Under the pieces are notes generated by a model. It did no database searches. It saw only the letters and a program-made list of their open reading frames with translations, and was not told the origin of the DNA. This document shows positions 1 through 64,000 of a stretch of DNA of 64,000 bases, piece by piece. Position 1 is the stretch's first letter. Every line of letters begins with the position of its first letter. A program made the translations under genes and the position numbers. The DNA is from an uncultured Alphaproteobacteria bacterium. Its GTDB lineage: Bacteria; Pseudomonadota; Alphaproteobacteria; Micropepsales; Micropepsaceae. Location of the stretch: assembly GCA_903897605.1 (NCBI GenBank), contig CAIUCH010000013.1:1-64000 (forward strand). The letters run 5' to 3'.

Positions 1-293
1 CGAGAAAGGATAAAGCGACAGACCATCGAACATCGACGCTTGCAACACCGCAACCACGCCGCTTAACATCAACCCCAAGACGAGGCCGATGCTCCACTAA
101 TCCAACCCATCTGCTGCGCCAAATGTTCTGACGACGGACACAAGCTTTGCAGACCATAGACCGGAAGAAAGAGCGGGCCAAGCACGCCAGCCTGATGCAC
201 ATGACCTTCTTCATGGGGGCCCATCTCGACAACCGGATTGGGCGGTGGTGGCAACCCATGGGGCGGCACGCTACCGGCGAGTGCCCGCTTGCC
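1..293. other. Left edge, no recognised gene
   Basis: No recognisable gene. A 66-codon minus-strand open frame (69-269) exists, but its composition (Pro/Gly/His-rich, no clear ribosome site) gives no support. The stretch lies downstream of the terminase/metallopeptidase fusion and may be the rest of the degraded phage module, continuing beyond the window. Confidence 0.4.
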
Positions 294-830
294 TCAAAAT
301 GTCTTCAGATCAAACCCGTGCGCGCGGCAGACGCGTTGGGCCATGCGCTTGAAGGCGGCGCTGTGATGGCCGCGGTCGCCCAATGATTCCTGGCGCAAGT
401 GGCACATTTCGTGCGCCATGGTTGACATGAGAGTCGCAGTGAATCCGTTACGGGCCTCACTCACGCGAATGACGGGAATTCCATTCTCCACGCCGAAGTC
501 TGCAAACATATGTTGGTCCTGCATGCCCACGAATATGATGACCCCGTCGCCCGGCGTCTCGATCTCCCGTTCGAACACTTTGAACAGCGATCCCACACCC
601 AGCTCGGCGATCTTGGCTTCCAGCAACCGCTTGGACGATTGCATCAGGCTCTTCTGCACTTCGCGGATGCAGACCGCCAGCATCCCCTTCTCTTCCAGGC
701 AATCCTCCACCAGCTTCTCGGCGAAGAAATGCGATTTGCCCGAACCGCGCCCGCCATAGGCGCCCTTGTAGCGCGACGGCTTCAACAGCGGGGCAAAGGC
801 GCGGGGTGTTTCAATTTTTAGGATCGACAA
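294..830 (-). CDS. Truncated large-terminase ATPase fused to a SprT-like HExxH tail
   Basis: The 178-aa product is a chimera. Residues 1-104 look like the start of a phage large-terminase packaging ATPase: a Walker A motif GGRGSGKS at 26-33, then the CIREVQKSL segment typical of terminases that carry this loop. Just after FVGMQD (about residue 104), where a terminase would continue to its Walker B region, the sequence becomes a different protein with HEMCH at 140-144 (HExxH zinc motif) and a downstream GHH, resembling the C-terminal half of a SprT-like metallopeptidase. A complete terminase is usually over 400 aa, so packaging activity is not expected. It overlaps the end of the upstream small-terminase-like gene by 20 bp, the usual small-large order. 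I infer an in-frame deletion joining two phage genes; whether the product does anything is unknown. Confidence 0.75.
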   Translation of the reverse strand: MSILKIETPRAFAPLLKPSRYKGAYGGRGSGKSHFFAEKLVEDCLEEKGMLAVCIREVQKSLMQSSKRLLEAKIAELGVGSLFKVFEREIETPGDGVIIFVGMQDQHMFADFGVENGIPVIRVSEARNGFTATLMSTMAHEMCHLRQESLGDRGHHSAAFKRMAQRVCRAHGFDLKTF

Positions 831-1092
831 TGATGCGCTCGATGCGCCGGATCACGGCTTGCTCGGATTCGGTTGGCGCGGCGCGGCTTTCCTTGCCATA
901 GCCGCGATCCAGGATTTCCTTCAACGCCGCGATCCGGGCGCTGTCGCTTTCGGCGGTCGACGCGATGGTCCACAACGCCTTGATCGCCTGGGCGCCGTAA
1001 CGCTGCGCCGCCTTGCGAACCTTGGCCGCCGCCTTGTCGGGATTTCGCGCCTTGGATGTCTTGGCCCCGGCCTTGCGTTTGCGGCGAAGCAT
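811..1092 (-). CDS. Small terminase-like / phage DNA-packaging accessory protein
   Basis: A 93-aa protein with a Lys/Arg-rich N-terminus (about residues 1-30) and an Ala-rich helical middle ending in ALKEILDRGYGK, a phrase often seen in phage small-terminase or DNA-binding proteins encoded just before the large subunit. It overlaps the terminase-fragment gene by 20 bp, so the two were probably translated together. The role would be recognising phage DNA for packaging. The assignment rests on position and this short motif, so it is tentative. Confidence 0.5.
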   Translation of the reverse strand: MLRRKRKAGAKTSKARNPDKAAAKVRKAAQRYGAQAIKALWTIASTAESDSARIAALKEILDRGYGKESRAAPTESEQAVIRRIERIIVDPKN

Positions 1093-1143
1093 GACACCTG
1101 CGCGGGCCCGCTTGACGCGAACCGCGTCCCCTGAACCTTGGTG

Positions 1144-1305
1144 TTATTTGTAGCGATAGGAATGCAGCTTGCCCGGCACCCGGTGCGGCTTTTCCAGCGC
1201 CTCGACGGATTTTTCCGCCACCATTTTCACCGGCCTGGCCTTGATGGTGACTTTCATCGCCACCTTCTCCGGCACGTTCTTCATCGGCTTGCTCGACTTT
1301 TTCAT
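1144..1305 (-). CDS. Small basic protein in phage module
   Basis: A 53-aa Lys-rich protein. I chose the ATG at 1305 because AGGAGAT lies about six bases upstream; the frame runs further upstream but without a ribosome site. No family recognised. It sits 10 bp after the virion-like gene and 51 bp before the small-terminase-like gene on the same strand, so it is probably part of the same phage-derived transcript. The composition suggests nucleic-acid contact, which is only inference. Confidence 0.55.
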   Translation of the reverse strand: MKKSSKPMKNVPEKVAMKVTIKARPVKMVAEKSVEALEKPHRVPGKLHSYRYK

Positions 1306-1315
1306 TTTTATCTCC

Positions 1316-1723
1316 TCAGCGCTGCGGCGGGTCGTAGGACACCAGCACATTGATCGTCCCGGCCGACGAGGTCCCGCCCGCGGTCGTCACCTGAATGTAC
1401 AAAGTGTTGAGCAGCGCGGTGACGCCACTCACCTTGTCGAAAGTGGCGGCGATGACGCCGGCAATATGCCCCTGGGTGTGGGCATCGGCCGCCGCCATGA
1501 TGTCGGTGCCGCCATCGGTGGTGCCGATGGTGACATTGCAGGTCGTCGGTGTGCCGCTGATCGCGGTCGGTGTCTCGATGGCGATGGCTTTCAGCCAGGA
1601 ATTGGCCGGCACCACGATCGGGCCTTTGACGGTGGTGTTGCCGTTCACCACCAGGGCGGAAAGCTGGGTCGCGCCGGGCCGCGCGCCATTGCCGCTCAAG
1701 ATATATTGCTGTTCGGTTGCCAT
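1316..1723 (-). CDS. Virion-like structural protein (hypothetical)
   Basis: A 135-aa protein starting MATEQQY, with AAGGAGA six bases before the ATG at 1723. It is rich in Thr, Gly, Val and Ala, with alternating hydrophobic stretches suggesting an all-beta fold, and has no signal peptide or membrane segment. It resembles small phage head-decoration or coat-associated proteins, but I cannot name a family. Position beside terminase-like genes supports a virion origin. Confidence 0.5.
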   Translation of the reverse strand: MATEQQYILSGNGARPGATQLSALVVNGNTTVKGPIVVPANSWLKAIAIETPTAISGTPTTCNVTIGTTDGGTDIMAAADAHTQGHIAGVIAATFDKVSGVTALLNTLYIQVTTAGGTSSAGTINVLVSYDPPQR

Positions 1724-1754
1724 AATGTCTCCTTGGAATGGCGGTGAACCGCGC

Positions 1755-1937
1755 TCAGTGGCGCGGTCTGTCGGAAAGGGTCTTGGTGTCAACCTCGGCG
1801 CGTTCGCGCAGCCACGCTTCGGTCACGCCGAAGACATGCCCGCACCGGGCCAGACGGATTAGTTCAATGGTTTCGCCGTAAAGGTCGTCGAAGCGTCGGT
1901 CCACGCCGGCAGGGTACCGGCGCGTGGAAATGCGCAA
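1755..1937 (-). CDS. Small hypothetical protein in phage module
   Basis: A 60-aa frame with DDLYGETIELIRLA in the middle and a charged C-terminus. It ends 31 bp before the virion-like gene on the same strand. No recognised family. It is kept because it lies in a run of same-strand genes and its composition is protein-like; it could still be spurious. Confidence 0.4.
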   Translation of the reverse strand: MRISTRRYPAGVDRRFDDLYGETIELIRLARCGHVFGVTEAWLRERAEVDTKTLSDRPRH

Positions 1938-2071
1938 GAGTGAAAGTCTTTCGAAGGTCGGGAAAATCGCTCGCCGCGCAAAATGCGGGAGACTGCAAAA
2001 ACCAATGACAGATTCAGACCCAGACCCGAAACTGTTTTAGTCGAACCGCCGCGCCAAACCGAACACCGCCT

Positions 2072-2227
2072 TCAACGGCCCTTCTGGTTGTTCCGCTTCT
2101 GGAAGGCCGGCTGCACCTTCTTGCCCTTGTTCTGCTGCGCCTTGGTGCCGAAGGGTTGGGGGTGGCCAGCCTTCTGCGCGGCGCGCTCGGCATCGGTCAT
2201 TTTGGCGAGGTTCTTGGGGATTTTCAT
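2072..2227 (-). CDS. Small basic hypothetical protein
   Basis: A 51-aa protein beginning MKIPKNLAKM, rich in Lys, Gln and Asn and ending in QKGR. The ATG at 2227 follows a GAGGAG ribosome site, so I reject the longer upstream start. No family recognised; probably nucleic-acid binding by composition. Confidence 0.55.
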   Translation of the reverse strand: MKIPKNLAKMTDAERAAQKAGHPQPFGTKAQQNKGKKVQPAFQKRNNQKGR

Positions 2228-2262
2228 GCGCTCCTCATACAGGGATCGCGCCGCAAAGCAAA

Positions 2263-2586
2263 TCACCCACGCACCGGCCGCGTCGCGGTCTCAAATTCCG
2301 CCTCGAACCGCGGCCGGTTTCCCGAAAGCAATATCGCCGCCCTGGGCAACGCTGCCGCCTCCGCCGCCTCAAAACCGGGAAAGGCGTCCAACAAATGCGC
2401 TTCCGGCAGCCAGATCCATAAATGAGATGCCAGCGGCCCCACCGGCTCCTCGATCAGCATCATCTGCGGCGGCCCGCCATAGGCCATGAACACTTGGACA
2501 AAATCGTCCAGCACACTGGTAGCCGCCCAGGTGGCGGGAAAATGCTTCCGGTACCAGCCCAATCGCTCCGCGCCCCACCGCTCCAT
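2263..2586 (-). CDS. Hypothetical protein
   Basis: A 107-aa protein with many Trp and Pro residues (WGAERLGWYRKHFP near the start, WIWLPEAH in the middle) and an acidic-hydrophobic C-terminal half. It is the most upstream member of the minus-strand phage-like run. No domain recognised and no signal peptide. Confidence 0.45.
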   Translation of the reverse strand: MERWGAERLGWYRKHFPATWAATSVLDDFVQVFMAYGGPPQMMLIEEPVGPLASHLWIWLPEAHLLDAFPGFEAAEAAALPRAAILLSGNRPRFEAEFETATRPVRG

Positions 2587-3188
2587 CGCTCATGTGGCAG
2601 AAGGCGGAATGCATGGCAATACATGAACGATAAAATCCGGAAGTGCTTTTATTCCGGCGATTCCGGTTCAACTTTTCAGTTTACCGGCCTTGCCTGGAAT
2701 TCCCCGGAGCTTGGCGAAATCGACAGATCGCCCCGGCGCAAAATTATTCGCGTTCCCCTTTGCCGGAACCGTCCGAACCCTGCGGTACCAGGCCCGGCGG
2801 TGAGGACGGCGTTCGTTTCAGGCGGCGAACGATCGCGCCCAGCCGTCCTGGCGGCTCAGGCATCGGCACGGTCGCGTCTTCCGGTTTTTGTGCTTCGGGA
2901 TTCATCATGGGAAAAATTCGCTCGGTGCGACTGTTTATCTCAAACGCAACTGATCCGCGCGCGGAAAAGATAGTTACTTTGAATTAGCTGCAACCATGTC
3001 GCAGCCCGCGTGTTTTACAAACCGGAATCCGCGATGAAGTTGCAACACGCAATTCTGATCGCCGCCGCGGGATTAACGCCCGCATTGGCACAAAATGCGA
3101 CACAACCTGGCGATGGCCGCGCTGCAACCCGCCGCCGCCCATCATGCCGCCGGCCAATCCGGACGGCCGCCGACCGTCAGGCGGGGGT
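2587..3188. other. 600-bp stretch with no convincing gene
   Basis: Open frames here do not look coding. A plus-strand ATG at 3034 opens a good signal-peptide-like sequence (MKLQHAILIAAAGL, then ALAQ), but the frame then turns into Arg-rich, non-protein-like sequence that runs antisense into the 3189-3440 gene. It may be the orphaned 5' end of a deleted gene. Confidence 0.4.
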
Positions 3189-3440
3189 TCAGGCTTTCTT
3201 CTTCGCCGGCTTGGTGGCCCGGGCCGCGGGCTTCGGCTTGGGCTTCGGATTGGCGGCGGCATGCGCCGCGTCCTCCGCTTCCTTGGCCAGACGCAGGGCT
3301 TTGAGCCGCACCGTCTTGGCGTCGGTCGCGGCCCGCTCTTTTTCGATTTCCGCGCGCACCGATTTGTCGCGCTGCTCCGATGCCGTGAACACGGCGTGTG
3401 CCCGGCTCTGCGGGTCGTTCTTGTCTGATGGTCCAGCCAT
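3189..3440 (-). CDS. Small charged hypothetical protein with Lys/Pro/Ala tail
   Basis: An 83-aa protein starting MAGPSDKNDPQSRAH. The first 60 residues are highly charged and probably helical (QRDKSVRAEIEKERA), followed by a low-complexity Lys/Pro/Ala tail (PKPKPK, ATKPAKKKA). Short proteins of this form recur in alphaproteobacterial genomes as uncharacterised cytosolic proteins. Function unknown; a nucleic-acid or scaffold role is only a guess. Confidence 0.6.
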   Translation of the reverse strand: MAGPSDKNDPQSRAHAVFTASEQRDKSVRAEIEKERAATDAKTVRLKALRLAKEAEDAAHAAANPKPKPKPAARATKPAKKKA

Positions 3441-3492
3441 TCGCAATCCTAACATATAAGTATGCGGGCTGCACCCGTGCTATATTGCGCCC

Positions 3493-3708
3493 ATGTCCAC
3501 TCCGTCCGGCCGCAAATACTTGGCCCCGATCATCGCCTGGGGCGCCGTTGGCGTCATTAGCGGCTTGACATTGCTGGCATTTTCCCACAGCGCGGCGTTG
3601 CGCCATCTCGGCCTGATCCTGGTCGTCGCAGCGCCCGTGACCGCTTTCTGGCGCGCCTTGAAACCAAAGCTCGCACCCCATTGTCCGCGCCCCCCAGAAC
3701 CACAATGA
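3493..3708 (+). CDS. Small membrane protein, two predicted helices
   Basis: A 71-aa protein with two hydrophobic segments (about residues 11-30 and 38-54) separated by a short polar turn, and a Pro-rich cytosolic tail. No family recognised. It lies 24 bp before the lipoprotein gene and may be cotranscribed with it. Confidence 0.55.
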   Translation: MSTPSGRKYLAPIIAWGAVGVISGLTLLAFSHSAALRHLGLILVVAAPVTAFWRALKPKLAPHCPRPPEPQ

Positions 3709-3732
3709 ACAGACCACAATAGACAGGCTGCC

Positions 3733-4293
3733 ATGAACAGATCGATCCTCGGATTGCTCCTGACGTCCTGCCTGTTGCTCGGCGGGTGCTGGCAGGCCAA
3801 TGGCTCGCTCTACCCCAAAGCCGATCCGGTGACGCCATTCCACGCCGGCGCACTGACCATGACCGGCAAGGATCTGAAGTCACAGCATTTCGCACTCACT
3901 CTCGACGCGAATCACAGCTACCGCATGATCGGCACCGACAAGGGCACCGACGAATTCGGCGAAGGCTTCATCCTGCGAATCTTCAATCTGCGCGGCATCC
4001 CCGACAATATGTATGTCTATGAGGCGGTCTCGCTCAGCCATTGCAACAATCCGGCAGGCTGCGATGCGGTCAAAGCCAGCGACCCGCGCTATTATGGCCT
4101 GGTGCATGTCACCGCCCATGGCGCCGAGGAAATCCGCCCCGACTGCGACAAGGATGCCGCCGCCACCAAGCCCTTCGGCATCAAGAGCGACAGCGGCACC
4201 TGCACATTCGCCAACCGCGACAGCCTGGAGACTTCGCTCACCATGCTGGCCCAAAGCGAACGCAAGCCCAACTTCTTCTACCGGCTCAAGTAA
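3733..4293 (+). CDS. Putative lipoprotein
   Basis: A 186-aa protein with a lipoprotein signal: a hydrophobic N-terminus followed by the lipobox LLGGC, placing the lipidated Cys at residue 19. The mature part contains several Cys residues (near CNNPAGC and in the C-terminal third) that could form periplasmic disulfides. No enzymatic motif is evident. The HAD gene starts 8 bp after its stop, so the two are probably one transcript. Confidence 0.65.
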   Translation: MNRSILGLLLTSCLLLGGCWQANGSLYPKADPVTPFHAGALTMTGKDLKSQHFALTLDANHSYRMIGTDKGTDEFGEGFILRIFNLRGIPDNMYVYEAVSLSHCNNPAGCDAVKASDPRYYGLVHVTAHGAEEIRPDCDKDAAATKPFGIKSDSGTCTFANRDSLETSLTMLAQSERKPNFFYRLK

Positions 4294-4301
4294 CGCTGCG
4301 G

Positions 4302-4970
4302 ATGCGCGCCCTCATTTTCGATTTCGACGGCGTCATCGCCGACAGCGAAGTGCTGGTGAACGGCGCCATGGCGGAAAACCTCACCCGCCTGGGTCTCGCC
4401 ACCACCACCGAGCAATCGCTCGCCACCTTTCTGGGCAAACGCTGGCCCGAGGTCGTCGCCCTGGTCGAAACCCGGATGCGGGCGCAAGGCCTGACCACCC
4501 CCGCCAGTTTCGGCGACGAGCTTAAAACCGCCATCCATCGCCGCTTCCAGGACGAACTGCGCGAAGTCCCCGGCGCGCGCGCCTTCATTCGCGCCTTCGC
4601 GCATCTGCCGCGCGCCATCGCTTCGTCCAGTTCGGCTGACCGCCTCGCGCTTTGCCTCCAGGCGCTGGACCTCGCCAGTGATTTCGGCGATCACGTCTAC
4701 AGCGCCGATCTGGTGAAGCATGGCAAGCCCGCACCAGACATCTTTCTGCTTGCCGCCGGAAAATTGAACGCCGCCCCCGCCGATTGCATCGTAATCGAGG
4801 ACAGTGCCGGCGGCATTCGCGCTGCCCGTACCGCCGGCATGACCGCCATCGGCCTTGCCGCCGCCGCACATCTGGCGCCGGATCACGCCGGCAAGCTCAA
4901 GGACGCCGGCGCGCACCACATCGCCAATTCGTGGGATGGCGTGCGCGCCTTGGTGACGGATCTGCTCTAG
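4302..4970 (+). CDS. HAD-superfamily hydrolase, phosphoglycolate phosphatase / beta-phosphoglucomutase type
   Basis: A 222-aa cytosolic phosphatase-fold protein. Motif I is FDFDG near the start (nucleophile Asp7, acid/base Asp9), motif II is a Ser-rich strand (SSSSADR), motif III is KHGKPAPD, and motif IV is VIEDSAGG. Residues about 15-85 form the helical cap of subfamily I HADs, so a small phosphorylated metabolite, often a sugar phosphate, is the expected substrate. The start at 4302 puts motif I in its usual N-terminal place; the frame is open further upstream but overlaps the lipoprotein gene. The exact substrate cannot be read from sequence. Confidence 0.85.
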   Translation: MRALIFDFDGVIADSEVLVNGAMAENLTRLGLATTTEQSLATFLGKRWPEVVALVETRMRAQGLTTPASFGDELKTAIHRRFQDELREVPGARAFIRAFAHLPRAIASSSSADRLALCLQALDLASDFGDHVYSADLVKHGKPAPDIFLLAAGKLNAAPADCIVIEDSAGGIRAARTAGMTAIGLAAAAHLAPDHAGKLKDAGAHHIANSWDGVRALVTDLL

Positions 4971-5013
4971 TTCCTGTCCGGCAACACCGCCGATCTTGAC
5001 GCCCCGCGGCTTT

Positions 5014-5033
5014 GCGGAATTTTTACATTCCGC
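5014..5033. terminator. Stem-loop after the HAD gene
   Basis: GCGGAAT and ATTCCGC form a 7-bp stem around a six-base loop TTTTAC, 43 bp after the HAD stop and followed by TTTCG. A plausible but weak intrinsic terminator, since the T run is short. Confidence 0.4.
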
Positions 5034-5121
5034 TTTCGAACAGATTACACCGCAAATCCTCGCGCCATCCTATCTTTGACCTGCGCCGCTCTTCTCCCCG
5101 GCGGCGCAAGGAAGGCCGGAC

Positions 5122-5373
5122 ATGTCCATCGCCATCGCCGCAAACGCCCTGTTCTTCGCTCCGGCCAAGGAATTCCTGCCGCCGAAGAAAGAACCCGGTC
5201 GCCGCACCCTGCCCCAGCCGACACCGCCGCCGCCGCGCAAAGGCGCCAAGGAAAAGCTGACCTGCTTTCTGCTGGCGATGGATCCGATCCTCTTCATGGC
5301 CAGCGTTCTTCTGACCGTCAGCATCGCAGTGACCGGCCTATGGTTCGTGATGGGTGTTTTACTGCCGCTATAG
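5122..5373 (+). CDS. Small membrane-anchored hypothetical protein
   Basis: An 83-aa protein: a hydrophobic N-terminus, a Pro/Lys-rich linker (PPKKEP, PPPPRKGAKEK) and a C-terminal membrane segment (about residues 56-81). No known family. The Pro-rich linker between two hydrophobic ends suggests an inner-membrane protein with a short extramembrane loop. Confidence 0.5.
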   Translation: MSIAIAANALFFAPAKEFLPPKKEPGRRTLPQPTPPPPRKGAKEKLTCFLLAMDPILFMASVLLTVSIAVTGLWFVMGVLLPL

Positions 5374-5402
5374 GTTTCCCCGACCGATTGCATAGCGGCA
5401 TC

Positions 5403-5430
5403 GGCGGCGGCGTGTGATGGCGCCGCCGCC
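5403..5430. terminator. GC-rich stem-loop
   Basis: GGCGGCGGCG and CGCCGCCGCC form a perfect 10-bp stem with an 8-base loop, 30 bp after the preceding stop. There is no T run, so it may be a transcript-end stabiliser rather than an intrinsic terminator. Confidence 0.4.
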
Positions 5431-5483
5431 GGCTTTGCCTCCGGCCCGCATCCGATTATGCTCGATGCTTCAAAGGGGTTTCC

Positions 5484-5843
5484 ATGCAGCACGGAATTTT
5501 CGCCGCCACGATTCTCGCTCTTGGCATTCTCGCCGCTCCGGCGCGGGCCGAAGTCATCAGCCTGTCCTGCGACGATGGCGGCATGCTGCTGGTGATCGAC
5601 ACCGACCGGTCGACCGTCAACGACAAGAATCCCTTCCAGAAAACCAATGTGACCTCGCCGCTGATTGCCACCGACAGCGCCTATACCTGGCACGAAGGCA
5701 ACCCGGGCGCCGGCGCCGGCTATTCGCTCGACAAGGCCAGCCGCAAAGTCACCGCCACCACGGACGGCCCGCACGGCCCCACGCCGCTGCCGCTCTCCAA
5801 TCCGCAATGCGGCAAGAGCGCGGTGCTGCTTCCCAGAGGTTGA
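5484..5843 (+). CDS. Small secreted hypothetical protein
   Basis: A 119-aa protein with a Sec signal peptide (hydrophobic 5-18, cleavage after ARA near residue 22). The mature part has two Cys residues (LSCDDGG and NPQCGK) that could pair. No family recognised. It runs convergently into the M50 protease gene, whose stop is 3 bp away. Confidence 0.55.
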   Translation: MQHGIFAATILALGILAAPARAEVISLSCDDGGMLLVIDTDRSTVNDKNPFQKTNVTSPLIATDSAYTWHEGNPGAGAGYSLDKASRKVTATTDGPHGPTPLPLSNPQCGKSAVLLPRG

Positions 5844-5846
5844 ATC

Positions 5847-6518
5847 TCAGCGCGGAATCTGCCGCAGCATCGCCAGGATGCCATGCTCGATGAAATTCAC
5901 CGGACGGCCGATCATCCAACCGAACACATCGATCCCCGTCAGCGGCGCGATGAAGAAGATCAACAGCAAGAACAGCATGCCATAGCGCGATAGACGCCAC
6001 AGCGGCAGCGCCAATGGCGGCGGCAGCAATCCCACCGCGATCTTGCTGCCGTCCAGCGGCGGAATCGGCCACAGATTCAGAACCGCCAGCACCAGATTGA
6101 TCTCCACCGAATTCCACAGCACTTTTACCAGCCAGCTTGGCTGTCCGGCCCGCATCGCTCCCACGATCAACAGGATCGAAATCACCGCCAGCAGGATGTT
6201 CATCCCCGGCCCGGCCGCCGCCACCCAGATCATGTCGCGCTTGGGATGGCGCAGGGCAGAGAAATTCACCGGCACCGGCTTGGCCCAGCCGAACAGAAAA
6301 CCCGCCTTGGTCAGGATCAAAAAGGCGGGCAGCAGAATCGTGCCGAACAGATCGATATGCTTCAGCGGATTGAGCGTCACCCGTCCCGCCTTGGCGGCGG
6401 TGTCGTCGCCGAAATGCCGCGCCACATAACCATGCGCGGCCTCATGCAGAGTGATCGCGATGATCACCGGGATCGCGTAAAGCGCGATGTCGATTGCCGT
6501 TCCCATACCCTGTTCCAT
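5847..6518 (-). CDS. Site-2-protease-like M50 family membrane metalloprotease
   Basis: A 223-aa polytopic membrane protein. HEAAH at residues 25-29 lies in the first membrane segment and supplies two zinc ligands and the catalytic Glu. NLWPIPPLDG at 148-157 supplies the third ligand (Asp156), as in the FtsRho/YwhC type of M50 proteases. No PDZ domain is present, which fits the short class. Such enzymes cleave within the membrane or are of unknown substrate. A second ATG four codons in (6506) is an alternative start. Confidence 0.85.
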   Translation of the reverse strand: MEQGMGTAIDIALYAIPVIIAITLHEAAHGYVARHFGDDTAAKAGRVTLNPLKHIDLFGTILLPAFLILTKAGFLFGWAKPVPVNFSALRHPKRDMIWVAAAGPGMNILLAVISILLIVGAMRAGQPSWLVKVLWNSVEINLVLAVLNLWPIPPLDGSKIAVGLLPPPLALPLWRLSRYGMLFLLLIFFIAPLTGIDVFGWMIGRPVNFIEHGILAMLRQIPR

Positions 6519-6576
6519 GGCGCCAGCTTACGGGCTCTGGCCCGCCTTGCGCAAACCAGCCATATTCGCGCGCATC

Positions 6577-7107
6577 ATGATCGAGACATCGCGCCTCCTG
6601 CTTCGGCCTTGGACCACGACCGACCTGGCGGAATTCACCCGCATCGCCAACACCCCGACGGTGATGGAGCATCTGGGCGGCGTCGCCACGTCCGAAGCAA
6701 TGCAGGCCCTTTATGACCGCATTGTCGCCTCGCAGGTCGAGCATGGTTTCTGCTTCTGGATCGTCGAGCGGCGCGCCGACCGGGCGATGCTGGGCATCTG
6801 CGGCTTCAAGGTCGCCAATGTTGGGCCGATCATGGGCGAGATCGAGATCGGCTGGCGCTTTCGCCAGGACGCCTGGGGCCAAGGCTATGCCCGCGAAGCC
6901 GCGACCGCCTGCCTCGATTGGGCCTGGCGCAACCTCGCCTGCACCCGCATCGTCGCCATCACCATCATCGCCAATCGCGGCAGTTGGGGCCTGATGGAGC
7001 GGCTGGGCATGACGCGGCAGGGGGATTTGGATTTCGACCATCCCAATTATCCGGCCGATCATCCCCAGGCGCCGCACATCACCTACGCCATCGCGCGGCC
7101 TTTATGA
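6577..7107 (+). CDS. GNAT-family N-acetyltransferase (RimJ/RimL-like)
   Basis: A 176-aa acetyltransferase fold beginning METSRLLLRPW-like (MIETSRLLLRPW), the standard opening of the RimJ/RimL class. The acetyl-CoA loop appears as FRQDAWGQGYARE, followed by the helix and strand with ANRGSWGLMERLGM. Substrate cannot be told; members acetylate protein N-termini, amino acids or antibiotics. The ATG at 6577 is chosen because it begins at the conserved domain edge and avoids the divergent M50 gene. Confidence 0.8.
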   Translation: MIETSRLLLRPWTTTDLAEFTRIANTPTVMEHLGGVATSEAMQALYDRIVASQVEHGFCFWIVERRADRAMLGICGFKVANVGPIMGEIEIGWRFRQDAWGQGYAREAATACLDWAWRNLACTRIVAITIIANRGSWGLMERLGMTRQGDLDFDHPNYPADHPQAPHITYAIARPL

Positions 7108-7226
7108 TCGCCCCGCTTCTATGATCGCTCACTTCCATAATCGAGTGTCACCAAGGCGGGCGAGCCGGCCTCCCCCGTCGCGCGCCTTTCTGCTAATCTG
7201 AGACAGTTTCTTGGGGGAGATACCGG

Positions 7227-7595
7227 ATGTTTCGCAGGATCGCGCTCGCCGTCTCGTTGCTGAGTTTGCCGCTTGCCGCCGCCGCCCAGTCCGCGCCGCC
7301 CAAAACCCCACCGCCAATGGCGCAGCCGGCGCCGCTGCCGATCAAACCCAGCTTCGATTGCGCCACCGCCAAATCGAAAGCCAAGCTGCTGATCTGCGGC
7401 GATGACGAACTCGCCAAGCTGGACCTGGCGGAAGATGCGCTGCTGCGCCGCGCCCGCGCCAAGGCGGTGACGCCCGATGCGGTGAATGCCGATCAAGATC
7501 TGTGGATCAGCCAGCGCGACGGCTGCACCAGCGCTGCTTGTTTGACGCGCTCCTATCGCCAGCACATCCAGGACCTGCACGCCTGGGCCAACTGA
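7227..7595 (+). CDS. LprI/DUF1311-like secreted protein
   Basis: A 122-aa protein with a Sec signal (cleavage after AAAAQ near residue 21), a short Pro-rich linker, then FDCATAKSKAKLLIC and a later RDGCTSAACL segment. This four-Cys pattern with a central helix resembles LprI, a lysozyme-inhibitor-type domain common in proteobacterial periplasmic proteins. Actual lysozyme inhibition is not shown by sequence. Preceded by GGGGGAG at a good ribosome-site distance. Confidence 0.7.
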   Translation: MFRRIALAVSLLSLPLAAAAQSAPPKTPPPMAQPAPLPIKPSFDCATAKSKAKLLICGDDELAKLDLAEDALLRRARAKAVTPDAVNADQDLWISQRDGCTSAACLTRSYRQHIQDLHAWAN

Positions 7596-7611
7596 TCGCC
7601 CGATCGCCGCC

Positions 7612-9570
7612 TCAAGGAGTCTTGGGCGGCGGCTGATCCTTGCTGTCGTCCCGCTTGCGGTCCGGCCCATGATCGCGCTCGCGCGCCGGCGATGCCGTTT
7701 GGGGCGTGGGCGATGCCGCCGGTTTGGGCGCGACAACTGGTGCCGGCGGCGGTGTCACCGGTTTCGGTGGCGGCGCGGCAACCGGTGCCGGCGGCGGTGT
7801 CACCGGTTTCGGTGGCGGTGCAACGGGCGCGACAACCGGCGCTGGTGGCGGTGCGACATGCGGAGCGGCCACCAAAGGCGTCGGCGCGCGATCCGCCACC
7901 GGCGGCGCACTTTGCGGCTCACGATTTCGCTCACGCCCGCCATTGCGTTCGCCGCGATCCGGCGGTGTTACAGCTTGTGAGGGCGCAATCGGTGCAGCGG
8001 CTGGCGCAGCCGGCGGCGCAACGCGCGTAACAGGTGTCGGTGGCGCCAGTGGTGGCGGTGCAGACGGCGGCGCGACATGCGGAACCGGTGCGGCGACAGG
8101 CACGGCAGCCGGTGCCGCCGGTGTCTGAATGGGCTCGCGATCCCGCTCGCGGCGATCGCGTTGATTGGCCGGCGCTTGCGGCGGCACGGCATTGGCCGCC
8201 GGTGTTGCCGCCGGTGCCACGGGCGTTGGTGACGGTGCGCGATCCGCTCCCCGGCGATCCCGCTGATCGGCAGGCGGCACAGGCGGTGCTATTGGCGCCG
8301 GAGCAACCGGTGCCGGAATCGCCGTCGGAGTCACGGCCGGCGCGCGACCGGGACCAGCTTGATCGCGGCGGCCACCAGGGCCGCGCTGATCCGGTGGCGC
8401 CGCAGCGGGCGCTGGCGGCGCGGCGTTTGCTGCGGACGGCAGCGGGGTCTGTACCTGTCCGGCTGGGCCGCGATTGTCGCGCGCGCCACCGCGACTGTTC
8501 TGATCGTCCCGTGGCCCTGCATTATTCTGGGCACCATTCTGTGCGCCGTTCTGGCCGGCATTCTGAATGATGCTGCGTCCGACATTCTTGCCAACGTCCG
8601 AGCCGACCGCGGGTCCGCCGCCGGGACCGGCAGCCTGACCGCCGCGCTGGCCGACATCCTGTCCGCTGCGCCGCGCTACCTTGCGCGCATCGTCCAGCGC
8701 CTGCGCCGCGCGCGCCGCCGCCGCCGTATCGTTCACCGTCTGCGCGAAGCGCGAGGCTTCGGCGGCGCGGCGATAGCGTTCGGGCGCCCAATGCGCCTGG
8801 TCCTGCTCTTCATGTGCATGGTGATAGGCTTGCCAGTCCGGATCGCGCCTCTGCTGCTGCTGCCAGCGCTGCTGGTCGGCGAACACCCGTTCGCGCTGGC
8901 GATTCCAATTCTCTTCCGCCACCGCCTGGTGATGCTCGCGCTCAGCCGCCGCATAAAGCGCCATCGCCCGCGCCAGATAGCGCGCCGCGATATCGCCCTG
9001 CCGCCGGGCGCGGCCGTCGGATAGGATATCGCCGTCCGCGTCATAAACGACGGTCAGCTCACCCTCGCTATAGCCATAGGAATAATTCGGGTCCTGAACC
9101 AGGTAAGGCTGCCCTGCGCCCGGCTGATAATAATAATAGCGTACGCCACCCCCCGGCAGGTCTTCGGCGACGCGCTCATAGCCATCGTCGCTGCGCCACA
9201 CCATCGGCTGCTGCTGGTCATAGTCATATGTGTAATCGGGCGGCGCATCGCCGAAGGTCTGACCCACATCATAGGCGCGGTCGAGATAGGCATAGCGGTC
9301 GCCGCTCGCCACCGCGGCATAGCGCACCGGCGCGGGCGGCGGCGGCAATTTCGCGGCGGCGGGCGCGGGCACCGCAGCTGTCGCCGGTCCCTTCGCCAAG
9401 GGCAGAGCGGCCAATGGCGGCGGCGCGGCGGCAACAGCCTGAGTGTCGGCGGTGTCGTTGATGTTGGTGGCGCTGGCGTTTTTCTGATCGTCGCTCTTGC
9501 CGCATCCGGCCAGCAACAAGGCAGCGACGGCGCAAGTCACCAAAAGGCGCGGCTGCGGAAATTTCATCAT
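7612..9570 (-). CDS. Large Pro/Ala-rich lipoprotein
   Basis: A 652-aa protein with lipobox LLLAGC near residue 20. Residues about 80-200 form a compact part rich in Tyr, Asp and Gly that may be globular. Residues about 200-300 are charged and probably helical. From about 300 to the end it is low complexity: Gln/Asn/Gly repeats (QNGAQNGAQN), then blocks of Pro/Ala/Val alternating with short Arg/Asp groups such as DQRDRRGADR. The tail could span periplasm or peptidoglycan. The ATG at 9570 has AAGGA at proper spacing. No enzyme domain recognised. Confidence 0.65.
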   Translation of the reverse strand: MMKFPQPRLLVTCAVAALLLAGCGKSDDQKNASATNINDTADTQAVAAAPPPLAALPLAKGPATAAVPAPAAAKLPPPPAPVRYAAVASGDRYAYLDRAYDVGQTFGDAPPDYTYDYDQQQPMVWRSDDGYERVAEDLPGGGVRYYYYQPGAGQPYLVQDPNYSYGYSEGELTVVYDADGDILSDGRARRQGDIAARYLARAMALYAAAEREHHQAVAEENWNRQRERVFADQQRWQQQQRRDPDWQAYHHAHEEQDQAHWAPERYRRAAEASRFAQTVNDTAAAARAAQALDDARKVARRSGQDVGQRGGQAAGPGGGPAVGSDVGKNVGRSIIQNAGQNGAQNGAQNNAGPRDDQNSRGGARDNRGPAGQVQTPLPSAANAAPPAPAAAPPDQRGPGGRRDQAGPGRAPAVTPTAIPAPVAPAPIAPPVPPADQRDRRGADRAPSPTPVAPAATPAANAVPPQAPANQRDRRERDREPIQTPAAPAAVPVAAPVPHVAPPSAPPPLAPPTPVTRVAPPAAPAAAPIAPSQAVTPPDRGERNGGRERNREPQSAPPVADRAPTPLVAAPHVAPPPAPVVAPVAPPPKPVTPPPAPVAAPPPKPVTPPPAPVVAPKPAASPTPQTASPARERDHGPDRKRDDSKDQPPPKTP

Positions 9571-9694
9571 TCGATCCTTGGGAAAAAGCGACGCAATATC
9601 CGGCCATACTGGCACGGCATTTCGGCAAAGTCCGAAGGGACCCGGAGCCTATCGCCCCAGGTCCCGCCGGATCACGTCACGTCAAGTCCGGGAT

Positions 9695-9976
9695 CTAGAA
9701 TTGAACCCAGACGCCGCTGCGCCAATAGCCGCGGCCTTCATGATGCTCGTCGCGGAAATGACGGTCGCCGCCGTCCCAGCGCTGGTGGAAATACCAGTCG
9801 TCGGGATGGAAATCGAAGCGTACACCCGGCGCGCGGTCGCGGTGGTCGGTATGCCAGCAATCGCCATCGCGGTTGCAGGCCACATAGGCCGAAGCCGGCG
9901 TGGATGTCGCCACCACGGCCGTCAGACCGAACAGCGACGCCGCCGCACCGGCCAGCATGATTTTCTTCAGATACAT
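9695..9976 (-). CDS. Small secreted DDWYFHQ-type protein, paralogue 1
   Basis: A 93-aa protein with a Sec signal (cleavage after ASA near residue 30). The mature part has a CNRDGDCWHTD segment (two Cys in a short loop), then DFHPDDWYFHQ, and ends GRGYWRSGVWVQF. A paralogue at 13951-14214 shares all three blocks. Function unknown; the composition (His, Asp, Trp) suggests surface or metal contact, which is only inference. GGAG lies seven bases before the ATG. Confidence 0.6.
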   Translation of the reverse strand: MYLKKIMLAGAAASLFGLTAVVATSTPASAYVACNRDGDCWHTDHRDRAPGVRFDFHPDDWYFHQRWDGGDRHFRDEHHEGRGYWRSGVWVQF

Positions 9977-10107
9977 CGTTTTGCTCCATGTAATGCCCCA
10001 TGGACTAACGCACGGGACAGGGTTCCGTGCCGGAACCGGGGCCGGAAATTGTCAATCTTCGCCCGTCCGGCGGGGCAGAATCGGCCCTGCCCCGCCCTTT
10101 TTGGCGA

Positions 10108-10434
10108 TTAATGGCCGATCTGGCGGCCGACCTGGTTCTCTTCGTGATTGAGCTGGGCCTTCTCGCCGCGGGTGATATGGCCGCCATCCTTGCTGGAATC
10201 GAAGCGTTCTTGGGCGCGGATGCCCCGGTCTTCGGCATGCAGGTCCATGGCCTGGCTCTTGGTGATCTCGCCCTCCCGGCGTTCGGCGGCGATGCGGTGG
10301 TTCTGGTGGTTGAGGCGGCTATTGACCTCGGCCCGGCGCGGATGATGTTCGCGCCAGGTGGAAGCGTCGGCGGATGACGCAGCCCCGACCGCGGTGAGGG
10401 CCAGTGCCAGTGCGATGATGGAAAGGCGTTTCAT
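10108..10434 (-). CDS. Small secreted helical protein with GGHIT motif
   Basis: A 108-aa protein with a Sec signal (cleavage near ADAS, residue 25). The mature part is highly charged with HPRRAEVN, AMDLHAEDRGIR, GGHITRGEKAQLN and ends QVGRQIGH. This pattern is familiar from small uncharacterised secreted proteins in proteobacteria. The likely fold is helical; no function known. Start at 10434 selected because it begins the signal peptide. Confidence 0.6.
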   Translation of the reverse strand: MKRLSIIALALALTAVGAASSADASTWREHHPRRAEVNSRLNHQNHRIAAERREGEITKSQAMDLHAEDRGIRAQERFDSSKDGGHITRGEKAQLNHEENQVGRQIGH

Positions 10435-10631
10435 GATCGGCTCCATTGCTTTCGACAGCGGGACAATCCCCCCGTGCCCAAAGAGATTGGCGTCGCCTGC
10501 CTGAACCGGCCGCCAAGCCGCTGTTCATCCGCCGTTCACTTGACCCACGGACTTTGCCGCGCAAAACCTGAGGATTCCCGAAACCGGACACGCCCTAGGC
10601 GCGGCTCCGCGCAAGGCGTACGGTGTTAGCC

Positions 10632-10853
10632 ATGAAAGCCGAGCCGGTGAAATTCGCGGTCGCCTTTGTCTGCCCCAATTGCGGTCAGAAAGGCGCGCGC
10701 CACTGGAAGGAAGGCGCCGATGGCAGCCATGTCCGGGGCTCCAAACGAATCTACACCGATGTCTCCAACGGGTTTCACTGCGGGGAAGACCGCACCGCCA
10801 ATGGCGAGCCCGTGATCGTCTGCGATGTCTGCGAAGAAATTCAGCCGGATTGA
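10632..10853 (+). CDS. Small zinc-ribbon-like protein
   Basis: A 73-aa protein with CPNCGQKG near the N-terminus and CDVCEE near the C-terminus, forming a probable four-Cys zinc site that brackets a basic and aromatic middle. No family name recognised. An alternative GTG start lies three codons upstream at 10623. Confidence 0.55.
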   Translation: MKAEPVKFAVAFVCPNCGQKGARHWKEGADGSHVRGSKRIYTDVSNGFHCGEDRTANGEPVIVCDVCEEIQPD

Positions 10854-10871
10854 GTCAGGGCGGACGGAATT

Positions 10872-11030
10872 CTAACGCTTGCGCATCCGCTTGATCACCA
10901 TCTTGTCGGCGCGCATCTGCGCCGCGCGCTCGGCCTTGGTGGCGGGCGGACCGGAACGCGGCTTGAGCTTTGGCTTGGGCTTGGCGGCTTTGGGCGCATC
11001 GTCGCGCGGTTGATCGGAAGATTTCGGCAT
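10872..11030 (-). CDS. Small Lys/Arg-rich protein
   Basis: A 52-aa protein starting MPKSSDQPRDD and ending VIKRMRKR, with a Pro/Lys-rich centre and a helical basic C-terminus. AAGGAT lies upstream of the ATG. It begins 9 bp after the secreted protein 11040-11447 on the same strand, so the two probably share a transcript. Nucleic-acid binding is likely by composition only. Confidence 0.55.
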   Translation of the reverse strand: MPKSSDQPRDDAPKAAKPKPKLKPRSGPPATKAERAAQMRADKMVIKRMRKR

Positions 11031-11039
11031 GAGGATCCT

Positions 11040-11447
11040 TCAATGCGCGGCTTTGACCGACAGATTGAATAGCGCGCTATAGGCAAAATTGCCATTGAAG
11101 GAATCCGGCGCCACTTCCACCAGCCACGACCCGTCCGCCTGCTGCTGGTTCATGGTCATGACGCGGTGAAAGGATTTGCCGCCATCGCTCGAGGCGTCCG
11201 CCAGGAACGTCACCGCCCCCGATGACCGGCAGATCGCGCCCGGCGGCAATTGCGCGGTGGCGGTGATGACGATGGCGGGCGATCCCGGAAGCATGACTTC
11301 CACCTTGACTGGAAAATGGGAGTCGTTGCGGACAAAGCGGCTGACGACCTGCGCGCCCTGCTGGCAGACGACGCGATAGTCGGCCTGCGCGGGGGTGGAA
11401 AGCGGGAGCCCGAGGAGAAGGAGGAAAGGGATGGTGGGTTTGAACAT
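11040..11447 (-). CDS. Secreted hypothetical protein
   Basis: A 135-aa protein with a Sec signal (hydrophobic FLLLLGLPL, cleavage after AQA near residue 21). The mature part is beta-rich with Cys in VCQQG and AICRSS that may pair. No family recognised. It is followed closely by the 52-aa basic protein. Confidence 0.55.
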   Translation of the reverse strand: MFKPTIPFLLLLGLPLSTPAQADYRVVCQQGAQVVSRFVRNDSHFPVKVEVMLPGSPAIVITATAQLPPGAICRSSGAVTFLADASSDGGKSFHRVMTMNQQQADGSWLVEVAPDSFNGNFAYSALFNLSVKAAH

Positions 11448-11598
11448 AAGGTGCAATCCCGATTTTAACCGCGCATGCAGCCGACATTGGGGCTCAAGGA
11501 CGCTAACGGATTATCGCACTTTCTCAAAGGGGTGGTACCGCGCAACCCATTGCTTGCGTTCCGGGCGTCGGTCGCTTTCGCCGATCCACCGGATCGGC

Positions 11599-11883
11599 TC
11601 ACGCGCCGCGCGGGCCGTGATTTACCGGAATGACCGCATACACTTCCATGAAATCCTCGTCGCGCTTGACCAGCACCTGGACGTGATAGCCCTTCTCGCC
11701 CAGAAGGTCGGCGCAGACCGCCGCGCTCACCAGACCCTTGGCTTCGGTCGGCGCGGTGCCGATCAAAAGCCCGTTATCGTCGCGGACTTCGAAATAGCCT
11801 GCCCCGGTCTTGCGCACGCGCAAAGTGCGCGACAGCGCCCGCATTTTCGTTTCTTGCAGCCCCATGTCCGGGAAAAGCTCCAT
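11599..11883 (-). CDS. Hypothetical protein
   Basis: A 94-aa protein from the ATG at 11883 (MELFPDMG); a second ATG six codons in gives a slightly shorter version. The middle has RKTGAGYFEVRDDNG and the end a beta-like LVKRDEDFMEVYAV. No family recognised. The upstream GGTTA-N5-TAACC inverted repeat (11941-11955) may belong to its promoter region. Confidence 0.45.
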   Translation of the reverse strand: MELFPDMGLQETKMRALSRTLRVRKTGAGYFEVRDDNGLLIGTAPTEAKGLVSAAVCADLLGEKGYHVQVLVKRDEDFMEVYAVIPVNHGPRGA

Positions 11884-12071
11884 CACCCCGCGCCAAACAT
11901 AGGGGCTGGTTTGGCGGGTTCGACCCTTTCGTCCCGTACTGGTTAAACCGTAACCATTTGCCGACGGGTTTTCCCGCATCGCGTGTGCTTCTCAAGCGGG
12001 GCGAACCCGGGTATATTAAAAAAGGCCAATGAAATGGCGCGTGGAAGTTGTATCGCCGGGGGGACTTCGCC

Positions 12072-12257
12072 ATGAAGCTTGCACTCTTGATCGTCGGTGT
12101 ACTGATCGGTTTGCTGGGCCTGCATTGGGTCAGCGAAGGCACCGGCATCCTCGCCTATCCGCACAGCCCGCTGATGTATTTGCAGCCGATGTGGACCTAT
12201 ATCGGCATCGCGACCGCCATCGCCGGCGGCGTGCTGACCTGGCTGTCCAGACGGTAA
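12072..12257 (+). CDS. Small two-helix membrane protein
   Basis: A 61-aa protein with two membrane segments (about residues 2-17 and 39-57) and a short polar loop holding HWVSEG. Looks like the many small DUF-type inner-membrane proteins of alphaproteobacteria. No function known. The ATG at 12072 directly starts the first helix and follows a GGGGGGA tract. Confidence 0.55.
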   Translation: MKLALLIVGVLIGLLGLHWVSEGTGILAYPHSPLMYLQPMWTYIGIATAIAGGVLTWLSRR

Positions 12258-12271
12258 ATTCCGCGCGGCCT

Positions 12272-12318
12272 TTCGCTTGCGCTCCGGACTTTGGCCTGGC
12301 CTTTCTGTGATGAAGTCC
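12272..12318. repeat. REP-like palindromic element, possible bidirectional terminator
   Basis: Contains the 16-mer TTCGCTTGCGCTCCGG, which recurs with one mismatch at 31104-31119, followed by GGACTT pairing with AAGTCC 21 bases further on. It lies between two convergent genes, as REP elements often do. Confidence 0.4.
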
Positions 12319-12399
12319 GCAGCGTCGCCATTCGAATGCGCGCTCGGAAACGCGATCCGGCATCGGCCTGGCGGCCTCGAGCGACGCGCAGAAATGGCT

Positions 12400-12900
12400 T
12401 CACAGCGCCGCTTTTCCGATATCGCGCAGCTTGGTCTGCAGCGACAGCCGGTCGAGGCCGGATATTTTCAAATTGGCAAAAGCGCCGATCCGCCGGTCCA
12501 GCATGCGGTAGGTTTCGGCGAAAGCCAGGGAAATCTCCGTGGGGGTGCCTTGCACGGCGGCGGGATCGGGCATGCCCCAATGCGCCGTCATCGGCTGGCC
12601 GGGCCAGGCCGGGCAGACTTCCCCGGCGGCATCGTCGCAGACCGTGATGACGAAATCGAGTTTCGGCGCGCTGGGACCCGCGAATTCGTCCCAGGATTTG
12701 GAGCGGAATTGGTCGACCGAATAATCCAGCCGCTTCAGAAGTTCGAGCGCATGGGGATTGACCGCCCCCTTGGGATGCGAGCCCGCGGAATAGGCGTTGA
12801 ACCGCGCCGCGCCCACCCGGTTCATGATCGCTTCGGCGATGATCGACCGTGCCGAATTGCCGGTGCACAGAAACAGGATATTGTATTTTTTCTCTGTCAT
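12400..12900 (-). CDS. arsC: Arsenate reductase, thioredoxin-coupled (low-MW phosphatase fold)
   Basis: A 166-aa cytosolic enzyme reducing arsenate to arsenite. The phosphatase loop is LCTGNSARS with nucleophile Cys12 and Arg18; Cys88 (VITVCDDA) and Cys96 (GEVCPAWP) match the redox relay pair of the thioredoxin-dependent ArsC class. It is the last gene of the arsI-arsR-arsC run, 21 bp after arsR, all on the minus strand. No arsenite efflux pump is present in the window, so detoxification would need one elsewhere. Family assignment is strong. Confidence 0.9.
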   Translation of the reverse strand: MTEKKYNILFLCTGNSARSIIAEAIMNRVGAARFNAYSAGSHPKGAVNPHALELLKRLDYSVDQFRSKSWDEFAGPSAPKLDFVITVCDDAAGEVCPAWPGQPMTAHWGMPDPAAVQGTPTEISLAFAETYRMLDRRIGAFANLKISGLDRLSLQTKLRDIGKAAL

Positions 12901-12921
12901 TTTCGCTCTGTCATTTCGTTC

Positions 12922-13269
12922 CTAGCAACAGGCGGCGCGGCGGGCGACAATCGCCAATGGTGCGCAAATGGCCGCATCGCCATTGCAGCAATCCTCGACC
13001 AGGAATGTCAGCAGGCTGGTCATGCGGTCATAATCGGCGGCATAGATGATGGATCGCCCATCGCGGCGCGACGTCACCAGCCCCGCATTGCTCAACACCG
13101 CAAGACTTGCCGAGAGCGTGTTCGGCAGCACATCCAGCTTGCGGGCAATCTCGCCCGCCGCCACGCCGTCCGTTCCGGCACGGACCAGCAGGCGAAAGAT
13201 CGACAGCCGGCTTTCATGCGCCAGCGCGGACAGCCCTTCCACCGCCCGGCCAATTTTCAGCGCCGCCAT
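12922..13269 (-). CDS. arsR: ArsR-family arsenical-responsive repressor
   Basis: A 115-aa winged-helix repressor. Residues about 10-75 form the HTH core (LAHESRLSIFRLL, then AGEIARKLDVLPNTLSASL as recognition region). The C-terminus holds clustered Cys (EDCCNGDAAIC and a final CC) that could bind As(III), rather than a CVC motif in the DNA-binding helix. Its ATG overlaps the arsI stop by one base, giving translational coupling. It most likely represses this operon through the inverted repeat at 13728-13753. Confidence 0.85.
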   Translation of the reverse strand: MAALKIGRAVEGLSALAHESRLSIFRLLVRAGTDGVAAGEIARKLDVLPNTLSASLAVLSNAGLVTSRRDGRSIIYAADYDRMTSLLTFLVEDCCNGDAAICAPLAIVARRAACC

Positions 13270-13715
13270 CAGCAACAGGCCTTGGCGTCGGCCCGGGGCG
13301 CACAACAGGCGGCTTTGGGCTCGTCCGACGGAACATCGTCTTCGCCGTAAGCGGTGGCTTCGCCGAAAGTGAAGAAGGTTTCCCAGCGCAAGCCGGAGGG
13401 ATCGCTGATCCAGGATTTGTGCGACTGGGCATAGCAGCAACTGGCCGCTTCCTGGTCGCGGGTGGTTTGGCCCGCCGCCTTCAGACGTCCCGCCAATTCG
13501 CGCAGCTCGCCTTCGCTTTCGACCTGAATGCCGACATGATCCAAACCGGCCTCGGCGCCGCGCATCGAAATCGCGAAATTCACTTTTGGATCGTCCAGCA
13601 TCCATTTGGCGTAATCGGGCTTGGTCACGCTCGGCCCCTGACCGAACAAGGTGGAATAAAAGCCGATGGAAGTCCCAAGATCCTCGACCGAGACGTGCAA
13701 ATGCAGGCGTTTCAT
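13269..13715 (-). CDS. arsI: ArsI/CadI-type glyoxalase-fold dioxygenase
   Basis: A 148-aa vicinal-oxygen-chelate protein. The first VOC module starts RLHLHVSVEDL, the second holds GLDHVGIQV with a metal-ligand His, and a late WETFFTFGEA supplies the Glu ligand. The Cys pair in EAASCCYAQ and the Cys-rich tail (AACCA, KACC) match the As(III)-binding pattern of ArsI, which cleaves the carbon-arsenic bond of trivalent organoarsenicals. First gene of the operon, fused in context with arsR and arsC. The related CadI name is often given to the same family. Confidence 0.85.
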   Translation of the reverse strand: MKRLHLHVSVEDLGTSIGFYSTLFGQGPSVTKPDYAKWMLDDPKVNFAISMRGAEAGLDHVGIQVESEGELRELAGRLKAAGQTTRDQEAASCCYAQSHKSWISDPSGLRWETFFTFGEATAYGEDDVPSDEPKAACCAPRADAKACC

Positions 13716-13727
13716 GGTCCGCTTCCG

Positions 13728-13770
13728 TTTCTATATTTCCAGAATTATAGAAATAACAGACGGCCGTCAA
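13728..13770 (-). promoter_or_regulatory. ars operon promoter and ArsR operator
   Basis: TTTCTATA and TATAGAAA form an 8-bp inverted repeat (13728-13735 and 13746-13753) 13 bp upstream of the arsI ATG. On the minus strand a TTGACG (13770-13765) lies 15 bp from TATAAT (13749-13744), and that -10 box sits inside the repeat. Binding there would block polymerase, the usual ArsR mechanism. Confidence 0.65.
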
Positions 13771-13815
13771 TGAAAAAACGATGGCAGGATTATGCGCCTG
13801 TTTCGATGGCCGGAT

Positions 13816-13870
13816 TCACAACTGCACCCACACACCATTGTGCCAATAGCCACGTCCTTCGCGGTAGTGG
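13816..13870 (-). pseudogene. Truncated duplicate: C-terminal end of the DDWYFHQ-type protein
   Basis: About 18 codons translate to YREGRGYWHNGVWVQL and a stop, nearly identical to the end of the intact gene at 13951-14214 located 80 bp away. Nothing upstream in this copy matches the rest. It is a partial tandem duplication or the remnant of a deleted paralogue, separated from the intact gene by palindromic sequence. Confidence 0.7.
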
Positions 13871-13936
13871 CCTAGCTTTTCTTTGCGAGCGTTAGCGAGC
13901 TTAGAAAAGCTGGCCCCTCACCGAGCGAAGCGAGGG
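13869..13936. repeat. REP-like pair of palindromes
   Basis: First hairpin: GGCC-t-AGCTTTTCT (13869-13882) pairs with AGAAAAGCT-GGCC (13903-13915), a 13-bp stem with one bulged base. Second hairpin: CCCTC (13915-13919) pairs with GAGGG (13932-13936). The loops contain related GCGAGCG-type strings. It sits exactly between the truncated copy and the intact paralogue. Confidence 0.6.
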
Positions 13937-13950
13937 AGGCGTGCCGCGGC

Positions 13951-14214
13951 TCACAATTGCACCCACACGCCATTGTGCCAGTATCCGCGCCCTTCGCGGT
14001 AGTCATGGAAGCGGTGCCCCCTGCCCCATTGCTGGTGGAAATACCAGTCGTCGGGATAAAAATCGAACACCTGGCCGGGCGCGGATTCGCGCTGGTCGCT
14101 GTGCCAGCAATCGCCTTCGTGATTGCAGACGATATAGGCCGAGGCACTGGTCGCTGTCGTCACCATCCCCAGCATCGCCGCGACACCGACCCAGAGGATT
14201 TTCCCGTGTTTCAT
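13951..14214 (-). CDS. Small secreted DDWYFHQ-type protein, paralogue 2
   Basis: An 87-aa protein with a Sec signal (cleavage near ASA, residue 26). It shares with 9695-9976 the CNHEGDCWHSD block, the PDDWYFHQQW block and the GRGYWHNGVWVQL end, in the same order. The ATG at 14214 follows GGAGGC. Function unknown. It is the intact neighbour of the truncated copy at 13816-13870, so this gene has been duplicated at least twice in this chromosome. Confidence 0.6.
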   Translation of the reverse strand: MKHGKILWVGVAAMLGMVTTATSASAYIVCNHEGDCWHSDQRESAPGQVFDFYPDDWYFHQQWGRGHRFHDYREGRGYWHNGVWVQL

Positions 14215-14302
14215 GTTCGCCTCCATCCGAGGCCGCTATTATAGAAGCCGTGCGCCGGAAGTGAAGATTACTGTTTGGATAACACGCTGGCCCAGGCACA
14301 TA

Positions 14303-14371
14303 ATTGTCATCCCCGGATTGTCATCCCCGGCGAGGCGCGGCCAGCGCCGAGGGAAGGGGACCCAGGTGGAA
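14303..14371. repeat. Dispersed-type repeat with 14-bp tandem unit
   Basis: ATTGTCATCCCCGG occurs twice in tandem (14303-14316, 14317-14330), followed by GCGAGGCGCGG, CGAGGGAAGGGGACCC. The string TCATCCCCGG...GGGGACCCAGG resembles a dispersed intergenic palindrome found in several alphaproteobacterial genomes. The remaining 14372-14481 shows no gene. Confidence 0.5.
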
Positions 14372-14481
14372 GACAACCATTCGGCCTTAACCCCCCGCTT
14401 CAAGACAAGCTTGAAGTCCAGCGCGGCATGCCAGTGCCCGGGAGGTTGACGTTGATGTCCGCGATAGCGTCACCGCGCCGC

Positions 14482-15663
14482 CTAAGTCGCTGCCGCCTCC
14501 AACAGCTTCACGAAATCCTTCATCTTGCCGCCATCGATCCAGCGCACCACCGCCACCATGTCGTGCTGATAGTCGATGAAGATGATGTTCGCTCCATCGC
14601 CGATAAAGGCGACGCTGTCTTCCGGCGCGTCGGGATACATTTTCTTGCCGGTGTTCAGATACCAGTTGCAGAAGCCGTAACCCGGATTGGGCCCGGTAGG
14701 CGTCCTCGCCATTGCAACCCACTTGTCCGACAGGATCTGCTTGTCGCCCCATTTGCCCTTGTTCAATCCCAACAGACCCAGCCGCGCCTGGTCACGGGCG
14801 GAGATGAACATGCCCCCGCCCCAATGGCCGCCGCCCGACACGACATGGATGCGCTTGCCGTCGATCACCGTCCAGGAATTGTCATAGCCTTCCCAATGCC
14901 AGGCATCCGACATCCCGATGGGGTCGGCGACATATTGCTTCAGCACTTCGGGCAATGGCCGCTTCCACAACTGCGTCAGCGCCAGCGCCAGCGCGTTCAC
15001 CCGCACGTCATTGTATTTCCATTCCGTGCCCACCGGCGGCGGCCCCTTGGCCAACTCGCTCCATGAATCCGCGCCCGGCCGGTCCGCCCACCAGGGCTTG
15101 CCCCACATCGTCCCGATCCAGCCAGAATCCTGGCGCAGCATATTGTCCCAGCTGATCGGCAGATTGTGCGGCAGCAGGAAATCCGGCGTCGGCTTCACGT
15201 AATCGATTACCCGGTCGTTGATGTTGCGGATCATCCCCTTGTCAAAGGCCACGCCCGCCACCGACGACAAAAACGTCTTGCTGACCGAGAAGGTCATGTC
15301 CACGTCATGTGTCCTGCCCCACTCCGCCACGATATAACCGTGCCGGATGATGATGCCGTTGGCGGGCGCATGTGCCTTCAAAGGACCGATCGGCGAATTG
15401 AACGCCTCATGCGCGTATTTCAGTGGCACCGAAATGCGCAGGTCGCGAATGTCGGCGCTCTTGGCCAGTTCGGGCGGATAGGTCAGCTCGGCCGACACCG
15501 CGAAATCGATCGCCGCCTTGACCTTGGCGGCATCCATCCCCTCCTGCGCCGGCGTATGCGTCGCCCATGTCTCACCTTTGGGCGGCAAATAATCGGCGGC
15601 CTGAACCGCCGAAACATTGAGCAAAACCGTGCCCAAAACCGCCCCGATGATTTTGCCGCGCAT
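14482..15663 (-). CDS. Exported serine hydrolase, class C beta-lactamase / esterase fold
   Basis: A 393-aa protein with a Sec signal (cleavage near VQA, residue 22). The catalytic SxxK motif is SVSK inside MTFSVSKTFLSS; a YxN-type tyrosine is in EWKYNDVRVN; and the third motif region is HVVSGGGHWGGG. The family includes D,D-peptidases, esterases and class C enzymes, so lactamase activity should not be assumed. It is divergent from the M20 peptidase gene 69 bp away. The ATG at 15663 begins the signal peptide. Confidence 0.8.
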   Translation of the reverse strand: MRGKIIGAVLGTVLLNVSAVQAADYLPPKGETWATHTPAQEGMDAAKVKAAIDFAVSAELTYPPELAKSADIRDLRISVPLKYAHEAFNSPIGPLKAHAPANGIIIRHGYIVAEWGRTHDVDMTFSVSKTFLSSVAGVAFDKGMIRNINDRVIDYVKPTPDFLLPHNLPISWDNMLRQDSGWIGTMWGKPWWADRPGADSWSELAKGPPPVGTEWKYNDVRVNALALALTQLWKRPLPEVLKQYVADPIGMSDAWHWEGYDNSWTVIDGKRIHVVSGGGHWGGGMFISARDQARLGLLGLNKGKWGDKQILSDKWVAMARTPTGPNPGYGFCNWYLNTGKKMYPDAPEDSVAFIGDGANIIFIDYQHDMVAVVRWIDGGKMKDFVKLLEAAAT

Positions 15664-15731
15664 CGCCCTGCCCTCGCCCGTTTCGATATGGCATGCTAGC
15701 GCGCCGGATGGCCGGGAATAAGAGGCGCATC

Positions 15732-17117
15732 GTGAGAACCGTGATTTTTTCCACCCTGATCGCGATCGCCGCAACGGCAAGCGCGCAAGCCGCTCCCCGC
15801 CCCAAGGCCGAGACCGAAGCCCTCGACCTCGCCAAGCGCGCCATCGCCATGCGCTCGGTGGCGGGGCCCGGCAACCAGACGCCCAAGGTCGCCGCGCTCT
15901 ACCGCGATGCCCTGATCGCGGGCGGTTTTGCGGCCAAAGACATCGCCATCACGCCGCAAGGCGACACCGCTTATCTCATCGCCCGCTGGCCGGGCAGCGA
16001 TCCCAAGCTCAAGCCGCTGGTGATCTGCGGTCACATGGATGTGGTGGAAGCCAAGCCCGCCGATTGGTCGCGCGATCCCTTCACCCCGGTTGTGGAGAAT
16101 GGCTATCTCTTCGGCCGCGGCGCCACCGACATGAAGCTGGACGGCACCATCGCCATCGCCGCCCTGAGCGAATTGCGCGGCCAGGGCTATCACCCCCGCC
16201 GCGACATCATCGTGGAATTTTCCGGCGACGAGGAAACCACCATGAAGACCGGCGCTCTCATCGCCGGCAAACTTTCCAATGCCGAGCTGGTGCTCAATCT
16301 CGACGGCGGCGGCGGCGTGCTGGACGAAAAAACCGGCAAGCCGGAATATTTCACTTGGCAGGGCGCCGAAAAGACCTATGCCGATTTCAAGCTCAGCGTC
16401 ACCAATGCGGGTGGCCATTCGTCGGAGCCGCGCAAGGACAATGCCATCACCCAGTTGGCGGCAGCCCTGGTGCGCATCGGCGATTTCCGCTTCGCGCCGG
16501 AACTCAGCCCGTTGACCAAGGCGTACTTCACCAAGGCGGCGCAATATGAAGACGCGGCCACCGCCAAGGCGATGCGCGCCTTCGCCGCCAATCCCGCCGA
16601 CAAATCCGCCATCGCCGCGCTCGCCGCCAATCCCGCCATGGTGGGCAAGATCGGCACCACCTGCGTCGCCACCATGATCGATGGCGGCCATGCCTTGAAC
16701 GCGCTGCCGCAGCGCGCCGAGGCCAATGTCAATTGCCGGATCTTTCCGGGCCACAGCCGTCCCGACATCATGGCGGAATTGACAAAGGTCGCTGGCGATC
16801 CCGCCCTGCATATCGAAGACGTCACCCAGGGCTCGGTCGCCACCGCCGCCTCGCCGGAGCGGCCCGATTTCACCGCGGCGGTGGAAAAAGCGATGGCCGC
16901 CGCCTATCCCGGCGTGCCGGTATTTCCCGCCATGGCCTCGGGCGCCAGCGACAGCATGTGGTTCCGCTCCCACAATGTGCCCAGCTATGGCGTCAGCCCG
17001 CTCTTCACCAAGCCGTCGGAGAATTTCAGCCACGGCCTCAACGAGCGCACGCCGGTCGCTGTCATCGCCCCCGCAATCGTCTATTATCTGTCCCTCTTCC
17101 AGGATCTGTCACGATAG
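15732..17117 (+). CDS. Exported M20-family metallopeptidase
   Basis: A 461-aa protein. I choose the GTG at 15732 (AAGAGG upstream), giving a signal peptide VRTVIFSTLIAIAATASAQA. Zinc-site motifs are GHMDVV, GRGATDMK (bridging Asp) and SGDEET (catalytic and ligand Glu), with a final His in a Ser/Phe/His-rich segment. A dimerisation/lid domain is inserted around GGHSSEPRKDN. M20 enzymes trim dipeptides or acylated amino acids. Signal and start closely resemble the M28 peptidase gene at 17987, which also starts GTG-AGA. Confidence 0.85.
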   Translation: MRTVIFSTLIAIAATASAQAAPRPKAETEALDLAKRAIAMRSVAGPGNQTPKVAALYRDALIAGGFAAKDIAITPQGDTAYLIARWPGSDPKLKPLVICGHMDVVEAKPADWSRDPFTPVVENGYLFGRGATDMKLDGTIAIAALSELRGQGYHPRRDIIVEFSGDEETTMKTGALIAGKLSNAELVLNLDGGGGVLDEKTGKPEYFTWQGAEKTYADFKLSVTNAGGHSSEPRKDNAITQLAAALVRIGDFRFAPELSPLTKAYFTKAAQYEDAATAKAMRAFAANPADKSAIAALAANPAMVGKIGTTCVATMIDGGHALNALPQRAEANVNCRIFPGHSRPDIMAELTKVAGDPALHIEDVTQGSVATAASPERPDFTAAVEKAMAAAYPGVPVFPAMASGASDSMWFRSHNVPSYGVSPLFTKPSENFSHGLNERTPVAVIAPAIVYYLSLFQDLSR

Positions 17118-17141
17118 CAGACAAAGGAGATGTTGCGCCGG

Positions 17142-17858
17142 CTATTGCGCTTTAGGAGTCAGAAATTGCGATTGGTCGATAACAGCGGCATTCGTCTCGG
17201 CGCGGGTCAGCTTGTTCACCAATTTCGTATCGCCGCGCTTCTCTGCCGCTTCGATCATTTCGGAATTCTCATTGCTGGCGGCATGAAGATCCCAGCCCTC
17301 GGCCTGCAGCGCCGCAAAAACATCGCCTGTGCCCTTCACCCATAATTGCGTGTTGGCGGCGGCGTCAATGGCATGTTCGAGATTGGTGATGCCCCACGGC
17401 ATGTTGCCTGCGGCGCCCCGGTAATCCCGTACCTTTTTGCTGTGGCCGTCAAATGAAATCGTTACGGCATAGGTAGGACCATCGGTCCCACCCGCATAAT
17501 AACCATCTAGGGTGGAGAAGAAATCCACAGTCTCGAACTCCCGAAACAACGAGATGACGGCATCATGGGAAATATGACTTTGGTGCCGCCCAAAGACGGC
17601 AACGAATTGCCTGCCGGTGTAACGCATCGTGCCATCGCCGCTGATCTCAACAGTGTAGTCGGGACACGTTCCGAGACAGAGACTGCGATCGAGCGTGATC
17701 CTGAGTGTGTCCCAATTCTTGATCGCCGGAAAATCTGTTCTAAATAGCGGCCTGCTCCGGTTCGAGAGCCAGACCTGCACGAAGATTGTCCCCACAAAAA
17801 TGGCGGCAAGGCCTATGCAGGCAGCGCCTGCGATCAAGAAAAAGGAACGAACTCGCAT
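17142..17858 (-). CDS. Membrane-anchored DUF6438-like protein
   Basis: A 238-aa protein with one N-terminal membrane segment (about residues 5-27). The middle domain has the pattern LDRSLCLGTCPDYTVEISGDGTMRY, two Cys in a short loop followed by a beta hairpin, as in DUF6438 proteins. The C-terminal 80 residues are helical with an ankyrin-like feel (ALQAEGWDLHAAS, MIEAAEKRGDTKLV). Function unknown. Confidence 0.65.
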   Translation of the reverse strand: MRVRSFFLIAGAACIGLAAIFVGTIFVQVWLSNRSRPLFRTDFPAIKNWDTLRITLDRSLCLGTCPDYTVEISGDGTMRYTGRQFVAVFGRHQSHISHDAVISLFREFETVDFFSTLDGYYAGGTDGPTYAVTISFDGHSKKVRDYRGAAGNMPWGITNLEHAIDAAANTQLWVKGTGDVFAALQAEGWDLHAASNENSEMIEAAEKRGDTKLVNKLTRAETNAAVIDQSQFLTPKAQ

Positions 17859-17986
17859 AGGCCCCACCCATGAACGAGCCGAATTCTATGCCAACATCGG
17901 ATTTGCGCAAATCTGGCGACAAGGGATTTTGCGGCAAGTCCCGTCCGGTGCTAGCCTGTTCAAGCGGCGGCAATCAAGGACGCACC

Positions 17987-19648
17987 GTGAGAATAGTCAT
18001 TTTTACTGCCCTGATCGCACTGGGCGCCACGGCGGCGGTGGCGGCGAGCTATCCCGGCCATCCCGTCACCACGCCCGAGATCACGGCGGCGGACATTTCG
18101 GCGCGCGACAAGGCGATCTCCGACAACGCCTTTGAAGGCCGCGGCCCCGGCACCATCAATGGCGAGGCCGCCGCGCAATGGACCGCGGACGAGCTGAAGC
18201 GCCTGGGCATCGCGCCCGCCAACAATGGCAGCTATTTCCAGACCGTCCCCGCCGTCTCCATCACACTTGACCCCGCCAAATCGCAATTCGCCTTCACCAC
18301 GCCGAAGGGAAAGCTGACGCCCAAATTCGCGGAGGATGTCGTCTACTGGACGCCGCAATTCGCCGGTTCCGATGTGGCGGTGAAGAACTCCCAGCTGGTG
18401 TTCGTCGGCTATGGCGTGGTCGCGCCCGAATATAAGTGGAACGACTATGCGGGCCTGGATGTGAAGGGCAAGACCGTGGTCATCCTGATCAACGATCCCG
18501 GCAACGAAGACGCGCATCCCGATGCCAAATTCTTCAAAGGCAGCGCCATGACCTATTATGGCCGCTGGACCTACAAATTCGAGGAAGCCGCGCTCCAGGG
18601 CGCCGCCGCCGCCATCGTCGTGCATGAAACCAAACCGGCAGCCTATGGCTGGCAAGTGGTGCGCGGTTCCAATTCCGGCGCCAAGCTGTGGCTGGATGCC
18701 GCCGACAAGGACAAGAGCATGCTGCCGGTCCAGGGCTGGATGACCTTGGATATCGCAAAAGACCTCTTCGCCCGCGCCGGGCTCGACTATAGCGCCCTGA
18801 AAGCCGCCGCCAACAAGCCCGGCTTCAAGGCGGTGGCGATGAAAGGCGAACGCCTCGACATCGCCGCCCATTCCACCGTCACTTCGCTCAAGACCCGCAA
18901 TGTGGTGGGCGAGATTAAGGGCACCAAACATCCCGACGATGTGGTGATCTTCTCCGGCCATTGGGATCATCTGGGCCGCAACGATGCCATTCCCGGCCCC
19001 GACAAGATCTTCAACGGCGCGGTCGATAACGGCATGGGCGTGGCGCAGACTTTGGAACTGGCCGAGAAATTCGCCCATGACAAGCCGGCGGCGCGCTCCT
19101 TGGTCTTCGCTTTCTGGACGCTTGAGGAACAGGGCCTGCTCGGATCGGAATATTTCGCCGAGCATCCACTCTGGCCGGCCGGCCATATCGTGGGCGTCTT
19201 CAACACCGATGCCGACGGACCCAGCCCGATTTCGCACGACATGGAAGCGCCCGGCACCGGCCAGTCGCAATTGGAAGATGTGTTGAAAAAGGCGCTGGCC
19301 ACCCAACACCGCGTGCTGTCACCCGACCGCGAGCCAGAAAAGGGCCACTTCTTCCGCTCCGACCATTTCAGCCTGGCGAAGCAGGGCATTCCCGCGATCT
19401 CGCCCGGCGGTGGCCACGACCTGGTGGTGGGCGGCATGGCGGCGGGAATGAAACTGTCAGACGATTATGTCGAACATCATTATCACCAGCCCGACGACGA
19501 ATGGCACGCCAACTGGGACCTCGCCAATCCCACCGAGGACACCAAGGCGCTCTATATCGCCGGCAAGGACCTGGCCAATAGCAACGCTTGGCCCAATTGG
19601 TATCCCGACAGCGAATTCCGCGCGGCCAGGGACAAGCAACGCAAGTAG
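17987..19648 (+). CDS. Exported M28-family aminopeptidase with PA domain
   Basis: A 553-aa protein from the GTG at 17987 (RBS AAGGA), with a Sec signal ending near AVAA. Residues about 110-290 hold a protease-associated insert (VFVGYGVVAPEYKWNDYAGLDVKGK). The M28 domain follows: SGHWDHLG (first His ligand), NGAVDNGMG (bridging Asp), TLEEQGLLGSEY (catalytic and ligand Glu), FNTDADG, and a late EHHYHQPDD His. All ligands are present, so it should be active, probably a periplasmic or secreted aminopeptidase. Confidence 0.88.
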   Translation: MRIVIFTALIALGATAAVAASYPGHPVTTPEITAADISARDKAISDNAFEGRGPGTINGEAAAQWTADELKRLGIAPANNGSYFQTVPAVSITLDPAKSQFAFTTPKGKLTPKFAEDVVYWTPQFAGSDVAVKNSQLVFVGYGVVAPEYKWNDYAGLDVKGKTVVILINDPGNEDAHPDAKFFKGSAMTYYGRWTYKFEEAALQGAAAAIVVHETKPAAYGWQVVRGSNSGAKLWLDAADKDKSMLPVQGWMTLDIAKDLFARAGLDYSALKAAANKPGFKAVAMKGERLDIAAHSTVTSLKTRNVVGEIKGTKHPDDVVIFSGHWDHLGRNDAIPGPDKIFNGAVDNGMGVAQTLELAEKFAHDKPAARSLVFAFWTLEEQGLLGSEYFAEHPLWPAGHIVGVFNTDADGPSPISHDMEAPGTGQSQLEDVLKKALATQHRVLSPDREPEKGHFFRSDHFSLAKQGIPAISPGGGHDLVVGGMAAGMKLSDDYVEHHYHQPDDEWHANWDLANPTEDTKALYIAGKDLANSNAWPNWYPDSEFRAARDKQRK

Positions 19649-19651
19649 GAT

Positions 19652-20101
19652 TTAAAGACTCGTCAGCCCCAGCCGCGCCATCACCCGCTGGCGCGCCAGC
19701 ACGCGGTCGCGGTCGGTGACGGCGATCAGGCCCGCGATGCGGCGGATCAAAAGATCCTCTTCCGGGTCCAGCACGCCATCGGCATAAGCGACATCCCACA
19801 GCATCTCGATCAGGCCGATACGCTCGTCCGGCGTCATCGCCTCGAAGATCGCGTTGGTGTCGCCATGCAGTTGCACCATCTCAGCCGCCCACGCTTCCGC
19901 CGCCGTCAGCAGCGCCGCGCAATCTTCCGGCGACAGATCGAATTTGCGCGTCAGCAGATCGGTGATCACCGCCCGCTCTTCCGGCGCAAAGCGGTCATCC
20001 TGCCGCGCCGCCTCCACCAGCAGCACCGCCACCGACAATTTGAGGTCCGGCGCACGCGGCGGCTCTGGCGCCTGGAGCATTCGCATCAACTGATTGAACA
20101 T
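19652..20101 (-). CDS. TerB-like (tellurite resistance/DUF533-type) protein
   Basis: A 149-aa all-helical cytosolic protein. The TerB-type pattern is seen in LLVEAARQDDRFAPEERAVITDLL and again in MLWDVAYADGVLDPEEDLLIRRIAGL, with acidic residues that bind metal in characterised TerB. A start at 20101 removes an unsupported Arg-rich extension. It follows dacB at a 10-bp gap on the same strand, so they are probably cotranscribed. Exact role unknown; tellurite resistance should not be assumed. Confidence 0.75.
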   Translation of the reverse strand: MFNQLMRMLQAPEPPRAPDLKLSVAVLLVEAARQDDRFAPEERAVITDLLTRKFDLSPEDCAALLTAAEAWAAEMVQLHGDTNAIFEAMTPDERIGLIEMLWDVAYADGVLDPEEDLLIRRIAGLIAVTDRDRVLARQRVMARLGLTSL

Positions 20102-20111
20102 CACGCTTGCC

Positions 20112-21713
20112 TCAAGGCCCGCTGCCGAGGGGCAACGCATACAACGCCGACGCCATTTCGCCCAGCGCTTGTCCCGCCATCCCCGACACGCTGCTGTCGT
20201 CGGGCAGTTCGACATTGTTCACATAAAAAGCGAACGCCAAATGCTGGCCGTCCGGCGTGGTGGTGTAGCCCGCCAGCCCCTTGCCGGTCAGCATCCGGTG
20301 CCCGCCATTGAGGTAATCGCGGCCGCTGAAAGTGCCGGTCTTGGCGAAGACGTGCCCCGCGCCCGCCGATCCCTTGGCGATATCCACCAAGGTGCCATCC
20401 ATGCCCAGCACCGGCAGCGCCTTGTGGAACAGCTCGAAATCGTGATGCTTCGCCATGAAGGCCAGATAATGCACGGCGAAATCGGGCGTATAATAAGCCG
20501 CCACCGCGCCGCCCGCGCCATCGCCTTGCGAGGCGCCCGACATGTCCAACCCCGCGCCCGCCAGCCAATCATGCTCCAAGGTGAAACCATTCTGGTCCGC
20601 CTTGTCGCTGGCATGGCCCAGCACCGCGCCCAGCACATAGGGCATGGTGCTGGCATGCAAATTCTGGCTCACTTTTAGGGTGATGTGGATGTCCTCACGC
20701 AAGGGCGGCGAGACATGTTCGGCCAGCCGCATATCATCGGCATAGAATTTCTTCACCGCCGCCGCGCCGGCGGCATCCTTGATCGCATCGGGCGCGCCTT
20801 GCACCTTGACGCCCGCCTCTTTCAACGCCGCCGTCAACAATGTCCCCGCGAACCGCGACGGACTGGCCAGCGCGAAGGCGTCGATCACTTGCGGCGTTCC
20901 CTGACCGATGGTGCCCGCCAGCACCACGGTCTGCACGCCGGTCTTGTCGTCGGTGGTGACCACTTCGTCGAATTTGCCCTTGTCGCCCGCCACCGTGGTG
21001 ATCTGGTTGACGAAATGGATATAGGGCACGGCGGGTGCAATCGTCAGCGCCGCCGCATCGCCGAGTTTGGCGCCCGGTTTCACCGTCACATCGATGGCGT
21101 TATCGTTGACGATAATGGGCGAGATCACTTCCCCGGTGCCCAGCTCGCGGGTGCCTTCGGCGAACAGGCTGACATCCACCCGCACCTTGCCGGTGACGCG
21201 CTTGATCCCCGCATCGGCCACCGCCTTGGCGAATTGGCGCAGCACGATCACCGGATCGCTGCCGATCAACCGCGAATCCGCCCCGCCATAGGAATGATCC
21301 TCGTCGGCAAAGGCCAAGCTGCCGTCCGCCTGCATCCGGTCGGAGATGTTGGGATCGCCGCTGGCAACCAAAATCAAATCGCCCTTCAACACGCCCTTTG
21401 CGATCTTGCCGGTGCGATAAAGCGGGGTGTGGAAACGATAATCCGGCCCCAGCAAACTCAGCACCGCGCCTTCGGTGAAAAGCTTGGTGGTCGATCCCGG
21501 CGTGAACAGCTTGTCGCCATTGACCGCGAACAGCGCCTTGCCGCTGTCCAACGACCACACTTCCAGCCCGAAATTGGAATGGCGATAGACGGGCCGGCTC
21601 ATCACCTGGCGCACCGTGTCGGAAAAACTTTTGGGCGCCGCATCCTGGGCGATGGCTGGCAAGGCGCCCAGCAGCAACGCCCCCGCGAAAGCGCCAATGA
21701 TTTTTCTCCGCAT
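20112..21713 (-). CDS. dacB: D-alanyl-D-alanine carboxypeptidase/endopeptidase, PBP4 type (S13)
   Basis: A 533-aa periplasmic protein with a Sec signal (cleavage near AIAQ, residue 23). SxxK is STTK with Ser74, and KTG lies in FAKTGTFSG; a SGAS segment marks the SxN region. Length and the long insertion between motifs match peptidase S13 (PBP4), which trims or cleaves peptidoglycan cross-links. Upstream of the TerB-like gene on the same strand. Confidence 0.85.
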   Translation of the reverse strand: MRRKIIGAFAGALLLGALPAIAQDAAPKSFSDTVRQVMSRPVYRHSNFGLEVWSLDSGKALFAVNGDKLFTPGSTTKLFTEGAVLSLLGPDYRFHTPLYRTGKIAKGVLKGDLILVASGDPNISDRMQADGSLAFADEDHSYGGADSRLIGSDPVIVLRQFAKAVADAGIKRVTGKVRVDVSLFAEGTRELGTGEVISPIIVNDNAIDVTVKPGAKLGDAAALTIAPAVPYIHFVNQITTVAGDKGKFDEVVTTDDKTGVQTVVLAGTIGQGTPQVIDAFALASPSRFAGTLLTAALKEAGVKVQGAPDAIKDAAGAAAVKKFYADDMRLAEHVSPPLREDIHITLKVSQNLHASTMPYVLGAVLGHASDKADQNGFTLEHDWLAGAGLDMSGASQGDGAGGAVAAYYTPDFAVHYLAFMAKHHDFELFHKALPVLGMDGTLVDIAKGSAGAGHVFAKTGTFSGRDYLNGGHRMLTGKGLAGYTTTPDGQHLAFAFYVNNVELPDDSSVSGMAGQALGEMASALYALPLGSGP

Positions 21714-21856
21714 CGCCCCGCCCCGTTCCAACAGCGGAAACAACACTGGCTCTAAGCCGCTATCGCCACAAGAGATTTCTGCGTCGGCGCGACAATGTTG
21801 CGGACGTGACTATAATTCCGTATTTCGCTAATGGCCCAGTAAGCCCGAAGCAAGAC

Positions 21857-22258
21857 TCACTTGTAATGGTTGACATAGAGAACGCGGCCATCCTCGGGAG
21901 ATAGCTTTAAGACAGCGGTGCCACCCACCGCCCCGCATCGGCCGCCCGAAAGCTTTTCCAGCCAGGACTTGGTGCAGGCAAGCGTACCCATTACGACCCA
22001 GACCCCGCCTTCGACGGTTGCCGTCAACGGTTCTTCGGAGCGGATCGTTTGCGCGCCATAGATCGAGACCAGAACAGGGCGGGCAACAGCAATTGCCTTG
22101 GCCGTGTTCGTAACCGCCCCGGCAGGAATCGCGTAGCCAAAGGCGCCATCTCCAATCGGGAACCGGACCGGGTTTCCGGCCTGGGCCATCGCTGACGATG
22201 TCATCAGAACCATGACAAGCAGCAGCACCGCGCTGCCATCCCATGCCGATGCGCGCAT
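21857..22258 (-). CDS. Secreted NTF2-immunity-fold-like protein
   Basis: A 133-aa protein with a Sec signal (cleavage near AMAQ, residue 26). The mature part has GGVWVVMGTL, GGTAVLKLSPEDGRVLYVNHYK, the sheet pattern of small NTF2-fold immunity-type domains. Two Cys (TLACTK and GGRCGAV) may pair. No toxin gene is adjacent, so an immunity role is unproven. Confidence 0.55.
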   Translation of the reverse strand: MRASAWDGSAVLLLVMVLMTSSAMAQAGNPVRFPIGDGAFGYAIPAGAVTNTAKAIAVARPVLVSIYGAQTIRSEEPLTATVEGGVWVVMGTLACTKSWLEKLSGGRCGAVGGTAVLKLSPEDGRVLYVNHYK

Positions 22259-22268
22259 CCGTACTGCC

Positions 22269-22442
22269 CTATTTACCGCGAAGCGCTTCTTGTGCCTGTT
22301 CCGCTCTCGCGTCGGCTTCCTGGAATTGCCGGGAGTCCACGCCATGGGTGGCAAGCGCCTCGGCGGCGGACTTCACCTTCTCCGCATAGGCCTGATAGGC
22401 CTTGGTGAATTCATGCAAATCAACCCGGCTAACCTTCGACAT
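22269..22442 (-). CDS. Small helical hypothetical protein
   Basis: A 57-aa protein starting MSKVSRVDLHEF, entirely charged and helix-forming (KVKSAAEALATHG, ADARAEQAQEAL). It lies between the BatA-like gene and the NTF2-like gene on the same strand. No family recognised. Confidence 0.5.
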   Translation of the reverse strand: MSKVSRVDLHEFTKAYQAYAEKVKSAAEALATHGVDSRQFQEADARAEQAQEALRGK

Positions 22443-22463
22443 CGTCATCGCCTCCAATAAAAA

Positions 22464-23543
22464 TTAGACCACCCGTCCATACCACAACAAGGACAGCCCC
22501 ACCGACAGGAACGCGAACAAAGTCGCGGCCATCACGAAGAAGCTGGAGATTTCCTCCAGCGCCGTCTCCGCCTGCAGCTTGGTGTTGAGCTGGCGATAGA
22601 TCTTGGCCAGCTCGTCCTCGGTCTTGGCATGGAAATATTGCGCCCCGGTGATCTTGGCCATGGTCTTCAAGGTTTCCTCGTCCAGCTGCACCCGCATGAT
22701 GCGGTCGCCGAACAAGGTGATCTGGCCGTTGGGCGTGCCGAAGCCGATGGTGAAGACCCGCACGCCGTAATTGGAGGCGATGCGCGCCGCTTCGATCGGA
22801 TCGGGACCAAGCGTGCTCTTGCCGTCCGTCATCAAGATAATGGCGGCCGAACGATAACTTCCCGGCGGCACCGGCGGCGGCCGCTTGGGTGGCGGCGGCG
22901 GCTTGCCGGAATTGTCGATCGGCGAGCCACCCAGCGAGCCGCCCGGCGAACTGCCCAGATAAAATTCTCCGCCGCCAAAGCCGGGCAGCATGCGGTCGAA
23001 GGGCTGATCGGGGAAAAGCGTCTGCAGCGACGTCAGCACGGCGGAGCCGATCGCGGTCATCCGTTCGGGCCGAAGGCTGTCGATCGCCTCTTCCAGCATC
23101 TGGTTGTCCGCGGTCGGCGCCTGCACCAGGAACGCGCCGCCGGAAAATGCCACCAGCCCGATCTTCACCTGGCGGGGGCGGTCCTTGACGAATTCGCGCG
23201 CCGCCAGCTGTGCCGCGGTGATGCGGGTGGGATGCACATCGTCGGCGCGCATGCTGCCCGACACATCCATCGCCAATATGAGCGTGCCGCGCTGGCTGGC
23301 CAGGGTGATGGTGGCGGCAGGCCGCGCAAACGCGACAATCAGCAGGACCAGCGACACCAGCAGCAACAATGGCGGCACATGGCGGCGCAGTTTGCCGATG
23401 CGGCCGCGCGGTTCACTGGCCCGTGCCAAAGCGGGATATTTCGCCAGCACCCGGTTCCGCCGCCCGACATTCAGGACATGGAAGACCACCAGGAACGGCA
23501 GCACCAGCAGCAGCCAGAAGGCAGCCGGCCAGATGAATGTCAT
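22464..23543 (-). CDS. BatA-like VWA-domain membrane protein
   Basis: A 359-aa protein with two N-terminal membrane segments (about 5-22 and 57-75) and one at the C-terminus (about 330-350). The VWA domain has an intact MIDAS: DVSGS near residue 95, a Thr in the MTAIGS loop and an Asp in ILMTDGKS. A Pro/Gly-rich loop interrupts the middle. The arrangement matches BatA/BatB aerotolerance proteins, though the usual MoxR ATPase partner is not beside it. Confidence 0.8.
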   Translation of the reverse strand: MTFIWPAAFWLLLVLPFLVVFHVLNVGRRNRVLAKYPALARASEPRGRIGKLRRHVPPLLLLVSLVLLIVAFARPAATITLASQRGTLILAMDVSGSMRADDVHPTRITAAQLAAREFVKDRPRQVKIGLVAFSGGAFLVQAPTADNQMLEEAIDSLRPERMTAIGSAVLTSLQTLFPDQPFDRMLPGFGGGEFYLGSSPGGSLGGSPIDNSGKPPPPPKRPPPVPPGSYRSAAIILMTDGKSTLGPDPIEAARIASNYGVRVFTIGFGTPNGQITLFGDRIMRVQLDEETLKTMAKITGAQYFHAKTEDELAKIYRQLNTKLQAETALEEISSFFVMAATLFAFLSVGLSLLWYGRVV

Positions 23544-23635
23544 GACGGCCTCCTTCCTCTGTTCGGGGAAAACAGCATCAGCCGCCGGGAGCTTATAGGG
23601 GATGGTGCAGAGCTGCTACCGCCCCATTATGACGC

Positions 23636-24736
23636 TTACCGGGGCCCCAGAGTCCGCGCAAAAAAGCCGAGCGCCATCGCGATGGCCGCCTTGTGGGTCT
23701 TATCCTGTGGAACCTTGGCGGTGCAAAGCGGCGTCGCCGCCGCCCCGGCAGGGGTGCAGTTGCTCAAGAAATCGTAATGTCCGACGCCGGCCAGCACTTT
23801 CAGCCTCGCCCCCGGGATCGCCTTCGCCGCCACCAGCCCGTTATTTTCCGGCGTCGCCACCGGATCGGCATCGCCCAGAAGAATGGCGACCGGCACTTTC
23901 ATCGCCGCCATCCCGTCGCCGGTCAGCGCCGGCACGATGGCGGGCGCGATAGCGAAAGCCGCGCGCACGCCGGCAATGGCGTGATCGTCGCTCGCATGCG
24001 CCGCCTCGGGCGCGATCTGCGGCGACGCCAGCACGCGCTGGGCTTCGTCCATGGTGACGGCGAATTCCTTTTGCGGCACGCATTCCCCGTCGGCGGGATG
24101 GGCGTGGCAAAAAGCGAACAGGCCGTTCATGTCCACCTTGGCGCCAGCGGCAGCCAGAGTGGTGAAGCCGCCCGCCGAAAATCCGCTGACACCCAGCCGC
24201 GCCAGATCCAGCTGCGGCCCGATCAGGGGATCGGCCTTTGCAGCGGCGAGCGCGGCGCGCAGATCCTGCACCCGGTCCCAGAACAGGAAGGCGCCGGCGG
24301 CGGTCATCTTGTCCTGGCCATTGTTGCCGGGATGATCGACGCCGATCACCACATAGCCGGCCTTGGCCAGCGCCAGGCCGAACCAGCCCATCATCCGCGC
24401 CGTGCCGCCAAAGCCGTGTGACAACAGGATGACCGGTTTCGGCTTGGCGTCCGCGAAAGCCGCATCCGGGGCGCTGGCGCCGACGATGAAGAAGGGCTTG
24501 CCGGGCTGGCCCAGATCGATGCGCTCTTCCTTCGCGGATTTCGCCGCCGGATACCACACCGTCACCCGCACCGTGTCATGATGCTCGGCATCGCGCAGCG
24601 CCGCCGTGGCATCGCTCGCGGTCAGATGACGTTCGCCGACTTTGTATCCGCCCGCCGGCGCGGCCGCCGCGGACATGCAAATCCCCGCCAGAAAAACCAC
24701 ACCCGCAATCCGTGCGGCGGCACTGCTTCGATGCAT
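23636..24736 (-). CDS. Exported alpha/beta hydrolase (PAF-acetylhydrolase / dienelactone-hydrolase-like)
   Basis: A 366-aa protein with a Sec signal (cleavage near AAAPAGG). The nucleophile elbow is GFSAGG, the oxyanion region HGFGG, and a late GHYDFLSNC carries the catalytic His; an Asp in LLGDADPV completes the triad. This resembles plasma PAF-acetylhydrolase-like esterases. Substrate not determinable. Confidence 0.8.
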   Translation of the reverse strand: MHRSSAAARIAGVVFLAGICMSAAAAPAGGYKVGERHLTASDATAALRDAEHHDTVRVTVWYPAAKSAKEERIDLGQPGKPFFIVGASAPDAAFADAKPKPVILLSHGFGGTARMMGWFGLALAKAGYVVIGVDHPGNNGQDKMTAAGAFLFWDRVQDLRAALAAAKADPLIGPQLDLARLGVSGFSAGGFTTLAAAGAKVDMNGLFAFCHAHPADGECVPQKEFAVTMDEAQRVLASPQIAPEAAHASDDHAIAGVRAAFAIAPAIVPALTGDGMAAMKVPVAILLGDADPVATPENNGLVAAKAIPGARLKVLAGVGHYDFLSNCTPAGAAATPLCTAKVPQDKTHKAAIAMALGFFARTLGPR

Positions 24737-24798
24737 GGATGACGTCCCGACGCGATGGCGAAGCCAAGCCTAACGCACCGACCCCAAACCGCAACCGC

Positions 24799-25509
24799 CT
24801 AGCGCTCGTCGCGGCTCTCGCTGTCGGAGTCCGGCCCATCGATCAGGCGCACGATCACGCGCCGATTCTTGGCTTCACGCACATTGGCGCCGGTCTCGAC
24901 CGCCAGGTCACTCTCGCCCAACCCTTTGCTGCGGATTCGGCCCCGCGCCACACCTTCGCGTTCCAGCTCCGCCGCCACCGCGCGCGCCCGCGCAGTGGAG
25001 AGTTGCTGGTTGTGCGCGGCATTGCCGCTGGTGTCGGTATGGCCTTCGACCACCAGACGCGCATCCGGCTGGTCGTTCGCCGCCTGAGCAATTTGCGTCA
25101 GCACCGATGCGGCGTCGGGCGAGATCTTGGCGGAGCCCAGCGCGAACAACACGCTGTCGGGAAGATCGAAATCGGTCTCGCCCTGGCGGCGGGTGACGCG
25201 GGCGCCCATGTCCTGGTCATCCGGCGGCGGCGGCGGCGGCGCATAGGCGCGGCTGTTATAGCGGGGAGGCGGCGGACCATAAGGCGGCGGATAAGCCGGG
25301 CCGTAATAGGGATACGCCGGTGGTCCGTAATAAGGCCCGTAGGCAGGCCCATAATAAGGTGGGTAGGCGGGATAGGCCGGATAATAAGGTCCCGGAACCC
25401 CGAAGCCGAAGCCAAACCCGAAATGGCCGCCGCCATGGAACCGCTGCGCCTCGGCGGGCGCCGAAGCCAGGACCGCACCCGCGATCAATGCCGTTGCCAA
25501 CAATTTCAT
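24799..25509 (-). CDS. OmpA-family cell-envelope protein
   Basis: A 236-aa protein with a Sec signal (cleavage near AEAQ, residue 22), a Gly/Pro/Tyr-rich linker (PYYGPAYGPYYGPP), and a C-terminal OmpA peptidoglycan-binding domain: EGHTDTSGN, NQQLSTARARAV, and a final NRRVIVRL with the diaminopimelate-binding Asp and Arg. There is no beta-barrel, so it anchors to peptidoglycan from the periplasm or a flexible surface region. The ATG at 25509 begins the signal. Confidence 0.85.
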   Translation of the reverse strand: MKLLATALIAGAVLASAPAEAQRFHGGGHFGFGFGFGVPGPYYPAYPAYPPYYGPAYGPYYGPPAYPYYGPAYPPPYGPPPPRYNSRAYAPPPPPPDDQDMGARVTRRQGETDFDLPDSVLFALGSAKISPDAASVLTQIAQAANDQPDARLVVEGHTDTSGNAAHNQQLSTARARAVAAELEREGVARGRIRSKGLGESDLAVETGANVREAKNRRVIVRLIDGPDSDSESRDER

Positions 25510-25636
25510 CGGACCCTCCATCTTGCCAAGGGCGAAAATGATGCCGCGTTCCTGAACCCTGGCTGAACGGAACATGACCCGGACCGGACACATGCCCGCG
25601 ATCTTTAACGCGAGAAATGCGAACGGGTTGCCCCGA

Positions 25637-26611
25637 TCAGCGCCGCTTGGGTTTCCCGGCGGGCTTGGCGGCCTTGACCGGCGGCTTGGCTTTAGGTGCG
25701 GGCTTCGCCTTGGCCTTGGCCACGGGCTTGGTCTTGGGCAGCGCCTTGGGCACAAGCTTTGGCTGAGCCTTCACTTCGACCGTCGGCTCCACCTTGGGTC
25801 TGTGTCTGATTTCGATCTTCAGTTTCACCGAAGCCTTGGGTTCCGGTGACGGCGCGGTTTCCACCACCCTGGCCCGCTCCATTTCCATCACCGCGCCTTC
25901 GCTCTTGCGCGGCGCCGCTGCTGCCGGGGTGGCGCTCATCATGAGCTTCAGCAAGGCAGGCGAAAGCGTCTTGCGCTTGGCCACCGGCGCATCGTTGGAC
26001 GCAACGGCGGCAAGAAAGGCTTTCAGCACCTCCGGAGACCGGACAATCCCCGCCCGCGCCGCGCTCGCCACCACCGGCCCGTTGATCAAGACGGGATGCT
26101 CGACAATCGCGTCCCAGAAATCATTCTCGCCGATGAAACGGTCGTCGAGGCGAAGTTCGCGGAACATATGTTCATGCCGCTTGACCAGGCTTTGATCGGT
26201 GCCGCGCAGCAGCGCCGACAGCGCCTTCAACTCGTCCCGGGTCAGGGGCGTGGCAACATAGTCCACCAGGCGCGGCTCATGACCGGCGGCGCGAATCGCG
26301 TCCAGCAAATCCTCCACCCCCTCGAACGCGCCATCCCAATAAAGCGTCAGCGGATGTTTCGCTTCCGTCGGCGGGCGCGGCTTTGCCGGTTCGGGGGCTT
26401 TTGGCATTTCCAGCAAGACCAGATTGACGGCTTTGGGGCCTTTGCCGTCAGGCGCTTCGTCGAACGAAACCCGCTGTCCCGCTTTGAGATCGGTAATCTT
26501 GGCAGCGGTGATCGAGGCGGCGGGCACGAACACATCCTTGCCGCCGCCGTCCGGCGTGATAAATCCAAAGCCCTTGGCGATACTGAAAAACTTTACGGTT
26601 CCGTTTGACAT
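25637..26611 (-). CDS. Cold-shock domain fused to a Cys-less ArsC/Spx-like domain with Lys/Pro tail
   Basis: A 324-aa three-part protein. Residues 1-68 are a cold-shock nucleic-acid-binding domain with RNP1 KGFGFI (13-18) and RNP2 DVFVP (26-30). Residues about 87-200 follow the glutaredoxin-type ArsC pattern: LTLYWDG strand, TPLTRDELKALSALL, and HPVLINGPVV near 172-181, but the CxxxR active-site loop is replaced by WDGAFEGV and the protein contains no cysteine. Residues about 255-324 are Lys/Pro/Ala low complexity. This makes reductase activity impossible; RNA or protein binding, as in Spx, is more likely. Start at 26611 fixed by the domain edge. Confidence 0.75.
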   Translation of the reverse strand: MSNGTVKFFSIAKGFGFITPDGGGKDVFVPAASITAAKITDLKAGQRVSFDEAPDGKGPKAVNLVLLEMPKAPEPAKPRPPTEAKHPLTLYWDGAFEGVEDLLDAIRAAGHEPRLVDYVATPLTRDELKALSALLRGTDQSLVKRHEHMFRELRLDDRFIGENDFWDAIVEHPVLINGPVVASAARAGIVRSPEVLKAFLAAVASNDAPVAKRKTLSPALLKLMMSATPAAAAPRKSEGAVMEMERARVVETAPSPEPKASVKLKIEIRHRPKVEPTVEVKAQPKLVPKALPKTKPVAKAKAKPAPKAKPPVKAAKPAGKPKRR

Positions 26612-26855
26612 GACTTCCTTGATCGATTTGCACAACAAGATTGCGCCGTGCATGCAGTCCCTGGACGAGGTCCTGGCCCCGCCACAAGTGTGCAGCCCGC
26701 AGCACGCGCGTTTTTCCGATAGCCATGCATAACCCATTGCGGCGCGAATCCAAAGCCAAAGCCAAGGCATTCCTGCGGCGAATTCGGCACCTTGCCATCA
26801 CCCCCGCCGGCGCAACCAAACCCCATTTTGGGCGTTTCCCACCCGAAGGGACATC

Positions 26856-27872
26856 ATGACATATCAAACACTTGCGGGGGTTTTCGCGGCGCTGCTGCTT
26901 GCCGGATCGGCGTCATCCCCGGCCTGGGCGCAGGATATCCAGACCAATCCGGCCGCCTCGGAAAAAGGTTCGCTCAGCATCCTTTTCGAGAACGACATTT
27001 TCTACAATTCCGATCACGACTACACCAATGGCGTGGGACTGGCCTACACCACTGCGCCCGGCGGCACGCCGGACTGGATGGTGCGCACCGCCCGCGCCAT
27101 TCCCTTTTTCGCGCAGACCGGCGATGTGCGCGCCCGTTTCGAACTGGGCCAAAGCATGTTCACGCCGCACGATCTGTCGCTCGCCAATCCGCCCGCCACC
27201 GACCGCCCCTATGCCGGCTTTCTCTATGGCGCGCTGGGTTTGGTGGACGACACCGGCACCGGTCTCGACCAGTTGCAGGTGAGCCTGGGCATGGTCGGTC
27301 CCGCCAGTTTGGCGGAGGAAGCCCAGAAATTCATCCACTCGACCTTCAACGACCGCAAGCCGCTGGGCTGGTCGACGCAACTGCGCGACGAGCCCGGCCT
27401 GGTGATCGAATATAACCGCTCAATCAAGCTGATCGCGCCGCAATCCATTCTGGGCGCGGTGTTCGATGTCGAGCCGAATTACGGCGCCGCCATCGGCAAT
27501 GTCTATGACTATGCCGAAATCGGCACGATGGCGCGGCTGGGATTCAACCTGCCCAAGGATTACGGCCCGATGCGGATCGAGCCCAGCCTGCCCGGCTCGG
27601 ATTATTTCGAGCCCACCGCGGGCCTGGGCGCCTATCTCTTCCTGGGCGTGGACGGACGCGCCATCGCCCGCAATCTTTTCCTCGACGGCAACAGTTTTCA
27701 GCCCAGCCGCAGCGTCGACAAACTGAACCTGGTGGGCGATTTGGTGCTGGGCGCGGCGGTGACGTTCGATTCCGTCCGCCTCGCCTTTACCCACGACATC
27801 CGCACGCGGGAATACAAGACCCAACCCGCCGCCGACCAGTTCGGCGCGGTCGATCTGACATTTCGCTTCTAG
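26856..27872 (+). CDS. LpxR-like outer-membrane protein (DUF2219)
   Basis: A 338-aa protein with a Sec signal (cleavage near AWAQ, residue 26). ENDIFYNSDHDYTNG is the hallmark of the LpxR lipid A 3'-O-deacylase family (Asp and Asn at the active site), followed by alternating aromatic beta-strand sequence and a terminal Phe (DLTFRF) as in outer-membrane barrels. LpxR removes the 3' acyloxyacyl group of lipid A; this activity is inferred from family only. Divergent from the cold-shock fusion. Confidence 0.8.
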   Translation: MTYQTLAGVFAALLLAGSASSPAWAQDIQTNPAASEKGSLSILFENDIFYNSDHDYTNGVGLAYTTAPGGTPDWMVRTARAIPFFAQTGDVRARFELGQSMFTPHDLSLANPPATDRPYAGFLYGALGLVDDTGTGLDQLQVSLGMVGPASLAEEAQKFIHSTFNDRKPLGWSTQLRDEPGLVIEYNRSIKLIAPQSILGAVFDVEPNYGAAIGNVYDYAEIGTMARLGFNLPKDYGPMRIEPSLPGSDYFEPTAGLGAYLFLGVDGRAIARNLFLDGNSFQPSRSVDKLNLVGDLVLGAAVTFDSVRLAFTHDIRTREYKTQPAADQFGAVDLTFRF

Positions 27873-27950
27873 AGCGGCCCACCCCTTGGCATTGCTGGGC
27901 CTGCGCCGTACCGTCCCAGGCAAACAAGCACAGATAATATGGGGGCGGGC

Positions 27951-29204
27951 ATGATCACGCGAACAACCAGGCGTCTTGCGATTGCGGCGATGGGGCTTTG
28001 CCTGGCCACCACGGCCTGGGCGGCGGGACCGAATTTCACCGCCTTCCACACCACCTTTGACCAGACCCTGACAAAGCACGGAATCGTCGGCGGCGCGTTT
28101 GCCTTCGAACACACCGGCGACAAGCCCACCGAATTCTATTTCGGCGAGGCGCGGGGCGCGCTGCACCAGAAGACCGATGCCGACACCGCCTATAACTGGG
28201 CCTCGATCACCAAGACCTTCACCGCCGTCGCCATTCTGCAATTGCGCGACCGGGGGCTGCTGTCGTTGGACGATCCCGCCGTGAAATACATTCCCGAACT
28301 GCGTCAGGTGCACGACAAGTTCGGCCCCATCGACGCCATCACCATCCGCCAGCTTCTGTCGCACAGCGCGGGCTTCCGCAATCCGACCTGGCCCTGGGAT
28401 TGCGACAGCGCCCCCGATTGCGCCTGGGTGCCGTTCGAGCCCACCCGCTGGGCCCAGGTCGAAGCGATGCTGGCCTTCACCAATATCGGCTTCAAGCCCG
28501 GCTCGCGCTGGAGCTATTCCAATGTCGGCTATGTCTTTCTCGGCCAGATCATCGAGCGGCTGACCGGCGACGATTACGAAGTCTATATCACCAAGAACAT
28601 CCTGATGCCGTTGGAGATGCGCCAAAGCTATTTCGACAAGGCGCCCTATTTCCTGCAATCGCATGTCGCCGATTCGTATGTCCGCGCCGGCAGCACCTTG
28701 TCGGTTCAGCCTTATGATTTCGACAGCGGCATCACCGTCTCCAACAGCGGTCTGAAGGCGCCGGTCGGCGATCTGCGCAAATATCTGCGCTTCCTGATCG
28801 GCGACGCCAAGAATCCCACCTATGACATGGTGCTGAAGAGGAGTTCCCTGAACGAAGCCTGGACCGGCGTGGTGCCGACCGGTGACGCCAGTGCCCCGGC
28901 CACGGCGTATACCGGCGGTCCGGGCGGCACGGTGCCGATGATGGGATTGGGCTTCTTCATCCTCACCGTCGATGGACATAAGTATGTCTATCACGACGGC
29001 GATCAGGGCGGCTTCACGGCGGAGCTGATGGTCGATCCCGAACGCCACAGCGGCGACATTGTGATGTCCAACACCACAGACACGGGAGCCCCGCCGGCAG
29101 ACACCACCCACGCGACGTCGAACACCGAGCCCGACGCAAAGACGGATCTGCGAATGCAGCTCAGGGATGTGTTGGTGCGGGATGTGTATCCGGGGGTGAA
29201 GTAG
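27951..29204 (+). CDS. Exported serine hydrolase, class C beta-lactamase fold
   Basis: A 417-aa protein with a Sec signal (cleavage near AWAA). SxxK is SITK in YNWASITKTF; a YxN-type motif is YSNVGY; and the last motif region includes YHDGDQGG. Like 14482-15663 this could be an esterase or D,D-peptidase. An upstream ATG at 27939 is in frame. It is the last high-GC gene before the retron island. Confidence 0.8.
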   Translation: MITRTTRRLAIAAMGLCLATTAWAAGPNFTAFHTTFDQTLTKHGIVGGAFAFEHTGDKPTEFYFGEARGALHQKTDADTAYNWASITKTFTAVAILQLRDRGLLSLDDPAVKYIPELRQVHDKFGPIDAITIRQLLSHSAGFRNPTWPWDCDSAPDCAWVPFEPTRWAQVEAMLAFTNIGFKPGSRWSYSNVGYVFLGQIIERLTGDDYEVYITKNILMPLEMRQSYFDKAPYFLQSHVADSYVRAGSTLSVQPYDFDSGITVSNSGLKAPVGDLRKYLRFLIGDAKNPTYDMVLKRSSLNEAWTGVVPTGDASAPATAYTGGPGGTVPMMGLGFFILTVDGHKYVYHDGDQGGFTAELMVDPERHSGDIVMSNTTDTGAPPADTTHATSNTEPDAKTDLRMQLRDVLVRDVYPGVK

Positions 29205-29246
29205 GTCTGTAGCGGGCGAAAACGTGGTTAATATGAGCATAACTTG

Positions 29247-29263
29247 GTTCGCTATTAGCGAAC
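29247..29263. terminator. Stem-loop before the retron promoter
   Basis: GTTCGCT and AGCGAAC form a perfect 7-bp stem with loop ATT. It is 43 bp after the serine hydrolase stop and directly before the -35 box. Probably ends the upstream transcript, although no T run follows. Confidence 0.35.
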
Positions 29264-29267
29264 TTAG

Positions 29268-29296
29268 TTGACAACTGCGAAGAAGCCATCTATATT
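29268..29296 (+). promoter_or_regulatory. Sigma70-type promoter of the retron
   Basis: TTGACA (29268-29273), exactly 17 bp, then TATATT (29291-29296). This is a near-consensus promoter, unusually strong for this GC-rich window, and predicts transcription start near 29302-29304 at the head of the structured non-coding segment. Confidence 0.75.
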
Positions 29297-29302
29297 GGCG
29301 AT

Positions 29303-29545
29303 ACGCTTGGTTGGACGTCATGCCTCTCTACCGGTCAGAGTGATCTGTCCTTGGAGTTCGAAAGAACTCTCCATTTCTTGGGGTCTCCTGCTCGCATCAA
29401 CCTATCGTGCGCGCGAATGCCCGCTGGAATAAGCGAGTATCGAAAGGCTCGATACTCGCTGGGACCTTAGAAGTCCTTCCGTTCGAGATGTCCTTTCTCG
29501 AAGGCACCGCACTAATCGTAACCCGAATTCTTCGGAACGATTGTG
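29303..29545 (+). ncRNA. Candidate retron msr-msd non-coding RNA
   Basis: Between the promoter and the first protein lies about 240 bp with no gene but strong hairpins. (1) 29354-29369: GAGTTC/GAACTC stem capped by a GAAA tetraloop. (2) 29432-29460: a perfect 12-bp stem AGCGAGTATCGA/TCGATACTCGCT with five-base loop AAGGC, the best candidate for the msd hairpin copied into DNA. (3) 29482-29502: TTCGAGA/TCTCGAA with 7-base loop. (4) 29514-29542: AATCGT/ACGATT enclosing CGAA/TTCG, just before the small ORF. In retrons a structured RNA upstream of the reverse transcriptase is both template and primer. I could not place the a1/a2 end repeats or the branching G, so the exact ends are estimated. Confidence 0.6.
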
Positions 29546-29566
29546 TCGGTGAGAAAGGAAATGGTC

Positions 29567-29743
29567 ATGTCAGAAACGACTGATCCGCCAAGCGACGAAC
29601 GGAAGAGTGTCGAGTTCCGAGAACGAATGCGCGGTCTAGGCCGTAAATTTGTTACTCGGAAAACGCTGATCATTGCTTTCCAAATTGCCGATTGGGCAGT
29701 TCGGATCGCGGAACTTGTGATGCGGTTGATCGACGGCTTCTAA
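29567..29743 (+). CDS. Small retron-associated protein with hydrophobic/amphipathic tail
   Basis: A 58-aa protein from the ATG at 29567 (AAGGAA six bases upstream; other in-frame starts at 29543 GTG and 29561 ATG). The first half is polar and charged (SETTDPPSDERKS, EFRERMRG). The second half (residues about 32-58) is hydrophobic with spaced charges: TLIIAFQIADWAV then RIAELVMRLIDGF, forming one or two amphipathic or membrane-touching helices. No family recognised. Retron accessory proteins are often toxic effectors, and a tiny membrane-active protein would fit, but that is inference. It lies between the non-coding RNA and the HTH gene. Confidence 0.6.
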   Translation: MSETTDPPSDERKSVEFRERMRGLGRKFVTRKTLIIAFQIADWAVRIAELVMRLIDGF

Positions 29744-29771
29744 GCGAATTCCCAATCGAACTGAGGTGTTC

Positions 29772-30086
29772 ATGTATTATCGTGCACTAAAACTAATTAG
29801 ACAGTACCACAGGCTTTCGCAGGTTCAGCTTGCGGAAGCTCTCGGGCTTTCTAAATCCTTCATCTCTGAGATGGAGAAGAAGGATGGGAAAAGGCCCAGC
29901 GTAGAAGTTTTGGAGAGATATGCAGCTTTCTTCAAAATTCCGCTTTCTTCTTTGCTTCTTTTTGCAGAGAGCACCAACGATAAAAAAACCAGAGAGCGAG
30001 TTCGTACTTATGCGACCGATAAAATATTGAGAATGTTGGAGTGGCTTGAAGAGACTACTCGTTCTGAATCGTCAGGATCAGTGTAA
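29772..30086 (+). CDS. XRE-family HTH protein, retron accessory
   Basis: A 104-aa protein from the ATG at 29772, with TGAGG upstream (GTG at 29766 is an alternative). Residues about 6-62 are a Cro/C1-type HTH: LIRQYHRLSQVQLAEALGLSKSFISEMEKK, where the second helix is LSKSFISEME, then PSVEVLERYAAFFKIPLSSLL. A short charged helical C-terminus follows. The stop overlaps the reverse transcriptase ATG (TAATG), so they are translationally coupled. An HTH partner is a recognised accessory type for one group of retrons (type VI, from memory). It could repress the locus or act as the effector. Confidence 0.8.
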   Translation: MYYRALKLIRQYHRLSQVQLAEALGLSKSFISEMEKKDGKRPSVEVLERYAAFFKIPLSSLLLFAESTNDKKTRERVRTYATDKILRMLEWLEETTRSESSGSV

Positions 30087-31033
30087 TGTCTCGCCGCCCT
30101 GAAAAGCGCCTCGATCTGCGCAACTGCTGGCTTTATGCAATTGATTCTCAGGCGGATTTGGCCCGGCGTTTATCGATAGATGTGTCACCAGTTTCCGTCG
30201 AAACATTGCGCGGGCTGGCAACTGACACCGGAAATTTCAAATTATTCTCCGCTAAAGATCAGGGTGGTCGAGCGATACAGGAACCCAAACGGCCGCTTCA
30301 ACGAATTCATAAGAGAATTCATAAACTCCTATCTCGCGTCGAAACCCCCAAATATCTTCAATCTGCTCGCAAAGGTTGTTCATATCTCACCAACGCTAGG
30401 AGCCACAATGTAAATGCGGCTACGGTCAAAATAGATGTGAAGCGATTTTTTCAGTCCGTGCCCCGCGTCGCGATTTTCAGATTCTTTTTGGAAACCATGA
30501 AATGTCGCAAGGATGTAGCCGGCCTAATTGCGGATATTTTGACATATGACGCTCGACTCCCAACAGGAAGCAGCGCGAGCCCGATCATCTCCTATTATGC
30601 TTTCAAACCTATGTTTGATGAATTGCACAATTTGGCTTTAACGCGCGGGCTGAAAATGACGTGCTACGTTGATGACATTACCTTCAGCGGTCCTAGTGCC
30701 AATCGCGGCACATTGTTCGACGCGCACAAGATTATCGCTAAATACAGGCTCAAATCTCACAAGATGAAAGCCTTCGCACCACACCAGCCGAAGATTATTA
30801 CCGGGGTCTGCAACACACCTTCCGGGGAACGTGTACCAAATAAACTTCACCGCAAGATAAGCATAGGGTTCAAAGAGCTTCGTGAAGCTGTGACTCATCA
30901 AGATAAATTCAAGGCACTACAACCGCTACTTGGTCGTTTGGAAGCCGCACGGCAAATCGACCAAACTTTTGGTGCGCGTGCAAAAACGCTGAGAAGTAAA
31001 ATGAAAGCCGTTCTGAAGCCTGAAACTGCATAA
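30086..31033 (+). CDS. Retron-type reverse transcriptase
   Basis: A 315-aa reverse transcriptase. RT1-like GGRAIQEPKRPLQRIHKRI spans 60-78. NARSH at 103-107 matches the NAxxH motif diagnostic of retron RTs (region X). Motif A is KIDVKRFF with catalytic Asp117. Motif B is LPTGSSASPIIS (158-169). Motif C is YVDD at 194-197, giving Asp196 and Asp197. ITG at 238-240 fits the retron VTG signature (region Y), followed by a basic thumb (NKLHRKIS). There is no maturase or endonuclease domain, and the length fits retrons (300-350 aa), not group II introns. It would copy the msd part of the upstream RNA into multicopy single-stranded DNA. GC near 48% contrasts with the flanking genes. Confidence 0.88.
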   Translation: MSRRPEKRLDLRNCWLYAIDSQADLARRLSIDVSPVSVETLRGLATDTGNFKLFSAKDQGGRAIQEPKRPLQRIHKRIHKLLSRVETPKYLQSARKGCSYLTNARSHNVNAATVKIDVKRFFQSVPRVAIFRFFLETMKCRKDVAGLIADILTYDARLPTGSSASPIISYYAFKPMFDELHNLALTRGLKMTCYVDDITFSGPSANRGTLFDAHKIIAKYRLKSHKMKAFAPHQPKIITGVCNTPSGERVPNKLHRKISIGFKELREAVTHQDKFKALQPLLGRLEAARQIDQTFGARAKTLRSKMKAVLKPETA

Positions 31034-31103
31034 CGCGGCTCTCGCAGTTACTGCTATTCGCTCGCGCCTTGTGTGTTTAATTATTTTCACCACCCCGCAA
31101 CCC

Positions 31104-31119
31104 TTCGCTTACGCTCCGG
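31104..31119. repeat. REP-like core next to retron terminator
   Basis: TTCGCTTACGCTCCGG differs by one base from the 16-mer at 12272-12287. It sits between two convergent genes, as does the other copy. Confidence 0.4.
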
Positions 31120-31121
31120 GC

Positions 31122-31176
31122 ATTAGGCGCTCGAAACAGGCCACTGGCCTGTTTCGTCCTTCGGACCGCGCCTAAT
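31122..31176. terminator. Nested palindromic terminator at retron right end
   Basis: An outer 9-bp stem ATTAGGCGC/GCGCCTAAT (31122-31130, 31168-31176) encloses a perfect 11-bp hairpin CGAAACAGGCC-ACT-GGCCTGTTTCG (31132-31156) and a mini hairpin TCC-TTC-GGA. It lies between convergent genes and overlaps the stop of the minus-strand gene, so it can end transcripts from both sides. Confidence 0.65.
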
Positions 31177-31900
31177 TAACGCAATACCCGTATTCCTGCA
31201 CCGACATGAAGCAATCCAGATGCGCCTGGGCGTTGTTCGGTCCCGGCTTGGGCGGATGCAGAACCTGCTGCCAGGCATCGTGCATCTGCTTGTCGGTGAA
31301 GGGCGGCGGATTATACGCCCGCACCCACGGGATGACCTTGCCGGTCTGCGCATCCAGCGCCAGCGGGAACAGGTTCGGGTCGGCGAGTGATGCGATGGTC
31401 CAGGCCGCCAGCGGCTGGGTGTTCGCCGCGCCCACCATCTCCAGCCGCACGAGGAACAGCCGGTCCTTCAGCCCAACACGGCGCAGAAACGCGATGGCCT
31501 GGGGCAAATCGAGTTTGACGCTGGCGGGAAGCGCATGGTCGATGGTGCTGCTGCTCTGGTCGGGCGGCTCGTCGACGACAGTACCGGCAGACGTCCCCCC
31601 GATATAGAAATAGCGCCGCGCCCCGGTCGAGGGAGAGTTCGCCTGGATCTCCAGCCAATGCATGGTGACTTTGGTATCGTCGACATTCTCGTCCGGATAC
31701 CATTTCAGATCCACGCTGGTGAGAATGGCGTCGGCATGCCAGTTCTTGCGCGCCGTCGCCAATATGCTGGCCATGGTCGCGTTGATATTGCTGGGAATGG
31801 GCGTGGGGGCGAGCGGGGCCGAGTGAACCGGCGCGGCAACAATGATCCCGGCGCAAAATGCCGCGAGCAATCCAAACCGAAACCAATGCCGCGATCCCAT
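31172..31900 (-). CDS. Secreted hypothetical protein
   Basis: A 242-aa protein with a Sec signal (cleavage near VHSA, residue 28). The mature part holds an Ala-rich helix, VDLKWYPDEN, a central beta region ending FYIGGTSAG, and a C-terminus ending in DCFMSVQEYGYCVN with a probable disulfide. No family recognised. First high-GC gene after the retron. Confidence 0.55.
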   Translation of the reverse strand: MGSRHWFRFGLLAAFCAGIIVAAPVHSAPLAPTPIPSNINATMASILATARKNWHADAILTSVDLKWYPDENVDDTKVTMHWLEIQANSPSTGARRYFYIGGTSAGTVVDEPPDQSSSTIDHALPASVKLDLPQAIAFLRRVGLKDRLFLVRLEMVGAANTQPLAAWTIASLADPNLFPLALDAQTGKVIPWVRAYNPPPFTDKQMHDAWQQVLHPPKPGPNNAQAHLDCFMSVQEYGYCVN

Positions 31901-31954
31901 GGCTGGCCACCCCTGTCAGGCGGCGCAATTCTTAGCCGGATATGCGGCGGCGCG

Positions 31955-32089
31955 CTAGCGCCCGCGGCTCTTGGGCTTGTCGTTGCGGCCGCTGGCGTCC
32001 GCCGCGCGCTGGGCGATGTCCTTCTGCCGGGCGTCGCGATGCCGGTTGCGCTTGGCTTTCTTCTTGGCCTTCATCAAACGCGCGCCCAT
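31955..32089 (-). CDS. Tiny Lys/Arg-rich protein
   Basis: A 44-aa protein starting MGARLMKAKKKAKRNRH and ending KSRGR. GGAGA lies upstream of its ATG at 32089. Nearly half the residues are basic. It sits alone in the gap between the secreted gene and the histidine kinase. Likely RNA- or DNA-binding by charge; no known family. Confidence 0.55.
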   Translation of the reverse strand: MGARLMKAKKKAKRNRHRDARQKDIAQRAADASGRNDKPKSRGR

Positions 32090-32211
32090 GTCAGTCTCCA
32101 CTCAGTTGAAAGCCAGATCGTGTTGGAACCCGCGTCATCCGCGCCTGGCGCCACCAAACACCTATGCTCCGACAAAGCAAGCCGCAGATGCGCTTGCCTT
32201 CGCTTGTGCGG

Positions 32212-33758
32212 CTACTGCGGAACCGCCATGGCAACCACCTTCTCCAGTTGGTCCCGGCTGAACGGCTTGGTCAGCACCGCGACGGCGCGGGGTGAATCCT
32301 TGGGCAATTCCGCATAGCCGGTGGCGACGATCACGGGCAGATCGGGCTTGAACTGACGGATGGCGGCCAGCAATTGCGCGCCCGTCATGCGGGGCATCGC
32401 CTGGTCGGTGATGACCAGATCCACCGCATGCTTCTGAACCAGCTCCAGCGCCGCCGCGCCCGACATCGCCTCCAGCACCGTATGGCCCATGTCTTCCAGC
32501 ATCGCGACCGTGTTGAGCAGCACCAGCGCGTCGTCATCGACCGCGAGCACGGTCAGCGGGCGGCGCGCGCGCGATTGCGGCATCACGGCTTGCGCATTCG
32601 CGGCGGCTGTTTCGACGGGTGCGGCGGGGAAGTACATTTCCGCGGTCGTGCCGACGCCCTTCTCGCTTCGGATGCTCAAGCGTCCGCCCATCTGCTCCGT
32701 CATGCCATGCACCATCGCCAGACCCAGGCCCGTGCCCTTGCCCACGCCCTTGGTGGTGAAGAATGGCTCGATGGCACGCGCCAGCGTTTGCGCATCCATC
32801 CCCTCGCCTTTGTCGGAGACGGCAAGGCCGACATAATGCCGGGCGACAACCCATGTTCCTTTTGGGCTTCGCTGCTGAGTTCGCGGGCTTCGATCAGGAT
32901 TTTGCCGCCATCGGGAATCGCATCGCGCGCATTGGTCACCAGATTCATCAGCGCCAGCTCCACCTGGTTGGCGTCGGCCAGCACCGGCGGAAGCCCAACA
33001 GTGAACCGCGTTTCGATTTCCACGCCTGGCCCCATCGACCGGCGCAGAAATTCGGTCATCCCATCCATCAGGTCGGTGAGCCTCACCGGTACCGGCGTCA
33101 GGGTCTGGCGGCGGGCAAAGGCCAGCATCCTTTGCGTCAGGGTGGCGCCGCGCTGCGCACCTTGAACCGCATTGTTCAAAAGCCGCTTCATCTGCGGATC
33201 GTCCGGCAACCGCTTGGACAACAGTTCCAGGCTGCCTAGCACCGCCATCAGCAGATTGTTGAAGTCATGGGCGACGCCGCCGGTGAGCTGGCCGATCGAT
33301 TCCATCTTCTGGGATTGCAGAAGCGTGGCGCGCGTCTTCTCCAGCGCTTCTTCCGCCTGCCGGCGCTCGGTCAGGTCGCGGGTGACCTTGGCGAAGCCTT
33401 GCAGGTTTCCGGCGCTGTCGCGAATGGGATCGATGACCACCGAGGCCCAGAACCGCGTTCCGTCCTTGCGCACGCGCCAGCCTTCGGCCCGAAAGCTCCC
33501 CTCTTCGCTGGCAAGCTGAAGGGCGCGGGCCGGCAATTCCGCCGCCTTGTCCTCTTCCGTATAAAAGCGCGAAAAATGCTGTCCGACGATTTCGTCCGCC
33601 GTATAGCCCTTGAACCGCTCGGCCCCGGGATTCCAGCTTGCCACGATCCCGGTGGGGTCGAGCATATAGATCGCGTAATCGGTCACCGCCTCGATCAGCA
33701 GCCGGTACCGTCCCTCATCGCTTAGGGCAACTTGAAACTTGTCCAGCACCGGCTCCAT
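32212..33758 (-). pseudogene. Hybrid PAS-histidine kinase-receiver, interrupted by a frameshift
   Basis: The intact product would be about 515 aa: a PAS/PAC sensor (DYAIYMLDPTGIVASWNPGAERFKGY through GFAKVTRDLTERRQ), a dimerisation H-box GGVAHDFNNLLMAVLG, an ATPase domain (N-box NLVTNARDAIPDG, G1 SDKGEGMD, F-box PFFTTKG, G2 GTGLGLAMVHG) and a C-terminal receiver (VDDDAL, phospho-acceptor Asp in DLVITDQAMP, Lys in LTKPFS). The first frame is lost at SPG near 32839-32840, and the second frame resumes at HYVGLAVSDKGEGMD; inserting one G or C in CCCGG-CAT restores it. The lesion splits the kinase ATPase domain. It could be a real mutation or an assembly error. Start ATG at 33758. Confidence 0.8.
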
Positions 33759-33856
33759 GGAGGCCCCGAGCACATAACCCGGCAAGACCGTATTGGTTTC
33801 ACCGGATTGTGATTTTGGTCGAGCGGGATGCGATTGCGCCGCGTGCGCGTGTTCGG

Positions 33857-35074
33857 CTATTTCGGCGTCACCTTGAACAACCCGCCGGAATGATCGTCTT
33901 CCAGCATCCACAGCGCGCCGTCGGGGCCGACTTCGACATCGCGGATGCGGTGCCCGACATCCCAGCGCTCGGCGGACCTGGCGCCGCCCTTCCCGTCGAA
34001 GGTGATGCGGTTGAGCGTTTTGGTATCCATTCCACCCATCAGGCCCGAGCCGTTCCATTGCGGAAACATCGCGCCCTTGTAGAAGATCAGATTGCCCGGT
34101 GCGATGATCGGCGTCCAATAGATCACCGGCTTGGTAAGGTCGGGGCGCGTATCGGGACTGGCGATCGGCACGCCGTTATAATTGGTGGCATACGACACCA
34201 GCGGCCAGCCGTAATTCTTGCCGCGCTCGATCAAATTCAGCTCGTCGCCGCCCTTGGGGCCATGCTCGACTTCCCACAACCGCCCGTCGGGCGCGAACGC
34301 CAATCCGTAGGGCGTGCGATGACCGCTGGTCCAGGTCTCTTCCAGCGCCAGGTTCGGTGTCGTCATGGTATAGGTGCTGACGATCTTGGCGCTCTTGGCC
34401 GCCTCGGTATCGGCGGGCGGATCGATCAGGGGCCGCGTCGTCACCCCCAGCCGTCCCTCCATCGGATTTCCCGGGGCAGGTTTGCCATCCAAGGTCAGGC
34501 GCAGAATCTTGCCCAGTTCGGTGTTGGGATCTTGCGCCGGCGTCATGCGCTGGCGCTCGCCCACTGTCAGAAACAGATATTGGCTGTCGGGTGAAAAAGC
34601 GATCTGGGCGCCGAACTGGCCGCCCTTGCCCGTCGGCACGTCGCGCCACAACACCTTCAATCCGTCCAGGCTCACCTTGTCGCCCTTGATCGACAATCGC
34701 GCCCGCGCCAGCGCCAGGCCCGAGCCATATTCACCCGGCTCCGAATAGGTGAGATAGACATTGTGATCGCTGGCGTAATGCGGCGAAAGAAATACCCCCA
34801 GCATGCCGCCCTGCCCGCCATAAAGAACGGTGGGCGCGCCCGCGACCGGCAGCTTGGCGCCTTGCTGCGTCACCAGCCAGATCGGGCCGACCTTTTCGGT
34901 GATCAGCATGCGACCGTCGGGCAAAAACGCGATGCGCCAGGGCAGATCGAAGGTCGCCACCCGCGTCATGGTGAAAGGCGTGCTCGCCTCGGGCGCCTGG
35001 GTGCCCGCATTCACCTGCGCCATGGCCTGGGTCGATGCCAGCGCCAAAATCGAAGCCGCAATCGCGAATTTCAT
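33857..35074 (-). CDS. Exported PQQ-dependent sugar dehydrogenase-like protein (glucose/sorbosone type)
   Basis: A 405-aa protein with a Sec signal (cleavage near AMAQ, residue 19). DLPWRIAFLPDGRMLITEK, GGQGGMLGVFLSPHY and WTSGHRTPYGLAFAPDGRLWEVEHG, then LNLIERGKNYGWP are the blade and PQQ/calcium-site motifs of soluble aldose dehydrogenases (YliI/Asd type). It oxidises aldoses in the periplasm to lactones and passes electrons to quinone. Divergent from the sulfatase. Confidence 0.85.
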   Translation of the reverse strand: MKFAIAASILALASTQAMAQVNAGTQAPEASTPFTMTRVATFDLPWRIAFLPDGRMLITEKVGPIWLVTQQGAKLPVAGAPTVLYGGQGGMLGVFLSPHYASDHNVYLTYSEPGEYGSGLALARARLSIKGDKVSLDGLKVLWRDVPTGKGGQFGAQIAFSPDSQYLFLTVGERQRMTPAQDPNTELGKILRLTLDGKPAPGNPMEGRLGVTTRPLIDPPADTEAAKSAKIVSTYTMTTPNLALEETWTSGHRTPYGLAFAPDGRLWEVEHGPKGGDELNLIERGKNYGWPLVSYATNYNGVPIASPDTRPDLTKPVIYWTPIIAPGNLIFYKGAMFPQWNGSGLMGGMDTKTLNRITFDGKGGARSAERWDVGHRIRDVEVGPDGALWMLEDDHSGGLFKVTPK

Positions 35075-35279
35075 GATCCATCCTTTTGTCCGGCGCGCAC
35101 GGGGATGCGGCGCTTTCAAATTCCCGGGTCGGAGTCCCCCGTCCGATCCTAGCACCGGTCCGGTCCAGAGTCCGCTGGCCAAAGTTCGGTGAATTCCGTG
35201 GGGCCGGACCGGGTTGGCGGCGTGTTGCCAGTGCTGGCGGGATATGCCTGAAATAGCCGCGCCGCCGCACGAGGAATAC

Positions 35280-36737
35280 ATGCCCCGTCTCATCACCCGC
35301 CGTCTTCTTCTGTCCAGCAGCGCCCTGGTCGCGGCGGGTCTGGCATTGTCGCCGCGTGACGGATTCGCCGCCGCCGCCAAGCCCAACATCGTCTTCATCC
35401 TGGCCGATGATATGGGTTTCGCCGATGTCGGCTGTTATGGGCGGCCCGATGTGAAGACCCCCAATATCGACCGCCTGGCGGCCCAGGGCACGCGTTTCCT
35501 GCAGGCCTATGCAAATTCCGCCGTCTGTTCGGCCTCGCGCACCGCGCTGATGACCGGGCGCTATCAATACCGGCTGCGGGTGGGCCTGGAAGAACCCATC
35601 AGCACCTTCTCGACATTCAGTGTCGGATTGCCGCCCGATCACCCGACCTTGCCGTCGCTGCTGAAAAAAGCCGGCTACAACACCGCGCTCGTCGGTAAAT
35701 GGCATCTGGGCTTCCTGCCCGATTTCGGTCCGCTGAAAAGCGGCTATGACCATTTCTATGGTTATCGCAGCGGCGGGGTGGATTATTTTTCGCACAAGGC
35801 GAGCAATCACAAGCTCGATCTGTGGGACGGCGATGTCACGGTCGATCAGCATGGCTATCTGACCGATCTGTTGGGCGTCCGATCGGTCGAACTGATCGAC
35901 GGTTTCGCCAAGGAGGGCAAACCCTTCCTTCTCAGCCTGCATTTCAGCGCCCCGCATTGGCCGTGGGAAGCGCCAGGCGATGAATCCGAAGCGCAGCGCC
36001 TGGAAAGCCGCACCTTGACGTCGTCCGATTCCGGCACCCAGAAAACCTATGTCCGCATGATCGAAGCGATGGACATCCAGATCGGTAAGGTGATGGGCGC
36101 GCTGCAGACCAACGGCATCGCCCGGGACACCATCGTGATCTTCACGAGCGACAATGGCGGCGAACGGTTTGCCGACACTTGGCCCTTCACCGGCCGCAAG
36201 ACCGAATTGCTGGAAGGGGGACTGCGCATTCCCGCCATCATGCGCTGGCCCGGCCATGTGCCCGCCGGAAAAACCAGCGATCAAGTCGCCATCCATATGG
36301 ATTGGCTGCCGACACTTCTGGCCGCGGCGGGCGCGGTGCCCGACCCCGCCTATCCCAGCGACGGAATCGATCTTTCGCCCATGCTGCTGCACGGCGCGCC
36401 GCCCCAACCCCGGAAATTGTTCTGGCGCTTCAAGGCCAATGCGCAACGCGCCGCCCGTGACGGCGACTACAAGATTCTCAAGATCAACGAGAACAGTTTC
36501 CTGTTCGATGTCGTGGCCGACCCGATGGAACGCGCCAATCTCAAGGACCGGCATAAAGAGATTTACGACCGGATGGCGGCGGAATGGAATGAATGGAACG
36601 CCACCATGCTGACCGAGCTGCGCGAAAGTTCGACCGGCAGTTTCGGGGCCGCCACCATGGCCGACCATATCGGCGCCAAAAGCGCCAGCGGCGAAGTCGA
36701 TTCCGCCGATGGCTGGCCGACCGCGCCGGTGCCCTGA
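35280..36737 (+). CDS. Tat-exported sulfatase
   Basis: A 485-aa sulfatase. The N-terminus TRRLLLSSSALVAAG is Tat-like. IVFILADDMGFADVG supplies the two metal Asp residues (43-44). The formylglycine site is CSASR at 83-87 followed by TALMTGR: the Cys is present but the usual Pro is Ala (CxAxR), which some sulfatases tolerate. The C-terminal half has FTSDNGGER and later metal ligands. Sulfate esters of polysaccharide or aromatic compounds are likely substrates; none can be named. GAGGAAT precedes the ATG. Confidence 0.85.
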   Translation: MPRLITRRLLLSSSALVAAGLALSPRDGFAAAAKPNIVFILADDMGFADVGCYGRPDVKTPNIDRLAAQGTRFLQAYANSAVCSASRTALMTGRYQYRLRVGLEEPISTFSTFSVGLPPDHPTLPSLLKKAGYNTALVGKWHLGFLPDFGPLKSGYDHFYGYRSGGVDYFSHKASNHKLDLWDGDVTVDQHGYLTDLLGVRSVELIDGFAKEGKPFLLSLHFSAPHWPWEAPGDESEAQRLESRTLTSSDSGTQKTYVRMIEAMDIQIGKVMGALQTNGIARDTIVIFTSDNGGERFADTWPFTGRKTELLEGGLRIPAIMRWPGHVPAGKTSDQVAIHMDWLPTLLAAAGAVPDPAYPSDGIDLSPMLLHGAPPQPRKLFWRFKANAQRAARDGDYKILKINENSFLFDVVADPMERANLKDRHKEIYDRMAAEWNEWNATMLTELRESSTGSFGAATMADHIGAKSASGEVDSADGWPTAPVP

Positions 36738-36814
36738 AGCGCATTCTTTGCGGCCGGTTGCCGCCGCCGCCGCCCGGGCTTAACAATGGCGCAAACAACA
36801 ATCGGGGGACCGCC

Positions 36815-37756
36815 ATGAAACGCCGGGATTTTCTCACCACCGCCATTGCCACCGCCGCCGCAGCCGCCGCCGCCAACATTCCTGCTGCCGCGCAGGCGGC
36901 CCGCAAAGGCTTCGACTTCATCCAGGTCGACGTCTTTACCCAGACGCCGCTGGAAGGAAATCCGCTGGCGGTCTTTCCCCATGCCCAGGGGATGAGCGAT
37001 CAGCAGATGCAGGACATCGCGCGCGAGCTCAATCATTCCGAGACCACTTTCATCCTGCCCGCCACCGCCGGCGGCGACGCCAAGGTGCGCATCTTCGGGC
37101 AGAATGCCGAACTTCCTTTTGCCGGCCATCCCACCCTTGGCACCGCCTTCGTGATGGCGATGACGCGGCCCGGCAAGACCGCGATGGTGCTGGAAGAAAA
37201 AGTCGGGCCGATTCCCGTCTCGCTCGAACGCCGCGCCGACGGCGTGTTCGTCGAGATGACGCAGAACGAACCGGTATTCGGCGCCAAGGCCGAGCCCAAG
37301 ATGGTGGCCGACATGATGGGCTTCGGCGTCGACGAGATCGACAGCCGCTATGCGCCGCAGATGGTCTCGACCGGATCGAACTTCCTGATCGTGCCGCTGA
37401 AAAGCGTTGCGACCCTGGCCAAACTTACCTTGGGCCACCAATTGCCGCCGGAACAGCGCGCCGTCTTCGGCAACGGCGCTTATTATGTCGTGACCGGCGA
37501 AGATCAAGTCGAAAGCCGCATGATGGGCGCCACCAGCGAAGACCCCGCCACCGGCAGCGCGGTCGGATGCGCCACTGCCTTTTTGATCCAGAACGGCATC
37601 AAGAAACCCGACGAGCGCATCGCCATTCGCCAGGGCCGCTTCGTCAACCGGCCATCCATTCTTTACGTTCGCGCCGGCCTGGCCAACGGCAAGGCGACCA
37701 AAGTGCGCGTCGGCGGCTATGTGGTCGAAGCGATGCGGGGCAAATTCACGGTTTGA
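36815..37756 (+). CDS. Tat-exported PhzF-family protein, copy 1
   Basis: A 313-aa protein of the PhzF isomerase family (diaminopimelate-epimerase-like fold, two repeats). VDVFTQTPLEGNPLAVF opens the fold, NHSETTFILP carries the catalytic Glu, and GHPTLGTAFV and EDPATGSAVGC are the conserved loops. Unusually it begins MKRRDFLTTAIATAAAA, a Tat signal, while characterised PhzF is cytosolic. The second copy 55 bp downstream is closely similar. Role unknown: the family does isomerisation of small carboxylic substrates. Confidence 0.8.
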   Translation: MKRRDFLTTAIATAAAAAAANIPAAAQAARKGFDFIQVDVFTQTPLEGNPLAVFPHAQGMSDQQMQDIARELNHSETTFILPATAGGDAKVRIFGQNAELPFAGHPTLGTAFVMAMTRPGKTAMVLEEKVGPIPVSLERRADGVFVEMTQNEPVFGAKAEPKMVADMMGFGVDEIDSRYAPQMVSTGSNFLIVPLKSVATLAKLTLGHQLPPEQRAVFGNGAYYVVTGEDQVESRMMGATSEDPATGSAVGCATAFLIQNGIKKPDERIAIRQGRFVNRPSILYVRAGLANGKATKVRVGGYVVEAMRGKFTV

Positions 37757-37810
37757 GCGGCTTGAGGCTGCATCAGTGACAGTGACCCAAACACCGATCG
37801 GGAGACCGCC

Positions 37811-38743
37811 ATGAAACGCCGGGACTTTCTTGCCACCGCCATCGCCGGCGCCGCCGCCGCAAGCCTTCCCGCCGCCGCCAAACCGGCGCGAAAAACGTTC
37901 GACTTCGTCCAGGTCGACGTCTTCACCCAGACACCGCTGGGGGGAAATCCGCTGGCGGCCTTTCCCGATGCCCGAGGGATGAGCGATGCGCAGATGCAGA
38001 ACATCACCCGCGAGCTCAATCATTCCGAGACCACATTCATCCTGCCCGCCACCGCCGGCGGCGACGCCAAGGTGCGCATTTTCGGCGGTGAAGGCGAGAT
38101 TCCCTTTTCCGGGCATCCGACGCTTGGCACCGCCTTCGTGATGGCGCTGACCCGGCCAGGCAAGACGGCGATGGTGCTGGAAGAAGGTGTTGGGCCGATC
38201 GCCGTCACCTTGGAGCGCCGCGCCGATGGGCTGTTCGCGGAGATGACACAGACCGAGCCGGTGTTCGGCCCCAAGGCCGATCCCAAAATGGTCGCCGACG
38301 CGTTGGGCTTTTCTGTCGATGAGATCGACAGCCGCTATCCGGTGCAATCAGTTTCGACCGGCGCGGTCCGGCTGATCATCCCGCTGAAAAGCGCTTCAAC
38401 CCTGGCCAAGCTCACCTTGGGCCATCAATTGCCGCCAGACCAGCGCGCCATTTTCAGCAACAGCGATTACTTTGTCGTGACCGGCGAGGACCAGATCGAA
38501 GCCCGCTTCCTGGGCTTCAGCAGCGAAGACCCCGCCACTGGCAGCGCGGGCGGTTGCGCCGCCGCCTATCTAATCCAGTATGGCATCCGCAAACCCGACG
38601 AACGCATCGCGATCCATCAAGGCCGCTTCGTCAACCGGCCCAGCATCGTTTACGTCCGCACCAGCGGCGCCACCGGCAAACCGACCAATGTGCGCGTCGG
38701 CGGCTATGTGGTGGAAGCAATGCGGGGCAAATTCACGGTCTGA
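37811..38743 (+). CDS. Tat-exported PhzF-family protein, copy 2
   Basis: A 310-aa protein like copy 1 in all blocks (VDVFTQTPLGGNPLA, NHSETTFILP, GHPTLGTAFV, EDPATGSAGGC) and with the same Tat start MKRRDFLATA. It arises from tandem duplication. The spacer between copies keeps a similar ACCGCCATG start context. Differences cluster in mid-protein loops, suggesting altered substrate or early divergence. Confidence 0.8.
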   Translation: MKRRDFLATAIAGAAAASLPAAAKPARKTFDFVQVDVFTQTPLGGNPLAAFPDARGMSDAQMQNITRELNHSETTFILPATAGGDAKVRIFGGEGEIPFSGHPTLGTAFVMALTRPGKTAMVLEEGVGPIAVTLERRADGLFAEMTQTEPVFGPKADPKMVADALGFSVDEIDSRYPVQSVSTGAVRLIIPLKSASTLAKLTLGHQLPPDQRAIFSNSDYFVVTGEDQIEARFLGFSSEDPATGSAGGCAAAYLIQYGIRKPDERIAIHQGRFVNRPSIVYVRTSGATGKPTNVRVGGYVVEAMRGKFTV

Positions 38744-38780
38744 GCCTAAATGCTTCGGAATTTCATGGCTTGACATCTTT

Positions 38781-38824
38781 ATACCTTTCGCTGCAAGGTA
38801 TACATGCATTGCGCTGAGATGTAT
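38781..38824. promoter_or_regulatory. Probable PadR operator region
   Basis: ATACCTT-N7-AAGGTAT (38781-38801) is a perfect inverted repeat, and ATACAT-N13-ATGTAT (38800-38824) is a second. They end at the padR start and resemble the AT-rich dyads bound by PadR regulators. TTGACA at 38770-38775 may be a -35 box, but no well-spaced -10 was found. Confidence 0.5.
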
Positions 38825-38831
38825 GCGGACC

Positions 38832-39176
38832 ATGACCAATCCCAGCTTCATGAATGGTGTACCGGAACTTTTGATCCTGCGCACCCTCGAGTCGGGCGAG
38901 ATGTATGGCTACGAGCTGATGCAAGCGATCCGCTCCAGAACCAATCAGGCGATCAGCATCGGCGAAGGCGTGGTCTATCCCGCGCTCCATGCGCTCGAAA
39001 GCGAAGGCATGCTGAAATCCCGCCGCAAGCTCGTGAGCGGGCGCACGCGTGTCTATTACGCGCTCACCCGCAAGGGCGAAAAACGTCTAACCGGCCTTGT
39101 CCGGCACTGGCAGCACATCACCGAAGCCATAGGCCTTGCGATAGGAGGAACAGCCCATGCCGCAACCACGCCTTGA
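38832..39176 (+). CDS. PadR-family transcriptional regulator
   Basis: A 114-aa winged-helix protein. ELLILRTLESGEMYGYELMQAI is the standard opening, ISIGEGVVYPALHALESEGML is the recognition region and RTRVYYALTRKGEKRL the wing. The last 25 residues are a short dimerisation helix, so this is the short PadR subfamily. It overlaps the next gene by 20 bp; PadR regulators commonly control adjacent membrane or transport genes, so it probably senses a lipophilic compound and controls its partner. Confidence 0.85.
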   Translation: MTNPSFMNGVPELLILRTLESGEMYGYELMQAIRSRTNQAISIGEGVVYPALHALESEGMLKSRRKLVSGRTRVYYALTRKGEKRLTGLVRHWQHITEAIGLAIGGTAHAATTP

Positions 39177-39906
39177 CCGATTGTCCGAACGCCTGCTCCA
39201 TGCCGGCATCGCGCCCCGCCATGTCCGCCGTTATGTCCGCGAGCTTTCCGATCATTTCGACGATCTGGTGCGCGAGGAAAGTGCGAGTGGCGCGGCCCGC
39301 GAACTCGCCGAAACCAGGGCGTTGTCGCGCCTCGGCCATGACGAGGATCTGGCCAACGCCATGCTGTCGCGGCCCGAGATGCGTTCGCTTACCGCGCGCT
39401 TTCCCTGGGCGGTGTTCGGCTTGGGTCCAATTGCACTGCTGGCGCTAAGCTTCGCGGCGGCGCTTGGCGTTGAGATGGGAATTATCGAATCCGCTCGCGT
39501 TTGGGCGCCTCTTTTCGGCATCACGCCTGGCCCAGTCGCCGCAAAAGGATTCACGCAGGCGTTGCTGGTTTGGAACACGCTCGCGATGTATGGCGCGCCG
39601 CTTCTGTTCGCGTGGCTGTTGTATTGGATCGGCTCGCGGCAACGGATGCCCAGAGCATGGATCATCGCCGGCATTACCACTGTCTGCATCCTGGGTGGCT
39701 TTCAGAACCTGGTCTTCTACGACACCGGATGCAGGGGCTGCGGCGTGCTGATGGTCGGGTCGGCGCTTATTCCGCCTTTCCAGCACTTTGCGGAAGGTTT
39801 GGCCCGCGCCGCCATGAATCTCGCCATCGCGGGCGGCGTCTGGTGGTGGCTCACAGCGCGAAAGAAGGCTTCAACCGCCGTGGAGCTGCACACCGCGCGG
39901 ATATAG
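39157..39906 (+). CDS. Membrane protein with permease-prefix-like N-terminus, PadR partner
   Basis: A 249-aa protein. The first 90 residues (RLDRLSERLLHAGIAPRHVRRYVRELSDHFDDL) form a soluble helical domain like the prefix found on MacB-type or DUF1700 proteins encoded beside PadR. Then come about five membrane segments. A Cys-rich turn (DTGCRGCGVL) faces the periplasm. Overlaps padR by 20 bp. Function unknown. Confidence 0.65.
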   Translation: MPQPRLDRLSERLLHAGIAPRHVRRYVRELSDHFDDLVREESASGAARELAETRALSRLGHDEDLANAMLSRPEMRSLTARFPWAVFGLGPIALLALSFAAALGVEMGIIESARVWAPLFGITPGPVAAKGFTQALLVWNTLAMYGAPLLFAWLLYWIGSRQRMPRAWIIAGITTVCILGGFQNLVFYDTGCRGCGVLMVGSALIPPFQHFAEGLARAAMNLAIAGGVWWWLTARKKASTAVELHTARI

Positions 39907-39936
39907 ATTTTCAAAGGATTGCGGGAGAGCATCGCC

Positions 39937-40977
39937 ATGTCGCTTCGCGCTTTAGGCTGTTCTTTGGCGTTTGCCACGTTTGCTTGGCTTCCCGTACATG
40001 CGGATGACGGCAAGCTATTCCCGGCCGAAGCCGCGATTCCCAACAGCCGGGTCATTCACTTCACATCCGTGATCGACAAAGAGCCCTATACCATTCAGAT
40101 CAGCATCCCATTCAAGCCCGCACCCAAGTCCGGCTATCCCGTAATGTATGTGCTGGACGGCGAACTTTATTTCCCAGAGGCCGCCGTCGCAGCTGACTGG
40201 CTGGGCGACAAGGCAATTGTGGTGGTGGGCATCGGCCATGATGCGTTGAACGACAAGGCCGTGATCGCGCGCTATACCCGCCGCGAACCCGAGAATGGCA
40301 AACCCCTGGACGGCCTCGCAGCAATCAATACCTTCCAAACCATGCGCAATTACGATTTCGGGTGGACGGTCAAGCTCGAACATCGCGCCCCCGCCTTCGT
40401 CGAAAAAAATATCGGCCCCGAGACGGGTGATGTAGACGCGTTCCTCCAGGTGATAGAGAAAGAGATCAAATCGCGGGTCGAGGCGATGGTCCCCATCGAC
40501 CGCAGCAATCAAGCCCTGTTTGGCCACTCTCTCGGCGGCCTTGCTGTGGTGCGCGCGCTGTTTACCGAGCCCACCGCCTTTCGCACCTTCATCTCCGCCA
40601 GTCCTTCACTCTGGTACGATGGCGGTACAGTTCTCGCGAGCGAAAAACAATTCGCCGATGCAGTAACAGCCAGGCGCATCGCGCCGCGCATACTTGTCAC
40701 AGTGGGTGCGCGAGAACCGGACAATTTGGCGCCAACCAAGAACGACCTGGTCAAATACACGCCAGCACAGCGCGCGGAAATCGCGCCCTATGGGAAGATG
40801 CTGGGTACCTGGCCGGGCATGATCTCCGGCGCGCGCGAATTGGCAGCGCGGTTGAAGGCTTTGCAAGGAAAACCGGGCTACACGGTGGATTACCAGTTGA
40901 TTGCGGACCAGAATCACCCCAGCTCCGCCTATGTCGCCATAATCCGCGCCATACCGTTCGCGTTTCTGGAGAAGTAG
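39937..40977 (+). CDS. Exported esterase (EsterD/IroE-like alpha/beta hydrolase)
   Basis: A 346-aa protein with a Sec signal (cleavage near VHADD, residue 23). MYVLDGELYF and GHSLGGLAVV (nucleophile Ser) plus a late DQNHPSSAY region are the pattern of the putative-esterase family including enterochelin esterase-like IroE. Substrate unknown. ATG at 39937 starts the signal. Confidence 0.75.
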   Translation: MSLRALGCSLAFATFAWLPVHADDGKLFPAEAAIPNSRVIHFTSVIDKEPYTIQISIPFKPAPKSGYPVMYVLDGELYFPEAAVAADWLGDKAIVVVGIGHDALNDKAVIARYTRREPENGKPLDGLAAINTFQTMRNYDFGWTVKLEHRAPAFVEKNIGPETGDVDAFLQVIEKEIKSRVEAMVPIDRSNQALFGHSLGGLAVVRALFTEPTAFRTFISASPSLWYDGGTVLASEKQFADAVTARRIAPRILVTVGAREPDNLAPTKNDLVKYTPAQRAEIAPYGKMLGTWPGMISGARELAARLKALQGKPGYTVDYQLIADQNHPSSAYVAIIRAIPFAFLEK

Positions 40978-41026
40978 CGCCTACAACGGGCTTACACAAA
41001 TGGCCGATGATGGGGAGGTCATACGC

Positions 41027-41944
41027 ATGCGGCATCTCATCTTGATCGTGCTGCTGGCCGTTTCCGTCCTCTCACGGCCGGCTCAGGCACAGACGCGGCC
41101 CGACTGGTCGGCGGATTGCAAACTGGAGCGCCTGGCGGAGCTGCCCATGACGATGAAATCCGGTCATGTTGTCATACCGGCCTCGGTAAACGGCAAAGAC
41201 GTGACCTTGGGCATCGACACTGGCGGTCCTTTTTCCAGCCTCAGTTTGGCGGCGGCCCACCGGATCGGGAATGTCGGTCATCGGGACGATTTGCGGCTCG
41301 GCGATCATGAGTTGGACAGGGTCTATATGGGGTGGATGGAGTCCTTCCCCGGTGTCGACGGCCTGATCGCGCCGGACGTCTTGAGCCGGTATGATGTGGA
41401 GTTCGATTTCGGCGCGGGGACATTCCGTCTGTTCAAGCCCCATCCCTGCGCCGATCGCGTGGTGACCTGGACCGGCTCCACGACCGTCATGCGGTTCACG
41501 CTCACCGATGATGGCCATGTGCGCGTGCCGGTGACGCTCGATGGCCGGAGCATCTACGCCATTCTTGATACAGGGGCGCCGATATCGATCCTCAGCATGC
41601 AGGATGCGGGCAGGATGTTTGGCATCACGCCAGACAACGTCAATATCGAAGCGGCAAAGACGACGGTGTCAGGCCTTTGGAGCAACCTGCATCTGGCGCC
41701 CTATGCGTCCGGTGTCTGGAACGCGCCGTCCAGAGCAGTCAGCGCCTTTGCCTATCCCTTCAAGGCGATGCGCATGGGCGACCTATCGCTCAGCGATCCA
41801 CCGATCAAGGTGATGGAGGGGCGCAATTTTCTGGGAAGCGATTCCGCCTCCCTGTTGCTGGGCAATGACGTGCTATCGCGCTTTCATCTTTACATCGCGT
41901 ATCACGATCAGAATCTCTACATCACCGATGCCGAGGCTCCTTGA
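41027..41944 (+). CDS. Secreted retropepsin-like aspartyl protease
   Basis: A 305-aa protein with a Sec signal (cleavage near AQAQ, residue 23). Two half-sites are present: LGIDTGGPFSS and AILDTGAPISI, each with DTG and followed by a hydrophobic-hydrophobic-Gly-like segment. This matches gag-polyprotein-type/PerP-like aspartyl proteases of alphaproteobacteria. Both catalytic Asp residues are in one chain, so it can act as a monomer. Confidence 0.75.
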   Translation: MRHLILIVLLAVSVLSRPAQAQTRPDWSADCKLERLAELPMTMKSGHVVIPASVNGKDVTLGIDTGGPFSSLSLAAAHRIGNVGHRDDLRLGDHELDRVYMGWMESFPGVDGLIAPDVLSRYDVEFDFGAGTFRLFKPHPCADRVVTWTGSTTVMRFTLTDDGHVRVPVTLDGRSIYAILDTGAPISILSMQDAGRMFGITPDNVNIEAAKTTVSGLWSNLHLAPYASGVWNAPSRAVSAFAYPFKAMRMGDLSLSDPPIKVMEGRNFLGSDSASLLLGNDVLSRFHLYIAYHDQNLYITDAEAP

Positions 41945-42049
41945 TCGGCAATCCGCGCGCCCTAATCGCGCGGGCCTGCATTGGCCACCGCGCCGGGCGC
42001 CCCCTGCCCGTGCGCCGCGCCTCCGTGCCGCAAACTGCCGGTTTATGTC

Positions 42050-42055
42050 TTGACA
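42050..42055 (+). promoter_or_regulatory. Possible -35 box for the dienelactone hydrolase gene
   Basis: TTGACA lies 88 bp before the start codon. The matching -10 is poor (TCTGCT at 17 bp or TGCTAC at 19 bp). The rest of 41945-42142 shows no gene. Confidence 0.3.
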
Positions 42056-42142
42056 GTCCGTTCGGGCCCTTCTCTGCTACGGGCTCCAATTTCCTGCGTG
42101 CTGCGCTGCAGCGATAAATCAAACAAACGACGGAGAACCCTC

Positions 42143-43009
42143 ATGTGCGATGATCTGATCCATCCCGGCCTGGTCACGGATACCCGCCTGTCGCGGCGCA
42201 GCTTTGGCGCCATGGCGCTGGGCGCCGGCGCGGCGGCGGCAAGCCCGGCGCTCGCCCAAAGCAATGTCACCGAGACCGACGTGACGGTGAAAACCGCCGA
42301 CGGCAATTGCGACGCGGTGCTGTTTCATCCCACCGCCCAGGGCACCCATCCCGCCGTGCTGATCTGGCCCGACATCATGGGCCTGCGTCCCGCCTTCCGC
42401 GACATGGGCCGCCGCCTGTCGGAAATGGGCTATGTCGTGCTGGTGCCCAATCCCTTCTACCGCTCGGCCAAGGCGCCGGTGATCGGCGACAATTTCGATT
42501 TCAACAATCCGGAACAGCGCGCGCGCCTGTTCGGCTTTCGCGCCGCGATGACGGACGACGGCATCGACAGCGACGCCAAGGCCTTTGTCGCCTTCCTCGA
42601 TGCCCAGCCCCAGACCGCCAAGGGCAAGAAGGCCGGCGTGCAGGGCTATTGCATGGGCGGCGCATTGTCGTTCCGCACGGCGGCGGCGGTGCCCGGCCGC
42701 ATCGCGGCGGTGGGCAGCTTTCATGGCGGCAACGGGATGGTGACCGAGGATGCCGACAGCCCGCATCTGCTGATCGCCAAGACCAATGCCGCCTATCTGG
42801 TCTGCCAGGCGCAGAATGACGACAAGACCGCGCCCACCGTGAAGGACGATCTCAAAGCCGCCTTCGCCGCCTCCCAGAAAACCGCATCGGTGGAAGTCTA
42901 TGCCGCCGATCACGGCTGGTGCGTCAAGGGCAGCGCCGTCTACAACGAAGCGGAAGCCGAACGCGCCTGGTCGAATTTGGGCACGCTCTACAAGACGCAA
43001 TTGGCCTGA
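42143..43009 (+). CDS. Tat-exported dienelactone hydrolase-family protein
   Basis: A 288-aa protein with a twin-arginine signal (SRRSFGAMALGAGA) and cleavage near ALAQ. The nucleophile elbow is GYCMGG, with Cys as in true dienelactone hydrolases; DADSPHLL and DHGWC supply the acid and His. Family reaction is hydrolysis of dienelactones in aromatic degradation; here the periplasmic location suggests another small ester. Confidence 0.85.
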   Translation: MCDDLIHPGLVTDTRLSRRSFGAMALGAGAAAASPALAQSNVTETDVTVKTADGNCDAVLFHPTAQGTHPAVLIWPDIMGLRPAFRDMGRRLSEMGYVVLVPNPFYRSAKAPVIGDNFDFNNPEQRARLFGFRAAMTDDGIDSDAKAFVAFLDAQPQTAKGKKAGVQGYCMGGALSFRTAAAVPGRIAAVGSFHGGNGMVTEDADSPHLLIAKTNAAYLVCQAQNDDKTAPTVKDDLKAAFAASQKTASVEVYAADHGWCVKGSAVYNEAEAERAWSNLGTLYKTQLA

Positions 43010-43062
43010 GAGCACGGCGCGGGCAGGATAAAGCCACCCAAGATCGAAAGACAGGAGCCTCC

Positions 43063-43533
43063 ATGAAATGCCCAAACTGCGATGCCGAGCTGGAACTGAA
43101 GAAGCGCGACGGTGTCGATATGGAAATCTGTCCCTCATGCCAGGGCATGTGGCTTAGCTGCCAGGAGCTGACGCAGCTTGAGGACGAGGTCTTCGATTTC
43201 GGCGACGATGAAAAGGGCAGCCTGATGCTTGGCAGCGAGCCGACTGCGCGCAACTGCCCACAATGCGCCAAGCCCATGCGCGGCTTTCAATACCGGCTTT
43301 ACGACCTCGAAATGGATTTTTGCGAGGACCAGCACGGCTATTGGCTTGAAGCGGACGAGGACAAACGGGTTCTCGAACGCATGAAAGAGGAAGAGAAAAA
43401 TCTCGGCAGGAAAGTTCTCGCCGAGGACAGATGGGCGGCCCATCTTAAATATCTGCGGTCAGGGTCTTTCCTGGACAGGATTCGCGATTTGGCCACGGTT
43501 GCGATGGATCCCAAACCGAAGCCCGCATTTTAA
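43063..43533 (+). CDS. TFIIB-type zinc-ribbon protein
   Basis: A 156-aa protein with two zinc-ribbon units: CPNCDAELE...CPSCQGMWLS near residues 3-29, and CPQCAKPM...CEDQHGYWL in the middle. This is the zf-TFIIB pattern common in small bacterial proteins of unknown function. The C-terminal 50 residues are charged helices. No partner evident. Confidence 0.7.
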   Translation: MKCPNCDAELELKKRDGVDMEICPSCQGMWLSCQELTQLEDEVFDFGDDEKGSLMLGSEPTARNCPQCAKPMRGFQYRLYDLEMDFCEDQHGYWLEADEDKRVLERMKEEEKNLGRKVLAEDRWAAHLKYLRSGSFLDRIRDLATVAMDPKPKPAF

Positions 43534-43603
43534 GTTGGACCATGTCAGGCCGATGCGCGGGATTGCGGCGGCCGTTCAACATGGCGGCCACCCGCTAGCG
43601 GCC

Positions 43604-44662
43604 TTATTGCTGCCCCAGGCCGCGGCGCAAGGCGCTTTGCCATAGCGCTTTGAATTGAACCGTCGCGCGCGCGTCCGGCGCCACGATGTCGAAACCGTGA
43701 TAGGCGCCCGGCACGACGAACAACTCGGTGCTCACGCCCGACAAAGCAAGCCGCTTGGCGTACTCCATGTCTTCTTCGCAGAAAAGATCGATCGAGCCGA
43801 TGCCGATGAAAGTGGGTGGAAGCCCGCTCAGATCCTTCACTCGGGCCGGAACCGAGCCCGGCGGAACCGACGCCGACCCCGCTGGAACGCCAAGCAGGGA
43901 TGACCAGCCAAATTTGTTCGCCGCTTCGGTCCACACGAAATGGCCGATATGGGATGGCACCCGATGGGTGCTGCCCGTCCGGTCATCCAGCATCGGATAG
44001 ATCAGGCACTGAAAAGCGATTGCGAATTCTTTTCGATCCCGCGCCGCAATCGCCAACATCGCGGCATGACCGCCGCCGGCACTGTCGCCGCAGATCGCGA
44101 TCTTGGCCGCGTCGACGCCAAGCTGCCCGGCATTCTTGTGTAGCCAGGCCAACGCCGCATAATTCTGTTCCAGCGAGGTTGGAAAAACCGCTTCCGGGGC
44201 CAGCGTATAGTCCACCGAAACCACCAGGCCTTCGGTGCTTTTGGCGATCTCCTGCGCAAGCCTGACACTCGTGCCGGCTGTCCCCAAGACATATCCGCCG
44301 CCATGGATATAGATGACAGCAGGCTTGTTTTTCTGAGCCGGCTTGGGATCGATGATCAAGACGGCAACGTCCCCGCCCCGGCCAGGGACCTTCGCTTTGC
44401 GGGGCTGAAGTTCAGGCGCACTCAGTGTCGGGCTGAGTGCGTCCCGCGCGCGCATCGCCGCCAGATTGCCGGCATTTGGCGCGTCGAAGCCCCCGGGCCA
44501 ATTCTTGAGCGGCGCGGCAAGTTCGGGATCGACATAGGCATACGGATCGATGTTGCCCGCTGGCGCCGCCTGCGCATTTTGCACGCTCGCCGCGCTCACC
44601 AATAACGGCGCCAAACCCGCGCGTCCGACAAAGCCGCGCCTGGTCAATTCGGGTGTGCCCAT
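43604..44662 (-). CDS. Tat-exported alpha/beta hydrolase (hormone-sensitive-lipase type)
   Basis: A 352-aa protein starting with the Tat signal TRRGFVGRAGL. HGGGYVLG is the HSL oxyanion motif, GDSAGGG the nucleophile elbow with Ser, and GAYHGFDI the late His. Carboxylesterase on small acyl esters is expected. Divergent from the VOC gene. Confidence 0.85.
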   Translation of the reverse strand: MGTPELTRRGFVGRAGLAPLLVSAASVQNAQAAPAGNIDPYAYVDPELAAPLKNWPGGFDAPNAGNLAAMRARDALSPTLSAPELQPRKAKVPGRGGDVAVLIIDPKPAQKNKPAVIYIHGGGYVLGTAGTSVRLAQEIAKSTEGLVVSVDYTLAPEAVFPTSLEQNYAALAWLHKNAGQLGVDAAKIAICGDSAGGGHAAMLAIAARDRKEFAIAFQCLIYPMLDDRTGSTHRVPSHIGHFVWTEAANKFGWSSLLGVPAGSASVPPGSVPARVKDLSGLPPTFIGIGSIDLFCEEDMEYAKRLALSGVSTELFVVPGAYHGFDIVAPDARATVQFKALWQSALRRGLGQQ

Positions 44663-44823
44663 CTTAATCCTCCTTGACAGGGCGCAAACGGTACAAGAAC
44701 AAAATAGCGGCTGTCGAGGGGCGGTGCCCCTTTGACGAACTCTCGGCGATGGCGGCGATTGAAAAAGCCGCGCGCGAAGGCGAGATTTGGGCGGCCAGAC
44801 GGGACCACAAAGGAGAACACATC

Positions 44824-45849
44824 ATGAAGATGCAGATGGGTGCCGCCGCCGTCATGGCCACGCTGTTGGGATGCCCCGCGCTGGCGCAGATCGCTCCCTT
44901 GGCCGTTCCTTCGGCCGCTCCTTTGGCCGCGCCCAGCTTTCATCACCTGATGCTGAACAGCACCGATCCCGAAGCTGCCGTCGCGTTTTACCTGAAAGGC
45001 TTTCCTTCGACCAAGCGCAGCGACTGGGGCGGTTATCCCGCGATCCTGTCGCCCACCAATGTGCTGGTGCTGTTCAACAAAGTCTCCGCGCCGCCGGATT
45101 CCAATCCACTCACCACCGCCTTCTGGCATTTCGGCTGGAACCCGGTCGATCAGCGCGCCAAAGTGGTATCGCTCCAGGCCCAGGGATTTCAATTCGCGCC
45201 GCTCTGGACCGGCATCGGCGATGGGTCTGTGGTGATCAGCAGCGACACCTATCCCGGCATGGGCGGCGTCTATGGCTTGGGCGAAACCCGCGAACAGATG
45301 GCGGACAACCAGGCCAAGGGCGTCACGCCCAAGGGCGGCCCGGGCTTCGCTTATCTTATGGGACCCGATGGCGCCTTGATCGAGGAAGAAGGCCTCTCCG
45401 ATCCGGAACGCTTCAATCATGTGCACATGTGGCAGGACGAACCTTTCTGCGCCCAGCTCTGGTACCAGAAACATTTGAACGCCACGGTGCGCGCGCGTCC
45501 CGGCGCGCCAGTCATCACCGAAGCCAATTGTCATGTGGATCGCGGCGAGCCGACCTGGCCGTCGCTGACCAGGAACGGCATGTTCCGCTATCCCACCGCC
45601 GGGGTGATGTTCGCCGATGTGGCGATGAACTGGTACATGGACCAGACCGGCAAGCCGCTGGCCCCAACCCAGGGCCATCTGATGGACAATGTCGGGCTTG
45701 GCGTTTCGGATCTCGACGCCTGGATCGCCAAGCTGAAAGCAGAGAATGTCACCTTCCTCAAACCGGTTTTCCGGATCGGCGATACGCGCGCGGTGATGAT
45801 CCAAGGCCCCAGCCATGAAGCGATCGAGCTGGTGGAAGTGAAATCGTAA
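44824..45849 (+). CDS. Secreted VOC (glyoxalase-fold) protein
   Basis: A 341-aa protein with a Sec signal (cleavage near ALAQ, residue 21) and two VOC modules. Module 1 starts HHLMLNSTDPEAAVAFYL and module 2 FADVAMNWYMDQTGK, with terminal GPSHEAIELVEV carrying the Glu ligand. A metal ligand may be in NHVHMWQDE. Secreted tandem VOC proteins have no known substrate here. Confidence 0.75.
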   Translation: MKMQMGAAAVMATLLGCPALAQIAPLAVPSAAPLAAPSFHHLMLNSTDPEAAVAFYLKGFPSTKRSDWGGYPAILSPTNVLVLFNKVSAPPDSNPLTTAFWHFGWNPVDQRAKVVSLQAQGFQFAPLWTGIGDGSVVISSDTYPGMGGVYGLGETREQMADNQAKGVTPKGGPGFAYLMGPDGALIEEEGLSDPERFNHVHMWQDEPFCAQLWYQKHLNATVRARPGAPVITEANCHVDRGEPTWPSLTRNGMFRYPTAGVMFADVAMNWYMDQTGKPLAPTQGHLMDNVGLGVSDLDAWIAKLKAENVTFLKPVFRIGDTRAVMIQGPSHEAIELVEVKS

Positions 45850-46151
45850 GACGCAGTTCGCCGCAAGCGAGCGGCGGCAGCGCCACCCTGACCCAAATTA
45901 ACCCGCTTGCCGCCCCATGATTCGGGCCAGTTTGGGATCTTTACCCGGCCCTTGGGCCTGCCGCCGCCGCGTTAACCGGCGCGGGCCGTTGACCCGTCAC
46001 GCGAAATTCGCCAGTTTCCCCGATGGTTGCGCCGCTCTTAACCATGCAACATGCTGAAGCTGCACACTGTGCATGATTTTTGCATAATCGATCCTTGCAT
46101 CAGGGCGCACCGAGTGGAGTAGGGGAAATTTTCGGCATCCGTTTTTTGTGT
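45850..46151. other. 300-bp gap
   Basis: No gene seen. Contains GCACA-C-TGTGC near 46066 and AT-rich sequence before the PEP-CTERM gene, which may be its promoter region. Confidence 0.3.
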
Positions 46152-46871
46152 GTGAAGCGACCCGCAGATGAGCCGCGTGAGCGTCCTCGTGACCCTGACG
46201 CACGCCGCATTCGCTGGAAGCGCACGCTCTTGCTGGTGCCGCTGCTGGTCTGCGTGTTTTTCGTGGCCGTGACCGAGCATGGCCATCCCGCCAGCGGCAA
46301 GACGCGCAAGGGCGGGATCATTGCTTTGCTGGAAGATCCCCTCAGCCTTTTTGAAGATCGCTCGCCCGGTGGGCGCGGTACCGGCGCGCTGCTTCCAACC
46401 AAGCTGGCGCTCGCGGACGGGCCGAAGGAACGCGTGCTCTCCGGCATTCGCGACCGCGATCCGGGGGCGGATGATCCCGGTTATGTCGCGACCCCCGAAG
46501 CGCTTGCGGCGGATCTTCCCAGCGACGGCATTCTTCCCGGCGGCGGCGGCGACCCCGGTGGCGGGGGCTCTCCCGGTGGCGGCGGCTTCGGCGGCGGTGG
46601 TGGCGGCGGCCCTGGCGGCGGCGGCGGTTTTGGCGGCGGCGGCGGCGGCGGCCCGCCCTTCATTCCGGAGCCCGATTTCTCGGGCCCGGCGCACCTGCCG
46701 TTGCCCCCACTCGGCCCAATTATCTCCGCCGTTCCTGAACCTGGGACCTGGGCGGTGATGATCCTTGGTTTCTTCGCCGTCGGTGTGGCCATGCGCCGGC
46801 GCACCCGCCGATCCGGCACGGCTTGTCTTGCGCCGGGCCTTGCGCCGGATATCAAATGCCGGACGCCGTAA
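46152..46871 (+). CDS. PEP-CTERM exosortase-target protein with Gly-rich stalk
   Basis: About 239 aa from a GTG at 46152; the true start is unclear and TTG codons further upstream are in frame. An N-terminal membrane segment (LLLVPLLVCVFFVAV) follows a basic stretch. The middle has a Gly-rich stalk (GGGGFGGGGGGG blocks). The C-terminus is a PEP-CTERM signal: VPEPGTWAVMILGFFAVG then Arg-rich RRRTRR. Exosortase would cleave here and move it to the surface or matrix. No exosortase is in the window. It overlaps the L,D-transpeptidase start by 16 bp. Confidence 0.75.
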   Translation: MKRPADEPRERPRDPDARRIRWKRTLLLVPLLVCVFFVAVTEHGHPASGKTRKGGIIALLEDPLSLFEDRSPGGRGTGALLPTKLALADGPKERVLSGIRDRDPGADDPGYVATPEALAADLPSDGILPGGGGDPGGGGSPGGGGFGGGGGGGPGGGGGFGGGGGGGPPFIPEPDFSGPAHLPLPPLGPIISAVPEPGTWAVMILGFFAVGVAMRRRTRRSGTACLAPGLAPDIKCRTP

Positions 46872-47524
46872 AATCCCTGACCTTGATCGCGGCGGGGTTC
46901 GTGACGGCGCTTCTGCTGGCCCCCAGTTGGCAGGATGACGCACGCTCCGCCCCCGCCTCGCAAATCACCAAACCGGCCGCGATTCCCGCCCGTGAGTTGG
47001 GCCCGGCACAGCTTTCCGGCGTGCGGATCTGGTATGGCGCGCACAACTATCCCACGCTCGCCTTGCCGGACGGACGCCGCGAAGTCGTGCGCAGCGTGCT
47101 CAACATCACCAAGCCGATGCAATTCGGCGGCTTTGTCTGGGACGAGGATCGCATTCCCCAAGGACCGGTATGGGTGCGCATCGACCTGACCCGTCAGCTC
47201 TTGTCGGTGTTTCGCGGCGGCCACGAGATCGGTTCCGCCGTTATTCTGTACGGCACCGACGGCAAGCCCACTCCGACCGGCAGCTTCACCATCCTGCAAA
47301 AAGACGCCAAGCATGTCTCGCGCAGCTATGACGCGGCGATGCCCTACATGCTTCGCCTGACCGAAGATGGCGTCGCCATTCACGGCAGCAATGTGCGCCA
47401 GGGCTATGCCACCCATGGCTGTATCGGTGTGCCGATTGATTTCGCGAAACTGCTTTTCGGCGCGGCAAAGAAGGGCGATCCGGTGGTTATTCTTCCGGCG
47501 CAGGCACTTGCCAAAAAGGCCTAA
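46856..47524 (+). CDS. L,D-transpeptidase (YkuD)
   Basis: A 222-aa protein with an N-terminal hydrophobic signal or anchor (8-22). The YkuD domain ends in IHGSNVRQGYATHGCIGVP: His176 and HGC with catalytic Cys189. The usual Ser before HGC is Thr. It makes 3-3 peptidoglycan cross-links or attaches proteins to the wall. Overlap with the PEP-CTERM gene suggests coupling. Confidence 0.85.
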   Translation: MPDAVKSLTLIAAGFVTALLLAPSWQDDARSAPASQITKPAAIPARELGPAQLSGVRIWYGAHNYPTLALPDGRREVVRSVLNITKPMQFGGFVWDEDRIPQGPVWVRIDLTRQLLSVFRGGHEIGSAVILYGTDGKPTPTGSFTILQKDAKHVSRSYDAAMPYMLRLTEDGVAIHGSNVRQGYATHGCIGVPIDFAKLLFGAAKKGDPVVILPAQALAKKA

Positions 47525-47621
47525 TGGCCTGTTCACCAAGCAAGATACAATTGTAACGCGGCGCTTGGACAGAGATTAACCAGGTCTTTCCACGCCCTGG
47601 AAACCTCGGGAAAGCGACACT

Positions 47622-47648
47622 CCTGCTGACATGCAGGGGTTCTTTTTC
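47622..47648. terminator. Weak stem-loop with T tract
   Basis: CCTGC-TGACAT-GCAGG then GGTTCTTTTTCCC, ending 2 bp before the CAP gene ATG. May end the L,D-transpeptidase transcript or mask the next ribosome site. Confidence 0.35.
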
Positions 47649-47650
47649 CC

Positions 47651-48175
47651 ATGACGCTCGAGCGATGGAAATCGCAGATGATCGCGTGCGCGGTTGTTCT
47701 CGCCACGCCGTTTTTCATGGGCGCGATCGCGCCGCAGACCAGCATCGATGAGCGCATTCTGATCGCGCATAACCAGGAGCGCGCGCAGCTTGGTCTTGAG
47801 CCCCTCGCCTGGGATCCCGCGCTGGCCCAGGCGGCGCAGCGCTGGGCCGATTATCTGGCGTCCAGCGGCCGCTTCGAACATGCCCCGGAAAATCGCCGCG
47901 ACCCGGAAGGCGAAAATCTGTGGGCCGGCACCAAAGGCTATTTCGGTCCCGAAGCCATGGTCGGCGCCTGGATCCGGGAAAAGCAATATTTCCGCGCCGG
48001 CGTATTTCCCAACAACAGCGTCACCGGCCGGGTGGAAGATGTCGGCCATTACACCCAGCTGGTCTGGCGCGCCACCCGGGATGTGGGCTGTGCAGAGGCC
48101 AGCAGCGGGCGCGAGGACATCCTTGTCTGCCGCTATGCCGAAGCCGGCAATTATCGCGGCGAGCGGCCCTTCTAG
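47651..48175 (+). CDS. Secreted CAP-domain (SCP/PR-1) protein
   Basis: A 174-aa protein with a Sec signal (hydrophobic 10-27). The CAP domain has HNQERAQLGLEPLAWD, AQRWADYLASS, GENLWAG, GHYTQLVWRATRDVGC and LVCRYAEAGNYRG, the full motif set. The Cys pair near the end closes a loop. Bacterial CAP proteins are extracellular with unclear, sometimes lipid-binding, roles. Confidence 0.88.
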   Translation: MTLERWKSQMIACAVVLATPFFMGAIAPQTSIDERILIAHNQERAQLGLEPLAWDPALAQAAQRWADYLASSGRFEHAPENRRDPEGENLWAGTKGYFGPEAMVGAWIREKQYFRAGVFPNNSVTGRVEDVGHYTQLVWRATRDVGCAEASSGREDILVCRYAEAGNYRGERPF

Positions 48176-48570
48176 GATCGCATTTCACCTTTTCGCCTTG
48201 CGTACAAAATGCCTGGAATTGCGAAATTCCCGGAAAGCGATGCCGGACGGCGGATCCCCGAGAAAAAGGCGCGCGGCATAAAAAAAGAATAAGAAAAGGA
48301 TGCCCGGCGGGGGAATAATGCAACCGGCGGCTTGGTGCACCGAAGTCATATTTCGAACCCTCCTTTCGCCTTCTCACGGCACCGCGCCCGTCATTCAGGG
48401 TGTATGAATCGTTGAAATAAGATATGATCTGCTGGCGAGCGCTCCCGCTGCGGTGGGCGCGCTTGGCCAAGCTCTCCTCTGCCGTGCGTCTTTTCCTTGC
48501 CTGACCCAAAGCTTTGCCTGACCCAGGCTTGATTCTTCCAAGCCGGATTTCAAATATAAGGATACGTACG
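48176..48570. other. 395-bp gap with small repeats
   Basis: No gene recognised. Contains GGAATT-GCGA-AATTCC (48215-48230) and a 12-bp direct repeat TTGCCTGACCCA at 48497-48508 and 48514-48525. The gap ends at the leader peptide. Confidence 0.4.
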
Positions 48571-48624
48571 ATGAGACGTTGCATCGAAACATCTGTCGCC
48601 AAATTGTCATGGTGGTTGCTGTGA
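48571..48624 (+). CDS. Possible leader peptide (17 aa) of the SPFH gene
   Basis: AAGGAT before an ATG opens MRRCIETSVAKLSWWLL and stops at TGA. The stop overlaps a GTG (CTGTGAG) in frame with the SPFH protein, so the two would be coupled. Ends in WWLL, as attenuator-type leaders sometimes hold Trp or Leu runs. Not proven to be translated. Confidence 0.4.
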   Translation: MRRCIETSVAKLSWWLL

Positions 48625-49514
48625 GCACGCCCTGGAGCCAACCAAGCAAACTGCCTCAGATGAACTTCGGCAAGCTGCCCTCGGGAATTTTCGGCATCGG
48701 CGCACTGGTCCTTCTGGCTTTGATCGTCCTGTTCTCGACTTACTTTACGATCGATCAGGGCGAACGCGGCGTCGTCCTGCATTATGGCGCGGTTGCCGGC
48801 GAAGCCGAACCGGGGCTGCATTTCAAGCTGCCCTTCGTCACCAGCATCGAAAAGATTTCCGTGCAGATTCAGAAGGAGGCCTTCGAGAAAACTTCCGAGG
48901 GCGACACAAGGCTCCAGGCTTATTCGCGGGATCAGCAGCCGGCCACGATCGCGATGGCGGTGAATTATCACGTCACCGATGCCTCCGCCGTCTATTCGCA
49001 ATTCGGCTCGCTGACGAACATGAAATCGCGCATCATCAACTCGCGGGCCTATGAACAATTGAAGAATGTTTTCGGCCAGTTCGACGCCGCCGACGCCATC
49101 CAGAAACGCGCCTTGTTGAATGCGGAAGTCTTCGCCGCCATTCGCGGTTCCGTGCAGGGACCCGTGACGGTCGACAGCGTGCAGATCGAGGACATTACCT
49201 TCTCCTCGCAATATGAAGGCGCCGTCGAAGCCCGCATGCAGGCCATCGTCAAGCAACAGCAAGCCGAAGCCGACAAGCAGAAGCGCATCATCGATGCCGA
49301 TGCCTCAGCCTATGAAGTGAAGGCGGCGGCGGATGCCAAGGCGCACCAGATCGAGGTTCAAGGTCAGGCCGAAGCCAGTGCGATCAAGGCGCGCGGCGAC
49401 GCCCTGCGCGAAAATCCCGGCCTGCCGACTCTGGTCGCCGCCGAGAAATGGAATGGGGTGCTGCCGACCACCATGGTGCCGGGCAATGCCTTGCCGTTCC
49501 TGAACCTCAAATAG
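48621..49514 (+). CDS. SPFH/prohibitin-family membrane protein
   Basis: A 297-aa protein from the GTG at 48621 (ATG at 48660 is an alternative). One N-terminal membrane segment (IFGIGALVLLALIVLF), then the SPFH domain (TIDQGERGVVLHYG, EPGLHFKLPFVTSIEK, VNYHVTDASAVYSQFG) and a coiled coil rich in Ala/Glu/Gln (KQQQAEADKQKRIIDADA). The short C-terminus ends LPFLNLK. Prohibitin-like assemblies organise membrane domains or modulate FtsH. Confidence 0.85.
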   Translation: MSTPWSQPSKLPQMNFGKLPSGIFGIGALVLLALIVLFSTYFTIDQGERGVVLHYGAVAGEAEPGLHFKLPFVTSIEKISVQIQKEAFEKTSEGDTRLQAYSRDQQPATIAMAVNYHVTDASAVYSQFGSLTNMKSRIINSRAYEQLKNVFGQFDAADAIQKRALLNAEVFAAIRGSVQGPVTVDSVQIEDITFSSQYEGAVEARMQAIVKQQQAEADKQKRIIDADASAYEVKAAADAKAHQIEVQGQAEASAIKARGDALRENPGLPTLVAAEKWNGVLPTTMVPGNALPFLNLK

Positions 49515-49608
49515 GCCTGAATCGCAAATAGGACAGAAGGATCGTTCATCATCCCCGCCTCGGGAGCGACCGGCCCTATCGCGGGGCCTGCCGCAGACGA
49601 TGTGAAAG

Positions 49609-50031
49609 CTAGCGGGGCCTTCCCGCCTCGGCCATGGCGGAGGTTCGCATCGCCCAGCCATTCGGCAGCTGTAGCCAGGCGCAGCGCTGATCGTCGCTTG
49701 CGCTGATCGCGGGTTCGCCAAGCGGCGCATCGGTGAAACAGCCGCCGGCGCATCCGACGACGCCCGGAAACTCGGCGGGCGTGAAGAACAAGGTCGTTCC
49801 GCAGGCGGCGCAGAAGGAATTGGCGACTTGCCCGGCCGTCCCGTCGGAATTGTAGATTTTGAATTCACCGCGCCGGGCCAGCACCTGATCCTCCCGGAAC
49901 ATCGCCGTCCATCCGCAAGGCCCACCGGTCCGCCGCTTGCAGGATGTGCAGTGGCAGACAAGGTTGGCGATCGGCTCGCCCTGCACCTCGATCGCGCAAC
50001 CGCCACATCTGCAAAGGGCCGTGCGGATCAT
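49609..50031 (-). CDS. GFA-family (CENP-V/GFA) zinc protein
   Basis: A 140-aa protein with CRCGGCAIE and CHCTSCKRRTG near the N-terminus and CAACGTT in the middle, the Cys pattern of glutathione-dependent formaldehyde-activating-type proteins with structural zinc. GFA catalysis on formaldehyde is not assured. It follows the DUF4440-like gene by 21 bp on the same strand. Confidence 0.8.
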   Translation of the reverse strand: MIRTALCRCGGCAIEVQGEPIANLVCHCTSCKRRTGGPCGWTAMFREDQVLARRGEFKIYNSDGTAGQVANSFCAACGTTLFFTPAEFPGVVGCAGGCFTDAPLGEPAISASDDQRCAWLQLPNGWAMRTSAMAEAGRPR

Positions 50032-50052
50032 GATCTTTCTCTGCAATCGGAA

Positions 50053-50523
50053 TCAGGGAACCGGTTTCGCCTCGGGGCCGGTCCAGGTCCAGGTGGCGAT
50101 CTTCCAGCCCGATTTTTGCTTGTCGAGCACAAAGGTCATCTGCGCTGTCTCGCGCATCGTCACGCCTTTCTGCTTGAAGAGATAAGTCGAGGGCGCGATG
50201 ACATAGGCGCGGTCGCCCGAAACGGTTTCGCGCGTTGGCGCGCCGATCGTCACCTGGCCGCCGGTCCGTCCTTCGGCGGCTTCCGATTTGACAAGCTCGG
50301 CGCCCCAACCGTCAAAGGCTTTGCGCCCGCTCCAGAAATGCGGCGCGACTTCGTCGATGATGGTCGGCGCGGCGATGTGAAGCGCCTTGGCCGCCTTCAT
50401 ATCGCCCTTGTTGAAGGCATCGGCGAACTGGCGGATGGTGGTTTCGACCCCCGCGTCACCCGCGGCTGCCGGCGGCACCGCCATCAGCAGCAATGCTCCT
50501 GTCAGAACGATCAGCGATTTCAT
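50053..50523 (-). CDS. Secreted NTF2/DUF4440-like protein
   Basis: A 156-aa protein with a Sec signal (cleavage near AAAGD, residue 22). TTIRQFADAFNKGDMKAAKAL opens an NTF2-like fold and GWKIATWTWTG closes it. Ligand unknown. Likely cotranscribed with the GFA gene. Confidence 0.7.
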   Translation of the reverse strand: MKSLIVLTGALLLMAVPPAAAGDAGVETTIRQFADAFNKGDMKAAKALHIAAPTIIDEVAPHFWSGRKAFDGWGAELVKSEAAEGRTGGQVTIGAPTRETVSGDRAYVIAPSTYLFKQKGVTMRETAQMTFVLDKQKSGWKIATWTWTGPEAKPVP

Positions 50524-50625
50524 CGATCTCTTCTCTCGATTGCCCGTGGCAAGGCTAGCAGAAAATCACGCATTTGCGCCAGAACGCTTCCATCGCCCGG
50601 CGGCGCACCTCCGGCGAAGCACGCC

Positions 50626-51762
<1,137 letters not shown>

Positions 51763-51768
51763 TTATTG

Positions 51769-53190
51769 CTACCGACCGGATTTGAGATTCCAGACCACGG
51801 TCACGTTGGTGCTGGCCGCGATGGGCTGACCGTTTCGTGTCGCCGGCTTCCACTTCCAGTGCGCCTGGACATAGCTGCATGCGGCCATATCGAGGCGGAG
51901 CGAACTGGACGATTTGACGATATTGCAGTCGTCGGCGGCGCCTTGGGGGGAAACCGCAACCAGCATCATGGTCGTGCCTTGTTCGCCGAGACCCTTGGAT
52001 AGTTCGGGATAGGGCGGCGAGACATGTGTGGCGATGATGGGCTCGGGTCGGCTTGGCGCCTGAACCGGCGGCGCGATCGCGGCCGCCAGCGGAGCCGCCG
52101 TTGCGATCGTGGCCGGTGGCTGGGCCACGGGTGCGATCGTGGCCGGCGGCGGAGCCGGAGTCGGATCCGGCGCCGTCGCCGGAATCTGGAATGTTGCGAT
52201 GATCGACGCAGGCGCCGCTTGCGCCGGGCCGGCTTTTGGCGCGGCGGCCTGGAGCGTGGCGATTTGGGGTGCGGCGGCTTGGGGGGCAGCCGGCAAAGGC
52301 TGGATCACATTCGGCCGCGGCAGCGCCGCTTGCTTGATGCCGGTGTCCGGCGGCGCTTTCGGCGGCGCGCTGCCGCGTGGAGCGATGACAGGCGTCTCCG
52401 CCGCTTTCACCGCATTCGCGCGCGGCAGCGCCGCCTGCTTGACGGCGGTGTCCGGCGGCGCTTTTGGCGGCACGCTGCCGCGCGGAGCGATCACAGGCGT
52501 CTCCGCAGGTTTCGCGGCATTCGCGCGCGGCAGTGCCGCTTGCTTGATGGCGGTGTCCGGCGGCGCGCTCTTTTGCGGCGCGGGCGCCGGTTTGACCGTG
52601 CGCAGGCGTGGGTCCTGACTTTCGGCGGGCCGCGCCTTGGCGGGCGCCAGGACGCCGGCCTTGCCGCTTGATGCATCTGCCGGCATCGCGGCATTGCCAA
52701 TCTTCGGCGCCGTGGCGGGTTTTGCGTTCACGTCCGCCTTGGCGTCCAACTCGGGACGCGCTTGCGCGCCGGGTGGCAATTCCACACCCGGTCGTCCTTG
52801 CGCATCGGGAGGCACCGGCCGGGCACTCGCGATCGATTGGGGACGGGACGGTCCGAACTGGAAAATCGCCGGACGAAAAACCACCAGCAGCGCGGCGCTG
52901 GCGGCGGCGGCGCCAACGAAAAAGAAAACCAGCAAAATCCCCACATAGCTGAATGACGGCATCGCGACATACCACCGATCCTTGCGGAATGTTCTCGCCA
53001 TCGCGTTGGCGATACTTTTTTCATAGGCGTGGGCGATGCGGCGGGCGTCCTGCTCGCGCGCCTCGCGCTCCCCTGGATCCATCTCGGGATCGCCGTGCAG
53101 CTGATCGGCGAGCAAATTGTAGCGCTCGAACGCCTTGCGCAGTTCCGCAAGCTGCTGTTCTGGCGTTGGTTCAATCCGGCCTTGGATCAT
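51769..53190 (-). CDS. TonB-like energy transducer with repeated Pro/Ala stalk
   Basis: A 473-aa protein: a soluble helical N-terminus (AELRKAFERYNLL), one membrane segment (FSYVGILLVFFFVGAAAA), a periplasmic Pro/Ala stalk and a TonB C-terminal domain (HVSPPYPELSKGL, WKWKPATRNGQPI, VTVVWNLKSG). The long cytosolic N-terminus is unusual for TonB. The stalk holds 35-residue repeats (KQAALPRANA ... APRGS.PPKAPPDT). No ExbB/ExbD is adjacent. Start 53190 or 53241 unresolved. Confidence 0.75.
   Translation of the reverse strand: MIQGRIEPTPEQQLAELRKAFERYNLLADQLHGDPEMDPGEREAREQDARRIAHAYEKSIANAMARTFRKDRWYVAMPSFSYVGILLVFFFVGAAAASAALLVVFRPAIFQFGPSRPQSIASARPVPPDAQGRPGVELPPGAQARPELDAKADVNAKPATAPKIGNAAMPADASSGKAGVLAPAKARPAESQDPRLRTVKPAPAPQKSAPPDTAIKQAALPRANAAKPAETPVIAPRGSVPPKAPPDTAVKQAALPRANAVKAAETPVIAPRGSAPPKAPPDTGIKQAALPRPNVIQPLPAAPQAAAPQIATLQAAAPKAGPAQAAPASIIATFQIPATAPDPTPAPPPATIAPVAQPPATIATAAPLAAAIAPPVQAPSRPEPIIATHVSPPYPELSKGLGEQGTTMMLVAVSPQGAADDCNIVKSSSSLRLDMAACSYVQAHWKWKPATRNGQPIAASTNVTVVWNLKSGR
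52319..52563. repeat. 105-bp tandem repeat in TonB-like stalk
   Basis: Units start at about 52319, 52424 and 52529, each opening GGCAG(C/T)GCCGC. Two full copies and a partial third encode the 35-residue stalk unit. Length is a codon multiple, so copy number could change without frameshift. Confidence 0.7.
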
Positions 53191-53280
53191 CGGTTTGACG
53201 CCTTCGGGACCACGCAATTTGCAGCCGGGCAAAAACGCCAATGCCGCTCAGGACCCATGGACTGCCACCGCCGGGGCGCG

Positions 53281-54621
53281 CTAACGCCCCGCCGTAATGA
53301 GTTTCAGATCGATCGCATCGCCCATCGCCCGATACCCCGCATCGTTGGGATGCAGATGGTCGCTAAGATTATAGTCGGAGCGGAAATTGGTCGGATGCGC
53401 CGGATCGGCGGTGGCGGCGGCAAAATCCGCCACGCCATCGAAGGCGCCGCCGGTCAGGATCCAGTGATTGACGGCCTCGCGGATCTCCTCGCCCTTGGGA
53501 TCGAAATAACCCGCGCCTTCATAAGGCGTCAGGGTCGCGCCGATCACCCGAACGCCCCGCGCATGGGCCCGCGCGATGATCTGTTTGTCGGCGGCTTCCA
53601 GCGCCTCGGCGGTGACCGGCTCGGGCGCATTGGCCGGAGAAAATCCGCGACCGATATCGTTGATGCCTTCCAGCAGGATCACAATTTTGACTCCCGGCAC
53701 GCTCAGGACATCGCGGTCGAAACGCGCCAGCGCATTGGGCCCCGCGCCATAGCGCAGCAGGCGATTGCCGCCGATGCCGACATTGACCACCGACCATTTG
53801 CCGTTGGGCGCCAATCGTTCGGCCAGCCGGTCCGGCCAGCTGCGAAATGCATTGGCGGTGGATTCCGCGCCTTCGGTGATGGAATCGCCCAGCGTCACGA
53901 CGGTGTTGCCGGCGGTGGTCGCGTTGACGTCGATTTCCGTCACCAGCGCCGTCAGCGGCGCCAAGCGCACACCCGCCAATTGCGGCTGGGCGGCGGTGTC
54001 GCCCGGCGCGGCGGCGACATATTGCCAAAGATCATGGCCGCGCGAGCGCACCGGACCGGGCACATAGATCGAGATTGCAATTCTGTCGAGCGCCGTCACT
54101 GGCAGATTGACCGGATCGCTCAAGAGCGGCGCACCGGCGGGAATGGAAATCGCCGGATGGCCGTCGAATGTCACGATGTGATCGCTGCCCGGCAGGACCG
54201 CGCCATCGGGACCCGCCATGCCGACATGCACGGCGCCAAGCACCAGCGCATCGCTGCCATCTTCGTTGGAAAGGCGAAGGCGGATCTCCTTGCCGCTTGC
54301 CGAAACCCGCGCCAGCTGGCGGATGGTGGTGTTGCCGATGCCGTTTGTCCCGGTCAGCACCAGCGGCACATTGCCCGGATTGTCGAGGATCGGCTGTCCC
54401 ATCGGCGGCGGCGGTTGGGTGATGGACTGCGCCACGGCGACATTGCTGTCCAGCGGCGGGATCGAGGGCGGCATTTGCGGCGGCGCACCTTGCAGACGCA
54501 TGCCGGGCGGTTGCGGCAAGGTGGTGAATCCCCAGGCCCCGACCCAGGTGCCGTTCGCCATGGCGCCATGAAAACTCAAAGAAACAAATGCCGCCGCAAC
54601 GGCCAGCCGCCGGATCGTCAT
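53281..54621 (-). CDS. Exported SGNH/GDSL hydrolase
   Basis: A 446-aa protein with a Sec signal (cleavage near AMANG). Block I is TLGDSITEG (Ser), block II GIGGNRLL (Gly), block III LLEGINDIG (Asn) and block V DHLHPNDAGY (Asp, His). A 170-residue N-terminal domain precedes it, probably a carbohydrate-binding or galactose-binding-like beta region. Family acts on acyl or acetyl esters of glycans. Confidence 0.85.
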   Translation of the reverse strand: MTIRRLAVAAAFVSLSFHGAMANGTWVGAWGFTTLPQPPGMRLQGAPPQMPPSIPPLDSNVAVAQSITQPPPPMGQPILDNPGNVPLVLTGTNGIGNTTIRQLARVSASGKEIRLRLSNEDGSDALVLGAVHVGMAGPDGAVLPGSDHIVTFDGHPAISIPAGAPLLSDPVNLPVTALDRIAISIYVPGPVRSRGHDLWQYVAAAPGDTAAQPQLAGVRLAPLTALVTEIDVNATTAGNTVVTLGDSITEGAESTANAFRSWPDRLAERLAPNGKWSVVNVGIGGNRLLRYGAGPNALARFDRDVLSVPGVKIVILLEGINDIGRGFSPANAPEPVTAEALEAADKQIIARAHARGVRVIGATLTPYEGAGYFDPKGEEIREAVNHWILTGGAFDGVADFAAATADPAHPTNFRSDYNLSDHLHPNDAGYRAMGDAIDLKLITAGR

Positions 54622-54637
54622 CACCTTACCCCCCAAT

Positions 54638-54656
54638 ATTATAGCATAGCCTATGC
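54638..54656 (-). promoter_or_regulatory. Promoter with inverted repeat for SGNH gene
   Basis: TATAAT (54643-54638, minus strand) lies 16 bp from the ATG, with GCATAG-C-CTATGC (54644-54656) directly before it. The -35 is poor, so a regulator bound at the repeat may be needed. Transcript leader would be very short. Confidence 0.5.
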
Positions 54657-54782
54657 AATCCCTCGCCGGGCAGCAATGTAAACACAAAGCGCCGCCAGAC
54701 AGGCTTTCCCAACGACGAATGTGCGAATTTAGGTTAATCTCGCCGCCGTCGGGCCTGCCGGTCCGCCATCAAGGGAAGCGAT

Positions 54783-55766
54783 ATGGAACCGACGCGCAGA
54801 AACACCATGGCCATGATCGGCGGCGCGGCAGGCGCGGCCTTGGCCGGCGAGTCCAACGCCCAGGCACAAGCCAAATCCAAGATGCCCGCTTCGAAAATGA
54901 AGTTTTGGGCCGCCTGCACCACACCCTGTGACAAGAATCTGAAAGTCGATCTCGGCGCAATGAAAGACCAGATCGAATGGTACAAGAACCACGGCGCCGA
55001 CGGCGTCACCTTCCTGGGCTCAACCGGTGAGTTCGCCTCCCTCACCATGGCCGAACGCAAATCGCTGATGGAAGTGGTAGGCAAGGCCAAGGGCAAGCTG
55101 AATGTGCTGTGCACCGCCGGCACCGCCAATTTCCCCGACACGATCGAGCTTTCCAAACATGCCGCCGATCACGGCGCCGATGGCGTCATCATCGTGCCGC
55201 CCTATTACGTCAAAGGCCCGTCCACCGAAGGGCTGCTGCGCTATTACACCATCGTGCTGGATGCGCTGCCCAAGAGCCTCGATTTCTATTTCTATCACGT
55301 GCCGCGCTGGAGCATGGTGCCGGTCCCGGTCGAGCTGGTCAAAAGCCTTCGGCGCTACACCAATATCGCGGGGATCAAGGATTCCACCAGCGACGCCAAA
55401 GGCTATGCGAATTTCATAGCCAACTTCCCCGATCTCAACATCATCGCCGGCGCTTACGAGAATCTGGAGACCGCGCTTCACCATGGCATGGGCGGCATCA
55501 TCCAGGAGGCCGGTCCCTATTGCCGCGAACTCACCGACTTGTTCGCGGTGGCGCGTTCGGGCAAGGACATTCACGCGACTTACGCGGCGCTTGGGGCCAA
55601 GATCACCGGGCTCTATGGCCCCAAGGACGGCTTGGACCAATACGCCATCATGCAATATGCGATGACGGTGGAGATGGGAAAGCCCGCCACCTATCAGCGC
55701 CCGCCCTTCGTCGATCTCAGCGATGCGCGCAAAGCGGCGATCGAAAAATATCTGCACGCAAGCTGA
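54783..55766 (+). CDS. Tat-exported DapA-family aldolase/lyase
   Basis: A 327-aa TIM-barrel protein of the dihydrodipicolinate-synthase/N-acetylneuraminate-lyase family. GSTGEF binds the keto-acid, YFYHVPRWS carries the Tyr, AGIKDST holds the Schiff-base Lys. It starts with a Tat-like TRRNTMAMIGG and an AQAQA cleavage region. The family is normally cytosolic, so export is unusual. Next to a quinoprotein-like gene 55 bp downstream. Confidence 0.8.
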   Translation: MEPTRRNTMAMIGGAAGAALAGESNAQAQAKSKMPASKMKFWAACTTPCDKNLKVDLGAMKDQIEWYKNHGADGVTFLGSTGEFASLTMAERKSLMEVVGKAKGKLNVLCTAGTANFPDTIELSKHAADHGADGVIIVPPYYVKGPSTEGLLRYYTIVLDALPKSLDFYFYHVPRWSMVPVPVELVKSLRRYTNIAGIKDSTSDAKGYANFIANFPDLNIIAGAYENLETALHHGMGGIIQEAGPYCRELTDLFAVARSGKDIHATYAALGAKITGLYGPKDGLDQYAIMQYAMTVEMGKPATYQRPPFVDLSDARKAAIEKYLHAS

Positions 55767-55821
55767 ATGTCGCAATGACGTTCGCGGATGATCCAACGAT
55801 CCGGGGCGCATAGGGGGTATC

Positions 55822-57468
55822 ATGCCGAAACACCTTCACCCACTTTTTGGCGCCCTGCTGTTGCTGCAGGCGCCCGCCGCGATGGCGCAACCATCGAGCC
55901 CGGAGAATCCGCCGCCCGCCATCGCCGCGCTGCCGGATCCGCTGCGCAACACGATCCCGGCTGTCGATGGCGACTGGCTGACCTTCAATCACGACCAGCA
56001 GCGCAGCGGCTGGAACAATGGCGAGACCAACCTCGCCAAGGACAATGTCGCGGGGCTGACCTTGTTGTGGAGCACGCAGCTCGCCGTGCCCGTGGTCCTG
56101 ACGACCTTGCAGACCCTCACCGCGCCGCTGGTGGCGACGGTGGACGGCAAGGTTCTGGTCTATGTGATGGGCGCCAACGACACCTTGTTCGCGGCAGACG
56201 CGGCCACGGGCGCGATCGTCTGGCAACGCGCTTTTTCGAACACGCGTAAAGCGCAGCGCGAAGCGACCTGGCTGTGCGCCAATGCCGAACAGGCGACGCC
56301 GGTGATCGACGCCAAGAAGAGCGTGATCTATTTCACCACCAGCGATGGCAATCTGCGCGCCGCTTCGCTGTCGGATGGAAGCGAAAAGCTGACGCCCACA
56401 CAATTCATGGCGCCGTTCAGCCGTAACTGGAGCCTCAATCTTGCCGACGATGTCGTCTACAGCATCGCGGCGCGCGGCTGCGGCGGCGACCGCGCCCACC
56501 CGGTGGAAGCGGGCAATATCGCCGCCGCCGATGTCTCGGACCCAAGCCATGTCACCGTCAACCGCGTCTTCACCGGCGCCGGCCGCCCGGCCGGACCCTG
56601 GAGCCGCGCCGGCGTCGCGCTGGGTCCGCAAGGCGTCTATGTGCAGACAGCAGACGGCCTCGACGATCCGGCCTCCGGCTTTTATGGCAGCAGCGTCATC
56701 GCCGTGCGTCCCGGCGGGCGCGGCATCGCGGATACTTTCACCCCGCCCAATTGGCGCTATCTCAATACCAAGGATCTGGATCTGGGTTCGGGAAGCCCGG
56801 TCCTGTTTCCCTTCAAGGGCCATGCGCTTCTCGCCACCGGCGCCAAGGAAGGCCTGGTCTATCTGCTGGACGCCAACGCCCTGGGCGGCGGCTACACCGA
56901 ACACAGCAAGGCACTTTATATAACGCCGCGTTTCGGCAACGACGCCGTCAGGCTGGATGGTTGGGGCATCTGGGGCGCCTTGTCGACCTGGGAAAATGCG
57001 GCGGGCGCCCGCTATGTCTATCTGCCGATGTGGAACAAGCAGGCGCAGGACACCGCCGCCAGCTTCAAATTCAAGAATGGCGACACCTCACAAGGCAGCG
57101 TGATGGCGCTCGAGGTCCGGCAGGATGGCGCGAACTTCTCGCTGGTTCCCGCCTGGGTCACCGGCGTCAACCAGGCGCCGGATGCGCCCGTGGTTGCCAA
57201 TGGCGTGGTCTATGCCGTGGGCACCGGCGAACAGACGATCCAGAATATCGAAGGCCGGCATATGGATCTGACTCAGGGAGCGGTGTTCCGCTCAACCCCG
57301 GTCGGTCACCAGGTGCTGTATGCGCTGGACGCCGAAACCGGCAAGGTGCTGTACGACAGCAAGACCATCCTCAAAGACTGGAACCATTTCTCCGAACCGG
57401 TGGTGTCGCATGGCAAAGTGTTTATGGTCTCCCATGACGGCCATCTTTATGCCTTCGGCCTGAAGTGA
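55822..57468 (+). CDS. Exported PQQ-binding-like beta-propeller protein
   Basis: A 548-aa protein with a Sec signal (cleavage near AMAQ, residue 23). WLTFNHDQQRSGWNNGETNL opens an eight-bladed propeller; repeated blade motifs are seen, e.g. VDGKVLVYVMGANDTLFAADAATG and YALDAETGKVLYDS. It resembles PQQ alcohol dehydrogenase-type or BamB-like propellers. No heme motif and no clear PQQ disulfide pair, so catalytic status is uncertain. Confidence 0.75.
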   Translation: MPKHLHPLFGALLLLQAPAAMAQPSSPENPPPAIAALPDPLRNTIPAVDGDWLTFNHDQQRSGWNNGETNLAKDNVAGLTLLWSTQLAVPVVLTTLQTLTAPLVATVDGKVLVYVMGANDTLFAADAATGAIVWQRAFSNTRKAQREATWLCANAEQATPVIDAKKSVIYFTTSDGNLRAASLSDGSEKLTPTQFMAPFSRNWSLNLADDVVYSIAARGCGGDRAHPVEAGNIAAADVSDPSHVTVNRVFTGAGRPAGPWSRAGVALGPQGVYVQTADGLDDPASGFYGSSVIAVRPGGRGIADTFTPPNWRYLNTKDLDLGSGSPVLFPFKGHALLATGAKEGLVYLLDANALGGGYTEHSKALYITPRFGNDAVRLDGWGIWGALSTWENAAGARYVYLPMWNKQAQDTAASFKFKNGDTSQGSVMALEVRQDGANFSLVPAWVTGVNQAPDAPVVANGVVYAVGTGEQTIQNIEGRHMDLTQGAVFRSTPVGHQVLYALDAETGKVLYDSKTILKDWNHFSEPVVSHGKVFMVSHDGHLYAFGLK

Positions 57469-57471
57469 GGC

Positions 57472-59025
57472 TTACTGCACGCAACCGCTTGTTGGATCCT
57501 TCACCCAGGCGGCGCAATTGGCCAGACTCAAATAGCCCTGGGGTGAGCCCGGCGCGTTCGGATCGGCGGCCTCAGGCCGTTGCAGATCCTTTAGCGGAAG
57601 CTTGTTCACTTCGTCGATGATCTTGGCATAGGCGCGCGTCGCCGCTTCCAGCCCGGTCGGCAGCACATTGTCGGGCGTGTCGCCCGCCGTGTGCATGGCG
57701 ATGTAATCGTTGGACTGCGCCACGACGCCCGGAACGAACCAGTAGAATCGTCCCAGATCGCCCCCCGGCGGCCTTTCGCTTGGCTCGGCCCATATCGGCA
57801 CGCCGAAGGCATGAAAGGCATCGACCGCGATTTTCTGCAGCTGCGGCCTGGACGAGCCGCCGGCATACCATTCCAGGGCAATCCCGGTATTGGTCGATCC
57901 CGCCGTGCCGCCATGGGTGAGTATTTCGGCGGGATGCTCGGCATTGATCATCAGGGCGGTTTTCGAAAAGAATTTATCCCGATTGGCGACCAGCCACTCG
58001 CGGCCGAAACCGCCGGGCTTGATGTTGTGATGGCCATCGGTGCCGATGAAGATCATCGTCCGGCGGCGCTGGCTTTTGGGAATCTTGGCGAAATATTCCG
58101 CCAGCCCCAGCATCGCAGCGACGCCGCTGGCATTGTCGCCGGCCGCATCGAAGAACCCGTCGCGATGGGCGATCACATAGATCGTTTCGTCGGTCTGGCC
58201 TGGCAAGGTGCCCCACACCAGGGATGATTTCTGGTCCGCCGCCCAATTGGCGTCCAGGCGGATCTTGATGTGCGGCGCCGCCGGCCCATTGCCGATCATC
58301 TCGCGGATGGTTTCGCCATCCTTGGTGCCCAGATTGAAAGTCGGAATCTTTGTATAGGCCCGGTAGGACTGCACATTATGGTTCGCGCCGCGCAAATCCA
58401 TGGACAGGATGGCGGCGGCGCCACGATCCTCGGCACGCTTGAGAATGTCCGCGGGCCCGGCCTGATAACTCGATGGAACCTTGACGAACAGCACGGCCTT
58501 GCCGCGCACATCGCGGCCCGCGAAATCCGCTTCGCCGCCAAGTCCCACATAGACGGCTTCCAAATCCAATTCCTTGCCGTCGGTCGCGGGGCTGGCATAG
58601 GACGGTTCCGCCGATGGCAGCGGCACCGTCTTGTCTCCCGCCGTCAGCGCGACGTTCCAGGACTGGGCCGACCATTGGGGCGCGAAGAAGCCGATGGTCT
58701 GGATGCGCGTATCCGTCAGTCCGATCTGGCGGTATTTGTTCAACAGCCACTGGGCATCCTCGACATCGCCGGATGTGCCGGCCAGGCGTCCCCAGAATTG
58801 CGGGTGGCCATTGTCGCGGTAACGTCTGGCGATCTGCGCCTGCTCCAGCACATTTTGCCACAGATGCTTGCCGTCGATCGCGCCATATTTCGCGTTCCCC
58901 GCCGCAAGCGGCCAATGAAGATATTGGGGCGCGTCCGCCGCTGCCGCCTGCCAGACATTACCGCACAGAAGTGACGACGCGACCAAGCCTGCCAAGGCTG
59001 GTGCTACGAATCTGGGCTTTCCCAT
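57472..59025 (-). CDS. Exported M28-like peptidase with altered metal site
   Basis: A 517-aa protein with a Sec signal (cleavage near AAAD). A PA-like insert spans about 140-250 (VYVGLGGEADFAGRDVRGK). The M28 domain has VIAHRDGFF (His, Asp) and GDNASGVAAM (bridging Asp), but the catalytic Glu-Glu is replaced: the strand reads FIGTDGHHNIKPGG instead of TxEExGLxGS. The next ligand is NAEHPAE. So zinc binding or activity may be lost or changed. It runs convergent to the propeller gene, 3 bp apart. Confidence 0.75.
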   Translation of the reverse strand: MGKPRFVAPALAGLVASSLLCGNVWQAAAADAPQYLHWPLAAGNAKYGAIDGKHLWQNVLEQAQIARRYRDNGHPQFWGRLAGTSGDVEDAQWLLNKYRQIGLTDTRIQTIGFFAPQWSAQSWNVALTAGDKTVPLPSAEPSYASPATDGKELDLEAVYVGLGGEADFAGRDVRGKAVLFVKVPSSYQAGPADILKRAEDRGAAAILSMDLRGANHNVQSYRAYTKIPTFNLGTKDGETIREMIGNGPAAPHIKIRLDANWAADQKSSLVWGTLPGQTDETIYVIAHRDGFFDAAGDNASGVAAMLGLAEYFAKIPKSQRRRTMIFIGTDGHHNIKPGGFGREWLVANRDKFFSKTALMINAEHPAEILTHGGTAGSTNTGIALEWYAGGSSRPQLQKIAVDAFHAFGVPIWAEPSERPPGGDLGRFYWFVPGVVAQSNDYIAMHTAGDTPDNVLPTGLEAATRAYAKIIDEVNKLPLKDLQRPEAADPNAPGSPQGYLSLANCAAWVKDPTSGCVQ

Positions 59026-59176
59026 ACGCCGTCCCTCTTTCCCGCGCCGCTTGAATCACAAGGAGGGACACTCTCTCTCAATCGGGAGGAAAGGCCAACA
59101 ACTCAAACGTGACGCTTTTGGACGGGAAAATTGGTTCGAGCCTCTGTTGGGATAGTCACTCTGACGACGACCATAC

Positions 59177-59869
59177 TCAATCCGTGCCACCTGCGGAAAG
59201 AGAACCATCCGACCATCGGCCGACCGGAATCAGAAATATCGTCAAATGCTCATCCGGAAAATTGAATCCAATAACGGGTGATTTTGGCAGCCCGACTCCC
59301 CACGATTTGAGGTCCGTTTCCGGCATATAAAACATCAGGTGGGGAACCCAATGTCCCTCGCTGCGATTGAAATAGGTTCCTTTGGACAGCATGTATGACA
59401 AGGATCCGGCTTTGGCGACGGGCAGCTCGCCGCTTTTGATGGCCGCCTTGAGCGCTTCGTGAATTTGGGATTCCGACCCCCCCGCCAGCGCAACCTGTGT
59501 CCGCTTGATGGTCTCCGGCACTTGAGACTGCGCTGCGACAGCGTTGTAGCAGATCGGAGCACGCACTTTGGGATTCCAAAAGTTTGGATCGCCAAAACCG
59601 GCCGACCAGGGACGCGCAACCAAGCAGACGAAGCCATTGGTTCCCTTCACCGCACTCTGAAAGCCGGTCGTTGTAAAGACGAGGATCTCCGCGTCCTTGG
59701 CGATTGCGTTTGTTGCAGCACTTCGCGCCAGAGCGATCTCCGAATCGCGGGGCATCAAGTATTGCGCAACGGGCGCCATGCTGGGATAGGCGGTCTTCAC
59801 GGTTTGCGCGCTGCCCAGTGAACTCAAAAAACACAAAACAAATACAAGACCACCGCCGAAAGTTTTCAT
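59177..59869 (-). CDS. Secreted hypothetical protein
   Basis: A 230-aa protein with a Sec signal (cleavage near GSAQ, residue 21). The body contains SEIALARSAATNAIAKDAEI, FVCLVARPWSA, and PHLMFYMPETD. Cys residues in FVCLV and PICYNA may pair. No family recognised. The region 59026-59176 has no gene. Confidence 0.55.
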   Translation of the reverse strand: MKTFGGGLVFVLCFLSSLGSAQTVKTAYPSMAPVAQYLMPRDSEIALARSAATNAIAKDAEILVFTTTGFQSAVKGTNGFVCLVARPWSAGFGDPNFWNPKVRAPICYNAVAAQSQVPETIKRTQVALAGGSESQIHEALKAAIKSGELPVAKAGSLSYMLSKGTYFNRSEGHWVPHLMFYMPETDLKSWGVGLPKSPVIGFNFPDEHLTIFLIPVGRWSDGSLSAGGTD

Positions 59870-59931
59870 TTCTGTCTCCTTTGTATTGCGCCTGGAATGA
59901 TGCTGTCGCTCCGGTTCGTTTGGCTGGTGCC

Positions 59932-60267
59932 CTATTCTTCCGCCTCGTCCTCGGCGAGGTCGCGCAGCCGTTCCAGCGCGGCGATCCAATAGCGGTCATA
60001 TTTCGCCAGCCATGGCGCCAGCGTGCCGGCGACGGCGCGCGCATCGACCGAATAGATCTGCTGGCGGCCATCGCGGCTGGCATGCACCAGGCCCGCCGAC
60101 CGCAGTCCCATCAGGTGTTTGGAAATGCCCGATGCCACCAGGCCGCGGAATTCCCCCGCCAATTGGGTGACGTTCAACGGACCCTGTTCGACCAGAAGAT
60201 CCAGGATTCGCCGCCGGGTCGGATCGGCCAGCACCTTGAAGAGCGCGTCGGCCGGGTTAGCTTTCAT
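59932..60267 (-). CDS. ArsR-family regulator of the SRPBCC pair
   Basis: A 111-aa winged-helix protein: LADPTRRRILDLLVEQGPLNVTQLAGEF, ASGISKHLMGLRSAGLV, RQQIYSV. Lacks Cys metal sites, so it is the class paired with SRPBCC/AHSA1 proteins. Overlaps the upstream SRPBCC gene by 11 bp. It probably represses the operon at the dyad 60698-60711. Confidence 0.85.
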   Translation of the reverse strand: MKANPADALFKVLADPTRRRILDLLVEQGPLNVTQLAGEFRGLVASGISKHLMGLRSAGLVHASRDGRQQIYSVDARAVAGTLAPWLAKYDRYWIAALERLRDLAEDEAEE

Positions 60268-60688
60268 CCGCGTCCACCAGCGCCGCAAGCTTTTCCGGAA
60301 GTTTGTGCGCGTCCGCGCCGCGCTGATAGTCCAGCACCACGTCCGGCCAATCCTGGCGGCCGATCCCCGCAAAGCCATCGTGAATGACGGTGACTTTGGT
60401 GCCCGCGCCCGATGCCTCAAGCGCGACGACCAGGCGCGTGGGATGTGTCCAACCCTGGCTTTCTTCCAGCCAGGACAGGATGAGCCAACCCTCCGGCACC
60501 AATTCCAGGACCGTGCCGGCGACCCAGGTCTGTTGATCGGGACCCAGAAAACGATAATGGCCGCCCACCCGCAGATCGATTTCAAGATTTGGGCTGATCC
60601 AGCGCCGCAGGGATTCCTGCGTGGCGACATGACGCCAGACCTTGCTGGGCGTGGCGCGAATTTCAATGCTGCGGATCACTTGGGGCAT
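60257..60688 (-). CDS. SRPBCC (AHSA1/CalC-like) domain protein
   Basis: A 143-aa START-like fold. IEIRATPSKVWRHVATQESLRRW opens the cavity, GGHYRFL and WLILSWLEESQG follow, with a C-terminal helix. Such proteins bind hydrophobic ligands and usually sit with ArsR regulators. Ligand unknown. Confidence 0.85.
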   Translation of the reverse strand: MPQVIRSIEIRATPSKVWRHVATQESLRRWISPNLEIDLRVGGHYRFLGPDQQTWVAGTVLELVPEGWLILSWLEESQGWTHPTRLVVALEASGAGTKVTVIHDGFAGIGRQDWPDVVLDYQRGADAHKLPEKLAALVDADES

Positions 60689-60697
60689 TGCAACACA

Positions 60698-60711
60698 TTA
60701 CTGGTCAGTAA
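60698..60711. promoter_or_regulatory. Perfect dyad upstream of SRPBCC-ArsR pair
   Basis: TTACTG-GT-CAGTAA, 9 bp before the SRPBCC start. A strong operator candidate for the ArsR regulator, though similar dyads are also bound by TetR proteins. Confidence 0.55.
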
Positions 60712-60822
60712 GATAACAAATACGCCCGAACCCCCCGGTCGTCAATCCCCGGCTGTCAATCTCCTGCGAACGCGGCTTTGCTGATAGGCTGGCGCGTCGA
60801 TGGCTTGTCCTGGGGACGAACG

Positions 60823-61941
60823 ATGAAGCGGAACGCTCGGTTTCTGGCTATTTCCGGTTCCGCGCTTGGCGTGCTTGCCCTGATGTCGGGCACAAAGCTG
60901 CAAGCGGATGGCGAAGCGGCCTGGAACCAGCAAGCGGCGGCAAAATATCTCGATAGCCGCGAAACCGAGTGGCAGGCATGGGATCGTCCCCAAAAGGACC
61001 GAGGCACGCTTTGCATCTCGTGCCACACCCAGGCGTCGTATGGCCTGGCGCGGCCCGTCCTGCATGGCGCCATGAACGACGAAAATCAATCACCCGCCGA
61101 GCGAGCCATGCTGGCGAGCATCGAAAAGCGCGTCGGCGATTGGGCCCAGATGCAGCCCTTCTACAGCGACATCCCTTCGGGCGCAGGCAAGGAAGTCGAA
61201 TCCTACAACACCGAAGCCGTCTTGAACGCCTTCATCCTGAGCAGCTATGACCGCCGCAGCGGCCATATGGGCGAGGTGACGCGCAAGGCATTCGAAAACG
61301 CCTGGGCGCTTCAGTCCAAAAAGGGCCCGGATGCGGGGTCGTGGGTGTGGCAGAATTTCGGGCTTGCGCCATTTGAATCCAAAGAGTCCCAGTATCATTG
61401 GGCCGCCCTTATCGCGATGGCGATCGCAAAGGCTCCCGGCAATTACCGGTCCGATCCGGCGATTGCGGGAAATCTCGATTTGCTGAATTCCTATTTGCGC
61501 AGTCACTACGAGGCGCAGCCTTTGCTCAACAAGATCGTGGCGTATTGGGCGGCGGAGGCGTTTCCCGCGATCCTGGATTCGGACCAGCATTCTCAACTGG
61601 TGCAGCGGATCGACCAATTGCAGCATGCCGATGGCGGCTGGTGTCTGGCGGATTTGGGGCCGTGGGGCGCGCGGGCCGACAAATCGCCGGTCGAAACCCG
61701 TTCCGACGGCTATGCCACTGCCTTGATCGCGCTGGTGCGGGAGGAAGGCGGCACCGGGCGCGAGGATGCTCACCTGGCGCGCGGCCTCAAATGGCTGCTG
61801 GACAATCAGGATAAAAGCACGGGGGCCTGGACCGCCTGGTCGCTCAACAAATCGCGCGATCCGGCGTCGATACCCGCAAAGTTCATGAGCGATGCGGCCA
61901 CCGCCTATGCCGTTCTGGCGCTTGAAGAGGCAAAGCCCTAA
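60823..61941 (+). CDS. Exported squalene-hopene-cyclase-like alpha/alpha-barrel protein with CxxCH motif
   Basis: A 372-aa protein with an N-terminal hydrophobic signal (about residues 6-22). CISCH at 64-68 is a c-type-heme-like motif. The rest resembles the alpha/alpha-barrel of squalene-hopene cyclases: QW-like repeats QLQHADGGW (265-273) and QDKSTGAWTAW (329-339), plus a helical repeat pattern SDGYATALIALV. The cyclase acid motif DxDD is not seen, so hopene synthesis is unlikely. A heme- or metal-bearing periplasmic barrel is my inference. Confidence 0.65.
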   Translation: MKRNARFLAISGSALGVLALMSGTKLQADGEAAWNQQAAAKYLDSRETEWQAWDRPQKDRGTLCISCHTQASYGLARPVLHGAMNDENQSPAERAMLASIEKRVGDWAQMQPFYSDIPSGAGKEVESYNTEAVLNAFILSSYDRRSGHMGEVTRKAFENAWALQSKKGPDAGSWVWQNFGLAPFESKESQYHWAALIAMAIAKAPGNYRSDPAIAGNLDLLNSYLRSHYEAQPLLNKIVAYWAAEAFPAILDSDQHSQLVQRIDQLQHADGGWCLADLGPWGARADKSPVETRSDGYATALIALVREEGGTGREDAHLARGLKWLLDNQDKSTGAWTAWSLNKSRDPASIPAKFMSDAATAYAVLALEEAKP

Positions 61942-62117
61942 GCCGGAATTCCGCGCCTCGCCTGCGCCAGAATCGGACACATCTGTGCCGGTCCGCGCGC
62001 CACGGGCACGATCATCGAAAATCGCCCAGGCCCGCCGCCATCCCTGTCCCAAATCCGCACATTGGCGGTGGCACGATCCATGCCATGTCACCGGATAAGG
62101 CAGGACGGGAGAGCAAG

Positions 62118-62600
62118 ATGCGGGCTTATTCGTTTCGGATTCAGTCGGACGCGGAATTCAACCAGAATTCGACGCGCGGAAAATTCAACCGGGTGATGTC
62201 CAGCCTGAGGACGTCCATTCGCGCCTCCTCGATCCGTCCGGTGGTCTCATTGGAAGAGGCTCCGTCCCTCGTGCCCGTTGCCGCCAAACAAGCGGCCAAG
62301 CCGGCGCGCATGGCGGCCGCGACATTGATGCAAAAGCCGCTCCGTTTGCTGGAAGACGTCCGCGACGGCGCCGAGACAGACAAAGCCGGGTTTATTCCCT
62401 ATGGCAATTTCGCAATCCAGACCTGCGGCACCAAGAGCGGCGACTGGTTCGCGAACATCCGGTTCGCCGTCGGCAAATCCATGGCGGGCGCCCGTTGCGG
62501 CATCGTCGCCTATAAAACCGAAATCTATGCGTCAAAGAGCCTGGCTGTCGCGGACGCGCAGATCTGGATCGACGAATCCGTATCCTGCATGGCCGCTTAA
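62118..62600 (+). CDS. Hypothetical protein
   Basis: A 160-aa protein from the ATG at 62118 (GGGAGAG upstream). N-terminal half is Ser/Arg/Ala-rich; C-terminal half has GNFAIQTCGTKSGDWFANIRF and ARCGIVAYKTE with two Cys that may pair. No signal peptide or known family. Confidence 0.5.
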   Translation: MRAYSFRIQSDAEFNQNSTRGKFNRVMSSLRTSIRASSIRPVVSLEEAPSLVPVAAKQAAKPARMAAATLMQKPLRLLEDVRDGAETDKAGFIPYGNFAIQTCGTKSGDWFANIRFAVGKSMAGARCGIVAYKTEIYASKSLAVADAQIWIDESVSCMAA

Positions 62601-62632
62601 GGGCCGCATCGTTGCTGTTCGAGGTGAAGCAA

Positions 62633-62764
62633 ATGCACCGCATCCCCGAAGTCTTCGATATTCCCCGCCCGAAAATGGGCCACACCCTGCCCTGGCTCAC
62701 GGCGCTTTCAATGGCCGCCATCATCATCGGGGCAACCTTGGCGCTGGTGGTAGCCGGCGGCTAG
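62633..62764 (+). CDS. Tiny single-helix membrane protein
   Basis: A 43-aa protein starting MHRIPEVFDIPRPK, then one membrane segment (about residues 20-41) ending AGG. GAGGTG lies upstream. No family known; could be a small regulator of a membrane complex. Confidence 0.5.
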   Translation: MHRIPEVFDIPRPKMGHTLPWLTALSMAAIIIGATLALVVAGG

Positions 62765-62891
62765 GCCAATCGCGCCGGCCCCTTGGCTCTGGCGCGGCTG
62801 TGTCCGCTCGATCCAAAGCGCCCACCTTTTAAACAGGATTGTTGCGGGCACGCCCAGCCGAAGCGTAGAACAAGATCTTGCCGAGGGCGCC

Positions 62892-63353
62892 ATGCCAAAC
62901 CTGCAAAATCCCGTATTCGCCACCTATGCCATCGCGGCAGCCTTGATGATCCTCAAGGCCGTCGCCATGTCGTGGCTGACCGTAATTCGCATGATGCAGG
63001 CCAAGGGCGGCTATCGCTCGCCCGAGGATTTGAAGCGGACGCCGCTCAATCCTGCGCCAAATCCCGCGCAGCTGCAGCCCAATGAGCGGGTCGAGCGAAT
63101 TCGGCGGATCCAGATGAACGATCTGGAGAATCTGCCGTTTTTCCTGGCCGCCGGATTTCTCTATGTTCTCACCCAGCCCTCGTTGGCGCTGGCGCAGTGG
63201 CTCCTCTATGGCTATGTCGTGTCGCGGCTGCTGCATTTCGCGGCCTATGTCACCGGTCAGATCCACGAAGTCCGCGCCTTGTTCTGGAGCATCGGCTCGT
63301 TCATCCTCATCTTCATGACGGTTCAATCGCTGCTGGTGGCGCTCGGTCATTAG
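62892..63353 (+). CDS. MAPEG-family membrane protein
   Basis: A 153-aa four-helix membrane protein. ERVERIRRIQMNDLENLPFF is the hallmark of microsomal glutathione S-transferase 1-like MAPEG proteins, with Arg and Glu at the glutathione site. Glutathione-dependent conjugation or peroxidase activity is expected from the family. Confidence 0.85.
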   Translation: MPNLQNPVFATYAIAAALMILKAVAMSWLTVIRMMQAKGGYRSPEDLKRTPLNPAPNPAQLQPNERVERIRRIQMNDLENLPFFLAAGFLYVLTQPSLALAQWLLYGYVVSRLLHFAAYVTGQIHEVRALFWSIGSFILIFMTVQSLLVALGH

Positions 63354-63451
63354 GGGCATGCATCGCGGCCAATAAGCCGGCGGATTGCATTCGGTACGAT
63401 TTTGATCATTTCACCACATCGCCCCGCCAGGCCTTAGCTCCAGCCGAATAA

Positions 63452-63943
63452 TTATCGGCAGATAGTGTCGGACGCACTCAACAATTTGCGGATGAAGACG
63501 CGGACGACCTTGCCGTTGGAGGTCGCAAATCCGATCGCAGGATAGACGATCGCGCCCCTGCCCGTTTCATTGCCATTTGCGCAGACCGGCGGCCCCAGCT
63601 TTTCGCGCACCGCTGCGCCGGCGCTGCCGACACCCAGTCCGTCCACCGTGCGATAGGCCGGCGACGCGGTGGAGATTTCAAACGGCGCATCCTTGGCGAG
63701 GTCGAATGTCACCACCAGCTCGTCCGGCGATCCACCGTCGAGCCCTGGCACGCCATACCTGTAATAAGCCCGGTCGCCGCGCTGCTCGGTCTGGTTGGGC
63801 TCGCCCAATTCCCGGACCAGGGCGCCCTGGTCCGCCGGCTCCAGTTCGGCCTTCCCGATCCGCACGCCCGGAACAATGAGATGATCGCTGGGCAGCGGCT
63901 GCGCCATCGCATCGACCGGCGACATCCCGATCATCGCGGCCAT
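63452..63943 (-). CDS. Secreted hypothetical protein
   Basis: About 163 aa from the ATG at 63943; hydrophobic sequence continues upstream in frame (SRIILATL before MAAMIG), so the real start is probably a little further up, perhaps beyond the window edge or a non-ATG codon. Signal cleavage near AMAQ. The mature part is beta-like (VPGVRIGKAELEPAD, GLGVGSAGAAVREKLG, VVRVFIRKLL). No family recognised. Confidence 0.55.
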   Translation of the reverse strand: MAAMIGMSPVDAMAQPLPSDHLIVPGVRIGKAELEPADQGALVRELGEPNQTEQRGDRAYYRYGVPGLDGGSPDELVVTFDLAKDAPFEISTASPAYRTVDGLGVGSAGAAVREKLGPPVCANGNETGRGAIVYPAIGFATSNGKVVRVFIRKLLSASDTICR

Positions 63944-64000
63944 AAGCGTTGCGAGAATAATTCTGCTCAGTTTCCGTCTCCCGCGAAATCCTTGATTTCC

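Follow-up and report, generated by a model that had tools for sequence, protein, structure and literature searches.

The 64-kb stretch of alphaproteobacterial DNA analysed here, referred to as the window, carries a type VI retron operon with the order operator, promoter, structured leader, small ORF, Xre-type HTH gene and reverse transcriptase (RT) gene (Table 1). Retrons are bacterial reverse-transcriptase systems thought to fight viruses, and their type VI scheme is reportedly that of Mestre et al. 2020. The runner-up PADLOC profile for the RT, RT_III-A, scored 119.2 bits against 248.5 for RT_VI, and comparison with solved structures returned retron RTs as all of the top sequence matches, in the order Ec86, Kva2 and Ec67. 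The core motifs of retron RTs are YVDD, an NAxxH-like and a VTG-like motif; the translated RT carries YVDD, NARSH and ITG, with I in place of V in the last. The end of the HTH ORF coincides with the start of the RT gene.

The G+C content, measured in 400-base windows, was 46-54% within 29.1-31.3 kb as opposed to 58-67% in the surroundings, as would be expected of an acquired element. When an empty site was sought in 68 other genomes of the genus, none of them contained the downstream neighbour gene (E 1e-30). No Rfam family reached its gathering score in the window; the top match within 29240-29800 was to an unrelated family whose gathering score is 40, and it reached 19.9 bits (E 0.44).

Table 1. 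Features of the retron locus, in order of position in the window
Feature	Position	Strand	Evidence
Palindromic operator TTCGCTATTAGCGAA, proposed HTH binding site	29248..29262	+	sole exact copy in the 64-kb window
Sigma-70-like promoter TTGACA-N17-TATATT	29268..29296	+	11/12 consensus positions
x (TGCCT), able to pair with 4 letters of y1 and 5 of y2	29321..29325	+	three-part motif tests
Hairpin P1	29333..29350	+	RNAalifold consensus with two-sided changes; tandem P1-P2 in other loci (script)
Hairpin P2 (GAAA loop)	29353..29370	+	RNAalifold consensus; tandem P1-P2 script
P2b, long sequence-variable hairpin, candidate msd	29371..29431	+	fold z
P3, 12-bp hairpin, alternative msd candidate	29432..29460	+	RNAalifold consensus
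y1, AGGC in P3 loop	29445..29448	+	loop-word recurrence; three-part motif tests
Helix a, 5' arm CTTAGAAGTC	29466..29475	+	RNAalifold; covariation; swap test
Helix b, 5' arm CTTCCGTTCG	29476..29485	+	RNAalifold; covariation; swap test
Helix c, 5' arm, anti-Shine-Dalgarno CCTTTCTC	29492..29499	+	single-sequence fold; swap test in other groups
y2, AGGCA inside Shine-Dalgarno hairpin	29502..29506	+	three-part motif tests
Helix c, 3' arm with Shine-Dalgarno GAGAAAGG	29551..29558	+	single-sequence fold; swap test in other groups
Small ORF for a basic 58-aa peptide (hydrophobic in its C-terminal half), candidate effector	29567..29743	+	
Helix b, 3' arm in early codons CGAACGGAAG	29596..29605	+	RNAalifold; covariation; swap test
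Helix a, 3' arm across stop codon GGCTTCTAAG	29735..29744	+	RNAalifold; covariation
Xre-type HTH protein (HTH_VI)	29772..30086	+	PADLOC HTH_VI 99.6 bits, E 2e-29; Pfam HTH_3
Type VI retron reverse transcriptase, 315 aa	30086..31033	+	PADLOC RT_VI 248.5 bits, E 2e-74; Pfam RVT_1

Distribution of related loci

Genomes, plasmids, phages and E. coli were searched for RT matches, and 42 loci with an HTH gene near the RT were assembled, including the window itself (L001); 41 were found by tblastn with the HTH protein of the window and one (L068) by annotation. Locus L023, which is the window, was dropped together with L047 and L049, which hold the same DNA as L002 and L004, and the near-identical L043 and L061 were both retained. 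For counting, the loci were placed in groups that vary slightly between tests, namely group A (11 around the window), group B (six P2-phage loci) and a number of smaller ones.

The closest relatives include Ancylobacter, Hyphomicrobium and Afipia, with RT identities of 47-63% as given by the search, and the most distant include Enterococcus and Staphylococcus plasmids. Overall the set includes Alpha-, Beta- and Gammaproteobacteria, a Verrucomicrobia MAG, and Acinetobacter, Enterococcus and Staphylococcus plasmids, as well as phages of the P2- and Mu-like kinds. Of 5,426 complete E. coli genomes, 99 carried the P2-prophage form, whose loci include L042 and L056-L059, and one scan of viral contigs returned no relative. 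The RT gene is interrupted in three loci, with matches in two frames in L051 (1142-2061) and L021 and an internal stop in L053; in all three the leader and the small ORF seem undamaged. Three loci on Aeromonas and Staphylococcus plasmids (L043, L061 and L068) are situated near genes annotated as type I toxins (Hok/Gef or Fst), and on a Microvirga plasmid (L046:3441-4400) a TIR-domain gene is located directly 3' of the RT gene.

Operator and promoter

A palindrome, TTCGCTnnnAGCGAA, was found with two mismatches or fewer in 31 of the 42 loci (15 exact, 11 with one mismatch and 5 with two), 264-349 nt upstream of the start of the small ORF. The shuffles used in this operator test preserved single-base composition alone. 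By eye, it lies directly upstream of a -35-like box in many loci. Three mismatches were counted in L002, L021 and L050 and four to six in a further eight loci, L009, L067 and the six of group B; in these eight the TTCGCTnnnAGCGAA operator was not found. Within the 64 kb window, seven sites matched the operator with up to two mismatches, one of them exactly, against 3.9 expected. The palindrome is proposed to be bound by the HTH protein, which as a putative autoregulator would limit transcription from the adjoining -35 box.

The near-consensus promoter that had been predicted for the window was confirmed in position and sequence. Between 27900 and 31200, two sigma-70-like matches were found against a shuffle mean of 1.9; as this number equals that of the shuffles, it is the quality and position of the match that speak for the promoter. 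Transcription would then start near 29303. A scan for consensus promoters, the sole means by which an antisense RNA opposite the leader was sought, revealed none, its one minus-strand match (30760-30731) lying outside the leader.

Hairpins of the 5' domain

The original prediction, made for positions 29268-29545, was of an msr-msd RNA in a gene-free, hairpin-rich segment directly following the promoter. The perfect 12-bp stem with its AAGGC loop (P3) is exactly as had been described, the GAAA-loop hairpin (P2) was found as well, and the richness in hairpins was borne out by folding: the RNA 29298-29550 has a predicted energy of -95.8 kcal/mol, as opposed to -76.6 +/- 5.0 for shuffled versions (z -3.8), and none of 200 shuffles was equally stable. 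The segment is gene-free on the plus strand until the small ORF's reading frame opens (GTG 29543), but not on the minus strand, from which a 633-aa ORF enters as far as 29321. This ORF (27420-29321) is antisense to a beta-lactamase-family gene (27939-29204) and is probably a chance ORF driven by G+C.

Tandem P1-P2 hairpins were called in other loci by a script that was run without a control and returns the best hairpin pair from any sequence, and an alignment of P1-P2 over 18 loci was of too poor a quality for a covariance model. Between P2 and P3, most loci contain a hairpin of variable sequence, P2b, the folding of which was tested on the same 35 loci as were used in the first test of the three-part motif described below. 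Its fold z was -1.1 in the window and averaged -1.7 over the 35 loci, 25 of which were below -1. By analogy with known retrons, P2b appears to be at least as good an msd candidate as P3, the hairpin to which the original prediction had assigned this role. For a canonical a1/a2 repeat flanking the 5' domain, the signal was weak (KS p 0.04, 36 of 42 loci). In group B, L045, L060 and L062, a segment ahead of x (TGAGAT, GAGAG) complements the b1-helix c linker (ATCTCA, CTCTC), and a pseudoknot is possible there.

Long-range pairing into the small ORF

Pairing conserved among homologues with the same genes, a lack of which had been named in advance as grounds for giving up the RNA, was present both in RNAalifold consensus structures and in swap tests. 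Together with the RT_VI and HTH_VI profiles, it makes the leader very likely to be retron RNA, as had been guessed, but with other boundaries: conserved pairing continues through the small ORF to about 29745, which leaves the predicted segment about 200 nt short at its 29545 end. End repeats had been missed in that segment because the pairing extends past 29545 to the 3' arm of helix a. The flagged segment is thus very likely the front half of a structured type VI retron RNA, and this RNA is not purely non-coding, its outermost conserved helix spanning the small ORF.

Unconstrained RNAalifold on the 11 group A sequences, the window included, recovered P1, P2, P3 and helices a and b, with two-sided changes in 38 of 82 pairs. 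Taking helices a and b alone, 95.0% of the cells in group A are paired, and two-sided changes occur in 7 of 20 pairs (15 cells). On four of five measures, the covariation score included, 0 of 500 shuffles scored as high; for the number of pair types, 429 of 500 did. Sliding the partner by 1-3 columns reduced pairing to 31-47%, in a comparison that favours the real over the slid versions since the structure was read off the window. Helix c is absent from the group A consensus, in which local pairing of columns 205-208 with 220-223 uses part of y2 instead; the evidence for helix c comes from folds of individual sequences and from loci outside group A. When leaders were folded singly and unaligned (n=26), the same design was seen in many among the folds listed, with L051 deviating in having no helix a.

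Outside group A, pairing was assessed by exchanging partners between groups (31 loci, 23 groups), in windows that had been narrowed with earlier all-locus scores in view and hence with no blind hold-out. The real partners ranked in the best tenth in 10 of 23 groups for helix a (KS p 0.0014), 15 of 23 for helix b (KS p 4e-8) and 14 of 23 for helix c (KS p 1e-8). RNAduplex on wide windows of all 42 loci had given a mean z of -0.73 for helix a, with 6/42 loci under 5%, and of -0.32 for helix b, with 1/42, and so had supported neither helix. RNAduplex was replaced by contiguous-helix scoring because long interrupted duplexes dominate its output; with the latter, 15/42 loci and 7/23 groups were under 5% for helix a (KS p 1e-4), and 10/42 loci and 7/23 groups for helix b (KS p 1e-5). 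Across lineages the arms differ in sequence yet remain complementary, as in helix a of L006 (AUGGUGUCGGGU/ACCCGACACCAU) and L067 (UUAAUCAGGU/GCCUGAUUAA), helix b of L040 (UUUCGGCUGCUUU/AAAGCGGCCGAAG) and L060 (CUGCCAAAAACU/GGUUUUUGGCAG) and helix c of L007 (CCUCCUUUC/GAAAGGAGG).

Helix a is the least general of the three. In the P2-phage group it did not outrank swapped partners (ranks 0.31-0.44), and it was absent or poor in L007, L009, L021, L043/L061, L045, L046, L060, L063 and L066; for helix b the same was true of L007, L008, L009, L043/L061, L063 and L067. In L048, L051 and L053 arm a2 is retained with the stop codon upstream of it, so that in these loci it no longer codes and is kept as RNA.

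The position of helix a raises the question of whether it could itself be the a1/a2 repeat, in which case the RT would copy the RNA of the small ORF and destroy or mask the message. Helix a does enclose the entire ORF and, of the strong conserved helices in group A, lies outermost. Its 5' arm moreover carries UUAG in most of that group, and UUAG- or UAG-like letters, which resemble the branch-G context of retrons, follow P3 in a number of loci when inspected by eye. However, UUAG is not universal (UUAA in L041 and L045, UUAC in L046), the conserved G lies within the helix and not after it, and the ORF is under codon-position constraint, as described in the next section. We regard copying of the ORF as very unlikely.

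The small ORF

A script identified a candidate small ORF in all 42 loci, coding for 47-67 aa and ending 21-86 nt ahead of the HTH start. It is preceded by a Shine-Dalgarno sequence in 41 of them, as compared with 9% of 840 dinucleotide-shuffled leaders; the exception, L009, was taken with an upstream start without a Shine-Dalgarno sequence, and its true start may be later. When a charge of at least +2 and a hydrophobic later part were also demanded, 35/42 loci qualified against 0.5% of shuffles. Using tblastn, homologues of the small ORF of the window were found in L002-L004, L050 and L051, and other loci hold similar ORFs. No match to it was found in Pfam, PADLOC or NCBIfam. At codon positions 1, 2 and 3, respectively 35, 28 and 47% of compared codons differ in group A, and 21, 18 and 28% in group B. 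That third positions diverge most suggests that the reading frame matters, with a modest excess at position 3.

The small basic peptide, with its hydrophobic C-terminal half, is proposed as the likely toxic effector. The gene itself is not new: the available portion of PMC8541194 describes short hypothetical genes upstream of HTH and RT in some phages and small auxiliary genes in type VI retrons. The present locus, whose RT and HTH protein are best matched by the type VI profiles (PADLOC RT_VI and HTH_VI), likewise carries a small auxiliary gene.

These data also bear on a more conventional arrangement, in which the 5' domain alone would be the msr-msd, with msDNA made from P2b or P3, and RT, msDNA and HTH protein would form a guard-and-effector complex; the small ORF would then be a minor auxiliary gene, and the pairing in the leader ordinary translational tuning. 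The kinship of the RT with solved retron RTs is what such an arrangement would predict. The order of hairpins in the leader, two small ones and then a long one of variable sequence, also resembles the layout of retrons. Against this, the flanking repeat around the 5' domain is weak whereas strong long-range helices enter the small ORF, and that ORF is present in 42 of 42 loci. On balance we consider the conventional arrangement unlikely.

A three-part complementary motif

The word in the P3 loop was found to recur ahead of the ORF of the same locus, with a mean of 5.5 shared letters compared with 4.3 (KS p 8e-6, 22 groups). For two loci, the window and L002, GAAAGG is the longest word common to the P3 loop and the pre-ORF region, and it is located on the Shine-Dalgarno sequence and not on y2; in the window it occupies 29442-29447 in the P3 loop region and 29553-29558 in the Shine-Dalgarno region. 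Beyond this repeat, a segment ahead of P1, x, is complementary to both copies. Over 35 loci in 18 groups, the mean rank was 0.185 for x with y1 (p 2e-5) and 0.23 for x with y2 (p 4e-6). The three-way word, defined as the longest common to the P3 loop, the Shine-Dalgarno hairpin and the complement of the 5' segment, averaged 4.51 letters in the same loci and groups, as opposed to 3.02 (sd 0.13) in swapped triples, with 0/3000 as high; it reached four letters in 29 of the 35 loci and five in 14. The 35-locus set omits L005, L006, L009, L027, L039, L052 and L067, in which, after the motifs had been viewed by eye, P1/P2 or P3 was judged to have been miscalled by the script. With all 42 loci included, the mean was 4.12 against 2.90 (0/2000), and 30/42 reached at least four letters, leaving 12/42 without a shared x/y word of four or more.

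Control windows (uncomplemented x, shifted x, y2 windows placed in the ORF or far upstream) gave 2.96-3.18 in six of seven cases; the seventh, at 4.29, overlaps the real window. Pairs of x and y include GCCATC/GATGGC (L046), CCUCGU/ACGAGG (L007), UCACGC/GCGUGA (L025), UCGCC/GGCGA (most P2-phage loci) and UGCCU/AGGCA (the window, y2). Some of the counted words differ from the motif as pictured, such as CAAA in L004 and AAGC in L064. Within group A, x and y hardly vary, so that support there comes from conservation and not from covariation.

A GG with C or A after it is common among the y words, and a protein binding both sites is thus an alternative cause of the repeat. On such a scheme, one and the same protein, the RT or the HTH protein, would recognise y at both places, P3 loop and Shine-Dalgarno hairpin, and would repress the small ORF through molecular mimicry, with no toggling of the RNA. 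The locus-by-locus recurrence of the P3 loop word ahead of the ORF, often with a GG(C/A) core, is what mimicry would produce, but it leaves unexplained the locus-specific complement x before P1: when x alone was swapped, 0/3000 permutations reached the real value. Mimicry is to our mind clearly unlikely. Pairing by x, which could engage y1 or y2 and hardly both at once, would have the form of a switch.

Proposed mechanism and comparison with known systems

The anatomy of the locus, comprising the operon type, the palindrome, the helices and the x/y complementarity, is well supported. Based on this anatomy, we propose that the type VI retron leader is both a retron RNA and a cage for a small effector gene, with release via the x.y1/x.y2 state, an interpretation whose chances we judge to be about even. 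The HTH protein, bound to TTCGCTnnnAGCGAA beside the -35 box, would keep transcription low. The 5' domain (x, P1, P2, P2b and P3) would be the msr/msd-like part, bound and copied by the RT, while helix c, by covering the Shine-Dalgarno sequence, helix b, over the early codons, and helix a, over the stop region, would silence the small ORF. By pairing with either the P3 loop (y1) or the site in the Shine-Dalgarno hairpin (y2), x would signal to the ribosome-binding site of the small ORF whether the 5' domain is free, bound by the RT or already copied into DNA. The probably toxic peptide would be released once phage infection disturbs the RT, the DNA that it makes, or the repressor.

A narrower version of this caged-effector model holds that type VI leaders are RNA switches that sense reverse transcription: y1, as long as it is intact, would occupy x, and copying or its failure would free x for y2 in the Shine-Dalgarno hairpin and thereby alter how the caged peptide toxin is translated. 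Taken furthest, this version has y2 pair with the P3 loop's own DNA copy, so that msDNA would act on the toxin message as an antisense DNA regulator. We consider such sensing unlikely.

In Ec86 (Eco1) and other solved retrons, an a1/a2 repeat closes a non-coding msr-msd. The RT described here is homologous to theirs over the polymerase core (E 3e-10) and likewise has a structured leader upstream of its gene; unlike theirs, the outer helix encloses an ORF. Type I toxins of the hok/Sok type are small hydrophobic peptides made from messages whose ends fold together, and a small hydrophobic peptide and a message folded back between its ends are likewise features of the present locus. It differs from hok/Sok in the presence of an RT and an HTH protein, and an antisense RNA was not found by the promoter scan. 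As far as the available part of PMC12039810 describes it, DRT2 resembles the proposed system in combining an RT, a toxic gene product and an adjacent structured RNA that contains pseudoknots; its gene is assembled by reverse transcription. Here, in contrast, the ORF is already genomic and has a Shine-Dalgarno sequence.

Type VI retrons have been named, yet no effector enzyme is recognisable in them, and what accompanies the RT is just an HTH protein and a small gene. We found no account of their mechanism in the searchable literature, nor, in the available portion of PMC8541194, any mention of a caged small ORF, helices a, b and c, the x/y motif or the operator, some of which Mestre et al. 2020 may contain. 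The conserved anatomy offers a testable answer, in which the effector would be the caged peptide and the lock the retron RNA; if this is true, reverse transcription would be tied to translation control via RNA pairing. The position of the RNA end is also a guide for the design of constructs, since one ending at 29545 or omitting the small ORF would be expected to break the system.

Elsewhere in the window, two adjacent plus-strand ORFs (36593-37756 and 37811-38743) are very similar to each other, both with MKRRDFL... starts, and apparently represent a tandem duplication.
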